In this document: one piece after another, positions 1 through 64,000 of the stretch
How positions within the stretch are numbered: the stretch's first letter is position 1
Layout: every line of letters begins with the position of its first letter
Origin: Rhizobacter sp. Root1238
GTDB taxonomy: Bacteria > Pseudomonadota > Gammaproteobacteria > Burkholderiales > Burkholderiaceae_C
Assembly: GCF_001425825.1 (NCBI RefSeq)
Contig: NZ_LMDM01000010.1
Span: forward strand, 53,813-117,812
DNA: 64,000 nt
Direction: 5' to 3'
Program-made: the position numbers and the translations under genes
The notes under the pieces: model-generated
The model's database searches: none
Seen by the model: only the letters and a program-made list of their open reading frames with translations
Told to the model about the DNA's origin: nothing

Positions 1-41
1 GCGCCATGCGTGTTTTGTGCGCATCAAGCCACCGCTTCGGC

Positions 42-288
42 AAAGGCGCGGGCGGGGGGTGTGGGGAGCGCCAATCAGGACGGGGCGCCGGAGCTGCGCA
101 GTTTGATGGCCCCGCGCGCAGCGCGATCGTGGACTGACTGTCGCCGACTGTTTGACCACAACGAACGAAGTGAGTGGAGGGAGTTTCGGCGACGGGCCAT
201 CAAACTGCGCAGCGGAGGGGAGTCAGCATCCCGCCAGGGATGATGACCGCCTCGTCCGGCGCGCCCCACACCCCCCGCCCGCGCCTTT
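42..288. repeat. Nested inverted-repeat element
   Basis: A gene-free stretch folds as nested palindromes. The outer arms (42-66 and 264-288) are perfect 25-bp inverted copies. An inner pair (94-111 and 195-212) is a perfect 18-bp inverted repeat starting CTGCGCAGTTTG. The core has GTCGCCGA (138-145) against TCGGCGAC (186-193). The arms are separated by unequal lengths, so the whole is not one continuous hairpin. No transposase or convincing small gene is visible inside it. It resembles a dispersed, non-coding palindromic element (REP- or MITE-like); mobility is inference. Confidence 0.7.
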
Positions 289-311
289 GCGCGCGCAGAA
301 CCATGCAAGCT

Positions 312-773
312 CTACTGGAGCCGCCCCTTCGCGGCGGCCGGCAACGGCAGCGGCATCACCTCGATGCCCTCATCGGCCAGTGCCTGGGCATCTTCGCGGC
401 TCGCGCGCCCCCGGATGGCGCGCTCCTCGGCTTCACCGTAGTGCATGCGGCGCGCCTCTTCGGCAAAGCGCTCGCCGACATCGTCGGTGTTCGCCATCAC
501 GTGCTGCACCGCCTTCAGCCACATCGCCTGCATCGTGATCGCCTCCGGCGTGGCCGGCAGCGCCGGCTCGGCCGGCGCGGGTGCCGCGGCCTTCGGCTCG
601 CGAGCGCCCGACACGTTCAGGCGCGGTGCGCTCGGCAGCCGGGCGACGGTCTTGTCACCGCACAACGGGCATTCGACCAGCCCGCCATCGAACTGCGACT
701 GGAAATCGGCTTCCGAGCCGAACCAGCCTTCGAAGCGATGGTCTTGCGCGCAGCACAGGTTGAGCACTTTCAT
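312..773 (-). CDS. DUF1178 family zinc-ribbon-like protein
   Basis: A 153-residue protein of the DUF1178 family, whose function is not established. It starts MKVLNLCC and carries a Cys pair near residue 7 and a CPLC pair near residue 38, an arrangement suggestive of a small zinc ribbon. An Ala/Pro-rich segment of about 25 residues follows, then an alpha-helical C-terminal half with many Glu/Arg residues. The start at 773 is chosen because the family begins at this MKV sequence; an open frame continues upstream to 851 but its residues are low-complexity and not family-like. It lies downstream of the nuo operon in the same direction, separated by a palindromic repeat, so co-transcription is uncertain. 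Confidence 0.85.
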   Translation of the reverse strand: MKVLNLCCAQDHRFEGWFGSEADFQSQFDGGLVECPLCGDKTVARLPSAPRLNVSGAREPKAAAPAPAEPALPATPEAITMQAMWLKAVQHVMANTDDVGERFAEEARRMHYGEAEERAIRGRASREDAQALADEGIEVMPLPLPAAAKGRLQ

Positions 774-856
774 GCGCGCATTATCAGCAGACGCGGCCGC
801 CCGCGGGGCCGATCGAGCGATGCCCCGTCGAAGAGCACGCCAATTCCGCAACGATC

Positions 857-943
857 CAGCGGCCCCCGTGGAACCGGCTCCGCCGGGCCACTGGGGGCGC
901 CCCCTTGAGGGGGAGGCGCGCAGCGCCTCGGGGGTGGGTCAAT
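857..943. repeat. Palindromic intergenic repeat, copy A
   Basis: An 87-bp element immediately after the nuoN stop codon. It holds two short hairpins: CCGGC-TCC-GCCGG, and AGGCGC-GCA-GCGCCT, with G/C runs between them. It aligns along most of its length with 7081-7162. Stem bases differ between copies while pairing is kept, so structure rather than sequence appears conserved. In the minus-strand transcript it would form the 3' end of the nuo mRNA. Confidence 0.7.
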
Positions 944-2431
944 TCAGGTCGACAGCGCCTTCAGGATCGCCTGCGAGCACAACGCCATCAGGCCGCCCGG
1001 CAGGATGCCGAAGACCAGCACCGCCGCGCCGTTCAGCGACAGCACCAGCCGCACATCGCTCGCGGCGACGATCGGCTGCGTGTCGACCGGGTCTTCGAAG
1101 TACATCACCTTCACCAGGCGCAGGTAGTAGAACGCGCCCACCAGCGACAGCAACACCGCCAGCACCGCGACGACGATGTAGAAGGTGACGTTGGTCGTGA
1201 TCAGCGCCTGCAGCACCGCGAGCTTGGCGTAGAAACCCACCGTCGGCGGGATGCCGGCCAGCGAGAACATGAAGATCGCCATCACGCCGGCGTACCACGG
1301 GTTGCGCTTGGCCAGGCCCTTCAGGTCGTCGATGTTCTCCGACTCGAACCCCTGGCGCGACAGCAGCATCACGACGCCGAAGGTGCCGAGCGTCGTGAAG
1401 ACGTAGGTCACCATGTAGAACAGCGCCGAGCTGTAGCCGTTCGACGCCGACAGCGTGTTGCCGGTGATCACGGTGGTCGTGAAACCGAGCAGCATGAAGC
1501 CCATCTGCGCGATCGTCGAGTACGCCAGCATCCGCTTCAGGTTGCTCTGCGCGATGGCGGCCAGGTTGCCGAGGAACATCGACGCGATCGCCAGCACCAT
1601 CATCATCTGCTGCCAGTCGCCGGCCACGCCCGACAGGCCCTCGACCAGCAGCCGGAAGGTCATCGCGAAGGCCGCGAGCTTCGGCGCGCCGGCGATCAGC
1701 AGCGTGACCGCCGTCGGCGCGCCGTGGTAGACGTCGGGCAGCCACATGTGGAACGGCACCGCGCCGAGCTTGAACGCGAGGCCGGCGACGATGAACACCA
1801 GGCCCAGCGCCAGCACGGTCGGGTTCAGCTGGCCGGTCGCGATCGCGTTGAACACCTTCGGGATGTCGAGCGAGCCGGTCGCGCCGTACATCATCGACAG
1901 GCCGTACAGCAGGAAGCCGCTGGCCAGCGCGCCGAGCACGAAGTACTTCATCGCGGCTTCGGTCGACTGCGCATGGTCGCGGCGCATCGCGGTCAGCGCA
2001 TACAGCGACAGCGACATCAGCTCCAGGCCGAGGTAGATCACCAGGAAGTTGTTGGCCGCCAGCATCACCGAGATGCCGAGCAGCGAGAACAGCGACAGCG
2101 TGAACAGCTCGCCCTTCAGCATCTCGCGGCTCTCGGCGTACGGCCGCGCGTAGACCAGCGTCACCATCACCGCCAGCGCCGCAAAGAAGCCCAGCAGGTG
2201 GCCGAGCGGGTCGGTCACCATCATGCGCTGCATGCCGTAGACGGTGAAGCCGGCGTCGAAGTACAGCAGGTGCATGACGCCGACCACGGCGAGCGTCGCC
2301 TGCGTCAGCCAGTAGGTCGGCGTGCGCTTCGGGTCGGTGACCCACAGGTCGACCATCGCGACCACGCAGGCCATCGCGAGCAGCACCAGTTCCGGGTAGA
2401 CGGCCAGCCAGTTCATGTCTTTGATCATCAT
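944..2431 (-). CDS. nuoN: NADH-quinone oxidoreductase subunit N
   Basis: The 495-residue antiporter-like membrane subunit N of respiratory complex I, one of three proton-translocating subunits (L, M, N) in the inner membrane. It is almost entirely hydrophobic with about 14 predicted helices, and carries the hallmark segment FHMWLPDVYHGAPTAV around residues 225-240. Length is normal for the family. It is the last gene of the nuo operon, starting 10 bp after the nuoM stop. Two adjacent ATG codons (2431 and 2428) could both start; no strong Shine-Dalgarno sequence separates them. A palindromic repeat directly follows the stop. Confidence 0.97.
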   Translation of the reverse strand: MMIKDMNWLAVYPELVLLAMACVVAMVDLWVTDPKRTPTYWLTQATLAVVGVMHLLYFDAGFTVYGMQRMMVTDPLGHLLGFFAALAVMVTLVYARPYAESREMLKGELFTLSLFSLLGISVMLAANNFLVIYLGLELMSLSLYALTAMRRDHAQSTEAAMKYFVLGALASGFLLYGLSMMYGATGSLDIPKVFNAIATGQLNPTVLALGLVFIVAGLAFKLGAVPFHMWLPDVYHGAPTAVTLLIAGAPKLAAFAMTFRLLVEGLSGVAGDWQQMMMVLAIASMFLGNLAAIAQSNLKRMLAYSTIAQMGFMLLGFTTTVITGNTLSASNGYSSALFYMVTYVFTTLGTFGVVMLLSRQGFESENIDDLKGLAKRNPWYAGVMAIFMFSLAGIPPTVGFYAKLAVLQALITTNVTFYIVVAVLAVLLSLVGAFYYLRLVKVMYFEDPVDTQPIVAASDVRLVLSLNGAAVLVFGILPGGLMALCSQAILKALST

Positions 2432-2441
2432 TGCCGCCGCT

Positions 2442-3917
2442 TCAATTCAGTTTCGAGACGGCCACGTGCTTCAGCAGTTCGGTCACGCTGACGTGCATGG
2501 TGTCGGTAAAGGGCTTCGGGTACACGCCCATCCACAGCACGGCCACGGCCAGCAGCGCGAGCATCAGGAATTCGCGGGCGTTGATGTCTTCGAGCGCGCG
2601 CACGTCTTCGTTGGCCACCGGGCCGAAGTACACCCGCTTGACCATCCACAGCGTGTAGGCGGCGCCGAACACCAGCGTGGTCGCGGCCAGCGCGCCGAGC
2701 CAGAAGTTGGCCTTCACCGCGCCGAGGATCACCATCCACTCGCCGACGAAGCCGCCGGTGCCCGGCAGGCCGCAGTTGGCCATCGCGAAGAACACCGCCA
2801 ACGCGGCGAACTTCGGCATCGTGTTGACGACGCCACCGTAGCTCGAGATCTCGCGCGAGTGCACCCGGTCGTACAACACGCCGATGCACAGGAACATCGC
2901 GCCGGACACGAAGCCGTGCGAGATCATCTGCACCAGCGCGCCGGAGACGCCGAGCTCGCTGAAGATGAAGAAGCCGAGCGTCGCGAAGCCCATGTGGGCG
3001 ATCGACGAATAGGCCACCAGCTTCTTCATGTCCTGCTGCACCAGCGCGACCAGCCCGATGTAGACGACCGCGATCAGCGACAGCGCGATGATGAACCAGT
3101 CGTACGCATGGCTCGCATCGGGGGCGATCGGCATCGAGAAGCGCAGGAAGCCGTACGCGCCGAGCTTCAGCATGATGGCCGCCAGCACCACCGAGCCGCC
3201 GGTCGGCGCCTCGACGTGGGCGTCGGGCAGCCAGGTGTGCACCGGCCACATCGGCACCTTGACCGCGAACGCCGCGAAGAACGCGAAGAACAGCAGCGTC
3301 TGCGCGTTCATGTTCAGCGGCAGCTTGTGCCACGTGAGGATCTCGAAGCTGCCGCCCGACTTGAAGTACAGGAAGATCAGCGCGATCAGCATCAGCAGCG
3401 AGCCGGCCAGCGTGTACAGGAAGAACTTGAACGCCGCGTAGACCCGGCGCGGGCCGCCCCACACACCGATGATGATGTACATCGGGATCAGCGTGGCCTC
3501 GAAGAACACGTAGAACAGCAGGCCGTCGAGCGCGCTGAACACGCCGACCATGATCCCCGACAGGATCAGGAACGCGCCCATGTATTGGTTCACGCGCTCG
3601 GTGATCACCTGCCACGCGGCGATCACGACGATGACCGTGATGAAGGCCGTCAGCAGCACGAACCACACCGAGATGCCGTCGACCCCCAGGTGGTAGTGCA
3701 CGTTCAGGCGCTCGATCCAGTCCAGGTTCTCCTGGAACTGCATCGCGGCGGTGCCGGCATCGAAGCCGGTGATCAGCGGAATCGTGACCGCGAAGCTCGC
3801 GATCGCGGCGACCAGCGCGATCCAGCGCACCGCATTGGCGTGCTCGTCGCGGCCGACCAGCAGCAGGACGATGCCCGCGACGATCGGCAGCCAGATGGCA
3901 AGGCTCAACAAACCCAT
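2442..3917 (-). CDS. nuoM: NADH-quinone oxidoreductase subunit M
   Basis: The 491-residue antiporter-like subunit M of complex I, in the inner membrane. It shows about 14 hydrophobic helices and the conserved LPDAHVEAPTGGS segment near residues 225-240, followed by the helix with MLKLGAYGFLRF. These are the family's conserved proton-channel regions. Length matches the family. It lies between nuoL (24-bp gap) and nuoN (10-bp gap), in the usual order and clearly in one transcript. Confidence 0.97.
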   Translation of the reverse strand: MGLLSLAIWLPIVAGIVLLLVGRDEHANAVRWIALVAAIASFAVTIPLITGFDAGTAAMQFQENLDWIERLNVHYHLGVDGISVWFVLLTAFITVIVVIAAWQVITERVNQYMGAFLILSGIMVGVFSALDGLLFYVFFEATLIPMYIIIGVWGGPRRVYAAFKFFLYTLAGSLLMLIALIFLYFKSGGSFEILTWHKLPLNMNAQTLLFFAFFAAFAVKVPMWPVHTWLPDAHVEAPTGGSVVLAAIMLKLGAYGFLRFSMPIAPDASHAYDWFIIALSLIAVVYIGLVALVQQDMKKLVAYSSIAHMGFATLGFFIFSELGVSGALVQMISHGFVSGAMFLCIGVLYDRVHSREISSYGGVVNTMPKFAALAVFFAMANCGLPGTGGFVGEWMVILGAVKANFWLGALAATTLVFGAAYTLWMVKRVYFGPVANEDVRALEDINAREFLMLALLAVAVLWMGVYPKPFTDTMHVSVTELLKHVAVSKLN

Positions 3918-3941
3918 GTTCTTGTTCTCCGGTGCCGCTTT

Positions 3942-6020
3942 TTACTTGCCGAACAGGCTGCTGGCGGCGCTCATCAGCGGTCCCCACAGCTGCCAGGTCA
4001 TCAGGAGGATCACGCCGAGGATCATCACCAGCGCGTACCAGTAGAGGTAGCCGGTCTGCACGACGCGCACCACCGACGCGAACGCACCGACCGCGCGTGC
4101 CGAGCCGTCGATCAGCACGCCGTCGATGACGGCCTGGTCGCCGCCCTTCCACAGCCCGCGGCCGAGCAGGCGCGCGCCGGCCGACAGCACGTTCTCGTTG
4201 AACCAATCGAAGAAGTACTTGTTCTCGAGGATCGCGTAGACGAAGCCGAACTTCGACTTGAACCAGGCGGGAATCGCCGGCTTGACCATGTAGAACACGT
4301 AGGCGGTGACGACGCCGGCCAGCGCCAGCCAGAACGGCAGCGACATCAGCCCGTGCAGCGCCATCGCGACGGCACCGTGGAACTCGTTCTTCATCTCTTC
4401 CATCGCCGGGTGCTTTTCCGGGTTGATGAAGATCGCGTCCTCGAAGAAGCCGCCGTACAGCATGCCCTGGATTGTCATGAAGCCGATCACGACCGACGGG
4501 ATCGCCAGCAGCAGCAGCGGCGCGGTGACGACCCACGGCGATTCGTGCGGCACGTGGACGTGCGGCTCGGCGTGGCCGTGCGCATCGTGCCCGTGCGCGT
4601 CGTGCGCATGCTCGTCGTCGTGGTGGTCGTGCTCGCCGGGGAACGGCTTGTGGCGGAAGTTCTCCTTGCCGTGGAAGACGAGGAAATACATCCGGAACGA
4701 ATAGAAGGCCGTGACGAACACGCCGATCAAGACCGCGATGTATGCGAAGCCGGCACCCGGCAGGTGGCTTGCATGCACCGCCTCGATGATGCTGTCCTTC
4801 GAGTAGAAGCCCGAGAACAGCGGCGTGCCGATCAGCGCCAGCGAGCCCAGCAGCGACGTGATCCAGGTGATCGGCATGTACTTGCGCAGGCCGCCCATGT
4901 TGCGGATGTCCTGGTCGTGGTGCATGCCGATGATCACCGAGCCGGCCGCGAGGAACAGCAGCGCCTTGAAGAACGCATGCGTCATCAGGTGGAACACCGC
5001 GACCGAGTAGGCCGACGCGCCGAGCGCCACCGTCATGTAGCCGAGCTGCGACAGCGTCGAGTACGCGACGACGCGCTTGATGTCGTTCTGGATGATGCCG
5101 AGGAAGCCCATGAACAGCGCGGTGATCGCACCGATCACCAGCACGAAGCTCAGCGCGACGTCGGACAGCTCGAACAGCGGCGACATGCGCGCCACCATGA
5201 AGATGCCGGCGGTGACCATCGTCGCCGCGTGGATCAGCGCCGAGATCGGCGTCGGGCCTTCCATCGAATCCGGCAGCCACACGTGCAGCGGCACCTGGGC
5301 GCTCTTGCCCATCGCGCCGATGAACAGGCAGATGCAGGCCACCGTCAGCAGCATCCATTCGGTGCCGGGGAACACGGCCTTGGCCAGCTCGGGCGCCTTC
5401 GCGAAGATCTCGGTGTAGTTCAGCGTGTTGCCGAAGGCCAGCAGCAGGCCGATGCCGAGGATGAAGCCGAAGTCGCCGACCCGGTTCACCAGGAAGGCCT
5501 TCATGTTGGCGAACACCGCGGTCGGCCGCGTGAACCAGAAGCCGATCAGCAGGTACGACACCAGGCCCACCGCTTCCCAGCCGAAGAACAGCTGCAGCAT
5601 GTTGTTGCTCATCACGAGCATCAGCATCGAGAAGGTGAACAGCGAGATGTACGAGAAGAAGCGCTGGTAGCCCGGGTCTTCCTCCATGTAGCCGATGGTG
5701 TAGATGTGCACCATCAGCGACACGAAGGTCACGACGCACATCATCATCGCGGTCAGGCCGTCGACCAGGAAGCCGATCTCCATCTTCAGCGAGCCGAGCG
5801 TCATCCACTCGTAGACGGTGGCGTTGAAGCGCGCGCCGTCGACGGCCACCGCCTTCAGCGTCATCGCCGAGATGATGAAGGCGATCAGCACGCCGAGGAT
5901 GGTCACGGTGTGCGCGCCGCGGCGGCCCACCTGCTTGCCGAACAGGCCGGCGACGACGGCACCGACCAGCGGTGCCAGCGGCACCGCGAGCAGCATGTTC
6001 TGGGAGAGTTGTGCGGACAT
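3942..6020 (-). CDS. nuoL: NADH-quinone oxidoreductase subunit L
   Basis: The 692-residue antiporter-like subunit L of complex I, the distal proton-pumping subunit with the long lateral helix. The antiporter core includes HVWLPDSMEGPTPISALIH near residues 248-266 and a C-terminal hydrophobic region typical of NuoL. An unusual insert at about residues 460-491 (nt 4545-4640) holds some fifteen histidines mixed with Asp, Glu, Ala and Gly. It lies in a loop between helices, so folding of the core should not be affected. It starts 7 bp after the nuoK stop and precedes nuoM. Confidence 0.97.
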   Translation of the reverse strand: MSAQLSQNMLLAVPLAPLVGAVVAGLFGKQVGRRGAHTVTILGVLIAFIISAMTLKAVAVDGARFNATVYEWMTLGSLKMEIGFLVDGLTAMMMCVVTFVSLMVHIYTIGYMEEDPGYQRFFSYISLFTFSMLMLVMSNNMLQLFFGWEAVGLVSYLLIGFWFTRPTAVFANMKAFLVNRVGDFGFILGIGLLLAFGNTLNYTEIFAKAPELAKAVFPGTEWMLLTVACICLFIGAMGKSAQVPLHVWLPDSMEGPTPISALIHAATMVTAGIFMVARMSPLFELSDVALSFVLVIGAITALFMGFLGIIQNDIKRVVAYSTLSQLGYMTVALGASAYSVAVFHLMTHAFFKALLFLAAGSVIIGMHHDQDIRNMGGLRKYMPITWITSLLGSLALIGTPLFSGFYSKDSIIEAVHASHLPGAGFAYIAVLIGVFVTAFYSFRMYFLVFHGKENFRHKPFPGEHDHHDDEHAHDAHGHDAHGHAEPHVHVPHESPWVVTAPLLLLAIPSVVIGFMTIQGMLYGGFFEDAIFINPEKHPAMEEMKNEFHGAVAMALHGLMSLPFWLALAGVVTAYVFYMVKPAIPAWFKSKFGFVYAILENKYFFDWFNENVLSAGARLLGRGLWKGGDQAVIDGVLIDGSARAVGAFASVVRVVQTGYLYWYALVMILGVILLMTWQLWGPLMSAASSLFGK

Positions 6021-6027
6021 GGTGTGC

Positions 6028-6354
6028 TCAGCCCTTCAGCGAGTCGAGCTCGTCGACGTTGATCGTCGCGCGGTTGCGGAACAGGACCACGAGGATGGCC
6101 AGGCCGATGGCCGACTCGGCCGCGGCGACGGTCAGGATGAAGAACACGAACACCTGGCCCGCCATGTCGCCCAGGAAGTGCGAGAACGCGACGAAGTTCA
6201 GGTTGACCGCCAGCAGCATCAGCTCGATGGCCATCAGCAGCACGATCAGGTTCTTGCGGTTCAGGAAGATGCCGATCACCGACAGCGCGAACAGGATCGC
6301 GCCCAGCGTCAGGTAGTGGCCCAGCGTGACCGGGCCGAGGGCGAAGGTGCTCAT
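6028..6354 (-). CDS. nuoK: NADH-quinone oxidoreductase subunit K
   Basis: The 108-residue subunit K of complex I, with three membrane helices related to MrpC. Conserved membrane glutamates are visible in [11 protein letters not shown] (about residue 44) and [11 protein letters not shown] (about residue 80), residues implicated in proton transfer. The start at 6354 is set by the ATGA overlap with the nuoJ stop and gives the normal family length; the open frame extends further upstream only as an out-of-frame shadow of nuoJ. Confidence 0.97.
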
Positions 6355-7025
6355 GACTTGGCTTCTTTCTTGGCAACTCCTGCGACCAGCGGTGCGCTGT
6401 CCAGCGACGCGGGCGGTGCCGGCGGGGCTTCGACCTCGGCCTTCATCTTGACGATGCGCACGCGGTCGGCCTTCTTTGCGCGGACCTGCAGCGACGGGTC
6501 CATCGCCTTCGAATCCTTGCGCTGGCGCAGCGTCAGCGCGATCGCCGCGACGATCGCCACCAGCAGCAGCACGGCCGCGATCTGCAGCGGGTACAGGTAG
6601 TGCGTGTAGATCTGGATGCCGAGCAGCTTGGTGTTGCCCATCTGCAGCGCGGCGGCATCGGCCGCCGGCGCGCTGCGCACGTCGAAGCCGGGGATCAGCA
6701 CCGCGGCCATCTCGAGCGCGATGACCACGCCGACCAGCGCCGCGACCGGGAAGTGGGTCCAGAAGCCCTGGCGCAGCGCGTCGACGTTGATGTCGAGCAT
6801 CATCACGACGAACAGGAACAGCACCATCACGGCGCCGACGTAGACGAGCACCAGCGAGATCGCGAGGAACTCGGCATGCAGCAGCATCCACACGCAAGAG
6901 GCCGAGAAGAAGGCCAGCACCAGGAACAGCGCGGCATGCACCGGGCTGCGCGCGGTGATGACGCGGAACGAAGCTCCCAGCAGCACGGCCGAGAAGATGT
7001 AGAAAAGCGCGGTCGGGATGTCCAT
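6351..7025 (-). CDS. nuoJ: NADH-quinone oxidoreductase subunit J
   Basis: The 224-residue subunit J of complex I, with five membrane helices in the first 165 residues, including the segment [18 protein letters not shown] that is typical of the pi-bulge helix. A charged, Lys/Ala/Pro-rich tail of about 55 residues follows and is probably cytoplasmic and disordered. The start [11 protein letters not shown] (7025) is preferred over an upstream ATG at 7064 because it matches the family N-terminus. A 135-bp gap containing a palindromic repeat separates it from nuoI; its stop overlaps nuoK. Confidence 0.96.
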
Positions 7026-7080
7026 ATTTGCTTTGCCAGTTTCTATCGCTCCACCCAAAAACACATCTGAGCTTCCTACC

Positions 7081-7162
7081 CAGCGGCCGCCGCGGAACCG
7101 GCTTTGCCGGGCCGCTGGCGGTGCCCCCTGGGGGGAGGCGCCGAAGGCGCTTCGGGGGGGTC
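7081..7162. repeat. Palindromic intergenic repeat, copy B
   Basis: Same family as 857-943. It begins CAGCGGCCGCCGCGGAACC and contains CCGGC-TTT-GCCGG and the hairpin AGGCGCC-GAA-GGCGCTT. Its last bases merge with the nuoI stop codon (7161-7163). It lies inside the nuo operon between nuoI and nuoJ, so in the mRNA it is an internal structured spacer rather than an end. Confidence 0.75.
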
Positions 7163-7658
7163 AACGGTACTTGGCGTCTGCCTCCTTGTTGGCGGCGATC
7201 TCGGCTTCGTACCGGTCACCGACGGCCAGCAGCATGTCCTTCGTGAAGTACAGGTCGCCGCGCTTTTCGCCGTGGTATTCGAAGATGTGCGTCTCGACGA
7301 TCGAGTCGACCGGGCAGCTCTCTTCGCAGAAGCCGCAGAAGATGCACTTGGTCAGGTCGATGTCGTAGCGCGTCGTGCGGCGCGAGCCGTCGTCGCGGAT
7401 GTCGGACTCGATCGTGATCGCCATCGCCGGGCACACCGCCTCGCACAGCTTGCAGGCGATGCAGCGCTCTTCGCCGTTGTCGTAGCGGCGCAGCGCATGC
7501 AGGCCGCGAAAGCGCGGCGATGCCGGCGTCTTTTCTTCCGGGAACTGCACGGTGATGTGCGGCGACAGGAAATGCCGGCCGGTCAGGGCCAGGCCCTTGA
7601 ACAGCTCGGTGAGCATGAAGCTCGAGAACAGGTCCTTGATGGAGGCCACTGCAGACAT
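7161..7658 (-). CDS. nuoI: NADH-quinone oxidoreductase subunit I
   Basis: The 165-residue ferredoxin-like subunit I, on the cytoplasmic arm of complex I, which carries clusters N6a and N6b. Two complete 4Fe-4S motifs are visible: [12 protein letters not shown] near residue 71 and [12 protein letters not shown] near residue 110. Length is normal. It is 12 bp downstream of nuoH. Its stop codon abuts palindromic repeat copy B, and nuoJ follows after 135 bp, the longest gap but one within the operon coding order. Confidence 0.97.
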
Positions 7659-7670
7659 GGTCTTCTCTCC

Positions 7671-8735
7671 TTACTTCCAGAGGCTGAGCGGGGACTGCAG
7701 CCACAGCCCGACGACCACCAGCCACACGAGCGTGACCGGGATGAAGATCTTCCAGCCCAGCCGCATGATCTGGTCGTAGCGGTAGCGCGGGAAGGTCGCG
7801 CGCACCCACAGGAACATGGTCACGACGACGAAGGTCTTCAGGCCCAGCCAGATCCAGCCCGGGATCCAGGTGAACGGCGCGAAGTCGAGCGGCGACAGCC
7901 AGCCGCCGAGGAACAGCGTGACGCACAGGATCGACACCAGGATCATGTTCGCGTATTCGGCCAGGAAGAACATCGCGAACGACATGCCCGAGTACTCGAC
8001 CATGTGGCCGGCGACGATCTCCGATTCGCCTTCGACGACGTCGAACGGGTGGCGGTTGGTTTCCGCGAGGCCCGAGATGAAGTAGACGACGAAGATCGGC
8101 AGCAGCGGCAGCCAGTTCCACGAGAACAGCGTGAAGCCGTGGGTCGCGGCGAACCCCTTGCCCTGCCCCATCACGATGTCGGTCATGTTCAGGCTGCCGC
8201 TGACCATCAGCACGACGACCAGCGCGAAGCCCATCGCGATCTCGTAGCTGACCATCTGCGCCGACGCGCGCAGCGCGCCGAGGAACGCGTACTTCGAGTT
8301 CGACGCCCAGCCGGCGATGATCACGCCGTAGACCTCGAGCGAGGTGATCGCCATCAGGAACAGCAGGCCGGCGTTGATGTTGGCGAGCGCCACTTCGGGG
8401 CCGAACGGCACGACGGCCCAGGCGGCCAGCGCCGGCATGATCGTCATCACCGGGCCGATCAGGAACAGCGGCCGGTTCGCCGCGGTCGGCAGGATGATCT
8501 CCTTGAAGATCAGCTTGACCGCATCGGCGATCGGCGTCAGCAGGCCCCACGGGCCGACGCGGTTCGGACCCGGGCGGATCTGCGTCCAGCCGATGGCCTT
8601 GCGTTCCCACAGCGTGAGGTAGGCGACGCAGCCCAGCAGCGGCAGCACGACGACGATGATCTTGATCAGCGTCCAGACCACCGGCCAGGCCGCCCCCAGG
8701 TACTGGGTGCCGTAGAGGTTGAAGGTATCGATCAT
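7671..8735 (-). CDS. nuoH: NADH-quinone oxidoreductase subunit H
   Basis: The 354-residue membrane subunit H, which forms the quinone-binding chamber together with NuoB and NuoD. It has eight predicted helices and the conserved cytoplasmic loop [19 protein letters not shown] near residues 215-235, whose acidic residues line the quinone site. The C-terminal [15 protein letters not shown] segment is also family-typical. It lies 7 bp after nuoG and 12 bp before nuoI. Confidence 0.97.
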
Positions 8736-8742
8736 GGTGTGC

Positions 8743-11064
8743 TCAGGCCTTCTCGATCGACAGCGGGCCGAACATCGCGCCGAGCGCGGCGGTCAGCGCA
8801 TGGCCGGCGGGAACGCGCACGGTGCCGGCCGCGAGGCCCGCATCGAGGCGCGCCGGCAGCGTGATGGCGGCGCCGCCTTGCGAGACGCGCACGGTGTCGC
8901 CGTCCTTCAGGCCGAGCTGCGACCACTGTGCGCTGCCGATCGACGCGACCGGCGGGCGGGCATCGGCGGTCAGCTGCAGCGACGTCGCGCGGCGCACCAG
9001 GCTGTCGGCCGAATAGATCGGCACGTCGGCGATGCGTTCGATGCCGGTGCCCGCCGCTGCGGTCGCCGACGCGGTCTGCGTCGTCGCATTGCTCAGGCGA
9101 GCGGCCACCGTGGCGACATCGCCCAGCGCTTCGGCGCGCACTTCTTCGGAGGTCTCCTGGTCGAAGCCCTTCAGGCCCAGCAGGTTGCCGAGCACGCGCA
9201 GCACCTTCCAGGCCGGGCGGGCGTCGCCCAGCGGCTTGACGACGCCGTGGAAGCTCTGCACGCGGCCTTCGGCGTTGACGAAGGTGCCCGAGGTTTCGGT
9301 GAACGGCGCGATCGGCAGCAGCACGTCGGCGACGTCGAGCGCCGCGTCCTTGAACGAGGTCAGCGCAACCACCATGTCGGCCGATTGCAGTGCCGTCTTC
9401 GCGACCACCGGGTTGGCGGCATCGAACTCCGGCTCGACATTCAGCAGCAGGCAGGCGCGCAGCGAACCGCTGAGCATCTCGCCGGCGTTCAGGCCGCTGG
9501 CACCCGGCAGCGCATTGACGAGCTGCGCGCCGACGCTGTTGCCGGCTTCGGTCAGGTAGCCGACGCTGGCGCCGGTCTGCGCGCCGATCCAGTTGGCCAG
9601 GGCCAGCAGTTCGGTGGCTTGCGGATGCTGCGCGGCGGCGTTGCCGAGCAGCACGGCCTTGCGTTCGCCGCTCAGCAGCGAGGCTGCAACCGCATTGGCG
9701 GCATCGGTCGCCACGAACGACGACGGCGCAGCGACGCCCTTCGCGGCCGCCACGGCCGCGGCGATCGCGCCCAGCGCACCGACCCAGCCGCTCGGCGCCA
9801 CCGCCTGCTGGCTGGCCATCGGCATCAGCCAGTCATCGGCCAGCGCGTGCAGGCTGTGCACCTTGGCGCCCTTGCGGGCGGCCTGGCGGATGCGCTGCGC
9901 GAACAGCGGGTGGTCCTTGCGCAGGAACGAACCGACGACCAGCACGCGCTGCAGCGCCGACAGCGATGCGATGCTGGTGCCGAGCCAGCGCACGCCGGCT
10001 TCGCCCGCGCTGCGGAAATCGGCATGGCGCGTGCGGTGGTCGATGTTCTCGCTGCCCAGGCCGCGCACCAGCTTCGCGAGCAGGTGCAGCTCTTCGACGG
10101 TGGCATGCGCCGAGCCGACGGCGCCGATGCTCTTCGCGCCGTGGTCGGCCTTGATCTGCGACAGGCCCTTGGCCACGTACTCGAGCGCGGTGGTCCAGTC
10201 GACCGTCTTCCATTCGCCGCCCTGCTTGATCATCGGTGCGGTCAGGCGCTGCTCGCTGTTGACGGCTTCGTACGAGAAGCGGTCGCGGTCGGCCAGCCAG
10301 CATTCGTTGATGTCTTCGTTCTCCAGCGGAACGACGCGCAGCACCTTGTTGTTCTTGACCTGCACGATCAGGTTCGCGCCGGTGCCGTCGTGCGGGCTGA
10401 CGCTCTTGCGGCGCGACAGCTCCCAGGTGCGGGCGCTGTAGCGGAACGGCTTGCTGGTGAGCGCGCCGACCGGGCAGATGTCGATCATGTTGCCCGACAG
10501 CTCGCTGTCGATGGTGTCGCCGGCGACCGTGGTGATCTCGGAGTGCTCGCCGCGGTGGATCATGCCGAGCTCCATCACGCCCGCCACTTCCTGGCCGAAG
10601 CGCACGCAGCGCGTGCAGTGGATGCAGCGGCTCATCTCTTCCATCGAGACCAGCGGGCCGACGTCCTTGTGGAAGACGACGCGCTTTTCTTCGGTGTAGC
10701 GCGACGACGACCCGCCGTAGCCGACCGCCAGGTCCTGCAGCTGGCATTCGCCGCCCTGGTCGCAGATCGGGCAGTCGAGCGGGTGGTTGATCAGCAGGAA
10801 CTCCATCACGCCCTGCTGGGCCTTCAGCGCCTTGTCGCTCTTGGTGCGGACGATCATGCCCTGCGTCACCGGCGTGGCGCAGGCGGGCATCGGCTTCGGC
10901 GCCTTCTCGACGTCGACCAGGCACATGCGGCAGTTGGCCGCGATGGACAGCTTCTTGTGGTAGCAGAAGTGCGGGATGTAGGTGCCCGCCTTGTCGGCCG
11001 CATGCATCACCATGCTGCCTTCGGTGACCTGGACCTTCTGGCCGTCGAGTTCGATTTCAATCAT
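8743..11064 (-). CDS. nuoG: NADH-quinone oxidoreductase subunit G
   Basis: The 773-residue largest peripheral subunit of complex I. In order: a 2Fe-2S domain (Cys near residues 34, 45, 48 and 62), the His-Cys3 4Fe-4S site ([14 protein letters not shown] near residue 95), a second 4Fe-4S site (CIHCTRC near residue 145), and a molybdopterin-oxidoreductase-like C-terminal domain without visible catalytic cofactor ligands. The C-terminal domain is Ala-rich and more divergent than the N-terminal half, as is usual. It lies 18 bp after nuoF and 7 bp before nuoH. Confidence 0.96.
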
Positions 11065-11082
11065 GTGAGAAAGCCCAGCAGG

Positions 11083-12450
11083 TCAGGCGTGCACCTTGAC
11101 CGCGCAGGTCTTGTGCTCGATGTGATGGATGAACTCATCACGGAAGTGTTTGATCATCGCGCGCACCGGCATCGCCGCCGCATCGCCGAGCGCGCAGATG
11201 GTGCGGCCCTGGATGTTGTCGGCCACCGAGTTCAGCAGGTCGATGTCTTCCATGCGGCCCTGGCCGTGCTCGATGCGGTCGACCATGCGGAACAGCCAGC
11301 CGGTGCCTTCGCGGCACGGCGTGCACTGGCCGCAGCTCTCGTGCATGTAGAAGTACGACAGGCGCAGCAGGCTCTTGACCATGCAGCGGGAGTCGTCCAT
11401 CACGATGACGGCGCCGGAGCCGAGCATCGAGCCGGCCTTCGCGATGGCGTCGTAGTCCATCGTCGTGTCCATCATGATGGCCGCCGGCAGCACCGGGGCC
11501 GACGAGCCGCCGGGGATCACCGCCTTCAGCGTGCGGCCCTGGCGCACGCCGCCGGCGAGTTCGAGCAGCTTCGAGAACGGCGTGCCCAGCGGCACCTCGA
11601 AGTTGCCGGGGCGTTCGACGTCGCCGACCACCGAGAAGATCTTGGTGCCGCCGTTGTTCGGCTTGCCGATCTCGAGGTAGGGCTGGCCGCCGTTGCGGAT
11701 GATCCACGGCACCGCGGCGAAGGTCTCGGTGTTGTTGATCGTGGTCGGCTTGCCGTACAGGCCGTAGCTGGCCGGGAACGGCGGCTTGAAGCGCGGCTGT
11801 CCCTTCTTGCCTTCGAGCGATTCGAGCAGCGCGGTCTCTTCGCCGCAGATGTAGGCGCCGAAGCCGTGCGCGCCGTGCAGCTGGAAGCTGAAGTTGGAGC
11901 CGAGGATCTTGTCGCCGAGGAAGCCGGCCGCGCGGGCTTCTTCGAGCGCGGCTTCGAAGCGCTCGTACACCTCGAAGATCTCGCCGTGGATGTAGTTGTA
12001 GCCGACCGTGATGCCCATCGCGAACGCGGCGATCGCCATGCCTTCGATGACGATGTGCGGGTTGAACATCAGGATGTCGCGGTCCTTGCAGGTGCCCGGC
12101 TCGCCTTCATCCGAGTTGCACACCAGGTACTTCTGCCCCGGGAACTGGCGCGGCATGAAGCTCCACTTCAGGCCGGTCGGGAAGCCCGCGCCGCCACGGC
12201 CGCGCAGGCCGGAGGTCTTGACTTCGGCGATGACCTGCTCGGGGGTCATCGGCTCGCCGGTGGCGCCCTGGAACTCGCCGGTCAGGATCTTGCGCAGCGC
12301 CTGGTAGCCGCCGCGCGCGACGTAGTCCTTCAGCGACCAGTTGCGGCCGTTCAGGTCGGCATAGATCTGCGCGCCGATGTGGCGGCCGTGGAAGCAGGTC
12401 TCGGCGCCGGTGGCCTGGAACTTCGAGAGGTCCAACAAGGGTTGCGACAT
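11083..12450 (-). CDS. nuoF: NADH-quinone oxidoreductase subunit F (NADH/FMN)
   Basis: The 455-residue subunit that oxidises NADH and holds FMN and cluster N3. The FMN-binding Gly-rich segment [13 protein letters not shown] is near residue 75, the NADH-binding stretch [12 protein letters not shown] near residue 195, and the 4Fe-4S ligands [12 protein letters not shown] near residue 365 with the distant fourth Cys near 410. Length is standard. It follows nuoE by 12 bp and acts with NuoE and NuoG in the electron-input module. Confidence 0.97.
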
Positions 12451-12462
12451 GGTTCGTTCCGT

Positions 12463-12945
12463 TTACTTCGCCGCGCGCAGCGTGTCGACGAGCTCGTCGA
12501 GGCGCTGCTCGTCCATGAAGCTGCACATCTGGCGGTCGTTGACCAGCATCACCGGCGCATCGGCGCAGGCGCCCAGGCATTCGCTCTTCTGCACGGTGAA
12601 CAGGCCGTCGGCGGTGGTGCCGCCTTCGTCGACGCCGAGCCGGCTGCACAGGTGCTCGAGCGCGGTCTGGCCGCTGCGCAGCTGGCACGGCAGGTTGGTG
12701 CAGACGTTGAGCTTGAAGGTGCCCCGCGGCTGCTGGTTGTACATGTTGTAGAAGGTCGTCACCTCGTGCACCGCGATCGGCGGCATGCCGAGGTACTCGG
12801 CGACCAGCTTCTCGCTGTCGGCCGAGACGAAGCCCTGCTCCTGCTGCACGATGGCCAGGCAGGCCATCACGGCGGACTGCTTCTGGTCGGCGGGGTACTT
12901 GGCCACTTCGCGGTCGAAGCGGACGCGGGTCGATTCCGAAATCAT
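12463..12945 (-). CDS. nuoE: NADH-quinone oxidoreductase subunit E
   Basis: The 160-residue thioredoxin-like subunit E, carrying 2Fe-2S cluster N1a in the NADH-input module. The four ligand cysteines appear as CTNLPC (near residue 92) and CLGAC (near residue 134). Its start overlaps the nuoD stop by four bases (ATGA at 12942-12945), implying translational coupling. Length is normal. Confidence 0.97.
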
Positions 12946-14198
12946 CGGTCGATTTCTCCGAACACGATGTCCATCGTGCCGATGACCGCGACGGCGTCGG
13001 CGATCATGTGGCCACGGGCCATCTCATCAAGGGCTGCCAGGTGCGCGAAGCCGGGGGCGCGGATCTTCAGGCGGTACGGCTTGTTCGCACCGTCGCTGAC
13101 GATGTAGATGCCGAACTCGCCCTTCGGGTGTTCCACCGCCGCGTAGGCTTCGCCTTCGGGCACGTGGAAGCCTTCGGTGAAGAGCTTGAAGTGGTGGATC
13201 AGCTCTTCCATGCTGGACTTCATCTCGACGCGTCCGGGCGGCGCCACCTTGTGGTTCGCGGTGATGACCGGGCCGACCGGGTTGGCACGCAGCCAGTCGA
13301 CGCATTGCTGCACGATGCGGTTGGCCTGGCGCATCTCCTCGACGCGCACCAGGTAGCGGTCGTAGGTGTCGCCGTTGACGCCGACCGGCACATCGAAGTC
13401 CATCTTGTCGTAGACGTCGTAGGGCTGCTTCTTGCGCAGGTCCCAGGCGATGCCCGAGCCGCGCAGCATCGCGCCGCTGAAGCCGAGGTTCAACGCACGC
13501 TCGGGCGACACGACGCCGATGCCGACGGTGCGCTGCTTCCAGATGCGGTTGTCGGTGAGAAGCGTCTCGTAGTCGTCGACGTTCTTCGGGAAGCGCTTGC
13601 TGAAGTCCTCGATGAAATCGAGCAGCGAGCCCTGGCGGTTCTCGTTCAGGCGGCCGATGGTCTTCGCGTTGCGGACCTTCGATGCCTTGTACTGCGGCAT
13701 CGCATCGGGCAGGTCGCGGTAGACGCCGCCCGGGCGGAAGTAGGCCGCGTGCATGCGCGCGCCCGACACCGCCTCGTACATGTCGAAGATGTCCTCGCGC
13801 TCGCGGAAGCAGTAGATGAGGATGTTCATCGCACCGCAGTCGAGCCCGTGCGCGCCCAGCCACAGCAGGTGGTTCAGGATGCGGGTCAGCTCGGCGAACA
13901 TCACGCGGATGTACTGCGCGCGCAGCGGCACGTCGACGCCCAGCAGGCGCTCGATGGCCAGGCAGTACGCATGCTCGTTGGACATCATCGACACGTAGTC
14001 GAGGCGGTCCATGTAGGGCAGCGACTGGATGTAGGTCTTGCTTTCGGCCAGCTTCTCGGTCGCGCGGTGCAGCAGGCCGATGTGCGGATCGGCGCGCTGG
14101 ATCACTTCGCCATCGAGCTCCAGCACGAGCCGCAGCACGCCGTGGGCTGCCGGGTGCTGGGGTCCGAAATTGAGCGTGTAGTTCTTGATTTCAGCCAT
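12942..14198 (-). CDS. nuoD: NADH-quinone oxidoreductase subunit D
   Basis: The 418-residue 49-kDa-type subunit that forms the quinone-reducing site with NuoB. The N-terminal [15 protein letters not shown] segment contains the conserved quinone-site histidines, and the C-terminal DIVFGEIDR ending is family-typical. It derives from a [NiFe]-hydrogenase large subunit but has lost the metal-ligand cysteines, as expected. It is separate from nuoC, unlike the fused NuoCD of enterobacteria, with a 24-bp gap between them. Confidence 0.97.
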
Positions 14199-14222
14199 GT
14201 CATCGCCTCGAGGCGCGAGCCT

Positions 14223-14819
14223 CTAGTGCAGCCCGCCGTAGTTGTCTTCGCGAATGATGCGCGGCGTGATCTCGCGCGGCTCGATCGTCACCGGCTGGTA
14301 GATCACGCGCTTCTGCTCGGGGTCGTAGCGCATCTCGACATGGCCGGTGGTCGGGAAATCCTTGCGGAACGGGTGGCCGATGAAGCCGTAGTCGGTCAGG
14401 ATGCGGCGCAGGTCGACGTGGCCGTCGAACAGGATGCCGTACAGGTCGAAGGCCTCGCGCTCGAACCAGTTGGCCGAGTTCCAGACCTCGTTGACCGAGG
14501 CCACCATCGGCAGGTCGTCATCGGGCGCGAACACCTTCAGGCGCAGCCGCCAGTTGTGCGTGATCGACAGCAGGTGCGACGCGACGCAGTAGCGCAGGCC
14601 TTCGTTCGGCTGGTCCTTGTACGACGAATAGTCGAGGCCGCACAGGTCGACCAGCTGCTCGAAGCGCAGCGCCGGGTCGTCGCGCAGCGCGAGCGCGACG
14701 GCGGCGTAGTGCTCGGCGGTGACGGTCAGCGTGAGTTCGCCGCGGTCGCGCACCAGGCGCTTGATCTTGCCGGCAAAGGCCGCTTCGAGCGCCGCCTGCA
14801 GGGTGTCGAGTTTGCTCAT
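14223..14819 (-). CDS. nuoC: NADH-quinone oxidoreductase subunit C
   Basis: The 198-residue 30-kDa subunit of complex I, in the connecting module. Family segments seen are [17 protein letters not shown] (near residue 120) and the C-terminal [18 protein letters not shown], followed by a short tail. The start [12 protein letters not shown] at 14819 gives the normal length; the frame remains open upstream into nuoB but only as shadow sequence. It begins 8 bp after the nuoB stop. Confidence 0.97.
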
Positions 14820-14827
14820 GCGGGCTT

Positions 14828-15304
<477 letters not shown>

Positions 15305-15321
15305 AGTCCAATTCCTGCCGT

Positions 15322-15412
15322 TAGCGAGACGGGCCGAGCGCCGGGCCGCCCCAAGCCGGCCCGCATCCCCTTGGGGGATCGGCCGACGTACTCGTCGGAC
15401 GAGGGGTTCACA
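15322..15412. repeat. Palindromic intergenic repeat, copy C
   Basis: A palindromic element between nuoA and nuoB. It contains CCCCAAG facing CTTGGGG, and the hairpin CCGAC-GTACTC-GTCGG. It shares general build (G/C-rich short hairpins plus a GGGG run before the upstream stop codon) and position with copies A and B, but the sequence differs enough that it may be a subfamily. It ends at the nuoA stop codon. Confidence 0.6.
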
Positions 15413-15772
15413 TCACTCCCAGTCAAGGGCGCCTTTTTTCCACTCGTAGGCAAAGCCGACGACGAGGATTCCCAGGAACACCATCATCGACCAGAAGCCT
15501 GCCGGACCGATTTCCTTGAGCGACACCGCCCACGGAAAGAGAAATGCAATCTCGAGGTCGAACAGGATGAAGAGAATCGCGACGAGGTAGTAGCGCACGT
15601 CGAACTTCATGCGCGCGTCTTCGAAGGCCTCGAAGCCGCATTCGTAGGGGGAATTCTTCGCGGTGTCCGGCTTGTGCGGACCCAGCAGGAAACCGAGCAC
15701 CTGAGGCGCTACGCCTACCCCTACGCCGACCAGGATGAACAGGATGACGGGCAGGTAGGGAGCGAGGTTCAT
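15413..15772 (-). CDS. nuoA: NADH-quinone oxidoreductase subunit A
   Basis: The 119-residue subunit A, a three-helix membrane protein and the first gene of the nuo operon. The conserved loop [21 protein letters not shown] (residues about 38-58) contains the Cys and acidic residues that sense the quinone cavity. The start MNLAPYLPV at 15772 is chosen over an ATG 36 bp upstream because it matches the family and the longer form would run into the terminator hairpin. No strong Shine-Dalgarno sequence or sigma-70 promoter is obvious in the 61 bp upstream. Confidence 0.96.
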
Positions 15773-15794
15773 GGTGTGGTTTGAGCGGTCTTGA

Positions 15795-15830
15795 AACAAA
15801 CGAGGCACTGGGTAAGTGCCTCGTTCAAAG
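15795..15830 (-). terminator. Hairpin terminator/attenuator after tRNA-Leu
   Basis: A perfect 11-bp stem (15799-15809 with 15815-15825, loop GGGTA) is followed on the minus strand by TTGTTTC. It lies between tRNA-Leu and nuoA, so it would end the tRNA transcript, or act as a partial stop ahead of the nuo operon. Confidence 0.75.
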
Positions 15831-15833
15831 ATC

Positions 15834-15918
15834 TGGTGCCGTCGGCGAGACTCGAACTCGCACAGCTTTCGCCACTACCCCCTCAAGATAGCGTGTCTAC
15901 CAATTTCACCACGACGGC
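15834..15918 (-). tRNA. tRNA-Leu (anticodon GAG)
   Basis: An 85-nt tRNA with encoded CCA. The acceptor stem GCCGTCG pairs with CGACGGC. The anticodon stem CTATC/GGTAG holds loop TTGAGGG with anticodon GAG, a long variable arm follows (class II, as for Leu), and the T-arm contains GTTCGAGTC. It reads CUC and CUU codons. The order secG, tRNA-Leu, nuoA is the usual betaproteobacterial arrangement. A possible -10 box TAGAAT lies at 15986-15991 on the minus strand, with no clear -35 box. Confidence 0.97.
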
Positions 15919-16072
15919 TTTTTTCAAACACTCATCAATTTTGCTGCCCGGTTGGCATGAGGACTGGCTTACCGGGCAGCCGCAAATTCTAACCTCAAAG
16001 ACCCCGGGTTTACGCGCTGTGCACCGTAGTGCAGCACGACAGTCGGATACCCGCAAAGGTCCTTGATGCGAA

Positions 16073-16504
16073 TCACTTGGTCGGGATCGCGCCCGCGCCC
16101 GACGCGGCCTGCACCGGCGCGGCCGGCACGACCACCGCCGAGGCGGCGTCCGCCGGGGCCGAGGCACCGGAAGCCGCACCCGACGCACCACCGGCGGGAG
16201 CGCTTGCAGCGATGCCGGGCGCGCGGTCGAGGATGGTCGAGCTCGACGACGGCGAGGCGCTTGCGCGCTCGTGCGAGAAGTACGCGAGCGTCAGCGTGCA
16301 GACGAAGAAGACCGCCGCGCACACCGCCGTCGAGCGCGACAGGAAGTTCGCGCTGCCGGTGGCACCGAACAGGCTGCCGGACGAGCCGCTGCCGAACGAG
16401 GCGCCCATGTCGGCCCCCTTGCCGTGCTGCACCAGCACCAGGCCGATCATGATCAGGGCCGCCAGCATCTGGATGGCCACGACGAAATTCAACAGCACTT
16501 GCAT
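16073..16504 (-). CDS. secG: Preprotein translocase subunit SecG
   Basis: The 143-residue SecG, a two-helix inner-membrane partner of SecYE that aids protein export. The first helix (residues 5-25) runs into the conserved QHGKGADMGASFGSGSSGSL segment, and a second helix follows at about 55-75. The C-terminal 60 residues are an Ala/Ser/Pro-rich tail that is longer than in E. coli (110 residues) but common in related bacteria. It lies 31 bp after tpiA and before tRNA-Leu. Confidence 0.95.
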   Translation of the reverse strand: MQVLLNFVVAIQMLAALIMIGLVLVQHGKGADMGASFGSGSSGSLFGATGSANFLSRSTAVCAAVFFVCTLTLAYFSHERASASPSSSSTILDRAPGIAASAPAGGASGAASGASAPADAASAVVVPAAPVQAASGAGAIPTK

Positions 16505-16535
16505 TGTTCTTGCTCCAGAAAAATCATTCGCGCGG

Positions 16536-17276
16536 TCAGGCCGCGGCTTTGCAAATGGCCGCGAAATCCGCGGCCTTCAGTGACGCCCCGCCGATCAGCC
16601 CGCCGTCGATGTCGGCTTGGGCAAACAGGCTGGCGGCGTTGTCGGCTTTCACACTCCCGCCGTACAACAACAACATCTCGTCGGACTTCTGCGTCGCCGC
16701 GTGCAGTTGCGCGCGCAGCAGCGCATGCACCGCCTGCGCCTGCTCGGGCGACGCGGTGCGGCCGGTGCCGATCGCCCACACCGGCTCGTAGGCCACGACG
16801 ACCTGCGAGATGCAGTGCGCGAGCGTGTGGATCACTGCCGACAGCTGGCGCTTGACCACCGCATCGGTCTGGCCGGCTTCGCGCTCGGCCAGCGTCTCGC
16901 CGACGCAGACGATCGGCGTCAGCTTGTGGGCCAACGCCGCCTTCGCCTTGTCGGCCACCAGTTGATCGGACTCGGCATGCAGAGCACGGCGCTCCGAATG
17001 GCCGACGATCACGTAGCGGCAACCGAACTCGGCCAGCATCGACGCCGACACCTCGCCGGTGAAGGCGCCGCTTTCATGTTTCGAGCAGTCCTGTGCGCCC
17101 CAGGCCAGGCGATGGCCCTGCAAGGACAGCGCGACCTCGCCCAGGTACGGGAACGGCGCGCAGACCGCAACGTCGGCATCGAACGGGCCGGCTTCGACCA
17201 GCCCGGCCAGCAGCTCGGCATTGGCCACGCGGCCGCCGTTCATCTTCCAGTTGCCGACGACGAGTTTGCGACGCAT
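16536..17276 (-). CDS. tpiA: Triose-phosphate isomerase
   Basis: The 246-residue glycolytic enzyme that interconverts dihydroxyacetone phosphate and glyceraldehyde 3-phosphate in the cytoplasm. Catalytic residues are visible: Lys in GNWKMNG (near 11), His in VIVGHSERR (near 95) and Glu in [15 protein letters not shown] (near 166), with the phosphate-binding [11 protein letters not shown] near 205. The start at 17276 is supported by AAGGAG eight bases upstream; an in-frame ATG at 17306 would overlap the upstream gene and lacks such a site. Confidence 0.97.
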
Positions 17277-17299
17277 GCCCGAAGCTCCTTGTTGGATGC

Positions 17300-18286
17300 T
17301 CACCATGTGAGCACCAGCTTGCCGATGTGCTGGTTCGATTCCATCAGCGCGTGGGCCTCGGCCGCCTGCGCGGCCGGGAACACCTGGTGGATCACCGGCT
17401 TCACGCGACCGGCTTCGAGCCAGGGCCATGCGTGCGTGCGCAGCGCCTTCGCGATCGCGGTCTTGAACGCGACCGAACGCGGGCGCAGCGTCGAACCCGA
17501 AATGGTCAGGCGACGGCGCAGCACGGCACCGGCGTCGATCTGCGCGGTGGTACCGCCCTGCACCGCGATCAACGCGATGCGGCCGTCGTCGGCCAGGCAC
17601 TGCAGTTCGCGCGCGAGGTAGTCGCCGGCCACCATGTCGAGGATCACGTCGGCGCCGCGGCCGTCGGTGACCCGCTTCACTTCGGCGACGAAGTCGTGCG
17701 TGCGGTAATTGATCGCGTGGTCGGCGCCGAGCGACACGCAGGCGGCGCACTTCTCGTCGCTGCCTGCCGTTGCGATCACGCGCGCGCCGAACGCCTTGCC
17801 CAGCTGGATCGCGGTGACGCCGATGCCGCTGGTGCCGCCCTGCACCAGCAGCGTCTCGCCGGGCTGCAGGTGCGCGCGGTCGAACACGTTCGACCAGACG
17901 GTGAAGAAGGTCTCGGGCAGGCTCGCGGCCTCGATGTCGCTGAAGCCCTTCGGCACCGGCAGGCACTGGCCGACCGGCGCGACGCACAGCTCGGCATAGC
18001 CGCCACCGGCCACCAGCGCACAGACGCGGTCGCCGATCGCGATGCCGGCGGCCGACATCGCCGCCGCATCACCGTCGACCACCTCGCCCGCGACCTCCAG
18101 CCCCGGCAGGTCGGACGCCCCCGGCGGCACCGGGTACAACCCCTTGCGTTGCAGCACGTCGGGCCGGTTGACGCCCGATGCAGCCACACGGATCAGCAAC
18201 TCGCCGGCCGCAGGCACCGGTGCCGCGCGCTCGATGGCACGCAGCACGTCGGGCGCGCCGGGGGAGGTGATCGCGATGGCTTTCAT
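17300..18286 (-). CDS. NAD(P)H quinone oxidoreductase, PIG3 family
   Basis: A 328-residue zinc-less medium-chain dehydrogenase/reductase of the quinone oxidoreductase PIG3 type. The N-terminal catalytic fold contains [17 protein letters not shown] (near residue 38), and the Rossmann fold has [20 protein letters not shown] near 147-166. It lacks the zinc-ligand cysteines of alcohol dehydrogenases. It probably reduces quinones or other electrophiles with NADPH in the cytoplasm; the substrate cannot be told from sequence. It is 23 bp upstream of tpiA in the same direction. Confidence 0.9.
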
Positions 18287-18356
18287 CGGAAGCTCGGTGG
18301 GCAGGACGCCGCCACACGGCCACCGCGTCGGGACGCAGCGGCCGCGCGGCCGGTCA

Positions 18357-20471
<2,115 letters not shown>

Positions 20472-20630
20472 GTCTTTTCTCCGGTTTGTTGTCAGCGCCA
20501 GGTGAGGGCGGCGCCTTTGCACCCGGAACTGCGGCAACCTGGCGCGATGCCATTCCAGCGGCGCTCGTGTCCTTGAACGCTGGTGGAATGACACATCGTC
20601 ATCTGTGGGTGCTCAGCTCCAAAAGCGCAA

Positions 20631-20661
20631 AGAGCCTGTGCTGGTGATCCAGACAGGCTCT
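20631..20661 (-). promoter_or_regulatory. Hairpin between rpsO and pnp
   Basis: A 9-bp perfect stem (AGAGCCTGT at 20631-20639 with ACAGGCTCT at 20653-20661) lies in the rpsO-pnp gap and is followed on the minus strand by TTGCGCTTTT. It may be a weak rpsO terminator or the RNase III-type processing hairpin known from the pnp leader of E. coli. The sequence alone does not decide. Confidence 0.55.
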
Positions 20662-20678
20662 CGGCTTTCATTCGCGGA

Positions 20679-20948
20679 TTACTTGCGCAGACCCAGCTTC
20701 TGGATCAGCGCGGTGTAGCGGTCGGCATCGGTCTTGCGCAGGTAGGCCAGCAGGCTCTTGCGGGTGTTGACCATCTTCAGCAGGCCGCGCCGACCGTGGT
20801 GGTCCTTCAGGTGCAGCTTGAAGTGGGGGGTCAGCTCGTTGATGCGGGCGGTCAGCAGGGCCACTTGCACTTCGGGGGACCCGGTGTCGTTGGCGCTGCG
20901 GGCATTGGCCTTGACGATCTCGGCCTTGTTCAGATCTGCGACGGACAT
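20679..20948 (-). CDS. rpsO: 30S ribosomal protein S15
   Basis: The 89-residue small-subunit protein S15, which binds the central domain of 16S rRNA. The full family sequence is present, including [20 protein letters not shown] and the conserved [19 protein letters not shown] segment. The upstream leader has two hairpins, one next to an AGGAAA site before the ATG, where S15 autoregulation could act. pnp follows after about 200 bp. Confidence 0.98.
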
Positions 20949-21080
20949 GTCAGTTTCCTGATGATCCCGCCACGTTGCTGGGCGGGAGGTTGCTACTTGC
21001 GGTCGCGGGTGAAACTGACCCGCGCCGTGCGACTTGCTTCACGCACCGAAGGGTTCAGAGCGCAAAGCCCGTCGATTATA
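20949..21080 (-). promoter_or_regulatory. rpsO promoter and structured leader
   Basis: A perfect -10 box TATAAT (minus strand, 21075-21080) overlaps the TAA stop codon of the upstream aminotransferase gene; no clear -35 box is seen. Two hairpins follow in the leader: CGCGGGT/ACCCGCG (21004-21024) and TCCCGCC/GGCGGGA (20965-20987), the second just before the Shine-Dalgarno region. Autoregulation by S15 is inferred from E. coli; the E. coli pseudoknot itself is not recognisable. Confidence 0.45.
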
Positions 21081-22227
21081 GCCTCAACGCGCGTTTCAGC
21101 CGCTCCACCCCGTCGACCAGCCGCTCAGGGTCGCGCGACGCGAAGCACCAGCGCAGCCAGCCTTCAGCCTCGTCGCCAAAGGCCGCCCCGGGCGCGAGAC
21201 CCAGCCCGACGCCGGTGACCAGCCGCTTCGCCAGCGCCAGCGAATCGTCTTCGCCGTCGACCCGGAAGAACGCGTACATGCCGCCCGCCGGCAGCGCGAG
21301 CGTGACGCCCGGCAAGGCCTGCAGGCGCGGCACCAGCGTGTCGCGGCAGGTCTTCAGCCGGCCGATCAGGCCCGGCACGAAGTCGGCGGCGCCCTGCAGC
21401 GCCGCGATGCCGGCGCGTTGCACGAACACCGGTGCGCACGAGGTGTTGAACTCGATCAGCTTGCCGATGTCGGCGGTCAGCGCGGCCGGCACGACCAGCG
21501 AGCCGAGCCGCCAGCCGGTCATCAGGAAGCTCTTCGAGAAGCTGTGCGCGACCACCAGCCGGTCGTCGGCCTCGGCGATGTCGAGGAAGCTCGGCGCCGC
21601 AGCCTGACCCGGCTCGTAGTACAGCCGCTCGTAGACCTCGTCGGCGACGATCCAGGTGCCGGTGCGGCGGCAGTGGTCGAGCACCGCCTGCTGCTCGGCG
21701 CGGGTCATCGTCCAGCCGGTCGGGTTGTTCGGCGCGTTGACCAGCAGCAGCCGGGTCTGGTCGGTGATCGCGGCCAGCAGGCGGTCGAGGTCGAGTTGCC
21801 ACGCGCCGTCGCGCACCTGCAGCGACACCCGCCTCACGTCCGCCCCGAGGATCGCCGGTTGCGCGGTGATGTTCGGCCACACCGGCACCACCGCAACCAC
21901 CTCGTCGCCGGCGCCGACCAGCGCCTGCGTCGCGATCATCAGCCCGTTGACGCCCGACGACGTCACCGCGATGCGGCCGGCATCGACCGGCCGGTGCAGC
22001 GCGCTCGCATAGGCGGCCAGCGCCTCGCGCAATTCGGGCAGGCCGAGGTTGTGCGCATAGGCCGTCTCGCCGCGGCGCAGCGAGGCGACCGCCGCTTCGG
22101 TGACGAAGTCCGGCGTCGGCTCGTCGCTCTCGCCGAACCAGAACGGCAGCACGTCGGTGCGACCGATCGCCGCGTTCGCGACCTCGCGGATCTTCGATGC
22201 AGGCAGCTGGCGGATCACATCTCTCAT
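21076..22227 (-). CDS. PLP-dependent aminotransferase, class I/II
   Basis: A 383-residue fold-type I aminotransferase. It shows the pyridoxal-phosphate lysine motif SFSKSFLMTGWRLG (near residue 225), the NAPNNPTGWTM cofactor segment (near 165) and a C-terminal arginine region. It belongs to the aspartate/aromatic aminotransferase-like superfamily; substrate is not predictable. The start MRDVIRQLPASKI at 22227 has AAGGAG eight bases upstream and is preferred over an ATG at 22302. It is about 55 bp downstream of a binding-protein gene and upstream of rpsO, whose promoter overlaps its stop. Confidence 0.87.
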   Translation of the reverse strand: MRDVIRQLPASKIREVANAAIGRTDVLPFWFGESDEPTPDFVTEAAVASLRRGETAYAHNLGLPELREALAAYASALHRPVDAGRIAVTSSGVNGLMIATQALVGAGDEVVAVVPVWPNITAQPAILGADVRRVSLQVRDGAWQLDLDRLLAAITDQTRLLLVNAPNNPTGWTMTRAEQQAVLDHCRRTGTWIVADEVYERLYYEPGQAAAPSFLDIAEADDRLVVAHSFSKSFLMTGWRLGSLVVPAALTADIGKLIEFNTSCAPVFVQRAGIAALQGAADFVPGLIGRLKTCRDTLVPRLQALPGVTLALPAGGMYAFFRVDGEDDSLALAKRLVTGVGLGLAPGAAFGDEAEGWLRWCFASRDPERLVDGVERLKRALRL

Positions 22228-22282
22228 CAGGACTCCTTCGTGCTTCGCACTGCGGTGTTCGCCTTGGGGCGGCCCGGCGGGC

Positions 22283-23566
22283 TCACGGCCGCTCCATCGC
22301 ACAGCGGTGCGGCATCTCGGTCTGGGACTCGGTGAGCTGCAACACGGTCTTGAAGCCGTAGCCGGAGCCCTCGTTGTCGAAGCGCACGCCGGGGCTGCCG
22401 ACGCGCTGCATCACGCTGACGACCAGCGGCTGCTCGAACTGGTGATCGGCGGCGCGCATCGTGCCATGGTGGAAGCCGCCGAGGTGGCGCGGGTCCAGCT
22501 TCAGGCCTTCGAGCGCACGCGCCACCGCCAGCGGGTCGGCACTGCCGGCCTTCTCGATCGCGGAAGCCAGCATCTCGACCATCGCCTGCATGCGCATGTG
22601 CACGTAGTCGTCCTGCGGATTCGGGAAGCGCTCGCGGAAGCCCGCGTAGAACTTGTCCGACGCCGCACCACCGAGGTTCGGATGCCATTCGGCCACCGCC
22701 AGCACGCGGTCGACACCGGCCTCGCCGATCGCCGCCGGCGCGCCGAGCGCGTTGCCGTAGAAGGTGTAGAAGCGCGCGTCGAGCCCGGCCTCGCGCCCGG
22801 CGCGGATCAGCAGCGTCAGGTCGTTGCCCCAGTTGCCGGTGAGCACCGCCTGCGCGCCGCTCGCCTTGATCTTCGCGGCGTACGGCAGGAAGTCCTTGAT
22901 GCGGCCGAGCGGGTGCAGCTCGTCGCCGACGATCTCGATGTCCGGCCGCTTGGCCGCGAGCATCGTGCGCGCCTGGCGCAGCACGCTCTGGCCGAAGCTG
23001 TAGTCCTGGCCGATCAGGTAGACCTTCTTGACGCGCGCATCGGCCGCCAGCACGTCGGTCAGCGCCTGCAGCCGCATGTCGGCATGCGCATCGAAGCGGA
23101 AGTGCCAGAAGCTGCATTTCTCGTTCGTCAGCGCCGGGTCGACGGCCGAGTAGTTCAGGAAGATCGCGCGGCGCGACGGCTCGCGCTGGTTCTGCTTGTT
23201 CAGCGCATCGATCAGCACCGCTGCGGTGGCCGAGCTGTTGCCCTGCATCACGAAGCCGATCTTCTGGTCGATGGCCGCGCGCAGCAGCGACAGCGCCTCT
23301 TCGTTGCTGCCCTTGCTGTCGAAGCGCACCAGCTCGAGCGGATGGAGGCCATCCGGCAGCTTCACGCCGCCGCGCTGGTTCACCCGCTCGACGGCCCACA
23401 GCAGGTTGCGCGAGACCGCCTCGCCGGCATTCGCGAACGAACCGGACAGGCCTTCGATCAGCGCGACGCGCACCGGCTCCGGTGCAGGCGCCGCGACGCC
23501 CTGCCCCGCCATCGCACACCACGCCAGCAGTGCGCCGCAGCGCTTCACCCAATCCGCGATCTGCAT
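22283..23566 (-). CDS. ABC transporter substrate-binding protein, branched-chain amino acid type
   Basis: A 427-residue periplasmic binding protein of the type I fold (Leu/Ile/Val-binding family). A signal peptide (residues 1-26) ends near VAAPAPEP, followed by RVALIEGLSGSFANAGEAV and the ligand-site region GNSSATAAVLIDAL. No permease or ATPase genes lie beside it, so its transporter partner is elsewhere or it serves another role. The aminotransferase downstream lies in the same direction. The ligand cannot be inferred. Confidence 0.85.
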   Translation of the reverse strand: MQIADWVKRCGALLAWCAMAGQGVAAPAPEPVRVALIEGLSGSFANAGEAVSRNLLWAVERVNQRGGVKLPDGLHPLELVRFDSKGSNEEALSLLRAAIDQKIGFVMQGNSSATAAVLIDALNKQNQREPSRRAIFLNYSAVDPALTNEKCSFWHFRFDAHADMRLQALTDVLAADARVKKVYLIGQDYSFGQSVLRQARTMLAAKRPDIEIVGDELHPLGRIKDFLPYAAKIKASGAQAVLTGNWGNDLTLLIRAGREAGLDARFYTFYGNALGAPAAIGEAGVDRVLAVAEWHPNLGGAASDKFYAGFRERFPNPQDDYVHMRMQAMVEMLASAIEKAGSADPLAVARALEGLKLDPRHLGGFHHGTMRAADHQFEQPLVVSVMQRVGSPGVRFDNEGSGYGFKTVLQLTESQTEMPHRCAMERP

Positions 23567-23577
23567 TTTTCAACCCA

Positions 23578-23615
23578 CTTGAAAACAAAAATGCCGCTCC
23601 AAGTTTCAGCGGCAT
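23578..23615 (-). terminator. Inverted repeat reading as a terminator on the minus strand
   Basis: ATGCCGCT (23591-23598) and AGCGGCAT (23608-23615) form a perfect 8-bp stem with a 9-nt loop. On the minus strand the stem is followed by TTTTTGTTTTC, which fits a Rho-independent terminator. It would stop transcripts running from tsaD antisense through the hsp20 gene before they reach the binding-protein gene. On the plus strand, CTTGAA at 23578-23583 is an exact sigma-32 -35 half, but the -10 half is weak. Confidence 0.6.
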
Positions 23616-23659
23616 GGTTGCTGCGCTGTGCAGCGATTGAATGGATTGTAGGAGCCATC

Positions 23660-24088
23660 ATGTTCGTTCTGACCCCCTCGCTGTCGTCGCGCCGTGCCAC
23701 CTCGCTGGAGCGCGCTTTCGATCACCTGTTCGCCGACCGCCTGCCGCCCGCACCGGCCCAGCCGCGCGTGCCGGCCCTCGACGTCGTCGAGAGCGATACC
23801 GCGTACACGCTGACGCTGGACCTGCCGGGCCTCGCGAAGGACCAGCTGAAGGTCTCGGTGGAAGGCCGCCGCGTGACGCTGGAAGCCGGCGACGCGAAGA
23901 CCGCCGATGCGAAGGAAGGCGAGCGCGTGCTGTACCGCGAGCGCGCCGCCGCGCACTACGCCCGCACCGTCGCGCTGCCGGCCGAAGTGGACCAGGCGAA
24001 CTCGAGCGCGAAGTTCGAGAACGGCGTGCTGACGCTGACGCTCGCGAAGCGCGTGCCGACCGGCGCGACGCAGATCAGCATCAGCTGA
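23660..24088 (+). CDS. Small heat-shock protein, Hsp20/alpha-crystallin family
   Basis: A 142-residue ATP-independent holdase chaperone. The alpha-crystallin domain spans about 40-130 and includes [20 protein letters not shown] and the conserved [12 protein letters not shown] segment. The C-terminal IxI-type anchor is seen as QISIS. AGGAG sits seven bases before the start codon at 23660, which decides the start. It is divergent from the binding-protein gene and overlaps the end of tsaD tail to tail by 8 bp. A possible heat-shock (sigma-32) promoter lies about 80 bp upstream. Confidence 0.93.
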
Positions 24089-25139
24089 TCGCGGCCGGCG
24101 CGTCGGCCGCGGCCAGCGACGCCAGCGGCCAGCGCGGCTTCACGTCGAAGCCGTAGTCGTGGCCGGCCGTCGCGCCGCGCTGCAGGCGCATCGCGGCAGC
24201 CAGCGCGATCATCGCGCCGTTGTCGGTGCACAGCGCCAGTTCGGGGTAATGCACCCTGACCTGGCGCTTCGCACATTCGGCGTTCAACTGCGCACGCAGG
24301 CGGCTGTTGGCACCGACCCCGCCGGCGACGACGAGCCGCTTCAACCCGGTCTGCTTCAGCGCGCCGAGCGACTTCTTCAGCAGCACCTCGACGATCGCGG
24401 CCTGCGTCGACGCGGCCACGTCGGCGCGCTGCACGTCGGTCGGCGTGTCACCGAGCTTGCGCAGCTGCGTCATCACCGCGGTCTTCAGCCCGGCGAACGA
24501 GAAATCGAGGTCGCCGCTGTGCAGCAGCGGCCGCGGCAGCGCATAGGCATCCGGCCGACCCGATTCGGCCAGCTGCGCCAGCGCCGGCCCGCCCGGGTAG
24601 CCCAGGCCGAGCAGCTTGGCCGACTTGTCGAAGGCTTCGCCGGCCGCATCGTCGATGCTTTCGCCGAGCAACTCGTAGCGGCCGACGTCGTCGACCCGCA
24701 TCAGCTGCGTGTGCCCGCCCGACACCAGCAGCGCGACGAACGGAAACTCCGGCGGATCGCTCGCGAGGAACGGCGACAGCAGGTGGCCTTCGAGGTGGTG
24801 CACGCCGAGCACCGGCTTGCCGAGCGCCGCGGCCAGCGCGCAGGCGACACCGGCCCCGACCAGCAGCGCCCCGGCGAGGCCCGGCCCACGCGTGAACGCC
24901 ACCACGTCGACATCGGCCAGCGACGCGCCGGCCTCGTGCAGCACCTGCTCGGTCAGCGGCAGCACGCGGCGGATGTGGTCGCGCGAGGCCAGCTCAGGCA
25001 CCACGCCGCCATAGGCCTGGTGCATCGCGATCTGGCTGTGCAGCGCGTGAGCCAGCAGGGTCGGCATCCCCGCCGGGCCGGCCTCCACCAGCGCCACGCC
25101 CGTTTCGTCACACGATGATTCCACGCCCAGGACCTTCAT
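24081..25139 (-). CDS. tsaD: tRNA N6-adenosine threonylcarbamoyltransferase
   Basis: The 352-residue TsaD/Kae1/Gcp protein, which with TsaB and TsaE places threonylcarbamoyl on A37 of ANN-decoding tRNAs. Family motifs: [13 protein letters not shown] at the N-terminus, the metal-binding region [19 protein letters not shown] near 45-60, VSGGHTQLM near 145 and [16 protein letters not shown] near the end. Length is normal. The downstream end overlaps the hsp20 stop by 8 bp in convergent orientation. Confidence 0.97.
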
Positions 25140-25323
25140 CCGGCGAGTGTAGCCAGCGCGCCCGAGCGACCCGTCTCCGCCAAATCCGTCACGGCCGACA
25201 CAAGGGTTTACCCTTTATCCCTATCCGACCCCCTTCCCCGTTCGGCCGCGGGCGACTACCCTCCGACCCCGAGCAGTGCACCGAAGCAACTGCCAACTAC
25301 AACAACGTCGTTAGGGAACCCCC

Positions 25324-25617
25324 ATGAAGGAATACCGCCTGTTGGCCTGGACGGAGCTACCCGCGCCGTTCCATCGCACTGCGTATCGCCGGATGCTGAG
25401 CGACATGTCGCACCGGCACATGACGCTGGAGCAGCTGGCGTCCATCGCCGGGCTGAAGCGCCAGGAGGTGCAACTCTTCATCGACGCGCTGGAAGCGCAG
25501 GGACTGCTGGAAGAGCGGGAGTTCGACGAGCCGCACACCGATTCGGTGTTCGACTCGCTGCGGCCGCTGGGCGGCTGGATCCGCCGCGCACTGCACACCA
25601 CACCGCACGAGCGCTGA
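25324..25617 (+). CDS. Small hypothetical protein, possible winged helix
   Basis: A 97-residue protein with no function I can name. It begins MKEYRLLAWTELPAPFHRTA and has a segment (about 35-65, MTLEQLASIAGLKRQEVQLF) that looks like a helix-turn-helix, followed by an acidic and then a basic C-terminal part. Similar small proteins occur in related genomes next to regulators. It lies 64 bp before the nasT gene in the same direction and may be co-transcribed with it. The 184 bp upstream of it hold an AAGGGT-TT-ACCCTT dyad (25202-25215) but no clear promoter. Confidence 0.6.
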   Translation: MKEYRLLAWTELPAPFHRTAYRRMLSDMSHRHMTLEQLASIAGLKRQEVQLFIDALEAQGLLEEREFDEPHTDSVFDSLRPLGGWIRRALHTTPHER

Positions 25618-25681
25618 TTTTCCGGCGATCCGGCACACGCCGCGCCCACCGCGTGGCGCGGATGTTGCTGCGCTCGTCGCC

Positions 25682-26332
25682 ATGAAGCCGCCGCGCGCGC
25701 CGACCGCCCCGGTCCTGCGCATCGTCATCGTTGCCCCCGACACGCTCGCCCCCGACGGCAGCGAAGGCGCGCCCGACCCGATCGAGGCCGAGCGCTCGCG
25801 GGCGCTGCGCATCGGGCTGCTGGAGAACGGCTACAACATCGTCGCGGTGCTGCCGGCCGACGTCTACCTGCCGGACCGGTTGGCGCAGATCCAGCCCGAC
25901 ATGATCATCATCGACGCCGAAAGCCAGGCGCGCGACACGCTGGAGCATGTCGTGATGGCCACTCGCGATGCGCGCCGGCCGATCGTGCTGTTCACCGACG
26001 ACGACGACACCAGCCACGTGCCCGATGCGATCGCCGCCGGCGTCACCGCCTACGTGGTCGCCGGGCTCGCGCCGGAGCGGGTGAAGCCGGTGCTCGATGT
26101 CGCGATGGCGCGCTTCCGGCATGAAGAAGGCCTGCGCCGCGAACTGGCCGATGCGCGCACCGAGCTGTCGGACCGCAAGCTGATCGACCGCGCGAAGGGC
26201 CTGCTGATGTCGCGCCAGGGGCTGAGCGAAGAAGCCGCGTATGCGCGGCTGCGCAAGGCCGCGATGGACAAGGGCCTGCGGCTGGCCGACGTGGCGCAGC
26301 GCATCCTCGACGTTTCCGACCTGCTGGGCTGA
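25682..26332 (+). CDS. nasT: NasT-type ANTAR antitermination regulator
   Basis: A 216-residue response-regulator-like RNA-binding protein of the AmiR/NasT family. An N-terminal receiver domain (about 12-140) keeps an aspartate at the phosphoacceptor position (DMIIIDAES, near 80). A helical linker leads to an ANTAR domain (about 150-210) containing LIDRAKGLLMSRQGLSEEAAY. ANTAR domains bind paired hairpins in leader RNAs and prevent termination. Such a leader lies directly downstream (26443-26565), ahead of nrtA, so this is its likely target. No nasS sensor gene is adjacent. No strong Shine-Dalgarno sequence precedes the start. Confidence 0.9.
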   Translation: MKPPRAPTAPVLRIVIVAPDTLAPDGSEGAPDPIEAERSRALRIGLLENGYNIVAVLPADVYLPDRLAQIQPDMIIIDAESQARDTLEHVVMATRDARRPIVLFTDDDDTSHVPDAIAAGVTAYVVAGLAPERVKPVLDVAMARFRHEEGLRRELADARTELSDRKLIDRAKGLLMSRQGLSEEAAYARLRKAAMDKGLRLADVAQRILDVSDLLG

Positions 26333-26336
26333 ACGC

Positions 26337-26351
26337 GCACTCCGGCAGTGC
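26337..26351 (+). promoter_or_regulatory. NtrC-like dyad upstream of nrtA
   Basis: GCACT-CCGGC-AGTGC is a perfect dyad with 5-bp arms and a 5-bp spacer, the spacing of enterobacterial NtrC sites (GCACY-N5-RGTGC). It lies about 65 bp upstream of the sigma-54 -24 box. A second compressed match GCACTTGGTGC is at 26362-26372. Binding by NtrC is inference. Confidence 0.45.
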
Positions 26352-26415
26352 GGCGAGCGGCGCACTTGGTGCATCGCAGCATCGCCACCCGGCCCTGCGC
26401 CCGGGAAGACCGCGG

Positions 26416-26430
26416 TGGCACGCCGCTTGC
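26416..26430 (+). promoter_or_regulatory. Sigma-54 promoter of the nrtABD operon
   Basis: TGGCACGCCGCTTGC fits the sigma-54 -24/-12 consensus. The invariant GG (26417-26418) and GC (26429-26430) are separated by the required 10 bp. Transcription should start near 26442, exactly at the foot of the first leader hairpin. Confidence 0.85.
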
Positions 26431-26442
26431 GTAAGCCCTTGC

Positions 26443-26501
26443 GGAAGGTCAACGGCGATCTTCCACAGACATCCGCACGCACCAAGGTTGGCGCGAGGCG
26501 G
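26443..26501 (+). promoter_or_regulatory. ANTAR-binding double hairpin in nrtA leader
   Basis: Two hairpins separated by 8 nt match the described ANTAR RNA target. P1 (26443-26464) has stem GGAAGGTC/GATCTTCC and hexaloop AACGGC. P2 (26473-26501) has a stem CCGC-a-CGCaCC opposed to GGcGCG-ag-GCGG and hexaloop AAGGTT. Both loops have A at position 1 and G at position 4, the known recognition bases. The 5' arm of P2 (TCCGCAC, 26472-26478) is complementary to the 3' arm of the terminator (GTGCGGA, 26544-26550), so the leader has alternative pairings. Confidence 0.8.
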
Positions 26502-26511
26502 GTCGGACGAT

Positions 26512-26565
26512 GGCGTCCCCACGTGACAGGCCCTGCCTGCACCGTGCGGACGCCTTTTTGTTTTT
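26512..26565 (+). terminator. Leader terminator (attenuator) before nrtA
   Basis: GGCGTCC (26512-26518) pairs with GGACGCC (26548-26554), with CACG/CGTG and CAGGC/GCCTG stems above it. The run TTTTTGTTTTT follows at once. This is a strong Rho-independent terminator placed 26 bp before the nrtA start codon, and would block the operon unless read through with the ANTAR regulator. Confidence 0.9.
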
Positions 26566-26590
26566 GCTTTCCGAGAACCTGAGCCACGCC

Positions 26591-27844
26591 ATGACAAGCC
26601 CACTCACGCGAAAGAACCTGATGAGCCGCCGAACCCTGATCAAAGCCGCTGCCGCCGGCGGTGCAGCCGGCCTCGTGCCCGGGCTGCAAAGCGCCGTGTA
26701 CGCCCAGGGCTCGGACAAGCCCGAGAAGGAAGAAGTGCGCATCGGCTTCATCCCGTTGACCGACTGCGCATCGGTCGTGATGGCCTCGGTGCTCGGCTTC
26801 GACAAGAAGTACGGCGTCAAGATCATCCCGACCAAGGAAGCCTCGTGGGCCGGCGTGCGCGACAAGCTGGTCAACGGCGAACTCGACATGGCGCACGTGC
26901 TGTACGGCCTGGTCTACGGCGTGCACCTGGGCGTCGGTGGGCCGAAGAAGGACATGGCCGTGCTGATGACGCTGAACAACAACGGCCAGGCGATCACGCT
27001 GTCGAAGAAGCTGGCCGACAAGGGCGCGGTCGACGGTGCGTCGCTCGCCAAGGTGATGGCCGCCGACAAGCGCGAGTACACCTTCGCGCAGACCTTCCCG
27101 ACCGGCACGCACGCGATGTGGCTGTACTACTGGCTCGCGAGCGTCGGCATCAACCCGATGAAGGATGCCAAGGTCATCACCGTGCCGCCGCCGCAGATGG
27201 TGGCCAACATGCGCGTCGGCAACATGGACGGCTACTGCGTCGGCGAGCCCTGGGGCCACCGCGCGATCATGGACGGCATCGGCATCACCGCGGTGACCAC
27301 GCAGGACATCTGGAAGGACCACCCCGAGAAGGTGCTCGGCACCACCGGCGAGTTCGTCAAGAAGTACCCGAACACCGCACGCGCCGTGATGATGGCGGTG
27401 ATCGAGGCGAGCCGCTGGATCGACGCGAGCCTGCAGAACAAGCTGAAGATGGCCGAGACGGTGGCCGACAAGTCGTACGTCAACACCGGCGTCGACGCGA
27501 TCAACCAGCGCATCCTGGGCCGCTACCAGAACGGCCTCGGCAAGACCTGGGACGACCCCAACCACATGAAGTTCTTCAACGACGGTGCGGTGAACTACCC
27601 GTACCTGAGCGACGGCATGTGGTTCCTGACGCAGCACAAGCGCTGGGGCCTGCTGAAAGACCATCCGGACTACCTCGGCGTCGCGAAGCAGATCAACCAG
27701 ATCGAGCTCTACAAGCAGGCCGCGGGCGCGATGAAGATCAGCGTGCCGAAGGAGCCGCTGCGCAGCGCGAAGCTGATCGACGGCATCGTCTGGGACGGCA
27801 AGGACCCGGTCAAGTACGCCGACGGTTTCAAGATCAAGGCCTGA
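26591..27844 (+). CDS. nrtA: Nitrate ABC transporter substrate-binding protein
   Basis: A 417-residue periplasmic binding protein of the NrtA/CmpA family (nitrate/nitrite or bicarbonate; context favours nitrate). The N-terminus MTSPLTRKNLMSRRTLIKAA shows a twin-arginine export motif (SRRTLIK) followed by a hydrophobic stretch. Family segments include IGFIPLTDCASVVMA and EPWGHRAIMDGIG. The start at 26591 is preferred; the frame is open upstream to 26510 only through the terminator. It is first gene of nrtABD, under sigma-54 and leader antitermination control. Confidence 0.93.
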   Translation: MTSPLTRKNLMSRRTLIKAAAAGGAAGLVPGLQSAVYAQGSDKPEKEEVRIGFIPLTDCASVVMASVLGFDKKYGVKIIPTKEASWAGVRDKLVNGELDMAHVLYGLVYGVHLGVGGPKKDMAVLMTLNNNGQAITLSKKLADKGAVDGASLAKVMAADKREYTFAQTFPTGTHAMWLYYWLASVGINPMKDAKVITVPPPQMVANMRVGNMDGYCVGEPWGHRAIMDGIGITAVTTQDIWKDHPEKVLGTTGEFVKKYPNTARAVMMAVIEASRWIDASLQNKLKMAETVADKSYVNTGVDAINQRILGRYQNGLGKTWDDPNHMKFFNDGAVNYPYLSDGMWFLTQHKRWGLLKDHPDYLGVAKQINQIELYKQAAGAMKISVPKEPLRSAKLIDGIVWDGKDPVKYADGFKIKA

Positions 27845-27864
27845 GGGCCGCCCAGGAGAACGCC

Positions 27865-28764
27865 ATGGTCAGTGCCGTGTTTCACTCGCCGCTCGGGGGC
27901 CTCGACGACGAGGCGCCTGCCGCCTCGACACCCCCCGCTGCGCCAGCGGCCGCGCCGGCTGCCGCCGCGCGCCGGCCCCGCAAGCCTTTCGACTGGAACG
28001 GGCTGTTGCTGAAGGTGTTGCCGCCGCTGATCGGCGTCGGCTTGCTGGTCGGCATCTGGGCCTTGCTGACGATGAACGGCGGCAGCTTCCCGACGCCGGC
28101 GGCGACCTTCGCCGAAGCGGTCAAGCTGTTCGCCGATCCGTTCTACAGCAAGGGCCCGAACGACCAGGGCATTGGCTGGAACATCCTGTTCTCGCTGCAG
28201 CGCGTCGCGATCGGCTTCGGGCTGGCGGCGCTGGTCGGCATCCCGGCGGGCTTCCTGATCGGGCGCTTCAGCTTCCTGAACCACATGGTGTCGCCGCTGA
28301 TCAGCCTGCTGCGTCCGGTGTCGCCGCTCGCGTGGCTGCCGATCGGGCTGCTGGTGTTCAAGGCCGCGAACCCGGCGGCGATCTGGACGATCTTCATCTG
28401 CTCGATCTGGCCGATGGTCATCAACACCGCGGTCGGCGTGCAGCGCGTGCCGGCCGACTACCTGAACGTGGCGCGCGTGCTGAACCTGTCCGAGTGGAAG
28501 GTGATGACGCGCATCCTGTTCCCTGCGGTGCTGCCGTACATGCTGACCGGCGTGCGGCTGAGCGTGGGCACCGCCTGGCTGGTGATCGTCGCGGCCGAGA
28601 TGCTGACCGGCGGCGTCGGCATCGGCTTCTGGGTGTGGGACGAGTGGAACAACCTGAACGTCACGCACATCCTGATCGCGATCTTCGTGATCGGCATCGT
28701 CGGCCTGCTGCTCGAATGGGCGCTGGTTTCGATCGCCAAGCGCTTCACCTACGACGAGGTCTGA
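27865..28764 (+). CDS. nrtB: Nitrate ABC transporter permease
   Basis: A 299-residue inner-membrane permease of the nitrate/sulfonate/taurine ABC family. A cytoplasmic N-terminal extension (about 10-38) is Ala/Pro-rich and low-complexity. About six helices follow, with the ATPase-contact loop LNLSEWKVMTRILFPAVLPY near 205. CAGGAGAA lies seven bases before the start codon at 27865. It is 20 bp after nrtA and 2 bp before nrtD. Confidence 0.93.
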   Translation: MVSAVFHSPLGGLDDEAPAASTPPAAPAAAPAAAARRPRKPFDWNGLLLKVLPPLIGVGLLVGIWALLTMNGGSFPTPAATFAEAVKLFADPFYSKGPNDQGIGWNILFSLQRVAIGFGLAALVGIPAGFLIGRFSFLNHMVSPLISLLRPVSPLAWLPIGLLVFKAANPAAIWTIFICSIWPMVINTAVGVQRVPADYLNVARVLNLSEWKVMTRILFPAVLPYMLTGVRLSVGTAWLVIVAAEMLTGGVGIGFWVWDEWNNLNVTHILIAIFVIGIVGLLLEWALVSIAKRFTYDEV

Positions 28765-28766
28765 CC

Positions 28767-29573
28767 ATGGCATCGAACTCCAGCTTCATCGAGGTGCACC
28801 AGGCCGAGATGGTCTTCAGCACGAAGAAGGGCCGCTTCCACGCGTTGCGCGACATCAACCTGTCGGTCGCGAAGGGCGAGTTCGTCACGTTGATCGGGCA
28901 TTCGGGCTGCGGCAAGTCGACGCTGCTGAACCTGATCGCCGGGCTCACGCTGCCGACCGGCGGCTCGTTGATCTGCGACAGCCGCGAGATCGCCGCGCCC
29001 GGGCCGGAGCGCGCGGTGGTGTTCCAGAACCATTCGCTGCTGCCGTGGCTGACCTGCTACGAGAACGTGCACCTGGCGGTCGAGCGGGTGTTCGGCGCGA
29101 GCGAATCGAAGGCGCAACTGAAAGAGCGAGCGCTGGCGGCGCTGGGGCTCGTCAACATGGCGCACGCTGCGGCGAAGCGACCGCACGAGATCTCGGGCGG
29201 CATGAAGCAGCGGGTCGGCATCGCACGCGCGCTGGCGATGGAACCGAAGGTGCTGCTGATGGACGAGCCCTTCGGCGCGCTCGATGCGCTGACCCGTGCG
29301 CACCTGCAGGACGAGTTGCTGAAGATCGTCGCGCGCACGCACAGCACGGTGGTGATGGTGACGCACGATGTCGACGAGGCAGTGCTGCTGTCGGACCGGA
29401 TCGTGATGATGACCAACGGGCCGGCCGCAACCATCGGCGAGATCCTGAGCGTCGACCTGACCCGGCCGCGCCATCGGATCGAGCTGGCGGAGGACCCGAA
29501 GTACGTGCACTGCCGCAAAGAGGTGCTGGACTTCCTCTACACGCGGCACGGCCACGTCGAGCGGGCCGCCTGA
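28767..29573 (+). CDS. nrtD: Nitrate ABC transporter ATP-binding protein
   Basis: A 268-residue ABC ATPase that powers the nitrate transporter on the cytoplasmic side. It shows Walker A GHSGCGKST (near residue 44), Q-loop VVFQNHSLLPWL, signature ISGGMKQRVGIARAL, Walker B VLLMDEPFGALD and the switch histidine in VMVTHDVDEA. It corresponds to NrtD, without the fused regulatory domain of cyanobacterial NrtC. It ends 7 bp before the convergent toxin gene, with no terminator seen between them. Confidence 0.95.
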   Translation: MASNSSFIEVHQAEMVFSTKKGRFHALRDINLSVAKGEFVTLIGHSGCGKSTLLNLIAGLTLPTGGSLICDSREIAAPGPERAVVFQNHSLLPWLTCYENVHLAVERVFGASESKAQLKERALAALGLVNMAHAAAKRPHEISGGMKQRVGIARALAMEPKVLLMDEPFGALDALTRAHLQDELLKIVARTHSTVVMVTHDVDEAVLLSDRIVMMTNGPAATIGEILSVDLTRPRHRIELAEDPKYVHCRKEVLDFLYTRHGHVERAA

Positions 29574-29580
29574 GCATCCG

Positions 29581-29904
29581 TCAGTGGTAGTCGTCCTCGC
29601 GTTGATGCCTGAGCGCGAGGACCGTGACCGTTCCGGCGTTCTCGATCTCGTACAACGCGACGTAGCCCCTGCCACGCAACGGAATGATCAGCTCTCGCTG
29701 GAACACGCTGCCGGCTGACGATTTGCGGTACAGAAAAGGCGCGCGTCCCAGGCGATGTTCGACCTCGTCTCGAAGGGTGTCGATGGCGTCCTGGGCATGA
29801 TCGAAGTCTTCGATCGTTTCAGCCTCCTGCAGCAGGAAGTCGAAGAGTTCGATGAGATCGTTGCGGGCTTCGTCGGTGTAGCGGACCTTGAAATTCCCGC
29901 TCAT
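29581..29904 (-). CDS. RelE/ParE-family toxin
   Basis: A 107-residue toxin of the RelE/ParE fold, with RYTDEARNDLIELFDFLL at the start and the strand ELIIPLRGRGYVALYEI near 70-86. ParE members poison gyrase and RelE members cleave ribosome-bound mRNA; conserved catalytic residues for RNA cleavage are not clear here, so a ParE-like role is more likely. It overlaps the antitoxin stop by four bases (ATGA), giving the typical antitoxin-first pair. Confidence 0.87.
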   Translation of the reverse strand: MSGNFKVRYTDEARNDLIELFDFLLQEAETIEDFDHAQDAIDTLRDEVEHRLGRAPFLYRKSSAGSVFQRELIIPLRGRGYVALYEIENAGTVTVLALRHQREDDYH

Positions 29905-30173
29905 TCCAGCACGCGTTTGCGCCGATCGTCCAGCCTGCGCTGAAGTTCATCGTGCACATCGGCTGCAGCATGGTAGACCCCGGTACGCCGCGCCTCTTCC
30001 GCGGAGTTCAATCCGCGTGCGATGAATTCGTCTTGCACACGGCGACGCTGGATGGTGTCGCGCACTGCCGTCTCGATCAGGCTGCTCAACGTTTCGCCTT
30101 CGCGCAGCACGCCTTCGGCGGCCTCCCGGAGTTCGGCGTCGACGCGCAGCGAGGGAAAGGTGGCGGGCTTCAT
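29901..30173 (-). CDS. Antitoxin with ribbon-helix-helix-like N-terminus
   Basis: A 90-residue antitoxin paired with the ParE-like toxin. The N-terminal TFPSLRVDAELREAAEGVL and GETLSSLIETAVRD segments fit a short strand plus two helices, a ribbon-helix-helix DNA-binding layout. The C-terminal half is charged and helical and is the likely toxin-wrapping part. The start at 30173 (MKPATFPSL) is preferred over an ATG at 30236. An 18-bp near-palindrome just upstream is a probable autoregulatory operator. Confidence 0.83.
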   Translation of the reverse strand: MKPATFPSLRVDAELREAAEGVLREGETLSSLIETAVRDTIQRRRVQDEFIARGLNSAEEARRTGVYHAAADVHDELQRRLDDRRKRVLE

Positions 30174-30178
30174 GGATT

Positions 30179-30206
30179 GCGTTGCAATTGCGACGCAGCG
30201 AGTGTA
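30179..30206 (-). promoter_or_regulatory. Toxin-antitoxin promoter and operator
   Basis: GCGTTGCAATTGCGACGC (30179-30196) is an 18-bp palindrome with a single mismatched pair, 6 bp upstream of the antitoxin start. A -10-like TACACT lies at 30201-30206 on the minus strand; no good -35 box is seen. Antitoxin binding here is inferred from how such modules are usually regulated. Confidence 0.5.
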
Positions 30207-30230
30207 GCCCCGGAAACGTCGCCATTGGCA

Positions 30231-30245
30231 TGGCACACCGCTTGC
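30231..30245 (+). promoter_or_regulatory. Sigma-54 promoter with no protein gene downstream
   Basis: TGGCACACCGCTTGC matches the sigma-54 consensus, with GG (30232-30233) and GC (30244-30245) 10 bp apart, and is nearly identical to the nrtA promoter. It points into a 110-bp gap that ends in a terminator; the next gene (fdx) faces the other way. Confidence 0.8.
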
Positions 30246-30255
30246 ATAAGGAATT

Positions 30256-30346
30256 GCGGCAAGAGCGATGCGCTTGTCGTCTATCTCCTCAGTAGGGCCC
30301 AGCCCTTTCCGGACCGCCTGATCCGCGTGGATCAGGCGGTTTTTTT
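30256..30346 (+). ncRNA. Putative sigma-54-dependent small RNA
   Basis: A transcript started about 12 bp after the sigma-54 -12 box would begin near 30256 and stop at the U-run ending at 30346, about 90 nt. It folds as three stems: CGGCAAG/CTTGTCG (30257-30279), AGGGC-CCA-GCCCT (30294-30306) and the 11-bp terminator stem (30314-30339). The linker TCTATCTCCTCAGT (30280-30293) is unpaired and contains CTCCT, the complement of a Shine-Dalgarno core. No open frame of useful length is present. The layout fits a trans-acting nitrogen-responsive small RNA; alternatively it is a leader that lost its gene. Confidence 0.65.
30314..30346 (+). terminator. Rho-independent terminator of the putative small RNA
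   Basis: CCGCCTGATCC and GGATCAGGCGG form a perfect 11-bp stem with loop GCGT, followed by seven T residues (30340-30346). The T-run is only on the plus strand, so it serves the upstream unit and not the convergent fdx gene. Confidence 0.93.
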
Positions 30347-30355
30347 ACGTCCGGA

Positions 30356-30694
30356 TCAGTGGTTTTCCTTCGCGTGGTTGATCGTGTACTTCGGGATCTC
30401 GATCGTCACGTCGGTCTGCGACAGGATCGCCTGGCACGACAGCCGCGACTGCGGCTCCAGCCCCCAGGCCCGGTCCAGCAGGTCTTCTTCGGATTCGTCC
30501 ATCTCGCCAAGCGACGAGAAGCCCTCGCGCACCACGACGTGGCAGGTCGTGCACGCGCAACTCAGCTCGCAGGCGTGCTCGATCTCGATGCCGTTCTCGA
30601 GCAAGGCCTCGCAGACCGAGGTGCCCGGCGATGCGGTGATCTGGGTGCCGGTCGGGCAGTATTCGGGGTGGGGCAGGATCTTGATGACAGGCAT
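30356..30694 (-). CDS. fdx: ISC-system 2Fe-2S ferredoxin
   Basis: A 112-residue adrenodoxin-type ferredoxin, the last gene of the isc operon, which supplies electrons for cluster assembly. The 2Fe-2S ligands are seen as CELSCACTTC near residues 42-51 and Cys in RLSCQAIL near 87. The ending KYTINHAKENH is family-typical. It starts 5 bp after the hscA stop. Confidence 0.96.
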   Translation of the reverse strand: MPVIKILPHPEYCPTGTQITASPGTSVCEALLENGIEIEHACELSCACTTCHVVVREGFSSLGEMDESEEDLLDRAWGLEPQSRLSCQAILSQTDVTIEIPKYTINHAKENH

Positions 30695-30699
30695 GGGGC

Positions 30700-32556
30700 T
30701 CAGACCTCCTCGACGCGCCGGCCGGCCAGCGCCTGCCGGATGCCGCGGTTCATGCGCTCGGCCGCAAAGGCTTCGGTGCCCTTGGCCAGCGCCTCGACGG
30801 CGGCGTCGATCTGGTGGTGATCTTCGGATTCGCGGCTCGCTTCGAGCGCCGCGAGCAATTGAGCGATCGCGGCCTGCTCGTCGGCGCCCAGCAGGTCGCC
30901 ATCGGCGGCCAGCGCGGAGCGGGTCGCGAGCAGCATGCGCTCGGCCTCGACGCGCGACTCGCGCAGGCTGCGCGCGCGCATGTCGGCATCGGCGGTGCTG
31001 AAGCTCTCGGTCAGCATGCGCGCGACCTCGTCGTCGGACAGGCCGTAGCTCGGCTTCACGGTGATCGCGGCCTCGACGCCGGACACCTCCTCGCGGGCAC
31101 TGACGCTCAGCAGGCCGTCGGCATCGACCTGGAAGCTGACGCGGATGCGCGCCGCACCGGCCACCATCGGCGGCATGCCGCGCAGCTCGAAGCGCGCCAG
31201 CGAACGGCAGTCGCTGACCAGCTCGCGCTCGCCCTGCACCACATGCAGCGCCAGCGCGGTCTGGCCGTCCTTGAAGGTCGTGAACTCCTGCGCGCGTGCC
31301 GTCGGGATCGTGCTGTTGCGCGGGATGATGCGCTCCACCAGCCCGCCCATCGTCTCGAGTCCCAGCGACAGCGGGATCACGTCGAGCAGCAGCAGTTCGT
31401 CGGCACCGGCATTGCCGGCCAACGCATTGGCCTGGATCGCGGCGCCGAGCGCGACGACCTCGTCCGGGTTCAGGTTGGTCAGCGGCGTCTTGCCGAAGAA
31501 CCCGGCCACCGCCGCCTGCACCATCGGCATGCGCGTGGACCCACCGACCATCACGACGCCGTGCACCTCGTCCTTCGTGGCCTGCGCGTCGCGCAGCACC
31601 TTGCGCACCGCCGCCAGCGTGCGCGCCATCAGCGCGGCGGCCAGCGATTCGAACTGCTCGCGCGTCACGCGCACCGCCAGCTCGCCGGACGACAGCGGGC
31701 TCGCCAGCGTCGCGTGATCGGCCGACGACAGCTTCTCCTTCGCGGCACGTGCGGCCACCAGCACCGCGCGCTTGTCCTGCGGCGTGTCGGCACGCAGCCC
31801 GGCTTCGGCCAGCGCCCAGTCGGCCAGCGCGCGATCGAAGTCATCGCCGCCCAATGCCGAATCGCCGCCGGTCGCGACGACCTCGAACACGCCCTTCGTC
31901 AGCTTCAACAGCGAGATGTCGAAGGTGCCGCCGCCCAGGTCGTACACCGCGTACAGGCCTTCGGAGCCGTTCTCGAGCCCATAGGCAATCGCCGCGGCGG
32001 TCGGTTCGTTGATCAGGCGCAGCACGTTCAGGCCGGCGAGCTGCGCGGCGTCCTTCGTGGCCTGGCGCTGCGCGTCGTCGAAGTAGGCCGGCACCGTGAT
32101 CACCGCGCCGAACAGGTCGTCGGCGAAGGTGTCCTCGGCACGGTAGCGCAGCGTCGCGAGGATCTCGGCCGACACTTCCACCGGCGACTTCACGCCGTCG
32201 ATCGTGCGCAGCTGCACCATGCCGGGCGCATCGACGAAATCGTAGGGCAGCTTGTCGACGTGGGCGATGTCGCGCAGCCCGCGCCCCATGAAGCGCTTGA
32301 CCGACACGATGGTGTTGGCCGGGTCGACCGCGGCCTGCGCCAGCGCGCCGTGGCCGATCTCGCGCCGGCCTTCGGGCAGGTAGCGCACCGCCGACGGCAG
32401 GATCACGTGGCCGGCTTCGTCCGGCAGGCATTCGGACACGCCGTTGCGCACCGCCGCCACCAGCGAATGCGTGGTGCCGAGGTCGATGCCGACCGCGATG
32501 CGGCGCTGGTGGGGATCGGGGGCGCCCCCGGGTTCGGAAATTTGCAGCAGGGCCAT
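30700..32556 (-). CDS. hscA: Fe-S assembly chaperone HscA
   Basis: A 618-residue Hsp70-type chaperone specialised for iron-sulfur cluster transfer from IscU. The ATPase domain (about 20-385) has [15 protein letters not shown] and [21 protein letters not shown]; the substrate domain follows (from about 395, [19 protein letters not shown]) and recognises the LPPVK motif of IscU. The start [11 protein letters not shown] at 32556 lies 5 bp after hscB; the longer upstream frame is a shadow of hscB. Confidence 0.96.
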
Positions 32557-32561
32557 GGTGT

Positions 32562-33080
32562 CTATTGTCCCAGCGCTTCCAGGCGCTGATCGACGTCGTC
32601 GGCAAAGCGCTCTACGAACATGAGGGCTCTGACCTGTTGCGCCGCGGCCGCCCAGTCGTGGCGCTCGTCGAGCGCGGCCTGCAATGCGGCGAGCGCCTGC
32701 CTGCGATGCGATGCCACGTCGTCGGCAAGGACTTCGACGGCGGGCAGGTCGCCGGCATCGTCGAGTGCCTCGCGCCATTCCATCTGCTGCATCAGGAAGC
32801 TGCCGGGCATCGCGGTGTTGTTCTCGGCGTCGATCGCCGCGCCGTTCAGCTCGCACAGGTAGGCGGCGCGTTGCAGCGGGTTCTTCAGGCGCTGGTACGC
32901 CTCGTTCACCCGCACCGCCCATTGCATCGCGATGCGCTGGGCCGATGCGCCCTCGCTGGCGAAGCGGTCGGGGTGCACCTCGGCCTGCAACGCGCGCCAG
33001 CGGGCATCGAGCTCGTCGCGGTCGAGCGCGAAGCGCCGCGGCAGGCCGAACAGTTCGAAATCGTCGCTATCGAGCTTCAT
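32562..33080 (-). CDS. hscB: Co-chaperone HscB
   Basis: A 172-residue J-type co-chaperone that delivers IscU to HscA and stimulates its ATPase. The N-terminal J domain keeps the HPD motif (EVHPDRFA, near residue 36) and the C-terminal three-helix domain binds IscU. The N-terminal [13 protein letters not shown] segment is typical. It is separated from iscA by 64 bp containing a terminator-like hairpin. Confidence 0.95.
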
Positions 33081-33096
33081 GGCTTGATTTCAGGCA

Positions 33097-33125
33097 ACAA
33101 AAAGGCGCGGCTTGTGGCCGCGCCT
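33097..33125 (-). terminator. Internal hairpin terminator between iscA and hscB
   Basis: AGGCGCGGC (33103-33111) pairs perfectly with GCCGCGCCT (33117-33125). On the minus strand the stem runs directly into TTTTTG. It would end or reduce transcription after iscA, leaving hscB-hscA-fdx at lower level unless they have their own promoter. Confidence 0.75.
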
Positions 33126-33144
33126 GGTTGGCAAGCGCCGAGCG

Positions 33145-33468
33145 CTAGACGCGGAAGGACTCACCGCAACCGCAGCGGTCTTTCTCGCGCGGGTTGCGGA
33201 ACTTGAAGCCTTCGTTCAAGCCCTCGCGCACGAAGTCGAGCTGCGTGCCGTCGATGTACGGCAGGCTCTTCGGGTCGACCAGCACCTTCACGCCACGGTC
33301 TTCGAACACCGCGTCTTCGGGCGCCACGTCGTCGGCGTATTCCAGCTTGTAGGCCAGGCCCGAGCAGCCGGTCGTCTTGATGCCCAGCCGGACACCGACG
33401 CCCTTGCCGCGCTTGGTGATGTAGCGCGACACGTGGCGTGCCGCGGCTTCGGTCAGCGTGACGGCCAT
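33145..33468 (-). CDS. iscA: Iron-sulfur cluster assembly protein IscA
   Basis: A 107-residue A-type carrier that transfers clusters to apoproteins. The three conserved cysteines are present: [13 protein letters not shown] (near 36) and the CGCGES pair near 100-102. Length is normal. It follows iscU by 4 bp and precedes a terminator-like hairpin. Confidence 0.97.
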
Positions 33469-33472
33469 GGCG

Positions 33473-33880
33473 TCAGTGCGTGGTGGCAGGCACCGCAGCG
33501 CCGGTCTTCGCCTTGTAGTCGTTCACCGCCGCCTTGATCGCGTCTTCGGCCAGGATCGAGCAGTGGATCTTGACCGGCGGCAGCGCCAGTTCTTCGGCGA
33601 TGTGCGTGTTCTTGATCGACAGTGCCTCGTCGAGCGACTTGCCCTTGACCCATTCGGTCACCAGCGAGCTCGACGCGATCGCCGAGCCGCAGCCGTAGGT
33701 CTTGAACTTCGCGTCTTCGATCAGGCCCGTCACCGGATTGACCTTGATCTGCAGCTTCATCACGTCGCCGCAGGCCGGTGCGCCGACCATGCCGGTGCCC
33801 ACGGTGTCGTCGCCCTTCTCGAACGAGCCGACGTTGCGCGGGTTCTCGTAGTGCTCAACCACTTTTTCGCTGTAAGCCAT
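33473..33880 (-). CDS. iscU: Iron-sulfur cluster scaffold IscU
   Basis: A 135-residue scaffold on which IscS builds 2Fe-2S clusters. Ligands are visible: Cys and Asp in PACGDVMKL (near 37-39), Cys in [11 protein letters not shown] (near 63) and Cys in IHCSILAED (near 106). LALPPVK just before it is the HscA-binding site. It is 30 bp after iscS. Confidence 0.97.
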
Positions 33881-33910
33881 TTCAGTGCTCCGTACTTCCT
33901 GTCTACAACT

Positions 33911-35131
33911 TCAGTGGGCAGCCCACTGAATCGTGCTGATGTCGATGCCGTCCTTGAACATTTCCCACAACGGCGAGAGTTCGCGCAATTTCGCGACGCG
34001 GTCTTTCAGCGTCGTGATCACGTAGTCGATTTCTTCGGTGGTCGTGAAACGACCGATGGTCATGCGCAGGCTGGAGTGCGCAAGCTCATCGCTGCGTCCC
34101 AGGGCGCGCAGCACATAGCTCGGTTCCAGGCTGGCCGACGTGCAGGCCGATCCTGACGACACCGCGATGCCCTTGATGCCCATGATCAACGATTCGCCTT
34201 CGACGAAGTTGAACGACATGTTCACGTTGTGCGGCACGCGCCGCTCGGCGTGGCCGTTCAGGAAGGTCTGCTCGATGTCCTTCAGGCCGTTGATCAAGCG
34301 CTGCTGCAGCATGCGGATGCGCTCGTTGTCGGCGCCCATCTCGGCGCGCGCGATGCGGTAGGCCTCGCCCATGCCGACGATCTGGTGCGTCGCGAGCGTG
34401 CCCGAGCGCATGCCGCGCTCATGGCCACCGCCGTGCATCTGCGCTTCGATGCGCACGCGCGGCTTGCGGCGCACGTACAGCGCGCCGATGCCCTTCGGGC
34501 CGTAGGTCTTGTGCGAAGCCAGGCTCATCAGGTCGACCGGCAACGCAGCCAGGTCGATCTCCACCTTGCCGGTCGCCTGCGCCGCATCGACGTGGAAGAT
34601 GATGCCGCGCTCGCGGCACATCGCGCCGATCGTCTCGATGTCCTGGATGACGCCGATCTCGTTGTTGACGAACAGCACCGAGACCAGGATGGTGTCGGGG
34701 CGCATCGCCGCCTTGAGCTTGTCGAGGTCGAGCAGGCCGTCTTCCTGGACGTCGAGGTAGGTCACCTCGAAGCCCTGGCGCTCCAGCTCGCGCATCGTGT
34801 CGAGCACGGCCTTGTGCTCGGTCTTCAACGTGATCAGGTGCTTGCCGCGCGTCTTGTAGAACTGCGCGGCGCCCTTCAGCGCCAGGTTGATCGATTCGGT
34901 CGCGCCCGAAGTCCAGACGATCTCGCGCGGATCGGCGCCGACCAGCGCCGCGACCTGCTCGCGTGCCTTCTCGACCGCGGCTTCCGCTTCCCACCCCCAT
35001 GCGTGGCTGCGCGACGCCGGGTTGCCGAAATGCTCGCGCAACCACGGGATCATCGCGTCGACCACGCGCTGGTCCACCGGCGTCGTCGCGCCGTAGTCCA
35101 TGTAGATCGGGAAATGGGGGGTCATGTCCAT
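33911..35131 (-). CDS. iscS: Cysteine desulfurase IscS
   Basis: A 406-residue PLP enzyme that takes sulfur from cysteine for cluster assembly and tRNA thiolation. The PLP lysine lies in [18 protein letters not shown] (near 208), and the mobile active-site cysteine in [20 protein letters not shown] (near 330). The ending ISTIQWAAH is family-typical. Start may be 35131 or the in-frame ATG at 35125; neither has a strong Shine-Dalgarno sequence. It follows iscR by 39 bp. Confidence 0.96.
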
Positions 35132-35170
35132 GGGAATCAGCTGCAGCGAATGAACGAGATTTGGATGTGC

Positions 35171-35707
35171 TTACTTCGAGAAGGCAGCGCCGCCGAGTGC
35201 GAAGACCGAATTCGGGGCGGTGATCTTGATCGGCTTGACGACCGGCTGCGTCGAGATCGCGCGCTTGACCGGTTGCTCCTCGATCGAGATGCCCTTGGCC
35301 AGTTGCTCGTCGACCAGCTTGCGCAGCGAGATCGAATCGAGGTATTCGATCATCTTGGAATTCAGGCTGGCCCACAGGTCGTGCGTCATGCAGCGGCCGG
35401 AGTCCTCGCCCATGCAGTTTTCCTTGCCGCCGCAACCGGTGGCATCGATCGGCTCGTCGACTGCAACGATGATGTCGGCGACGGTGATTTCCTCGGATTT
35501 GCGACCCAGCGAATAACCGCCGCCGGGGCCGCGGGTGCTCTCGACGAGCCCATGGCGGCGCAGCTTGCCGAACAGCTGCTCGAGGTAGGACAGCGAAATC
35601 TGCTGACGGGCGCTGATGGCTGCCAGCGCGACCGGGCCCGAAAGCTCACGCAGAGCCAGGTCGATCATCGCGGTCACTGCAAAACGGCCTTTGGTGGTCA
35701 GACGCAT
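35171..35707 (-). CDS. iscR: Rrf2-family regulator IscR
   Basis: A 178-residue iron-sulfur sensing transcription factor that represses the isc operon when clusters are plentiful. The winged helix-turn-helix (MRLTTKGRFAVTAMIDLAL, RQQISLSYLEQLFGKLRRHG) is followed by the cluster loop CGGKENCMGEDSGRC (three Cys near 92, 98 and 106). The C-terminal tail is about 15 residues longer than in E. coli. An AGGAGA site precedes the start. A likely IscR site lies about 110 bp upstream, so autoregulation is expected. Confidence 0.96.
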   Translation of the reverse strand: MRLTTKGRFAVTAMIDLALRELSGPVALAAISARQQISLSYLEQLFGKLRRHGLVESTRGPGGGYSLGRKSEEITVADIIVAVDEPIDATGCGGKENCMGEDSGRCMTHDLWASLNSKMIEYLDSISLRKLVDEQLAKGISIEEQPVKRAISTQPVVKPIKITAPNSVFALGGAAFSK

Positions 35708-35814
35708 GAAATTCTCCTGAAGCCGATGAAGGCCAACTATGTCAACGAAGCAGATGAGGGCGATTTCACGCTTGTCGAGTCCCCGCTTGCCTTCTCCGGG
35801 GTAACCCTCGGTTG

Positions 35815-35839
35815 ATCCCGAGAGAATTGCTCAAGTATA
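35815..35839 (-). promoter_or_regulatory. IscR type 1 site over the isc promoter
   Basis: On the minus strand a 24-bp site begins ATACTTGAGC, ends CTCTCGGGAT and has AATT at its centre. It matches about 19 of 25 positions of the E. coli type 1 IscR consensus. It overlaps a -10 box TATACT (35834-35839) and the expected start near 35827, a position suited to repression. Confidence 0.65.
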
Positions 35840-35888
35840 GATGAAACCTAGTTTTTTGGTCGGCATTGGGGCTGAAAGTTCCGTGGGG

Positions 35889-36373
35889 TTATTCGATCCT
35901 TGACGAGGACAGATGCTGGACAAGTCCATCGCAGGCATCCTCGACCAGGTCAAGCACATGATCGAAGCCGTCCGGCCCGCCCTGGTACGGATCCGGCACC
36001 GCCGGGCTCGCGAAGCGCACGCCGTGCTGCGTCAGGCGTCCCAGCTTGGCGCGGTGCTGCGGCGGGCAGCGCTCTTCCAGTTCGGCGAGGTTGTCCCAAT
36101 CCATCGCCAAGATGAGGTCGAAGCGCTCGAAATCAGCAGCCGTCACGACCCGCGCCCGCAGATTCGCCAGGTCGTAGCCGCGCCGCGCCGCGTGCTTGAT
36201 CGAGCGCGGATCCGGCGGCTCGCCGCCATGCCACGAGTGCGTGCCGGCCGAGTCGACCGCCACCGCGTCGCCCAGCCCGGCGGCGCGCAGCTTGTGGCGC
36301 AGCACCGCCTCGGCGGTCGGCGAGCGGCAGATGTTGCCCATGCAGACCATCAGCACCCGCAGCGGCTTCGCCG

Positions 36374-36377
<4 letters not shown>
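35889..36377 (-). CDS. Low-molecular-weight protein-tyrosine phosphatase
   Basis: A 162-residue cytoplasmic phosphatase. The signature loop [12 protein letters not shown] (C-x5-R-S, near residue 12-19) and the general-acid aspartate in [12 protein letters not shown] (near 130) are intact, so it should be active. Its substrate is unknown; no exopolysaccharide genes or tyrosine kinase lie nearby. It overlaps the uvrB stop by four bases (ATGA) and probably depends on uvrB transcription. Confidence 0.93.
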
Positions 36378-38572
<2,195 letters not shown>

Positions 38573-38671
38573 GGCGATTAAAATCCTCGGGTTTTCCTGT
38601 ACCGGAAGTGCACAGGGAAATCGGCAAGCCTAGCCCAAATCCTGCATTCGCTCTACTGACAAGGACTGTCC

Positions 38672-39871
38672 ATGACCTCGCTGTTCGCCGCTGTCGAAAT
38701 GGCACCTCGCGACCCCATCCTCGGCCTGAACGAGCAGTTCAACGCCGACCCGAACCCCGCCAAGGTGAACCTGGGCGTCGGGGTCTACTACGACGACAAC
38801 GGCAAACTTCCGCTGCTGAAATGCGTGGCCGAGGCCGAGCGCCAGATGCAAGAGACGCCGAAGCCGCGCGGCTACCTGCCGATCGACGGCATCGCCGCGT
38901 ACGACAAGGCGGTGCAGGGCCTGGTGTTCGGCGCCGACAGCGCCGAAGTCGCCGCCGGCCGCGTCGCCACGGTCCAGGGCCTGGGCGGCACCGGCGGGCT
39001 GAAGATCGGCGCCGATTTCCTGAAGCGGATCAACCCCGCCGCCAAGGTGCTGATCAGCGACCCGAGCTGGGAGAACCACCGCGCGCTGTTCACCAACGCC
39101 GGCTTCACGGTCGAGACCTACCCCTACTACGACGCCGCGAAGCGCGGCGTCAACGTCGACGGCATGCTGGCCGCGCTGAACGCCGCACCGGCCGGCACGG
39201 TCGTCGTGCTGCACGCCTGCTGCCACAACCCGACCGGCTACGACATCACCCCCGCCGACTGGGCGAAGGTGATCGACGCGGTCAAGGCGCGCGGCCTGGT
39301 GGCCTTCCTCGACATGGCCTACCAGGGCTTCGGCGAAGGCATCGCCGAAGACGGCGCGGTGATCGCGCAGTTCGTCGCCGCCGGCATCGACTTCTTCGTC
39401 GCGACCTCGTTCTCGAAGAGCTTCTCGCTGTACGGCGAGCGCGTCGGCGCGCTGAGCGTGCTGTGCAGCTCCAAGGACGACGCCGCCCGCGTGCTGAGCC
39501 AGCTGAAGATCGTGATCCGCACCAACTACTCCAACCCGCCGACGCACGGCGCCCAGGTCGTCGCCACCGTGCTGACGACGCCGGCGCTGCGCGCGATGTG
39601 GGAAGACGAGCTGGCCGGCATGCGGGTGCGCATCAAGCAGATGCGCACCGCGCTGCTGCAGAAGCTGCAGGCCGCCGGGATCAAGCAGGACATGAGCTTC
39701 ATCACGCAGCAGAAGGGCATGTTCAGCTATTCGGGCCTCAACAAGGACCAGATGCAGCGTTTGCGCAGCGAATTCGGCATCTACGGCGTCGATTCGGGCC
39801 GCATCTGCGTCGCGGCGCTGAACAGCAAGAACATCGACGCGGTCGTTGCCGCCATTGCCAAAGTCAGCTGA
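38672..39871 (+). CDS. tyrB: Aromatic amino acid aminotransferase
   Basis: A 399-residue class I aminotransferase of the AspC/TyrB type, transferring amino groups between aromatic or acidic amino acids and 2-oxoglutarate. Motifs: VNLGVGVYYDDNGKLPLL near the start, CCHNPTGYDIT (near 188), the PLP lysine in SFSKSFSLYGERVG (near 250) and the substrate-binding arginine in SGRICVAALN near 378. AAGGA lies upstream of the start codon at 38672. It is divergent from uvrB and followed by a strong terminator. AspC-like preference is possible. Confidence 0.93.
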   Translation: MTSLFAAVEMAPRDPILGLNEQFNADPNPAKVNLGVGVYYDDNGKLPLLKCVAEAERQMQETPKPRGYLPIDGIAAYDKAVQGLVFGADSAEVAAGRVATVQGLGGTGGLKIGADFLKRINPAAKVLISDPSWENHRALFTNAGFTVETYPYYDAAKRGVNVDGMLAALNAAPAGTVVVLHACCHNPTGYDITPADWAKVIDAVKARGLVAFLDMAYQGFGEGIAEDGAVIAQFVAAGIDFFVATSFSKSFSLYGERVGALSVLCSSKDDAARVLSQLKIVIRTNYSNPPTHGAQVVATVLTTPALRAMWEDELAGMRVRIKQMRTALLQKLQAAGIKQDMSFITQQKGMFSYSGLNKDQMQRLRSEFGIYGVDSGRICVAALNSKNIDAVVAAIAKVS

Positions 39872-39909
39872 CGCGACACGTGCTGTCACGCAAGTGACAG
39901 TCCGACAAG

Positions 39910-39939
39910 AAGGCCGCACCATTCTGGGCGGCCTTTTTG
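39910..39939 (+). terminator. Terminator of the aromatic aminotransferase gene
   Basis: AAGGCCGC (39910-39917) pairs with GCGGCCTT (39928-39935), followed by a T-run (TTTTTG). It is a simple Rho-independent terminator 38 bp after the stop codon. Confidence 0.9.
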
Positions 39940-40060
39940 CCTTTATTCCGGGTTTGCACCAAAGCAGTCCCCAGGCACGATGCACTTCGCCTGCCTAGAA
40001 TGCTGCAACGCACAACTTGTGTGAAAGCGATTGCGCGAAGCGGTCGCAAAGGAAACCCGA

Positions 40061-41368
40061 ATGTTGTACCAGTGGTATGAAGCCCAGCGCGCGCTGTTGA
40101 GCCCGTTCTCCGAGTTCGCCAGCGCCTCGTCCAAGCTGTACAGCCACCCGCTGTCACCGTTCACGCACACGCCGATGGCGCAGCGCGTGTCGGCCGGGCT
40201 GGACCTGATGCACCGGCTGTCGAAGGAATACGAGAAGCCGCAGTTCAACATCACCTCGGTGCGCGTCGGCACGGTCGACGTCGCGGTGCAGGAGCAGGTG
40301 GCGCTCGAGAAGCCCTTCTGCCGGCTGCTGCGCTTCAAGCGCTTCACCGACGATTCGCCGGCGCTGACGCTGATGAAGGATCAGCCGACCGTGCTGGTCG
40401 TCGCGCCGCTGTCGGGCCACCATTCGACGCTGCTGCGCGACACCGTCAAGGCGCTGCTGCAGGACCACAAGGTCTTCATCACCGACTGGACCGACGCCCG
40501 CATGGTCGAGCAGGCCGCCGGCCCGTTCCACCTGGACGATTACGTCGCCTACGTGCAGGAGTTCATCCGCCACGTCGGGCCCGAGGTCAACGTGATCTCG
40601 GTGTGCCAGCCGACGGTGCCGGTGCTGGCCGCGATCTCGCTGATGGCCAGCCGCGGCGAACCCACGCCGCGCACGATGACGATGATGGGCGGCCCGATCG
40701 ACGCCCGCAAGAGCCCGACGGCCGTCAACAACCTGGCGATGAACAAGAGCTACGACTGGTTCGAGAACAACGTCATCTACCGCGTGCCGGTCAACTACCC
40801 CGGCGCCGGCCGCCGCGTGTACCCGGGCTTCCTGCAGCACAGCGGCTTCATCGCGATGAACCCGGACCGCCACCTGAAGTCGCACTACGACTACTTCATG
40901 GACCTGATGCGCGGCGACGACGACAACGCCGATTTCCACCGCACCTTCTACGACGAGTACAACGCGGTGCTCGACATGCCGGCCGAGTACTACCTCGACA
41001 CCATCAAGACGGTGTTCCAGGACTTCGCGCTGGTCAACGGCACCTGGGAAGTCGACGGCGAGTTGGTGCGCCCGCAGGACATCACGACCAGCGCGCTGCT
41101 GACGATCGAAGGCGAACTCGACGACATCTCCGGCGCCGGCCAGACCAAGGCGGCGCACGAGCTGTGCACCGGCATCCCGAAGTCGCGCCAGTTCCACTAC
41201 GACGTCGAAGGCGCGGGCCACTACGGCATCTTCTCGGGCCGCCGCTGGCGCGAGAAGGTCTACCCGCAGGTGCGCGACTTCATCGCGTCGCACCAGGCGG
41301 AAATGAAGCAGCCGGTGAAGCTCGCCAAGCCGACGGCCCGCAAGGCCGCTGCGCGCAAGGCGGCCTGA
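40061..41368 (+). CDS. phaZ: Intracellular polyhydroxyalkanoate depolymerase
   Basis: A 435-residue enzyme that mobilises stored PHA granules in the cytoplasm. The nucleophile sits in ISVCQPTVPVLA (near residue 184), with Cys in place of the usual lipase Ser, as in intracellular PhaZ of Ralstonia. The DDISGAGQ segment and GHYGIFSGRRWRE (C-terminal His near 388) fit the rest of the triad. The tail ends in a Lys/Ala-rich repeat (KAAARKAA) similar to phasin-type tails and may bind granules. AAAGGAAA precedes the start. A possible -10 TAGAAT is at 39996-40001. Confidence 0.94.
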   Translation: MLYQWYEAQRALLSPFSEFASASSKLYSHPLSPFTHTPMAQRVSAGLDLMHRLSKEYEKPQFNITSVRVGTVDVAVQEQVALEKPFCRLLRFKRFTDDSPALTLMKDQPTVLVVAPLSGHHSTLLRDTVKALLQDHKVFITDWTDARMVEQAAGPFHLDDYVAYVQEFIRHVGPEVNVISVCQPTVPVLAAISLMASRGEPTPRTMTMMGGPIDARKSPTAVNNLAMNKSYDWFENNVIYRVPVNYPGAGRRVYPGFLQHSGFIAMNPDRHLKSHYDYFMDLMRGDDDNADFHRTFYDEYNAVLDMPAEYYLDTIKTVFQDFALVNGTWEVDGELVRPQDITTSALLTIEGELDDISGAGQTKAAHELCTGIPKSRQFHYDVEGAGHYGIFSGRRWREKVYPQVRDFIASHQAEMKQPVKLAKPTARKAAARKAA

Positions 41369-41375
41369 CGGCGTC

Positions 41376-42008
41376 GTGGACCGGGCCGCGCTCACCGACG
41401 CCCTCGACGCCGCCCTGCCGCAGACGCAGTGCACGCGCTGCGGCTACCCCGACTGCCGCCGCTACGCCGAAGCCATCGCCGACGGCGAGGCGGCGATCAA
41501 CCAATGCCCGCCCGGCGGTGCCGACGGCATCGCCCGTCTGGCGCGCCTGACCGGCCTGCCGGTGCTGCCGCTGAACCCGCTGAACGGCAGCGAAGGCCCG
41601 CGCCGCCTCGCGGTGATCGACGAGGCCTGGTGCATCGGCTGCACGCTGTGCCTGAAGGCCTGCCCGGTCGACAGCATCGTCGGCGGGCCGAAGTCGATGC
41701 ACACGGTGATCGATCCGCTGTGCACCGGCTGCGAGCTCTGCATCCCGGTCTGCCCGGTCGACTGCATCTCGCTGGTCGACGCGAGCGAGGGCCGCACCGG
41801 CTGGGACGCCTGGAGCCCGGCGCAGGCCGACGAAGCGCGCGAGCGCTTCGATTTCCACCGCGAACGGCTGGCACGCGACGAGCAGGAGCGCCTGGCCCGC
41901 ATGGCGGTCCGCAGCGCGCCATCGACGGTGGCCGGCACCGAGGTGAGCGTCAAGAGCAGCGTCATCGAAGCCGCGCTGGCCCGCGCGCGGCAGCGCAAGC
42001 CCGGCTGA
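41376..42008 (+). CDS. rnfB: RnfB-like iron-sulfur electron-transfer protein
   Basis: A 210-residue protein with an N-terminal Fe-S domain (CTRCGYPDC near 19-27 and CPPG near 44) and two 4Fe-4S ferredoxin motifs (CIGCTLCLKACP near 86 and CTGCELCIPVCP near 116). The rest is a charged helical tail. Start is GTG at 41376. It matches RnfB/RsxB but lacks the N-terminal membrane helix, and no other rnf genes are adjacent, so it probably acts as a soluble ferredoxin-like carrier. It lies 7 bp after phaZ. Confidence 0.85.
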   Translation: MDRAALTDALDAALPQTQCTRCGYPDCRRYAEAIADGEAAINQCPPGGADGIARLARLTGLPVLPLNPLNGSEGPRRLAVIDEAWCIGCTLCLKACPVDSIVGGPKSMHTVIDPLCTGCELCIPVCPVDCISLVDASEGRTGWDAWSPAQADEARERFDFHRERLARDEQERLARMAVRSAPSTVAGTEVSVKSSVIEAALARARQRKPG

Positions 42009-42167
42009 GCGCACCGGGCAGCTTGTCAGCAAATTCCTACAGCTGAATCAGCCGTGTCCTATCCGGGCCCCGCGCCGGCACCGACGAGGGCGGTCACCCT
42101 GCCCGCCTACGCTTGCGCCACGGATTACCGAAGGCGGTCGTCCAACTTCACCGCGCAAGGAGCTGCA

Positions 42168-42365
42168 ATGCATCACGATCGGATCCGGGGCCGCTGGAAG
42201 GAATTCAAGGGCCAGGCCCGTGAGAACTGGGGCCGCGTCACCGGCAACCAGAACGATGTGGAACAAGGTCAACGCGAACGCCACGCCGGCAAGCTGCAGC
42301 GCAAGCATGGCGCCTACGAGGACGAAGCGCGCGAACAGATCCGCGAGCTGCAATCCCGCTACTGA
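42168..42365 (+). CDS. CsbD family stress-response protein
   Basis: A 65-residue hydrophilic, charged protein with the family pattern RGRWKEFKGQARENWGRVTG at the start. CsbD proteins are induced by general stress in many bacteria; the molecular role is unknown. AAGGAG lies seven bases upstream of the ATG, fixing the start. A small lipoprotein gene follows 22 bp later and may be co-transcribed. Confidence 0.88.
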   Translation: MHHDRIRGRWKEFKGQARENWGRVTGNQNDVEQGQRERHAGKLQRKHGAYEDEAREQIRELQSRY

Positions 42366-42387
42366 CCGTCGATCAAGGAGTACCGCC

Positions 42388-42525
42388 ATGCGACGACTGC
42401 TGTTGGCATTTCTGTTGATGGTCAGCATGGGAGCCACGTTGTCCCTCACCGCGTGCGACAAGCTCGGCTCCGGCACGCCGAAGCCGACCACCGAGCCGCC
42501 GCCGGCGGCCAGCGCGCCACCCTGA
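42388..42525 (+). CDS. Small putative lipoprotein
   Basis: A 45-residue protein with a signal sequence MRRLLLAFLLMVSMGATLSL and a lipobox LTAC (Cys at 23). The mature part is only about 22 residues, rich in Pro, Thr and Ala. AAGGAG eight bases upstream supports translation. Function unknown; it may be an envelope entericidin-like or spacer lipoprotein. It lies between the csbD-like gene and nth. Confidence 0.75.
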   Translation: MRRLLLAFLLMVSMGATLSLTACDKLGSGTPKPTTEPPPAASAPP

Positions 42526-42583
42526 ACGCCAGGGCGTCGACACAGCGGGTCGAGGCGTCGCGGGGCTGAGACAATCCCCGCCG

Positions 42584-43258
42584 ATGACCGACGACCAGAT
42601 CCCGCCCTTCTTCGCGACGCTCCAGGCTGCCAACCCGCAGCCGAACACCGAGCTCGAATACACCAACGTCTTCGAGTTGCTGGCCGCGGTGCTGCTGTCG
42701 GCCCAGGCCACCGATGTCGGCGTCAACAAGGCGACGCGCAAGCTGTTCGCGATCGCGCCGACGCCGCAGAAGATGCGCGCGCTCGGGCTTGATGGCATCA
42801 CGCAGCACATCAAGACCATCGGCCTGTACCGCAACAAGGCGAAGAACCTGTTCGAGACCTGCCGCATCCTGATCGACGAGCATGGCGGCGAGGTGCCGCG
42901 CTCGCGCGAGGCGCTGGAGGCGCTGCCCGGTGTCGGGCGCAAAACCGCCAACGTGGTGCTGAACGTCGCGTTCGGCGAGCCGACGATGGCGGTCGACACG
43001 CACATCTTCCGCGTCGGCAACCGCACCGGGCTGGCGATGGGCAAGAACCCGTTCGAGGTCGAGATGGGCCTGCTGAAGCGCGTGCCCGAGGGCTACCTCG
43101 TCGACGCGCACCACTGGCTGATCCTGCACGGCCGCTACGTCTGCCTGGCGCGCAAGCCGCTGTGCTTCGAATGCGGCGTGGCGCCGTACTGCGATTCGCG
43201 GCCGGGCGGGCCGCGCCAGATCTACACGCTGACCGGCGAGGACACGCGCACGCCGTAG
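42584..43258 (+). CDS. nth: Endonuclease III
   Basis: A 224-residue bifunctional DNA glycosylase/AP lyase for oxidised pyrimidines. The helix-hairpin-helix with the catalytic lysine is LPGVGRKTANVVLN (near 117-130), and the catalytic Asp lies in MAVDTHIFRV (near 140). The C-terminal 4Fe-4S ligands follow C-x6-C-x2-C-x5-C exactly (CLARKPLCFECGVAPYC). Its end overlaps the convergent cobC gene by 37 bp. Confidence 0.96.
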   Translation: MTDDQIPPFFATLQAANPQPNTELEYTNVFELLAAVLLSAQATDVGVNKATRKLFAIAPTPQKMRALGLDGITQHIKTIGLYRNKAKNLFETCRILIDEHGGEVPRSREALEALPGVGRKTANVVLNVAFGEPTMAVDTHIFRVGNRTGLAMGKNPFEVEMGLLKRVPEGYLVDAHHWLILHGRYVCLARKPLCFECGVAPYCDSRPGGPRQIYTLTGEDTRTP

Positions 43259-43764
43259 CCGGGCGCCGCCGGCCAGTCGGCGGCGCGGGCGGGCACGATG
43301 CCGTCGCGCACGCAACGCATGGCATTCAACCAGCCGGCATGCGCGACGATGCAGGCGTGCGGCGGCAGCTCAGCCTGCAGCTCATGGCAACGCGCCAGCA
43401 GTTGCGCGACCGTCTCGCCGCCGCCCGGTGCGCCGTGCAGGAAGTCGTCACACCACGCATCGACCGCTGCCGCGCCGATCTCGTCCCACGTCCGCCCGTC
43501 CCAGGCGCCGAAATCCAGCTCGCACAGCCGGCGGTCGATGCGGTGAGCCCAGCCCCAGCGCGCGAGCCAGCGGCCCACGTCGGCACAGCGCCGCAGCGGC
43601 GAGGTCCACACGATCCGCGGCCATCCCTCGCGCCGCGCAGCCCGGCGGATGCGGTGCGCGAGGCGCTTGCTGCGGCGCCGGTCGACCGGCACGTCGGTGT
43701 GGCCGATGCAGCGCCCGGCCACGCCGTCGGGCCGCGGGTGGCGCCAGGCATCGATCCGATTCAT
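43222..43764 (-). CDS. cobC: Alpha-ribazole phosphatase, histidine phosphatase family
   Basis: A 180-residue histidine phosphatase that should remove phosphate from alpha-ribazole 5'-phosphate (or adenosylcobalamin 5'-phosphate) late in cobalamin synthesis. The catalytic His region reads WRHPRPDG, with Pro where RHG is usual; the second His (IVAHAGWLNAMRC) and the acid in CELDFGAWDGRTWDEI are present. It overlaps the cobS stop by ATGA and ends within nth on the other strand. Assignment rests on family plus position. Confidence 0.87.
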   Translation of the reverse strand: MNRIDAWRHPRPDGVAGRCIGHTDVPVDRRRSKRLAHRIRRAARREGWPRIVWTSPLRRCADVGRWLARWGWAHRIDRRLCELDFGAWDGRTWDEIGAAAVDAWCDDFLHGAPGGGETVAQLLARCHELQAELPPHACIVAHAGWLNAMRCVRDGIVPARAADWPAAPGYGVRVSSPVSV

Positions 43765-44552
43765 GCCCAGCGCAGCGCGACCACCCAGCCCAGCAGCGCG
43801 AGCACTTCGGTGATCTGCTGCGTGGCGCCGAGCGTGTCGCCGGTGATGCCGCCGAGCCGGCGGTGGAACCAGCGGCCGCAGACGACGCTGCCCAGCACGA
43901 CGCCGGCGAGCGCGAGCGCGACAGAGGGCCACCAGCCCCAGCGAACCGCGACCAGCGCGGCGGCCAGCAACATCACCCAGCCGAGCGCGACGCCGACCCC
44001 GAGCGCCGACACCTTCTGCGCGAGCGGCTTCGCCTTCGCCAGCGACACCTCGCCGGCATACGGCAGCACGCGGATCAGCACCACCGCCGCGGCCCGCGAC
44101 GCGGTGTGCGCGAGCAGCAGCGCCGGCACCGCCAGGGCCATCGGCAGCGCCGACAGCGTCGCCGCCTTCAGCCCGAGCACCAGCACCAGCGCGACCGCGC
44201 CATAGCTGCCGATGCGCGAGTCCTTCATGATCTCCAGCGCCCGCTCGCGGCTCACCGCGCCGCCGAGCGCATCGCAGGTGTCGGCCAGCCCGTCCTCGTG
44301 GAAGGCACCGGTCAGCCACACGGTCGCCGCGATCGACAGCCACACGCCGATCGCGGTGCCGAGGACCTGGCTGCCGACGGCCAGCACCAGCGCCGCGATG
44401 ACGCCAACGAAGAAACCGACCAGCGGGAAATGGCGCGCGCTCGCGTTCAGCCAGTCGGGCTCGAAGCCGATGCGCGCCGGCACCGGCACGCGCGTGAAGA
44501 ACTGCAGCGCGACGGCGATCAACCGCAGCTCATGCAGCACGGCCTTCAGCAT
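43761..44552 (-). CDS. cobS: Cobalamin synthase CobS
   Basis: A 263-residue inner-membrane enzyme that joins adenosylcobinamide-GDP and alpha-ribazole (or its phosphate). The metal-binding motif HEDGLADTCDALGG (near 85-98) is intact, and several hydrophobic helices follow. Length is normal. It starts 3 bp after cobT and overlaps cobC. Confidence 0.95.
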   Translation of the reverse strand: MLKAVLHELRLIAVALQFFTRVPVPARIGFEPDWLNASARHFPLVGFFVGVIAALVLAVGSQVLGTAIGVWLSIAATVWLTGAFHEDGLADTCDALGGAVSRERALEIMKDSRIGSYGAVALVLVLGLKAATLSALPMALAVPALLLAHTASRAAAVVLIRVLPYAGEVSLAKAKPLAQKVSALGVGVALGWVMLLAAALVAVRWGWWPSVALALAGVVLGSVVCGRWFHRRLGGITGDTLGATQQITEVLALLGWVVALRWA

Positions 44553-44555
44553 GGC

Positions 44556-45599
44556 TCAGGACTCGCTGCGGTCGGAGACGCCGGCCGATTCGAAGCTCGC
44601 CATCTCGGCCAGCACGCGCACCGCGCTGTCGAGCAGCGGCCACGCGAGCGCAGCGCCCGAGCCTTCGCCGAGGCGCAGCCCCAGGTCGAGCAAAGGCTCG
44701 CCGCCCAGCTCGCCCACCATCAACGCATGGCCCGGTTCGGCCGAGCGGTGTGCCAGCACGCAGTAGCCGGCGAGCGCCGGCGCGAGCCGCGTCGCGACCA
44801 GCACCGCGGCGCTCGCGATGAAGCCGTCGACGACGACGACGCGCCGCTCGGCCGCCGCCTGCAGCGCCGCACCGGCCAGCATCGCGATCTCGAAGCCGCC
44901 GAAGGCCGCCAGCGCATCGAGCGGCTGCGTCGCGCCCGCGTGGCGCTCGAGCACCTGCGCGAGCACCGCGCGCTTGCGGGCCAAGCCCGCATCGTCGAGC
45001 CCGGTGCCACGGCCGACGCAGGCATCGATCGGCTGGCCGCTCAGCCGCGCGAGCAACAGCGCCGCGCTGGAGCTGTTGCCGATGCCCATCTCGCCCAGCA
45101 GCACCGCATTGCCGGGCAGCTCGTGCACGACGGCCATGCCGGCCGCCAGCGCCTGCTGGCACTGCGCCTCGCTCATCGCCGGCCCGGCCAGCGCATCGGC
45201 GGTGCCGCGCGCGACCTTGCGGTCGACCAGGCCGGCGCGCGGCGCGAAGTCGTGCGCGACGCCGGCATCGACCACCGTCAGCGCGAGGCCGTGCTGGCGT
45301 GCCAGCACGCTGACGGCCGCGCCGCCGGCGAGGAAGTTCTCGACCATCTGCCAGGTGACGTCGCTCGGGAAGGCCGAGACGCCGCGCGCCACGAGGCCGT
45401 GATCGCCGGCGAACACCAGCATCTGCGGCCGATCGAGCTTCGGCGCCTCGCTGCGCTGGATCAGCCCGAGCTGCAGCACGAGCGATTCGAGGCGGCCGAG
45501 CGAGCCCTGCGGCTTGGTCTTGCGGTCGAGCCGCTGCTGCAGCCGCTGCGCGAGCGCGGCGTCGTGGATCGGGGCGATGGAAGGCAGTTCGAAGCGCAT
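44556..45599 (-). CDS. cobT: Nicotinate-nucleotide--dimethylbenzimidazole phosphoribosyltransferase
   Basis: A 347-residue enzyme that makes alpha-ribazole 5'-phosphate from nicotinate mononucleotide and the lower-ligand base. Motifs: [12 protein letters not shown] near 28, [16 protein letters not shown] near 63, [11 protein letters not shown] near 170 and the catalytic glutamate in [16 protein letters not shown] near 313. It lies 3 bp after cobQ and 3 bp before cobS. Confidence 0.96.
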
Positions 45600-45602
45600 G
45601 GG

Positions 45603-47060
45603 TCAGTCCCGCGGGGGTTGGAGGAGTTGCATCAGTGCGCCGGGCGCGAAGTGCGCATCGGCGAAATCGGCGAGGCCGTCGAACACGTCGTCGAGCGTGC
45701 GCGCGCGCTGGCCGAACAGCGCGCGCAGCACCTCGTCGCATTCGAACACGCCGTGCGCGTAGAGGCCGAGCACGTTGCCGCGCTGCCAGCCGATCGGCTC
45801 GCCGTCGGCATTGCGCAGCGCGACCGCGAGCGGCGCGGTGGCCTGCGTGCGGCCGTGGCGGATCTCGTAGCCGCGCAGCGCAGCCTGCGACAGCGCGGCC
45901 CACGGCCCGTCCAGCGTCTCGAAGCGCGCGCTCACGGTGCTGAGCCGCTTGTCGCGCTCGAAGCGCGTGGCCAGCGGCAGCAGCCCGAGACCTGCCGCGT
46001 CGCCGTCGATGCCGAACGGATCGCTCAGCGATTCGCCGAGCATCTGCAGCCCGCCGCACAGCCCGAGCACCGGGCGGCCGGCCGCGGCATGCCGGCACAC
46101 CGCATCGGCCAGGCCTTGCGCGCGCAGCCAGGCGAGGTCGCTGCTGGTGTGCTTCGAGCCGGGCAGCACGATCCAGTCGGCATCGGCCAGCGCGGCCGGT
46201 GTGCGCGCCCAGCGCAGCCGCACGCCGGGCAGGTGGCGCAGCGGCTGGAACTCGTCGAGATTGCTGATGCGCGGTGGCGCGAGCACGCTGATGCGCAGCC
46301 CGTCGGCATCGCCGCTCGGGGTGTCGTCGAACACGCCGTCTTCTTCCGGCAGGCCGTGGCCGCGCCACATCGGCAGCACCGCGAGCGTCGGCACGCCGGT
46401 CAGCTGCTGCAGCTGCGACGGACCGGGTTCGAGCAGCCGCGCGTCGCCGCGGAAGCGGTTCAGCACGAAGCCGCGCAGCAGCCGCTGCTCGTCGGGCGCG
46501 AGCAGCTGGTGGGTGCCGTACAGGTGGGCGAAGGCACCACCGCGGTCGATGTCGGTGACCAGCAGGCAGGCGGCGTCGGCCGCCAGCGCGGTGCGCATGT
46601 TCACGTAGTCGCTGTGGCGCAGGTTGATCTCGGCCGGCGAGCCGGCGCCTTCGATGACGATCACGTCGTGCTCCGCCTGCAGCGATTGCAGCGCGTCGCG
46701 GGCGTGCGGCCACAGCAGCGCGCTGCGGTCGTGCCACGGGATGCCGGCCAGGTCGGCGCGCACCTCGCCCATCAGCACCACCTGGCTCGCGGTGTCGCGC
46801 TCGGGCTTCAGCAGCACCGGATTCATGCGCACATCGGGCGCGGCGCGCGCGGCCAGCGCCTGGAAATACTGCGCGCTGCCGATCTCGCCGAGCCGGCCTT
46901 GCAGCCCCGGCACGACGCGCGCGTTGTTGCTCATGTTCTGCGCCTTGAACGGCGCGACCTTCAGCCCCTGGCGGGCATACCAGCGGCACAGCGCGGTCGC
47001 GAGCCAGCTCTTGCCGGCCCCGCTGGTGGTGCCGAGGACCATCACGGCGCGGGCGCTCAC
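45603..47060 (-). CDS. cobQ: Cobyric acid synthase
   Basis: A 485-residue glutamine-dependent amidotransferase converting adenosylcobyrinic acid a,c-diamide to cobyric acid. The N-terminal ATP-binding domain starts MVLGTTSGAGKSWLATAL and contains EGAGSPAEINLR; the C-terminal GATase domain has the nucleophile in GLCGGLQMLGE (near 330) and the His in YAHGVFECDEV. A GTG start at 47060 overlaps the cobD stop (GTGA); the ATG six codons later (47042) is the alternative. Upstream residues in the open frame are not family-like. Confidence 0.95.
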   Translation of the reverse strand: MSARAVMVLGTTSGAGKSWLATALCRWYARQGLKVAPFKAQNMSNNARVVPGLQGRLGEIGSAQYFQALAARAAPDVRMNPVLLKPERDTASQVVLMGEVRADLAGIPWHDRSALLWPHARDALQSLQAEHDVIVIEGAGSPAEINLRHSDYVNMRTALAADAACLLVTDIDRGGAFAHLYGTHQLLAPDEQRLLRGFVLNRFRGDARLLEPGPSQLQQLTGVPTLAVLPMWRGHGLPEEDGVFDDTPSGDADGLRISVLAPPRISNLDEFQPLRHLPGVRLRWARTPAALADADWIVLPGSKHTSSDLAWLRAQGLADAVCRHAAAGRPVLGLCGGLQMLGESLSDPFGIDGDAAGLGLLPLATRFERDKRLSTVSARFETLDGPWAALSQAALRGYEIRHGRTQATAPLAVALRNADGEPIGWQRGNVLGLYAHGVFECDEVLRALFGQRARTLDDVFDGLADFADAHFAPGALMQLLQPPRD

Positions 47061-47995
47061 GTGCTGGTCTCCCGCCACGCACGGGCCAGCGCATCCTGGG
47101 CCTCGGGCGGCTGCACGCTGATCCGCACGGCGCCCGGCAGGCCCATCGAGGTGGTGTCGCGCAGCTTGATGCCGCGCTCGCGCAGCGCCGGCAGGCGTTC
47201 GATCAGGCCGTCGGCGCGCGCGAGGTGGAACGGCGTCTCGCTGTCCTCGCACTGCCAGCCGAGCGAGGCGCAGAGGTCGAGCTGGCGCAACTTCCAGCGG
47301 CGCAACGTGGCCAGCGAATCGTGCAACCACTGCTGCGTGCCGGGCTGGGTCCACGCGGTCAGCATCGCGACGCCATGGGCGCCGAGCGGCCACGAGGGCG
47401 CGAGATCGCGCAGCGGTCGAACGAGCGGATCGGCTTCAGGGGCGATGGCATAGGCCGCGCGGATGCCGGTCAGGCCCAGCGCCTTGTTCGGCGACCACAG
47501 TTGCCATGCGGTGTCGGACATCCGGTGTTGCTGCCCTGACAGTTGCAGCGGGGCGTAGGCGCAGTCGATGACGTGGACTGCGCCGTCGATCCACGGCAGC
47601 GGTGCCGACCGGCCGAGCGGGCTGCTTGGAGACGCATGCCAGACCAGCGCCGCGGCATCGCGTTCGACGTCGCACAGGCCGCGCGCCGCCGCTGCAGCCG
47701 CGTAATCGCCGTAGCAGGGGCGCGGGATGAACACGCCGGCGCCCGGCGTGGCGAGTGCGATGGCGGTGCTGATGCGCGCGATGAACTCGCTGGCGCTGGC
47801 GGCAATCACGATGCGATCGGCAGTGACGCGGTGGTGCGCGGCGAGGGCTGCGCGCAGCGCGGTGTACGACGGGTCGGGGTAGCGGCTCGCGTCGACCTCG
47901 CTCCACGCGATCGGCGCGGGGCCGCAGGCGTTCGCGTTGGTCGAGAAGTCGTGGCGCGGAATGCCGCGCGCGTCAGGGCCGCCGTGGGTCGTCAT
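47057..47995 (-). CDS. cobD: Threonine-phosphate decarboxylase
   Basis: A 312-residue PLP enzyme of the CobD/CobC(Pseudomonas) family that makes (R)-1-amino-2-propanol phosphate for the nucleotide loop. The N-terminus shows DFSTNANACGP, and the PLP lysine lies in SPNKALGLTGIRAAY (near 170). It is shorter (312) than E. coli-type enzymes of about 360 residues but the fold is complete. It overlaps both cbiB (ATGA at 47992-47995) and cobQ. Naming in the literature varies. Confidence 0.9.
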   Translation of the reverse strand: MTTHGGPDARGIPRHDFSTNANACGPAPIAWSEVDASRYPDPSYTALRAALAAHHRVTADRIVIAASASEFIARISTAIALATPGAGVFIPRPCYGDYAAAAAARGLCDVERDAAALVWHASPSSPLGRSAPLPWIDGAVHVIDCAYAPLQLSGQQHRMSDTAWQLWSPNKALGLTGIRAAYAIAPEADPLVRPLRDLAPSWPLGAHGVAMLTAWTQPGTQQWLHDSLATLRRWKLRQLDLCASLGWQCEDSETPFHLARADGLIERLPALRERGIKLRDTTSMGLPGAVRISVQPPEAQDALARAWRETST

Positions 47996-48963
47996 GGAAG
48001 GACCCGCCCTTCGACACGGGCCTTCGACAGGCTCAGTCCCTGCTCAGGGAGAACGGGAGGGGTGCCGTGGTGCCACAGCAGCAGTGCAGAGACCGCGACC
48101 GCCATGGAAATCCACGCAGCCACGCCGGCGCACCGCAAGGCCGCCGCCACGTCCGCAGCCTGCGGCGCCCTCGCCTGCGCATTCAACGTGTACACCCCCG
48201 GCTTGCCGAGCCGCACGCCCAGCCGCAGCGCCATCGCGCCCATCGGCCAGCCGCCGTTCGGCGACGGGGTCAGGCGGGCCTGGCCCTGCAGCATGCGCCA
48301 CTGCGCCAGGCGCAGCGACGGATACAGCAACACCGCCGTGAGGCGCGCAGGCAGCCACGACAGCACGTCGTCCGCCCGTGCCGCCCACTTGCCGGCCCAT
48401 TCCCACTCGCCGCGGTAGCCCCACATCGCGTCCGCGGTGTTCGCGAACCGGTAGACCACCGCGCCGGGCAGGCCGGCGACCGCATACCAGAACAGCGGCG
48501 CGACCAGCGAATCGCTCAGGTTCTCGGCCAGCGTCTCGATCGCGGTCTCGCGGATCTCGTCGGCGCCGAGTGTCGAGGTGTCGCGGCTCACGATGCGCGA
48601 CAGCCGCAGGCGGGCCGCCTGCAGCCCCTCGCCGAGCGCCGCCTCGATCGCGGCCACCTCGTCGCGCAACATGCGCCACGCGAACGTCGGCTTCAGCAGC
48701 AGCGCGAGCACCGGCACCGCGGCCCACCACGGGCAAGCCGCGAGTTCACGCTGCAGCCACATGGCAGCGGCCGCCAGCGCGGCGGCGATGACGGTCCACG
48801 CGAGCGCACCGCCGACGAACGCCCGACGTGGCGTATGACGCCGCAGCCGCCGTCCGATCGGCGCGAGCAGCCGCCCCAGCCACGCCACCGGGTGCAGCGC
48901 ATTGCGCGGTTCGCCGAAGCAGGCGTCCCCGAGCCAGGCCAGCAGCAGCGCGGCGGCGAGCAT
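47992..48963 (-). CDS. cbiB: Adenosylcobinamide-phosphate synthase
   Basis: A 323-residue inner-membrane enzyme that attaches aminopropanol (phosphate) to cobyric acid. Typical segments are LGDACFGEPRNALHPVAWLGR near the start, ENLSDSLVAPLFWYAVAGLPG near 148 and SPNGGWPMGAMALRLGVRL near 235. The start is the ATG at 48963; a GTG directly before it is also possible. The last ~17 residues (QGLSLSKARVEGR) are encoded by a dispersed repeat and are probably not functional. Confidence 0.94.
   Translation of the reverse strand: MLAAALLLAWLGDACFGEPRNALHPVAWLGRLLAPIGRRLRRHTPRRAFVGGALAWTVIAAALAAAAMWLQRELAACPWWAAVPVLALLLKPTFAWRMLRDEVAAIEAALGEGLQAARLRLSRIVSRDTSTLGADEIRETAIETLAENLSDSLVAPLFWYAVAGLPGAVVYRFANTADAMWGYRGEWEWAGKWAARADDVLSWLPARLTAVLLYPSLRLAQWRMLQGQARLTPSPNGGWPMGAMALRLGVRLGKPGVYTLNAQARAPQAADVAAALRCAGVAAWISMAVAVSALLLWHHGTPPVLPEQGLSLSKARVEGRVLP
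48009..48058. repeat. Dispersed TTCGACAGGCTCAG-type repeat inside the cbiB 3' end
   Basis: The sequence CCTTCGACAGGCTCAG with flanking AGAACGGGAGG belongs to the same family as the four copies at 49576-49754. Here it lies within the coding frame and supplies the C-terminal residues of CbiB. Confidence 0.65.
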
Positions 48964-48970
48964 CACCGCA

Positions 48971-49540
48971 TCAGTCCTCGATGCCGCGCTGCGCCGGCAC
49001 GCCGGCCTGGTAGTGGTGCTTGACCAGCGTCATCTCGGTGACGGTGTCGGCCAGCGCGACCAGCTCGGCCGGCGCGCCGCGCCCGGTCAGCACGACGTGC
49101 ACGTGGGCCGGCCGTTCGCGCAGGCAGGCCAGCACCGCGTCGAGCGCCAGCCAGCCGTAGCGCAGCGGGTACATCACCTCGTCGAGCACGACCAGGAAAT
49201 GCTCGCCGGCGCGGATCGTCGCCTCGGCCCGCGCCCAGCCGTCCTTCGCGAGCTGCGCCGAATGCTCGAGGTCGCGGCTCTTCCAGCTGAAGCCGTCGCC
49301 CAGCCCCTCGATCGGCACGCCGAGCTGCTCGAACACCCGGTGCTCGCCGAAGCGGGCCGACGGCACCTTCATGAACTGGTAGATCTTCACCGCCTTGCCG
49401 CGGCCGTGGGCGCGCAGCGCGAGGCCGAAGGCCGCGGTGCTCTTGCCCTTGCCGTCGCCGGTGTGGACGATGACCAGGCCGCGGCGCTCGCCGTCGGGCT
49501 TGTCGCTGCGGCGTTCGGTGGGAGGGGCTTCAATCTGCAT
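48971..49540 (-). CDS. cobO: Corrinoid adenosyltransferase
   Basis: A 189-residue CobA/CobO/BtuR-type ATP:corrinoid adenosyltransferase, which attaches the upper adenosyl ligand. The P-loop is [14 protein letters not shown] (near 29-42), and [15 protein letters not shown] plus VLTGRGAP follow. The start [12 protein letters not shown] at 49540 has GGGA upstream; an ATG at 49609 would run through a repeat. It lies 7 bp before cbiB. Confidence 0.95.
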
Positions 49541-49575
49541 TTCAATGTCCCGCGGAAGGAAGGAACCACCCACGC

Positions 49576-49754
49576 CCGTTCGGGCTGAGCTTGTCGAAGC
49601 CCTGTCCACACAAACCGTTCGGGCTCAGCTTGTCAAAGCCCTCTGCACACAAACCGTTCGGGCTGAGCCTGTCGAAGCCTGCCCCTGGCACTTCGGCACG
49701 CCCAGCGCGAACGGAGGTATGCGAGCGGGGCTTCGACAAGCTCAGCCCGAACGG
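49576..49754. repeat. Cluster of four 27-bp repeats, three in tandem and one inverted
   Basis: Copies at 49576-49602, 49615-49641 and 49654-49680 share CCGTTCGGGCTGAGCTTGTC and recur with exact 39-bp period; the 12-bp spacers (TGTCCACACAAA, TCTGCACACAAA) are also alike. A fourth copy (49728-49754) is a perfect inverted match of the first. The 240-bp gap between btuD and cobO contains nothing else. The element is of a kind common between genes in Burkholderiales and other proteobacteria. Confidence 0.85.
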
Positions 49755-49779
49755 GGCCATGGGACTCATCGTCATGACA

Positions 49780-50538
49780 CTACAGGTTGGGCAAGGTCAG
49801 GAACCGCTCGCCGACGCGCTGCACCCGCACCGCGTGGTCGAACACCGATTCGAGCGCGGCATGCACACGCGGATCGTCGTGTGCGCCTTCGGCCGCAATG
49901 CGGCCATGCTGCATCACGACCAGCCGGTCGGCCTGCAGCGCGAGCGACAGGTCGTGCAGCACGCTGACCACCGTCTGCGTGCGCGCGAGGCGCTGGAACA
50001 GGCGCACCAGTGCCACCTGGTGCGGCGGGTCGAGGTGGGTGGTCGGTTCGTCGAGCAGCAGCACCGCCGCCTGCACCGCCAGCGCGCGGGCGATCAGCGC
50101 GCGCTGGCGCTCGCCGCCCGACAACTCGTGCAATTGCCGGTGCTGCCACGCCTGGCATTCGGTCGACGCCATCGCCGCATCGACGATCGCCTCGTCGGCC
50201 GGCCCCGGCGGCGTGAACAGGCCCAGGTGCGGCAGGCGGCCGAGGTGCACCACGTCGCGCACCGTCAGCTCGCCGCGGGCCTCGCCCTGCTGCGCCAGCC
50301 ACGCGAGGCGCTGGGCGCGTTCACGCGCAGGCCAGTCGGCCAGCGGCCGGCCTTGCAGGGTCACGCTGCCGGCGGCCAGCGGCTGCAAGCCGGCCAGCAC
50401 GCGCAACAGCGTCGACTTGCCGACGCCGTTCGGCCCGACGATCACCGTCCAACCCGGCTGCAGCGCGAGCGACAGGCCGTTCAGCACCGGCGTACCGCCG
50501 AGCGACACGCGCAGTTCCTCGCAGCTCAACGCGCTCAT
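49780..50538 (-). CDS. btuD: Cobalamin ABC transporter ATP-binding protein
   Basis: A 252-residue ABC ATPase of the FepC/BtuD family. Walker A GPNGVGKST (near 33), signature LSGGERQRALIARALA (near 138), Walker B AVLLLDEPTTHLD and the switch region VVSVLHDLSLAL are intact. It overlaps btuC by ATGA (50535-50538). The genomic setting with a cobalamin riboswitch and cob genes supports vitamin B12 as the cargo rather than iron siderophore. Confidence 0.93.
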   Translation of the reverse strand: MSALSCEELRVSLGGTPVLNGLSLALQPGWTVIVGPNGVGKSTLLRVLAGLQPLAAGSVTLQGRPLADWPARERAQRLAWLAQQGEARGELTVRDVVHLGRLPHLGLFTPPGPADEAIVDAAMASTECQAWQHRQLHELSGGERQRALIARALAVQAAVLLLDEPTTHLDPPHQVALVRLFQRLARTQTVVSVLHDLSLALQADRLVVMQHGRIAAEGAHDDPRVHAALESVFDHAVRVQRVGERFLTLPNL

Positions 50539-51554
50539 TCGATCCCCCGCCGGTGCAGCAGCCACAGCAGGTAGCCGCCGCCGAGCAGCGCGGTCAGCAC
50601 GCCGACCGGCAGCTCCTGCGGTGCGATCAGCAGCCGCGCCAGCACGTCGGCCGCCAGCAGCAGCGTGCCACCCACCAGCGCGCTGACGACCAGCAGGTAG
50701 CCCTGGGCCGACGGCGCGAAGCGCCGCACCAGGTGCGGCGCGACGAGGCCGACGAACGCGATCAGCCCGGACTGCGCGACCGCCAGCCCGGTGGCCAGCG
50801 CCAGCACGACCACCAGCACCAGTCGCAGCCGCGGCAGGTCGAGACCCAGGCTCAGCGCGCTGTCGATGCCGAGCGTCAGCGCATCGAGCGCGCGCGCCAG
50901 CCGCCACGCCAGCGGCACGCACACCAGCGCGCCGGCCCCGAGCAGCAGCACGCTGTCCCAGCCGAGGAACGAGGTGCTGCCAAGCATGAACCACTGCTTG
51001 CCACGCAGCGCATCCGGTGCGACCGTGGTGACGAGGTCGCTGGCCGCGCCAAGCACGACGCCAACCACCACGCCGGCCAGCAGCAGCCGCGTCGTGTGCT
51101 GCGCGCCGCGCGACAGCAGCAGCGTCAGCAGCACGCCGCCGAGCGCGCCGAGGAAGGCGCCGAGCACCAGCCCGGCGCGCGACAGCAGGTCCGCCGCCGA
51201 CAGGCTGATGTAGTGCCCCGCCAGCGCCTGCGCGGCCAGCCCGAGCACGACCGCGAGCGTCGCGCCCGACGCCGCGCCCAGCAGGTACGGATCGGCCAGC
51301 GGGTTGCGGAACAGCCCCTGCGCGACCGCACCGGCCAGCCCGAGCAACGCGCCGACCAGCCAGGCACCCAAGGTGCGCGGCGCGCGGATCTGGCCGACGA
51401 TCAACGACGCGTCCGGCCCCCACAGCGACGGCAGCGACCAGCCCTCGCTGCCGGACGCGAGGCCGGCGACGACCAGCAGCAGCGTCGACAGCAGCATCGC
51501 GGCGACCAGGCGCCGCCGCAGTCGGCGTGCAGGACCGATCACGTCAGCGTTCAC
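50535..51554 (-). CDS. btuC: Cobalamin ABC transporter permease
   Basis: A 339-residue FecCD/BtuC-family inner-membrane permease with about ten helices. Family motifs are IRAPRTLGAWLVGALLGLAG near 57, PLADPYLLGAASGATLAVV near 85 and GLVAPHLVRRFAP near 265. A GTG start at 51554 lies 1 bp after the btuF stop, suggesting coupling. Confidence 0.93.
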   Translation of the reverse strand: MNADVIGPARRLRRRLVAAMLLSTLLLVVAGLASGSEGWSLPSLWGPDASLIVGQIRAPRTLGAWLVGALLGLAGAVAQGLFRNPLADPYLLGAASGATLAVVLGLAAQALAGHYISLSAADLLSRAGLVLGAFLGALGGVLLTLLLSRGAQHTTRLLLAGVVVGVVLGAASDLVTTVAPDALRGKQWFMLGSTSFLGWDSVLLLGAGALVCVPLAWRLARALDALTLGIDSALSLGLDLPRLRLVLVVVLALATGLAVAQSGLIAFVGLVAPHLVRRFAPSAQGYLLVVSALVGGTLLLAADVLARLLIAPQELPVGVLTALLGGGYLLWLLHRRGIE

Positions 51555-51555
51555 G

Positions 51556-52443
51556 TCAGCGCGGCTCCGGGAGACCGGCGACGCAGCCGGCCAGTTGCAG
51601 CGCCGCCTCGCCCATGCGCGGCCCCGGGCGGATCAGCACCTCGTACGAGGCCGGGTCGAAGCCGCAGACGCGCCCGCGCTGCACCGCGCGCAACGCGCTC
51701 CAGCCCGGCCGCGCCGGCATCTCGCCGACGTTGCGCTGCGCGCCGATCAGGATGTCGGGCTGCGCCTTCAGCACGTACTCCGGGTTCAGCTTCGGGAACG
51801 GCCCGAGCTCGGGCGCGACGATGTTGCCGAGGCCGAGCCGCGTCAGCGTCTCGCCGATGAACGAGCTGCTGCCGGCGGCGTACGGCGACGCATCGACCTC
51901 GAAGTAGACCCGCTGCCCGCGCACCCGGGCCGGCACGCGCGCCGTGGCCTCGGCCATCTCTCGCTGGATGCGCGCCCACACCGGCGCGGCGCGCTCCGGC
52001 GTGCCGAGCAGCTGCGCGATCGTGCCCAGGCTGCGCTGCACATCGGCATGCGTCTTCGATTCGACGACGACGACGCGCACGCCGAGCTGTTCGAGCCGCT
52101 CGATGATGCGCGCCGCGGTGGCGGCGAGCACCACGTCGGGCTTCAGCGCGACGATGCGCTCGACCTGCGCATCGTCGATGCCGCCCAGCTTCGGCAGCGC
52201 CAGCACCTCGGCCGGCGAATTGGAATAGCGGTCGGTGCCGACCAGCCGCGCGCAGCCGCCGAGCGCGCAGACGCTCTCGGTCAGCGACGGCAGCAGGCTG
52301 ATCACGCGCTGCGGCGGCGCGGCCAGCGTCAGCGCGCGGCCGCGGTCGTCGGTCAGCGCGATCGGCGCGGCGGCCGCCGACAGACCGGCCAGCGCCGACA
52401 GCAGCACGGCAACGCCCCGTGCCAGCAATGCAGTCTTCGTCAT
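51556..52443 (-). CDS. btuF: Cobalamin-binding periplasmic protein
   Basis: A 295-residue type III periplasmic binding protein (BtuF/FhuD fold) with a signal peptide (about 1-26, ending ALAGLSAAAA). Family features are PPQRVISLLPSLTESVCALG near 43 and the GTPERAAPVWARIQ helix mid-chain. The start at 52443 overlaps the cobU stop (ATGA). It delivers cobalamin to BtuCD. Confidence 0.92.
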   Translation of the reverse strand: MTKTALLARGVAVLLSALAGLSAAAAPIALTDDRGRALTLAAPPQRVISLLPSLTESVCALGGCARLVGTDRYSNSPAEVLALPKLGGIDDAQVERIVALKPDVVLAATAARIIERLEQLGVRVVVVESKTHADVQRSLGTIAQLLGTPERAAPVWARIQREMAEATARVPARVRGQRVYFEVDASPYAAGSSSFIGETLTRLGLGNIVAPELGPFPKLNPEYVLKAQPDILIGAQRNVGEMPARPGWSALRAVQRGRVCGFDPASYEVLIRPGPRMGEAALQLAGCVAGLPEPR

Positions 52444-53003
52444 CGTGCGTCCGGCTTCACCGTCATCTCCAGCCCCGCCACCATCAGCGTCACGCGCGCG
52501 CAGTGCGCCGCCACCGCCTGGTGCAGGCGCCCCAGTTCGTCGACGAAGTGTCGCGCCTCGCGCGTCATCGGCGACAGGCCCAGCCCGATCTCGTTCGACA
52601 CCAGCACCACCGGGCCGGGCGCAGCATCGAGCGCGCGCAGCAGCGCTTGCGACGCCGCGTGCCAGCTCTCGGGCGCCGGGGCGACGCCGTGCATCGGCAT
52701 CAGCCAGTTGGTGGCCCACAGCGTCAGGCAGTCGATCACCAGCAGGCGCTGCCGCCCGCTGTGCTCGGCGACGGCCAGCGCCAGGTCGGTCGGCACCTCG
52801 TGCGTGCTCATCCGCGGCACGCGCTCGGCACGGTCGCGCCGGTGCTGCGCGATGCGCTCGCGCATCTCGCCATCGCCGGGCAGCGCGGTGGCGAGCAGCG
52901 CCGCCTCGTGCCCCGGCACCGCGAGCCACGCGATCGCACGCGACTCGGCGCAGCGCGACTTGCCGCTGCGCTGGCCGCCGAGGATCAGTTCATGGCTTGC
53001 CAT
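52440..53003 (-). CDS. cobU: Adenosylcobinamide kinase/guanylyltransferase
   Basis: A 187-residue bifunctional enzyme that phosphorylates adenosylcobinamide and transfers GMP to it. The P-loop is GGQRSGKSRCAE near 9-20, and the guanylylated histidine region is RIAQHRRDRAERVP near 50. VIDCLTLWATNWL and LVSNEIGLGLSP complete the family pattern. It lies 9 bp after btuB. Confidence 0.95.
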   Translation of the reverse strand: MASHELILGGQRSGKSRCAESRAIAWLAVPGHEAALLATALPGDGEMRERIAQHRRDRAERVPRMSTHEVPTDLALAVAEHSGRQRLLVIDCLTLWATNWLMPMHGVAPAPESWHAASQALLRALDAAPGPVVLVSNEIGLGLSPMTREARHFVDELGRLHQAVAAHCARVTLMVAGLEMTVKPDAR

Positions 53004-53012
53004 CGGACCCGA

Positions 53013-55022
53013 TCAGAACTGGAGGCGGATGGAGCCGGTGAACGCGCGGCCATCTTCCGGGTAGATCGAGCTGGTCTGGCCGCTCGCGTCGCAGCGGAAG
53101 GCCAGCGTGTAGTACTTCCCGTCGGTCGCGTTGGTCACGCCGAATGCGAACTCCAGCATCTGCCACTGGTACGCGTAGCGCAGGTCGAGCGTGGTGTGGG
53201 CCGGCATCGTGCAGGCGTTCGCGAAGTCCGGCGTCTGCGACGACACGTAGTTCACGCCGGCGTCGACCCGGTGCCCCGCGGCGAACGACCAGTCGCCGCG
53301 CAGCGCGAGCGTGGTCTTCGCGGTCAGCGGCACGTCCTTGCCGTCGTTGCGGCCCGCCGTGAAGCGGGCCTGGCGCTGCGCCGCGACGACGCGCACGTTG
53401 GCCGTGCTGCCCAGCGCCTGGGACAGCTCGGCCTCGACGCCCTGGCGACGCGTCGGCTCGAAGTTGATGTTGGAGCCGGTGAAGGTACTGCCCGGCTGCG
53501 GCTCGTTCGGGTCGTAGCCGATCTCGTCGGTGAGCTTGCTGCGGTAGGCACGTACTTCGGCACGCGTGCCGCCGGCCTGCCAGCGCAGGCCGAGTTCGAT
53601 GTCGCGCGACGTCTGCGGGCGCAGTTCGCGGACCGCGAAGCTGAACTCGTCGGCATTGGCGAGCCGGTAGCTGCGGCCGATGCGGCCATAGACCGAGGTC
53701 GAGGCCGACAGCGGCTGCAGCAGCCCCAGTTCCCACGCGCGCTCCGTGTCTTCGATCGCGAGCGGGCTGAAGCCGTCGTCCAGCGTCTTCTCGATGTGCT
53801 CGCTGCGGCCTCCGACGCTCACGCGCGTGCCACCCGCGAAGGTGTAGTCGTCCTTCGCGTACAGCGCGCGCGAGCTTTGCTCGGCGCGGCTGCCGAACGC
53901 GCCGTGCACGTCGCGCGCCCAGTCGCCACGGTCGAGACCGAACACCAGCGCATTGCTGCCGCCGGCCAGCGCCGCCGTGTGGCGCGCCCGCAGCGCGTAG
54001 GTGTTGGCATTGATGTCGTAGCTGTAGCTCGAGCTGCCGGTGGACTGGAGCGACTTGTCGCGCCACCCGGCGTCGACGCCGAGCCGCCAGTCGCCGAGCA
54101 CCGCATCGGCAAACAGGCCCTGGCGGCGGTTGCGAAGGCTGCCGTGGTCGTTCGGCCTGGTGGTCTGGCGCGGGTTGTCGTCGTACTGGGCCGCCGTCAG
54201 CGAGCCCGGCAGGCCGGTCTCGAGCGTGTCCCAGGTGGTCGACGCGCCGACGCGCACTGCGTCGGTCGCCTGCCATTGCAGCGCGGCCGAGGCACCTTCG
54301 TTCTCGGAGCGGAAATTGTCGCGGTGGTTGTCGCTCTCGCGGTGGTTGCCCGCGACGTCGAGCGACAGCGTGCCGAGCGCCAGCGTCGCGCCGCCACGCG
54401 TGTCGAGCAGCGCATGGCTGCCCATCGCGGCGTACGCCTGGCCGCCGTTGCGGCGTTGCACGCCCTTGCCGGCCTTGGTCGTGATGACGATCGCGCCGGC
54501 CGTGGCGCCTTCGCCGTACAGCACCGCGGCATTGCCGCGGATCACCTCGATGGTGTCGACCGAATCGATCGGGATGCCGGCCATCCGCGTGCCGCCGAGG
54601 TCGGCCTCGCTGATCTTGATGCCGTCGACAATCACCGCCTGGTTGTTGTCGGAGGTGGTGCCGAAGTTGCGCAGGTCGAGCGAATAGTCGCCGCCGCCAT
54701 AGAAGTCGAGCCGGCCGGGCACGCCCAGCAGCTTCATGATGGCCTCGTTGACCGTCGTGACACCGGCCTGGCGGATGTCGGCCGACGTGATCACGCTGAC
54801 GCCGAACGGCAGCTTCGACGCGTCTTCCGGAAAGCGCGTCGCGGTGACGATCACCGGTGCGAAGACGCTGGTGCCGTCGGCCGCGACGGCGGCGGTCTGC
54901 GCGCGCGCGGCGGGGGCGAGCACCGCCGACGCAAAGAGGGCGGCGCAGGCGCCGGCGAGCAGGCTCGGCGCGACAGGCGCGCGCAGCTGCGGGGTACGAG
55001 AATTCATCAGAGGAACTGCCAT
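53013..55022 (-). CDS. btuB: TonB-dependent vitamin B12 receptor
   Basis: A 669-residue outer-membrane receptor for cobalamin. A signal peptide (to about 41, APAARAQ) precedes a TonB box-like segment APVIVTATRF (near 55-64), a plug domain with IEVIRGNAAVLYGEGATAGA near 160, and a 22-strand barrel ending in Phe (SIRLQF). The start is 55022 or the internal ATG at 55007. It is the first gene after a cobalamin riboswitch, which supports the substrate assignment over siderophores. Confidence 0.92.
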   Translation of the reverse strand: MAVPLMNSRTPQLRAPVAPSLLAGACAALFASAVLAPAARAQTAAVAADGTSVFAPVIVTATRFPEDASKLPFGVSVITSADIRQAGVTTVNEAIMKLLGVPGRLDFYGGGDYSLDLRNFGTTSDNNQAVIVDGIKISEADLGGTRMAGIPIDSVDTIEVIRGNAAVLYGEGATAGAIVITTKAGKGVQRRNGGQAYAAMGSHALLDTRGGATLALGTLSLDVAGNHRESDNHRDNFRSENEGASAALQWQATDAVRVGASTTWDTLETGLPGSLTAAQYDDNPRQTTRPNDHGSLRNRRQGLFADAVLGDWRLGVDAGWRDKSLQSTGSSSYSYDINANTYALRARHTAALAGGSNALVFGLDRGDWARDVHGAFGSRAEQSSRALYAKDDYTFAGGTRVSVGGRSEHIEKTLDDGFSPLAIEDTERAWELGLLQPLSASTSVYGRIGRSYRLANADEFSFAVRELRPQTSRDIELGLRWQAGGTRAEVRAYRSKLTDEIGYDPNEPQPGSTFTGSNINFEPTRRQGVEAELSQALGSTANVRVVAAQRQARFTAGRNDGKDVPLTAKTTLALRGDWSFAAGHRVDAGVNYVSSQTPDFANACTMPAHTTLDLRYAYQWQMLEFAFGVTNATDGKYYTLAFRCDASGQTSSIYPEDGRAFTGSIRLQF

Positions 55023-55090
55023 CGATCAAGCCGTGCGCGCCAGCTTCCCCGCTGGTGCGCACCCATGGCGCCGCGCTTGCACGCGGCGCC
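55023..55090 (-). promoter_or_regulatory. Expression platform between riboswitch and btuB
   Basis: Two strong hairpins lie between the aptamer and the start codon: GGCGCCGCG/CGCGGCGCC (55067-55090, perfect 9-bp stem) and GTGCGC-a-CCAGC/GCTGG-c-GCGCAC (55032-55061). Neither is followed by a T-run, so control is more likely at translation start (or by Rho) than by an intrinsic terminator. Confidence 0.55.
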
Positions 55091-55097
55091 GCCCTGT

Positions 55098-55305
55098 TGG
55101 CCGGTATCCGGGCTGGCGGAACGACCCCCGCGACCTTCCCGGAGCGGCGACGCTCCAGTGGCAAATGCGCAGGGATTGAAGCCGATCGGCTTCGTCCGCT
55201 TACCGTTGCGGGGGCAGCGCAGGTGGGCCGTGCGACCGGGGCGGTCGAGCAACCTCTGCTTCCCGTTTAACTGTGCCGGCGTGAACACCGGCACGGGCAC
55301 CAACG
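55098..55305 (-). promoter_or_regulatory. Cobalamin riboswitch
   Basis: On the minus strand the conserved blocks of the adenosylcobalamin aptamer are in order: a 5' hairpin (55273-55293), GCTGCCCCCGCAACGGTAA (55200-55218), the B12 box GCCACTGG (55154-55162), GGGAAGGTCGCG and the closing GCCAGCCCGGATACCGGCC. It lies upstream of btuB and probably lowers expression of btuB and the following genes when cobalamin is abundant. Confidence 0.96.
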
Positions 55306-55372
55306 GGCGCGATTGTAAGCAGGCCTCGGCGCCCCCTCTACAATCGCCCCACACATCCACCATTGGTGCGCC

Positions 55373-55603
55373 ATGGCCAAGATCCACGAACTTGCAGAAC
55401 GCGTCGAGCGGCTGCTGCTGCGGCACGATGAACTGAAGCGCACCAACGCCTTGCTGGAACAACAACTCGCGACCGTCACGCATGAGCGCGACAACCTGCG
55501 CTCGCGGCTGAACGCGGCACGCGGCCGCATCGATGCGCTGCTCGAGCGCCTGCCGGCCGATCCGGCCGCGGTCGGTGCCGACACCGGAGGCCGCTCCAAA
55601 TGA
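55373..55603 (+). CDS. ZapB-like coiled-coil protein
   Basis: A 76-residue protein, almost wholly a coiled coil (about 5-60) with heptads rich in Leu, Glu and Arg, followed by a short disordered tail. Small coiled-coil proteins of this type (TIGR02449 family) precede zapA in many betaproteobacteria. A role in Z-ring organisation with ZapA is inferred from position and ZapB resemblance. It overlaps the zapA start by four bases. Confidence 0.83.
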   Translation: MAKIHELAERVERLLLRHDELKRTNALLEQQLATVTHERDNLRSRLNAARGRIDALLERLPADPAAVGADTGGRSK

Positions 55604-55944
55604 AGCAGATCGAAGTGACGATCATGGGGCAGAGCTACATCCTCGGCTGCCCGGAAGGCGGCGAATCGTCGCTGCTCGAGGCGGTCGGCAACGTCGACCG
55701 CGAAATGAGCGCGATCCGCGACGGCGGCCGCGTCAAGGCGCGCGAGCGGATCGCGGTGCTGGCTGCGCTGAACCTGGCCTATGCACTGGCCGAACGGCCC
55801 GCCGCGCCGAAGTCGTCGCCTGCTTCGGTCACGGTGTCGCCGGCGGCGTCGTCCGCACCGCCTTCAAGCGCCGATGACATCGACATAGACGCTTTGATCC
55901 ACCGTGTCGACCAAGCCCTTGGCGCCGACGGGCAATTGCTCTGA
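55600..55944 (+). CDS. zapA: Cell division protein ZapA
   Basis: A 114-residue FtsZ-associated protein that bundles protofilaments. The N-terminal MKQIEVTIMGQSYILGCPEG and the helix with ARERIAVLAALNLAYAL fit the family; a Ser/Ala/Pro-rich linker precedes the C-terminal helix. It overlaps the upstream coiled-coil gene (ATGA) and is followed by 6S RNA, the usual betaproteobacterial order. Confidence 0.94.
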   Translation: MKQIEVTIMGQSYILGCPEGGESSLLEAVGNVDREMSAIRDGGRVKARERIAVLAALNLAYALAERPAAPKSSPASVTVSPAASSAPPSSADDIDIDALIHRVDQALGADGQLL

Positions 55945-55985
55945 ACCGACACACTCGCGGCGAATGACGCGCGTAGAATTCTTCG

Positions 55986-56166
55986 GGTCCGTTGCGTTCG
56001 CGTGAGTTTTATATTTCCTTGAACCGATGCTCTTATGAGCAAGGGCTTGGAACATCGCCCGGTTGGTGTGATCGTCTCGCGTCAGATGAACCCGAAGCCC
56101 GGCTGACCTCGCCCACCTGAACTGCCTGGGTTCAGGAATGCGGCTCACGGTGCGTGACGGACACCT
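55986..56166 (+). ncRNA. ssrS: 6S RNA
   Basis: A ~180-nt regulatory RNA that mimics an open promoter and binds sigma-70 RNA polymerase. The closing stem pairs GTCCGTTGCG and CGTGAG (55987-56006) with CTCACG and CGTGACGGAC (56144-56162). The central bubble strands contain CGCCCGGTTGGTG and the CCTGAAC-TGCCTG-GGTTCAGG hairpin, matching known 6S RNAs. A -10 box TAGAAT (55974-55979) sets the start near 55986. A short T-run (TTATTTTTC) follows the 3' stem. Location after zapA is conserved. Confidence 0.92.
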
Positions 56167-56190
56167 TATTTTTCTTCCTGCTGCAGCACC

Positions 56191-56667
56191 ATGACCGAAC
56201 AGTTCTGGCTCATGAAGAGCGAGCCCGACGAGTGTTCGATCGACGACCTGGCTGCCGCGCCGAAGCAGCGCGTGCCGTGGGTCGGCGTGCGCAACTACCA
56301 GGCCCGCAACTTCATGCGCGACCAGATGCGCATCGGCGACGGCGTGCTGTTCTATCACTCGTCCTGCCCCGAGCCGGGCATCGCCGGGCTGGCGCGGGTG
56401 GCCGGCGAGCCCTCCGTTGACGCCACGCAATACGACGCGCAGAGCAAGTACTTCGACGCGAAGGCGACGGCCGACAAGCCGCGCTGGTGGCATGTCGACG
56501 TCGCGCTCGACCGCAAGACGCGGCTGCTGTCGCTGCGCGAGATGCGCGAATCGCCGGGGCTCGCATCGATGCTGGTGCTGAAGCCGGGCAACCGCTTGTC
56601 GATCACGCCGGTCACGCCCGACGAATGGCGGGCGGTGCTGAAGCAGCTCGATCGGGCCGGCCCATGA
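56191..56667 (+). CDS. EVE domain-containing protein
   Basis: A 158-residue EVE-domain protein (PUA-like fold, related to eukaryotic thymocyte nuclear protein 1). Features: FWLMKSEPDECSIDDL at the start, WVGVRNYQARNFMRDQM, VLFYHSSCPEPGIAGLA and KPRWWHVDV. EVE proteins bind modified bases or RNA in some systems; the role of this housekeeping-type member is unknown. It overlaps the following transporter gene by ATGA. Confidence 0.93.
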   Translation: MTEQFWLMKSEPDECSIDDLAAAPKQRVPWVGVRNYQARNFMRDQMRIGDGVLFYHSSCPEPGIAGLARVAGEPSVDATQYDAQSKYFDAKATADKPRWWHVDVALDRKTRLLSLREMRESPGLASMLVLKPGNRLSITPVTPDEWRAVLKQLDRAGP

Positions 56668-57488
56668 GCTTCGGCCTGGGCTGGCAACTCATCCTCGAAC
56701 TGCTGATCCTGGGTTCATTCACCGGCTTCCTGGCCGGGCTGCTGGGCGTCGGCGGCGGCGCGATGCTGGTGCCGTTCATGACGCTGCTGCTGACGTTGAA
56801 GGGCTTCCCCGAGGCCTACATCGTGAAGATGGCGGTCGCGACCTCGCTGACGACGATCTGCTTCACGTCGATCTCGTCGGTGCGCGCCCACCACCAGCGT
56901 GGCGGCGTGCGCTGGGACATCGTCAAGCTGCTGGCGCCGGGCATCGTGCTCGGTTCGCTGCTCGGCGCGCAGATCGCGAAGGCGCTGCCGGCCCACTGGC
57001 TGTTGCTGCTGTTCGCGGCGTTCATCGGCTTCTCGGCGACGCAGATGTTCCTCGACAAGAAACCGAAGCCGACGCGCCAGCTGCCGCGGGGCGCCGGCAT
57101 GTTCGGCGCGGGCGGCGTGATCGGTACGCTGTCGTCGCTGGTCGGCGCCGGCGGGGCCTTCGTGTCGGTGCCGTTCATGACCTGGTGCAACGTGCCGATC
57201 CGCACCGCGGTCGCGACCTCGGCCGCGCTGGGCTTTCCGATCGCGCTGGCCGGCACGGTCGGCTACGTCGTCGCCGGCTGGTCGCTGCACGACATGCCGC
57301 CGGGCACGCTGGGCTTCATCTACCTGCCGGCGCTGCTGGTGATCGCGGTCGCGAGCGTGACGACGGCACCGCTGGGCGCGCGCACCGCCCACCGGATCGA
57401 CACCACGAAGCTGAAGCGGGTGTTCGCGATCCTGCTGTACAGCCTGGCGAGCTACATGCTCTACAAGGGAATCAAGGGATTGGGCTGA
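56664..57488 (+). CDS. TSUP family sulfite exporter-like permease
   Basis: A 274-residue inner-membrane permease of the TauE/SafE family with about eight helices in two repeats, each marked by a Gly-rich motif: GLLGVGGGAMLVPFMTLL (near 23) and SLVGAGGAFVSVPFMTW (near 155). Members export sulfite, sulfonates or related organic anions; cargo here is unknown. The start at 56664 overlaps the EVE gene, suggesting co-expression. Confidence 0.9.
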   Translation: MSFGLGWQLILELLILGSFTGFLAGLLGVGGGAMLVPFMTLLLTLKGFPEAYIVKMAVATSLTTICFTSISSVRAHHQRGGVRWDIVKLLAPGIVLGSLLGAQIAKALPAHWLLLLFAAFIGFSATQMFLDKKPKPTRQLPRGAGMFGAGGVIGTLSSLVGAGGAFVSVPFMTWCNVPIRTAVATSAALGFPIALAGTVGYVVAGWSLHDMPPGTLGFIYLPALLVIAVASVTTAPLGARTAHRIDTTKLKRVFAILLYSLASYMLYKGIKGLG

Positions 57489-57514
57489 CCCGGATGCCCC
57501 TGCGGGATTCGTCC

Positions 57515-58549
57515 TCAGGACATCTCGAAGCGGATGCTCGCGAGCGTCACGTGGTTGCCGCCGCGCCGGCGCGCCTCGGCCAGCGCCGCGTCGGCGGCGT
57601 TCAGCAGCTCTTCCTGCGTGTGCGCGGTGTGCGGAAAGCTCGCGACGCCCATCGACACCGTGAAGCCGAGGTCGCGGCCGTTCAACATCACGATCTGCGT
57701 CGCGCACTGGCGGCGCAGGCCTTCCATGCGCGCATGGGCAGTCGCCAGGCCAACGCCCGACAGCAGCACGGCGAACAGGTCTTCCTCCAGCCGGCACGAC
57801 GCATCCATCGCCCGGGTGTTGCTGCGCAGCAGCCGGCCCAGCGCCTCGAGCACGCGCTGGCGCGCCTCGGGGCCCAGGGCCTTGACCTCATCGGCGAGCG
57901 GATCGAGCGACACCGACACCAGCGCGAACTCGCGGTGCTCGCGCGACGACAGGTCGACCTCGCGGCGCAGCTGGTCGTCGAAGTGCGCCCGCTGGTACAG
58001 CCCGGTCACGGTGTCGCGCAGGCCCTGGTCCTGCATCTCGCGGCGGAAGGCCTCGCTCGCCTGCTGCTGCTGCTCCAGCTGCTGCAGCGCGAGCTGCAGC
58101 TGGGTCTCGTGCTGGCGCTGCGTGGTCTGGTCGAGCCACAGGCAGCACAGGTAGCGCGGCGCGCCGCCGTCCTGCGCCGCGAGCGCCTGGCGGGTCACGC
58201 TGAATTCGCGCCGGCCGCCCTTGCGTTCGATGCGGTGCTCGCTGACCTGCGGCAGCGTCTGCACCATCGCCGACTGGTCGGCGGTGCGCAGCGTCGCGGC
58301 CTGGGCCGGGTCGAGCCAGTCTTCGTCGGTCAGGCCGTCGGCGGTGCGGCCGACCAGCGTGTCCATGCGACCGTTGGCGTAGACGTAGCGGCCGGAGGCG
58401 ATTTCCTTGATGGCCAACGGAGCGTCCAGCCGGTCGGCCAGCGTGAACACCAGGGCCCCGAGCGCCTGGGGCGCGAGCCCGAGCGACGCGGTGAGCGCCC
58501 GCGCGTTGTCCACGCGGGCAGGCACGGCCAAGGGCTTGGTTTCAGTCAT
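57515..58549 (-). CDS. PAS-GGDEF protein with degenerate active site
   Basis: A 344-residue signalling protein. A PAS domain (about 45-145, RYVYANGRMDTLVGR) is followed by a coiled coil (about 150-185, Gln-rich) and a GGDEF-fold domain (about 185-340, DTVTGLYQRAHFDDQLRRE). The catalytic GGDEF motif is replaced by LEEDLF in CRLEEDLFAVLLSG, so cyclase activity is unlikely. It may bind GTP or act as a protein partner. Start MTETKPLAV at 58549. It is separated from the ANTAR gene upstream by 164 bp that contain a G/C hairpin (58662-58675) and no clear promoter. Confidence 0.85.
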   Translation of the reverse strand: MTETKPLAVPARVDNARALTASLGLAPQALGALVFTLADRLDAPLAIKEIASGRYVYANGRMDTLVGRTADGLTDEDWLDPAQAATLRTADQSAMVQTLPQVSEHRIERKGGRREFSVTRQALAAQDGGAPRYLCCLWLDQTTQRQHETQLQLALQQLEQQQQASEAFRREMQDQGLRDTVTGLYQRAHFDDQLRREVDLSSREHREFALVSVSLDPLADEVKALGPEARQRVLEALGRLLRSNTRAMDASCRLEEDLFAVLLSGVGLATAHARMEGLRRQCATQIVMLNGRDLGFTVSMGVASFPHTAHTQEELLNAADAALAEARRRGGNHVTLASIRFEMS

Positions 58550-58713
58550 GCGATGGGTCGGGTGTGCTGCTTTGAAGCGGCCGGGCGTCCTCTTCACCCC
58601 CGTTCAGCCGCTTCCCATGTCTCTTCTGGTCATCATAGCGGCACGGAGTTGCACCGCCCCCCCGAGATCGGGGGTTTTCGAGCAGCTTTACCCCCGCACT
58701 GCCCGATCAGGCC

Positions 58714-59988
58714 CTATCCCATCAGGACCTGCATGCTGCGCTCGTACTGGCCGGTCAGCTGCTCGAACACACCGAGCAGCACCTCGCTCGCCTCGCCGAG
58801 CGCGCGGCGCCCCGGCAACGCGGCGACCTGGCCGCCGGCGCGCGTCAGCGCCAGCCAGGCGCCGCGGGCCGCGGCCAGCGATTCGCGGATGTCGTGCGTG
58901 CTCAGCGGGATGTCGTCGAGGTAGCGCATCGCGTCGTCGAACGCGGCGCCGGCCTCGTCGCCGAGCGCCCGGGCCTGCGCCGCCGCGTCGCCGACGAGCA
59001 GTTCGCCCAGCAGCACCTGCTTGGCCCAGCGCTGCGACAGCATGCGCTGGCGCCCGCAGACGTTCAGCACATGCAGCGTCGCGACCAGCCCGGCGGTCTC
59101 GAGGTTGCTGGTGAGCTGGTCGGCCTGCACCAGCACGCGTTCGGCCAGCACGTCGACGTCGGCCGCCCGCGCGCGCTCGGGCGGGTCGGCGAGCGCCGCC
59201 TTCAGCCGCTGCCACGGCACCTCGACCGCGCTCAGCAGGTCGCCGAAGGTCGCCTGCGACACCGCCTTGCGCAAGGCCGTCACGTTGGCATCGACGCGTG
59301 CGCAGGATTCGTCCAGCAGCCCGGCATGCGCGCCGCTGTCGACGCCGAGCGCACTCAGCGCATACAGCTTGACGATGCGCTGCGACAGCATGCGCAGCTG
59401 CCCGGCCCGGTTCACCGCCTCGGCATAGCGCGCCGCCTCGATCACCTGCTGCGAGACCTGGCCGACGCGCTGGTTGCTGTGCATCGAGGCCGTGCGCAGC
59501 ACGCGGAAGGCCTCGTCCTCGGACACCTGGCGCGCCCGCATCAGGATGCCCTTCGCGCGGTCGACCAGCTTGCGCTCCTCGAAGCGGTGCGTCACGTCGT
59601 CGAGCGCCGCCTGCCGCTTCTGCTCGTGCTCGAAGCGCGCCTGCGCGAGCTGCAGCACCGGCCGCAGCCGCGCCGGCGCATAGCCGTTGACGACATAGGC
59701 GTGGATGCCGCTGGCCAGCGCGCGCTCGATCTTGCCTGCGTCGGGGTCCTGCGTGAACAGCACCACCGGCCGCGGCGCGGTGGCGGCCAGCAGCGCGCAG
59801 GCGTCGAACACCGCCGCATCGCCCGGCGCGTCGTGGCAGACCAGCACGTCCGGACCGAGCCGGATCGCTTCCCGCACCAAGTTGCCGCAGGCCACCGCAC
59901 CAAGCACGTGAATCCCGCTCGATTGCAGGTCGGCCTGCAACGCAGGCAGCCCCTGGGACGGACCGAGCAGGATCAGGGCAGAAGTCAT
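58714..59988 (-). CDS. ANTAR regulator fused to two PilJ-like sensor domains
   Basis: A 424-residue protein. Residues 1-120 form a receiver-like domain in which the phosphoacceptor Asp is replaced (VLVCHDAPG). An ANTAR RNA-binding domain follows at about 125-187 (KLVDRAKGILMRARQVSEDEA). The C-terminal half has two PilJ-type helical domains starting with AVNRAGQLRMLSQRIVKLYA (near 191) and VCGRQRMLSQRWAKQ (near 310). This motif resembles the NarX/NarQ nitrate-binding P-box. It is divergent from narK, so a direct nitrate-responsive antiterminator is likely. Start at 59988; longer frame upstream is unlikely. Confidence 0.85.
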   Translation of the reverse strand: MTSALILLGPSQGLPALQADLQSSGIHVLGAVACGNLVREAIRLGPDVLVCHDAPGDAAVFDACALLAATAPRPVVLFTQDPDAGKIERALASGIHAYVVNGYAPARLRPVLQLAQARFEHEQKRQAALDDVTHRFEERKLVDRAKGILMRARQVSEDEAFRVLRTASMHSNQRVGQVSQQVIEAARYAEAVNRAGQLRMLSQRIVKLYALSALGVDSGAHAGLLDESCARVDANVTALRKAVSQATFGDLLSAVEVPWQRLKAALADPPERARAADVDVLAERVLVQADQLTSNLETAGLVATLHVLNVCGRQRMLSQRWAKQVLLGELLVGDAAAQARALGDEAGAAFDDAMRYLDDIPLSTHDIRESLAAARGAWLALTRAGGQVAALPGRRALGEASEVLLGVFEQLTGQYERSMQVLMG

Positions 59989-60100
59989 GGAAAGTCGATG
60001 TGGCGCAGCCGCCGTCAGAGGGGAAATGACACCAGGGTGAGCACGATTCGTGATGCATCGTGCAAGGACCGAACCATACCAGCGCGGCACCGCATGCCGC

Positions 60101-60115
60101 TGGCATGGCGCTTGC
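60101..60115 (+). promoter_or_regulatory. Sigma-54 promoter of narK
   Basis: TGGCATGGCGCTTGC has GG (60102-60103) and GC (60114-60115) 10 bp apart. Transcription should begin near 60127, giving a leader of about 93 nt before narK. A GCACGA-N11-TCGTGC dyad at 60041-60063 could be an activator site. The leader begins with a hairpin CGGGTG/CACCCG (60127-60146). Confidence 0.8.
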
Positions 60116-60192
60116 AAAGAAGGCCTCGGGTGTGACGCTGCACCCGACCTTGCCACCGCACCGCGGGTGATGCTCATGACGATGTGGGCATT

Positions 60193-60222
60193 CATGTGCC
60201 AACAGCTTCGGCGCTGCACATG
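60193..60222 (+). promoter_or_regulatory. Hairpin covering the narK start codon
   Basis: CATGTG (60193-60198) pairs with CACATG (60217-60222), which contains the narK ATG, and an inner stem CAGC/GCTG (60203-60206, 60213-60216) carries loop TTCGGC. No Shine-Dalgarno sequence is visible outside it. It could limit translation initiation. Whether it is regulated is unknown. Confidence 0.5.
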
Positions 60223-61497
60223 TCAACCTCGTTCAAGAGCTTCCTGCGCGCGGGCCACGGCCCGACGCTGTTCTCGGCCTTCCTGTATTTCGCGTTCTCC
60301 TGCTGCATCTGGGTGCTGAACGGCGCGATGGCGCCCTTCATCAGCGAGACCTTCTCGCTGTCGCCGGCCCAGAAGGGCCTGATGCTGTCGGTGCCGATCA
60401 TCGCCGGCGCGCTGATGCGCTTTCCGCTCGGCGTGCTGGCGCAGTACATCGGCCGCAAGTCGGCCACCCTCGTCGAGATGGGCCTGATCGCGGTCGCGAT
60501 GCTGTTCGGCTTCTTCTTCGTGCACAGCTTCAACGACCTGCTCGCGATGGGCGTGCTGCTGGGCATCGCCGGCGCGAGCTTCGGCGTCGCGCTGTCGCTC
60601 GGCGCCGGCTGGTTCCCGCCGCAGCACAAGGGCCTCGCGATGGGGCTGGTGGGTGCCGGCAACGTCGGCACCGCGGTGTCGGTGCTGGTGGCGCCGCCGC
60701 TCGCGCAGTGGCTGGGCTGGCAGGCGGTGTACGGCGTCGCGGCCGCGGCGATCGCGATCCCGATGATGGTGATGATCGTGTTCGCGAAGGAGCCACCCGA
60801 CGTCGACAACCATGCGAGCCTGCGCGAGCACATCGCCTGCCTGTTCGAAGGCGACGGCTGGGCCTTCAGCCTGATCTACGCGGTGACCTTCGGCGGCTTC
60901 ATCGGGCTGACGACCTTCCTGCCGTCCTATTACCACGACCAGTTCGGCGTCAGCAAGGTGCAGGCGGGCCAGCTGACGATGCTGGCGGCCTTCATGGGTG
61001 CCGCGCTGCGCGTGGTTGGCGGCTGGCTGTCCGACCGCTGGGGCGGCGTCAACACGCTGACGGTGGTGCTGCTGATGGTGGCCGTCTGCCTGGCGCTGAC
61101 CGGCCTCGCCACCGGCTCGCTGGCCGCCACCACGCTGCTGCTGATGCTGTGCTTCGCCGCGCTCGGAGCCGGCAACGGCGCGCTGTTCCAGCTGGTGCCG
61201 CTGCGCTGGCCGATGGCAACCGCGGTGGCCGGTTCGATGATCGGCGAGATCGGCGCGCTCGGCGGCGGCCTGGTGCCGAACGCGATGGGCTTGTCGAAGC
61301 AGTACCTCGGCACCTACGCCTGGGGCTTCGCGCTGTTCGCCGCGCTCGCGCTGGTGATGCTGGCGGTGATGCGCGCGCTGCAGATCCGCTGGACCCGCAC
61401 CTGGGCCGAGAAAGGCGGGCGTGCGCGGCCGGTGGCCGAGGCCGCCGACCTCGGCTTGCGCACGACGCGGCTGCAGGCCAGCAAGGCCGGCCGATGA
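60220..61497 (+). CDS. narK: NarK/NasA family nitrate transporter
   Basis: A 425-residue major facilitator with 12 helices that imports nitrate (or exchanges it with nitrite). Nitrate signatures are visible: GASFGVALSLGAGWFPPQHK near 120 and ALGAGNGALFQLVPLRWP near 318; the conserved arginine of helix 2 lies in LMRFPLGVLAQYIGRKSA. The start at 60220 (MSTSFKSFLRAG) is preferred; GTG at 60184 is possible. Context (nirB, ANTAR, sigma-54) indicates assimilation, so nasA is an equally fair name. Confidence 0.93.
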   Translation: MSTSFKSFLRAGHGPTLFSAFLYFAFSCCIWVLNGAMAPFISETFSLSPAQKGLMLSVPIIAGALMRFPLGVLAQYIGRKSATLVEMGLIAVAMLFGFFFVHSFNDLLAMGVLLGIAGASFGVALSLGAGWFPPQHKGLAMGLVGAGNVGTAVSVLVAPPLAQWLGWQAVYGVAAAAIAIPMMVMIVFAKEPPDVDNHASLREHIACLFEGDGWAFSLIYAVTFGGFIGLTTFLPSYYHDQFGVSKVQAGQLTMLAAFMGAALRVVGGWLSDRWGGVNTLTVVLLMVAVCLALTGLATGSLAATTLLLMLCFAALGAGNGALFQLVPLRWPMATAVAGSMIGEIGALGGGLVPNAMGLSKQYLGTYAWGFALFAALALVMLAVMRALQIRWTRTWAEKGGRARPVAEAADLGLRTTRLQASKAGR

Positions 61498-61514
61498 CGC
61501 GCCCGGCCACCGCG

Positions 61515-63239
61515 TCAGCGCGGCAGGAACAGCAGCCAGTAGACGAGCAGCAGGTTCAGCAGCAGCGAAACGCCGAGCGCGATGCGGCCGAGCAGCCGCG
61601 GGTCGCGCTGCGCGAGCGGCGTGGCGGGCGGCGCGGCGAGCTGGCGCGACGCGCCGCGCTGCAGCGCGAGCAGCAGCTCCTCGGCGGTCTCGAAGCGCTG
61701 GCGGGCATCGAGCGCGACGGCCTTCAGCACGACGTGGTCGAGCCAGATCGGCACCTCCGGGCGCAGCCGCGACGGCGGCTTCGGATCGCTGCGGAAGCGC
61801 CCGCGTTGATAGGGCTGCACCTCGCCGTACGGCAGCCGGCCGGTCAGCCACTGGTACAGCGTGACGCCGAGCGCGAACAGGTCGCTGCGCGCGGTGGCCG
61901 CCTCGCCGGCCGCGTTGTCGTCGCTCGCCCACTGTTCGGGGTTCATGTAGCTGGGCGTGCCGGCATGCAGGCTGCGCAGCACGCGCGGCTCGCGGCCCGA
62001 GACGGCGACGCCGAGGTCGAGCAAACGCCACTGGCCGTCGTCGCCGCGGTGCAGGTTGGCGGGCTTCACGTCGCGGTGCACGACGCCCAGCCGGTGCAGG
62101 CGGGCCAATGCGGCGGTGATCGCGATCGCGGCATCGACCGCGTCGCCGACGCTGCCGCGCTCGCCGGCGTCCTGCAACTGCGCCAGCGTGCGGCCCGCAT
62201 GCCAGTCGTAGGCGACGTAGAAGGCGGTCGGTTCGCGCAGCTCGCGCAGCCGCACGAAGCCGTCGGCCGCACCGACGCGCGACGCCAGCCAGGCCTCGTG
62301 CGCCAGCATCGCGCGCTCCTGCGGGTCGTTGGCGCGCGACAGGTGCAGCGTCTTCAGCGCGACCAGCGGCTCGCCGGGTTCGTCACTGCGCGCCTGGTAC
62401 AGGCAGTGCACGCCGTTGTCGGCGACGCGGGCGGTGATCGTGAAGCCGTCGAGCCGGTCGCCGACCTTCAGGCGCGGCGGCACCGGCAGGTCGCGGCCGC
62501 GGCGCAGCGCATCGTTCAACTGGCCCTCGGCCAGCCCGCGCACGCGCAGCACCAGCGCGGTCGCGTTGTCGCGTCCGCCGGCGGCCAGCGCGGCGCGCAC
62601 CAGCGCCTCGGCCGCGTCGCGCGCCGAGCCGTCGCGCGCCAGCGCGGCCAGGCGGCGCGGTGCGAGCTGGCCGTGCACGCCGTCGCTGGTCAGCACGAAC
62701 AGGTCGCCGGTCTGCAGCTCGGCCTGCAGGTAGTCGACGCGCACGCCGTCGTCGAGCCCGATCGCGCGCGTCAGGCGCCCGCGCTGGTCGGGGTGGTCGA
62801 AGCCGTGGTCCTGCGTCAGCTGCACCAGCTCGTCGCCGCGCAGCAGGTGGGCGCGGGTGTCGCCGACGTGCGCCAGCGTGAAGCCGTGGCCGCGCAGCAC
62901 CAGCGCGGTCAGCGTCGTCATGCCCATCGCGTCGTGCGCGCTGCGCTGGCGGCGCCGGTTGTGGTCGACCAGCCAGCGGTTCTGTGCGGCGATCACGCGG
63001 TCGAGGATCGCGGTGGTGTGCCAGGTGTCGGGCGCGGCGAAGTAGTCCTGCACGACGCTCATCGCGGTGGTCTGCGCCGCCTCCAGGCCGAGACCGCCGG
63101 ACGACACGCCGTCGGCGATCGCCGCGATCAGCCCGCGCGCCGCGTCGTCGCCGTCGGGCGCGAGGCAGGCGGCGAAATCCTCGTTGCGCGGGCGCGGGCC
63201 CGCGAGGCTGAAGTGACCGATCTCGACGTCAAAGCTCAT
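61515..63239 (-). CDS. Fused PP2C-type phosphatase and Ser/Thr protein kinase
   Basis: A 574-residue protein. The PP2C domain (about 1-245) keeps metal-site acids in NEDF (20-23), ADGVSSGG (near 43), TSDGVHG (near 186) and GRDNATALVLR (near 223). The kinase domain (about 265-530) has ALKTL (Lys), VVHRDVKPANLHRG and DLGVAVSG in place of DFG; its glycine-rich loop is degenerate (RVADNGVHC). A single C-terminal membrane helix (about 552-572) ends the protein. It faces away from nirB and lies tail to tail with narK, so it belongs to this locus. Target unknown. Confidence 0.92.
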   Translation of the reverse strand: MSFDVEIGHFSLAGPRPRNEDFAACLAPDGDDAARGLIAAIADGVSSGGLGLEAAQTTAMSVVQDYFAAPDTWHTTAILDRVIAAQNRWLVDHNRRRQRSAHDAMGMTTLTALVLRGHGFTLAHVGDTRAHLLRGDELVQLTQDHGFDHPDQRGRLTRAIGLDDGVRVDYLQAELQTGDLFVLTSDGVHGQLAPRRLAALARDGSARDAAEALVRAALAAGGRDNATALVLRVRGLAEGQLNDALRRGRDLPVPPRLKVGDRLDGFTITARVADNGVHCLYQARSDEPGEPLVALKTLHLSRANDPQERAMLAHEAWLASRVGAADGFVRLRELREPTAFYVAYDWHAGRTLAQLQDAGERGSVGDAVDAAIAITAALARLHRLGVVHRDVKPANLHRGDDGQWRLLDLGVAVSGREPRVLRSLHAGTPSYMNPEQWASDDNAAGEAATARSDLFALGVTLYQWLTGRLPYGEVQPYQRGRFRSDPKPPSRLRPEVPIWLDHVVLKAVALDARQRFETAEELLLALQRGASRQLAAPPATPLAQRDPRLLGRIALGVSLLLNLLLVYWLLFLPR

Positions 63240-63290
63240 GGGCCGCGAGCGTACCCGCAGTTTCCATGCGCGCCGCGGCACCCGGTGGCT

Positions 63291-63305
63291 TGGCACCCCC
63301 TTTGC
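63291..63305 (+). promoter_or_regulatory. Sigma-54 promoter of nirB
   Basis: TGGCACCCCCTTTGC has GG (63292-63293) and GC (63304-63305) 10 bp apart. The start near 63317 leaves only about 27 nt before the nirB ATG, too short for an ANTAR leader, so nirB would be controlled at initiation only. Confidence 0.8.
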
Positions 63306-63343
63306 TTTTATCGCTGCGCAAGCGGCTGGAACTGGAGCGTGTG

Positions 63344-64000
63344 ATGAAGAAGATGAAACTCGTGATGATCGGCAACGGCATGGCCGGCGTGCGCACGCTG
63401 GAAGAGCTGCTGAAGATCGCGCCCGACCTGTACGACATCAGCGTCTTCGGGGCCGAGCCGCACCCGAACTACAACCGCATCCTGCTGAGCCCGGTGCTGG
63501 CCGGCGAGCAGACGCTCGACGAGATCGTGCTGAACCCGCTCAGCTGGTACGAGGAGCACGGCATCAGGCTGCACCTGGGCAAGAAGGTGGTCGACGTGGA
63601 CCGCCGCAGGCGCATCGTGCGCGCGGCCGACGGCACCGAGGAAGCCTACGACCGGCTGCTGGTCACGACCGGCTCGAACCCGTTCATCCTGCCGATCCCC
63701 GGCAAGGACCTGGAAGGCGTGATCGCCTACCGCGACATCGCCGACACCAACACGATGATCGAGGCCGCCACCCGCTACAAGCATGCGGTGGTGATCGGCG
63801 GCGGGCTGCTCGGGCTGGAGGCCGCCAACGGCCTGATGCTGCGCGGCATGCAGGTCAGCGTGGTGCATGTGGCGCCGTGGCTGATGGAGCGCCAGCTCGA
63901 CGACACCGCCGGCAAGCTGCTGCAGAGATCGCTGGAGGCGCGCGGCCTGAAGTTCCTGATCGGCGCGAACACGCAGGCGCTGATCGGCGATCGCGACGGC
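63344..64000 (+). CDS. nirB: Assimilatory nitrite reductase large subunit (partial)
   Basis: The first 219 residues of NirB, cut by the window end. It begins MKKMKLVMIGNGMAGVRTLE, the FAD-binding fold, and reaches the NADH-binding GGGLLGLEAANGL near residue 147. NirB is a FAD, siroheme and 4Fe-4S enzyme that reduces nitrite to ammonium with NADH; the siroheme part lies beyond the window. TGGAG precedes the start codon at 63344. It completes the nitrate assimilation route with the transporters. Confidence 0.95.
   Translation, partial: MKKMKLVMIGNGMAGVRTLEELLKIAPDLYDISVFGAEPHPNYNRILLSPVLAGEQTLDEIVLNPLSWYEEHGIRLHLGKKVVDVDRRRRIVRAADGTEEAYDRLLVTTGSNPFILPIPGKDLEGVIAYRDIADTNTMIEAATRYKHAVVIGGGLLGLEAANGLMLRGMQVSVVHVAPWLMERQLDDTAGKLLQRSLEARGLKFLIGANTQALIGDRDG

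Follow-up and report, generated by a model that had tools for sequence, protein, structure and literature searches.

The gene at positions 30231-30346 (+) of the window, by which we mean the whole 64,000-nucleotide stretch of DNA analysed here, belongs to a real small RNA family, as demonstrated by its promoter, its structure and its comparison among relatives together. It seems to be an undescribed family of a known kind of RNA. The preliminary description of this DNA had put forward a small RNA candidate at this place, and the conserved promoter, the terminator and the open anti-Shine-Dalgarno linker bear it out as a small RNA gene. We regard it as quite probable that the product is a trans-acting sigma-54 small RNA of about 90 nt, probably activated by NtrC, whose linker would block the ribosome-binding sites of several mRNAs.

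According to the mechanism that we propose, sigma-54 RNA polymerase would transcribe the gene once the promoter is activated by an enhancer-binding protein, for which NtrC, phosphorylated under nitrogen limitation, is the likeliest candidate, and the RNA would fold into a first hairpin, an open linker, a second hairpin and a terminator. The linker UCUCCUCAG would then pair with GAGGAGA-type ribosome-binding sites and shut off the translation of a group of mRNAs, which probably overlaps in part with the target set of the RF02278 small RNAs. If true, this would give the present Burkholderiales group a nitrogen-responsive post-transcriptional arm, where none was found described, and would offer an example, amenable to testing, of one ribosome-binding-site seed common to two unrelated small RNAs with different promoters.

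Locus layout and predicted RNA

The sigma-54 promoter lies at 30231..30245 (+), where the letters are TGGCACACCGCTTGC with TGGCAC at -24 and TTGC at -12; the full promoter noted there beforehand is present as stated, and its placement is conserved in relatives. It is a single base apart from the sigma-54-type promoter of nrtA (TGGCACGCCGCTTGC at 26416..26430, +), and the near identity of the two promoters remarked on previously was thus confirmed. Since the motif alone is unremarkable in the 64-kb window (eight matches with at most one mismatch, against 6.1 expected) and by itself constitutes weak evidence, the promoter evidence gets its force from conservation.

Judged from the GC of the -12 element, transcription would be expected to start near 30256-30257, and with the end placed at the T run the predicted small RNA spans 30256..30346 (+), a length of about 90 nt. 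In the predicted fold, hairpin 1 (30256..30280, +), which is variable in sequence with its pairing maintained, is followed by the open linker GTCTATCTCCTCAGT (30281..30293, +), which is unpaired in the centroid and includes the seed TCTCCTCAG (30284-30292, +), by the nearly invariant hairpin 2 of the form AGGGC-loop-GCCCT (30294..30306, +), and by an intrinsic terminator (30313..30346, +) composed of a 12-bp stem (30313-30324 with 30329-30340) and seven T (30340-30346). The fold of the 93-nt stretch 30255-30347 amounted to -44.6 kcal/mol (z = -4.5), and none of 200 shuffles was equally stable. The preliminary description had correctly given a gene-free stretch of about 90 nt after the promoter, stems with an open linker, and the seven T; its perfect 11-bp terminator stem has to be corrected to the measured 12 bp. 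An intrinsic terminator with a T run, as present here, is a trait of trans-acting Hfq-associated small RNAs.

The next gene, already described as facing the other way, is fdx for an ISC-system ferredoxin (30356..30694, -; TIGR02007, 175 bits, cut-off 132). The genes preceding the small RNA in the window are tsaD, an ANTAR protein gene, nrtABC and a toxin-antitoxin pair. The nrtABC-type nitrate ABC transporter genes (26585..29573, +), assigned by family matches, consist of nrtA (26585-27844, +; PF13379), nrtB (+, ending at 28764; TIGR01183 above cut-off) and nrtC (+, from 28761; TIGR01184 above cut-off). Between nrtC and the small RNA, a ParE-type toxin gene and a YlcI/YnfO-type partner (29581..30173, -; PF05016, NF041551) form a toxin-antitoxin pair that is an insertion outside the system. 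Ahead of this pair, a near-perfect palindrome TGCGTTGCAATTGCGACGCA at 30178-30197, similar to a motif upstream of RF02278, is probably an operator. As for other noncoding features of the window, a leader in front of nrtA (26431-26584; about 150 nt), downstream of the ANTAR-domain protein gene (25682-26332), is possibly subject to ANTAR-controlled antitermination, and a 6S RNA and a cobalamin riboswitch are found at 55985-56165 (+) and 55082-55318 (-), respectively.

Distribution of the small RNA family

Within the genus, nine of the 11 genomes gave a blastn match to the element, and the covariance model R1 was built from those nine copies with the promoter left out. Among 200 family genomes, 27 matched R1 at E <= 0.001, and 19 of them (L013-L031), found on inspection to have both the core and a sigma-54 promoter, were kept; the copy L018 is the same as L244 of the pattern search described below. 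The matches L032-L038 were dropped since core and promoter were absent, and L039 was dropped as doubtful (TCTCCTCAGCATGGC, with a clear promoter absent). With the refined model R2 under sensitive settings, the small RNA was found in all 11 Rhizobacter genomes; both newly found copies, those of G001 and G003 that blastn had missed, possess the promoter and the core. The exact pattern TCTCCTCAGYAGGGC-N1-10-CCCTTT, searched over 84,980 species, occurred at 34 loci, 32 of them with the promoter, and the two others (L245 and L252), having no promoter, were dropped as chance matches.

The named carriers are Rubrivivax, Rhizobacter, Methylibium, Piscinibacter, Azohydromonas, Albitalea, Aquabacterium (a MAG) and Rivibacter, together with Burkholderiales MAGs, and we take these genera to belong together as one group. 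An order-level search of 300 genomes, which used stricter filters and may have missed copies, returned eight matches at E <= 0.001, with the core confined to the window genome and a single other genome of its family; the core was absent from the other six, among them the RF02278-like L044. The plasmid records searched contained no match to the small RNA. After removal of exact core-region duplicates, 47 distinct loci out of 58 constituted the comparison set, 32 of which were found by the core pattern and 15 not chosen by it.

Conservation of the promoter, hairpins and linker

The motif GGCAY-N5-TTGC was located 48-57 nt upstream of the core in 44 of the 47 loci, and a looser form in 46, whereas the 2423 control windows had none; the one exceptional locus, L029, reads GGCAC-N5-ATGC and has an altered core. 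None of the 47 loci had been recruited via the promoter: L008-L011 came from a promoter-holding query but aligned only from query base 50, beyond the promoter, and L014 is the window itself. The predicted sigma-54 promoter is thus conserved at the right distance in the family.

The pairing was assessed in alignment A4 of 26 sequences, which was fitted to the model structure and hence biased in its favour, and in which 95.4% of cells were paired and 15 of 22 pairs had double changes. Double-change cells numbered 114 against 32.7 in shuffles, none of 500 shuffles being as high, and slid controls gave 5-22. The signal comes from hairpin 1, where all six modelled pairs changed on both sides with 91.7-98.7% of cells paired, and from the terminator, where both-sided changes were seen in 9 of 11 modelled pairs. 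Hairpin 2 had zero double changes and is nearly fixed in sequence, and covariation accordingly says nothing on its pairing. In the conservation scan with stem covariance that the preliminary description had envisaged, the block proved to be kept in 11/11 Rhizobacter genomes, with covarying stems.

The linker consensus over the 47 loci, UCUCCUC[A]G[CU]AGGG, arises partly by construction for the 32 pattern-found loci, and in the 15 loci not selected by the core pattern UCUCCUC was present in 15 and the following AG in 14. The mean unpaired probability of UCUCCUC was about 0.87-0.95 over the 47 loci, so that the linker is near-invariant and open, whereas the sequence of hairpin 1 changes. The variable linker sites are transitions, A/G ahead of the seed and C/U behind CAG; since a U or a G on the target side could accommodate both variants, RNA pairing would be favoured. 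Pairing of the linker with GAGGAGA ribosome-binding sites is likely as judged from complementarity, and from the same sequence we infer mRNA targets and their repression.

Gene neighbourhood and the probable nitrogen link

As some flanks are short, the following neighbourhood counts cover the genes visible at each locus. An nrtC gene was found upstream and co-directional in 30 of the 47 loci (within 200 nt in 24), tsaD without nrtC in 11, and neither gene in 6; convergent fdx/hscA was found downstream in 34. The small RNA persists where nrt is absent, and therefore is not merely a piece of the nrt operon.

Taking the dyad GCAC-N7-GTGC as the NtrC consensus, which is our assumption, we counted NtrC-like dyads at a threshold of at least 7/8 positions. 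Between +55 and +135 relative to the core, past the terminator, 35 dyads were found in 22 of the 47 loci, where 3.2 were expected and none of 300 shuffles reached as many, and perfect dyads numbered 8 against 0.16 expected; this interval was set after viewing the site profile, and the kinship of the loci inflates the count. Dyads at -340 to -60 and +135 to +275 were at expectation or lower. Binned along the loci, perfect dyads numbered 8 in 0 to +100 and at most one in every other bin, and at the looser threshold the coding bins -600 (21 sites) and +1200 (24 sites) were prominent too. In convergent loci, the downstream dyads would appear to have no other visible promoter to serve; if they are enhancers, their position past the terminator would make for an uncommon arrangement at a sigma-54 promoter.

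In the window itself, no NtrC-like dyad (at least 7/8) was detected within 1 kb of the small RNA, and the other Rhizobacter loci read likewise had none near the gene, save one at +207 in one genome. A perfect dyad stands before nrtA at 26337-26351, and is not significant alone, the 64-kb window having eight perfect dyads. The lack of dyads close to the gene in most Rhizobacter loci read lends some weight to the best of the alternatives, in which the same small RNA is driven by a sigma-54 activator other than NtrC and answers, at least in Rhizobacter, to a signal that is not nitrogen limitation; the 11 loci having tsaD instead of nrtC upstream point the same way. We hold this reading to be possible and yet the less probable one, since dyads are enriched beside the gene in 22 loci, nrtC precedes it in 30, and the promoter is one base from that of nrtA. 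The nitrogen link has indirect support from the dyads that adjoin the gene in relatives and from the 30 of 47 loci with an upstream nrtC, and nitrogen control through NtrC is likely for the family in general, with Rhizobacter having no nearby sites. The nitrogen limitation invoked in the preliminary description is therefore backed indirectly, by the nrtABC neighbourhood and by the sites that many relatives have, and does not find a corresponding site within 1 kb in the window.

Candidate targets

The sequence CTGAGGAGA-N3-10-ATG occurred at 140 places in 18 genomes, of which 138 were read, the remaining two being the RNA gene itself. Two candidate target groups extended over multiple genera. 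One is cynS, from 4 genomes in 4 genera; the other, from 4 genomes in 3 genera, is an ABC-type solute-binding protein gene (PF01547). In the comparisons below, genomes without a found copy are so classed by the R1 search, whose filters were below maximum sensitivity. Of the 20 genomes with the small RNA, 18 have cynS, as do 8 of the 18 that yielded no copy, and CTGAGGAGA preceded 4 of the 13 cynS starts read (of 26 sites; all 13 from RNA-bearing genomes), the window species being negative. Ahead of the start of this cyanase gene, an identical CTGAGGAGAATYGC was seen in four genera (G142, G066, G101 and G204; loci L203, L211, L202 and L222), and was absent in the window species. As for the solute-binding protein gene, GAGGAG precedes the start in 11 of the 15 RNA-bearing genomes and in 8 of the 13 that yielded no copy; for CTGAGGAG the counts in these two sets are 4 and 0, respectively.

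At the solute-binding protein site of the window species, the comparison of RF02278 with the sigma-54 RNA gave two duplexes, of -20.3 and -19.6 kcal/mol. With GAGGAGACA matching the seed of RF02278, and RF02278 itself carried by 33 of the 40 relatives searched, the gene more probably belongs to the targets of RF02278, and the sigma-54 RNA may share it. Searches for complementary ribosome-binding sites thus yielded no target conserved in step with the small RNA; the linker-seeded prediction suggested at the outset did produce candidates, cynS and the solute-binding protein gene, without such co-conservation, and the stronger of the two, the latter gene, keeps its site in relatives that yielded no copy of the small RNA. 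The longer complement TACTGAGGAGATAGAC was found, besides the gene itself, only in a second noncoding element and in three unrelated places.

A second noncoding element and the remaining alternatives

This second element, a conserved noncoding one uncovered in Rhizobacter by the search for longer linker complements, sits between sensor kinase-like and permease-like genes (named by eye). In 9 aligned copies, CTGAGGAGAC is invariant, with a terminator at the end and no start codon soon after. Its copies lie at L296:1440-1720 (G000:C1 near 122556), L303, L304, L305-L309 and L312, with an invariant GAGGAGAC loop, and it matched no Rfam family at the cut-off of that family. With the model R3, 33 of the 200 family genomes proved to carry it, including ones without a found sigma-54 RNA copy; CTGAGGAGAC was present in 8 of 10 genomes with the sigma-54 RNA and in 7 of 19 readable rows without, a difference that is weak owing to kinship.

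The element bears GACTGAGGAGACAGAC, which is complementary to the linker with a duplex of -24.1 kcal/mol, and this, together with the inner pairs of hairpin 2 that never vary, suggesting a sequence constraint past folding, would suit a small RNA that works chiefly via another RNA or a protein, as a sponge or decoy, instead of via ribosome-binding sites. We judge such a mode of action unlikely, as the element is family-wide, binds slightly better to the RF02278 seed (-26.1 kcal/mol), and exists also where no sigma-54 RNA copy was found; it is possibly a sponge for RF02278-type seeds. An equally improbable, more far-reaching scheme would have nitrogen starvation induce an RNA that borrows the RF02278 seed and so puts a pre-existing carbon-uptake regulon under nitrogen control, with the NtrC enhancer downstream of the whole gene in many species and with the second, undescribed noncoding RNA, through its invariant GAGGAGACA, serving as the common sponge of both small RNAs.

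The convergent fdx/hscA genes downstream in 34 loci might instead suggest an untranslated leader or an antisense element acting on the adjoining fdx/isc genes, an interpretation that we consider very unlikely: fdx/hscA was not found downstream in 13 of the 47 loci, conservation falls on the linker and not on the fdx side, and in the window the RNA does not overlap fdx because the terminator stops before it. A short protein-coding gene, for which the window offers a 17-codon ATG frame across the linker, was already disfavoured and is scarcely credible, given that only 6 of 47 loci have ATG frames of at least 10 codons over the core, and these do not agree in frame.

Comparison with known small RNAs

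Against Rfam, the window RNA matched nothing at the gathering score. In a scan of six loci with E up to 10, the best match was RF02278 at 24.3 bits (L021) against a cut-off of 50, the window copy remaining unmatched; Spot_42 (22.1 bits, L021), Xoo8 (20.1 bits, the L014 terminator) and NsiR1 (19.6 bits, L017) fell far under their cut-offs and were rejected. The earlier statement that no family was recognised is therefore right for Rfam, though the seed resembles that of RF02278. The members of RF02278, the Betaproteobacteria toxic small RNA (Bordetella S17, Burkholderia bdhR1, and the ncS03/05/27/62 'double-hairpin RNAs') are likewise short, with a CU-rich open UCUCCUC seed and a terminator hairpin. 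The seeds read UGUCUCCUC in RF02278 and CUGUCUCCUC in some members of the sigma-54 RNA family, the UGUCUCCUC-type position over the 47 loci being UAUCUCC in 28, including the window, and UGUCUCC in 19. Unlike RF02278, the sigma-54 RNA has a sigma-54 promoter, hairpin 1 before the seed, and AGYAGGGC with hairpin 2 after it. RF02278 was found in 33 of the 40 relatives searched, among them every one of the 11 Rhizobacter genomes, and coexists with the sigma-54 RNA in the window genome (G000:C47:221539-221602, L052). In most RF02278 copies read, ATTGCRRCGCARCA is seen upstream and is perhaps a regulator site. The CU-rich seed of RF02278 RNAs is reported to cover the ribosome-binding sites of predicted Burkholderia targets (PMC5688073), and S17 to repress BP2158 directly and to start from a sigma-A promoter (PMC11722255).

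No report of a sigma-54-driven small RNA from the carrier genera was among the literature matches listed. NrsZ of Pseudomonas aeruginosa is reported to be a sigma-54 small RNA induced by NtrB/C upon nitrogen limitation, 226 nt long and processed, which is encoded between ntrC and PA5126, carries the motif ACAGGCAG and activates rhlA (PMC9308961). The Rhizobacter RNA differs from it in size, location and seed, and ACAGGCAG is absent from 30231-30346. NcS25 of Burkholderia cenocepacia, of about 85 nt and with a 7-nt complement to the Shine-Dalgarno sequence of a porin mRNA, is similar in size and in its anti-Shine-Dalgarno sequence, yet lies beside a porin gene; neither a sigma-54 motif nor a nitrogen response is reported for it (PMC10117139), and identity with it was rejected.

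Two further RNAs, CrcZ and a glnA 3'UTR small RNA, join nitrogen or carbon status to gene expression, as the Rhizobacter RNA would. We take the latter to be the RNA named GlnZ. It is described as being released from the glnA 3'UTR (PMC9731577), and CrcZ as a 407-nt RNA that needs RpoN and sequesters Hfq/Crc (PMC9308961). Compared with both, the Rhizobacter RNA is distinguished by its own promoter and a single short seed.
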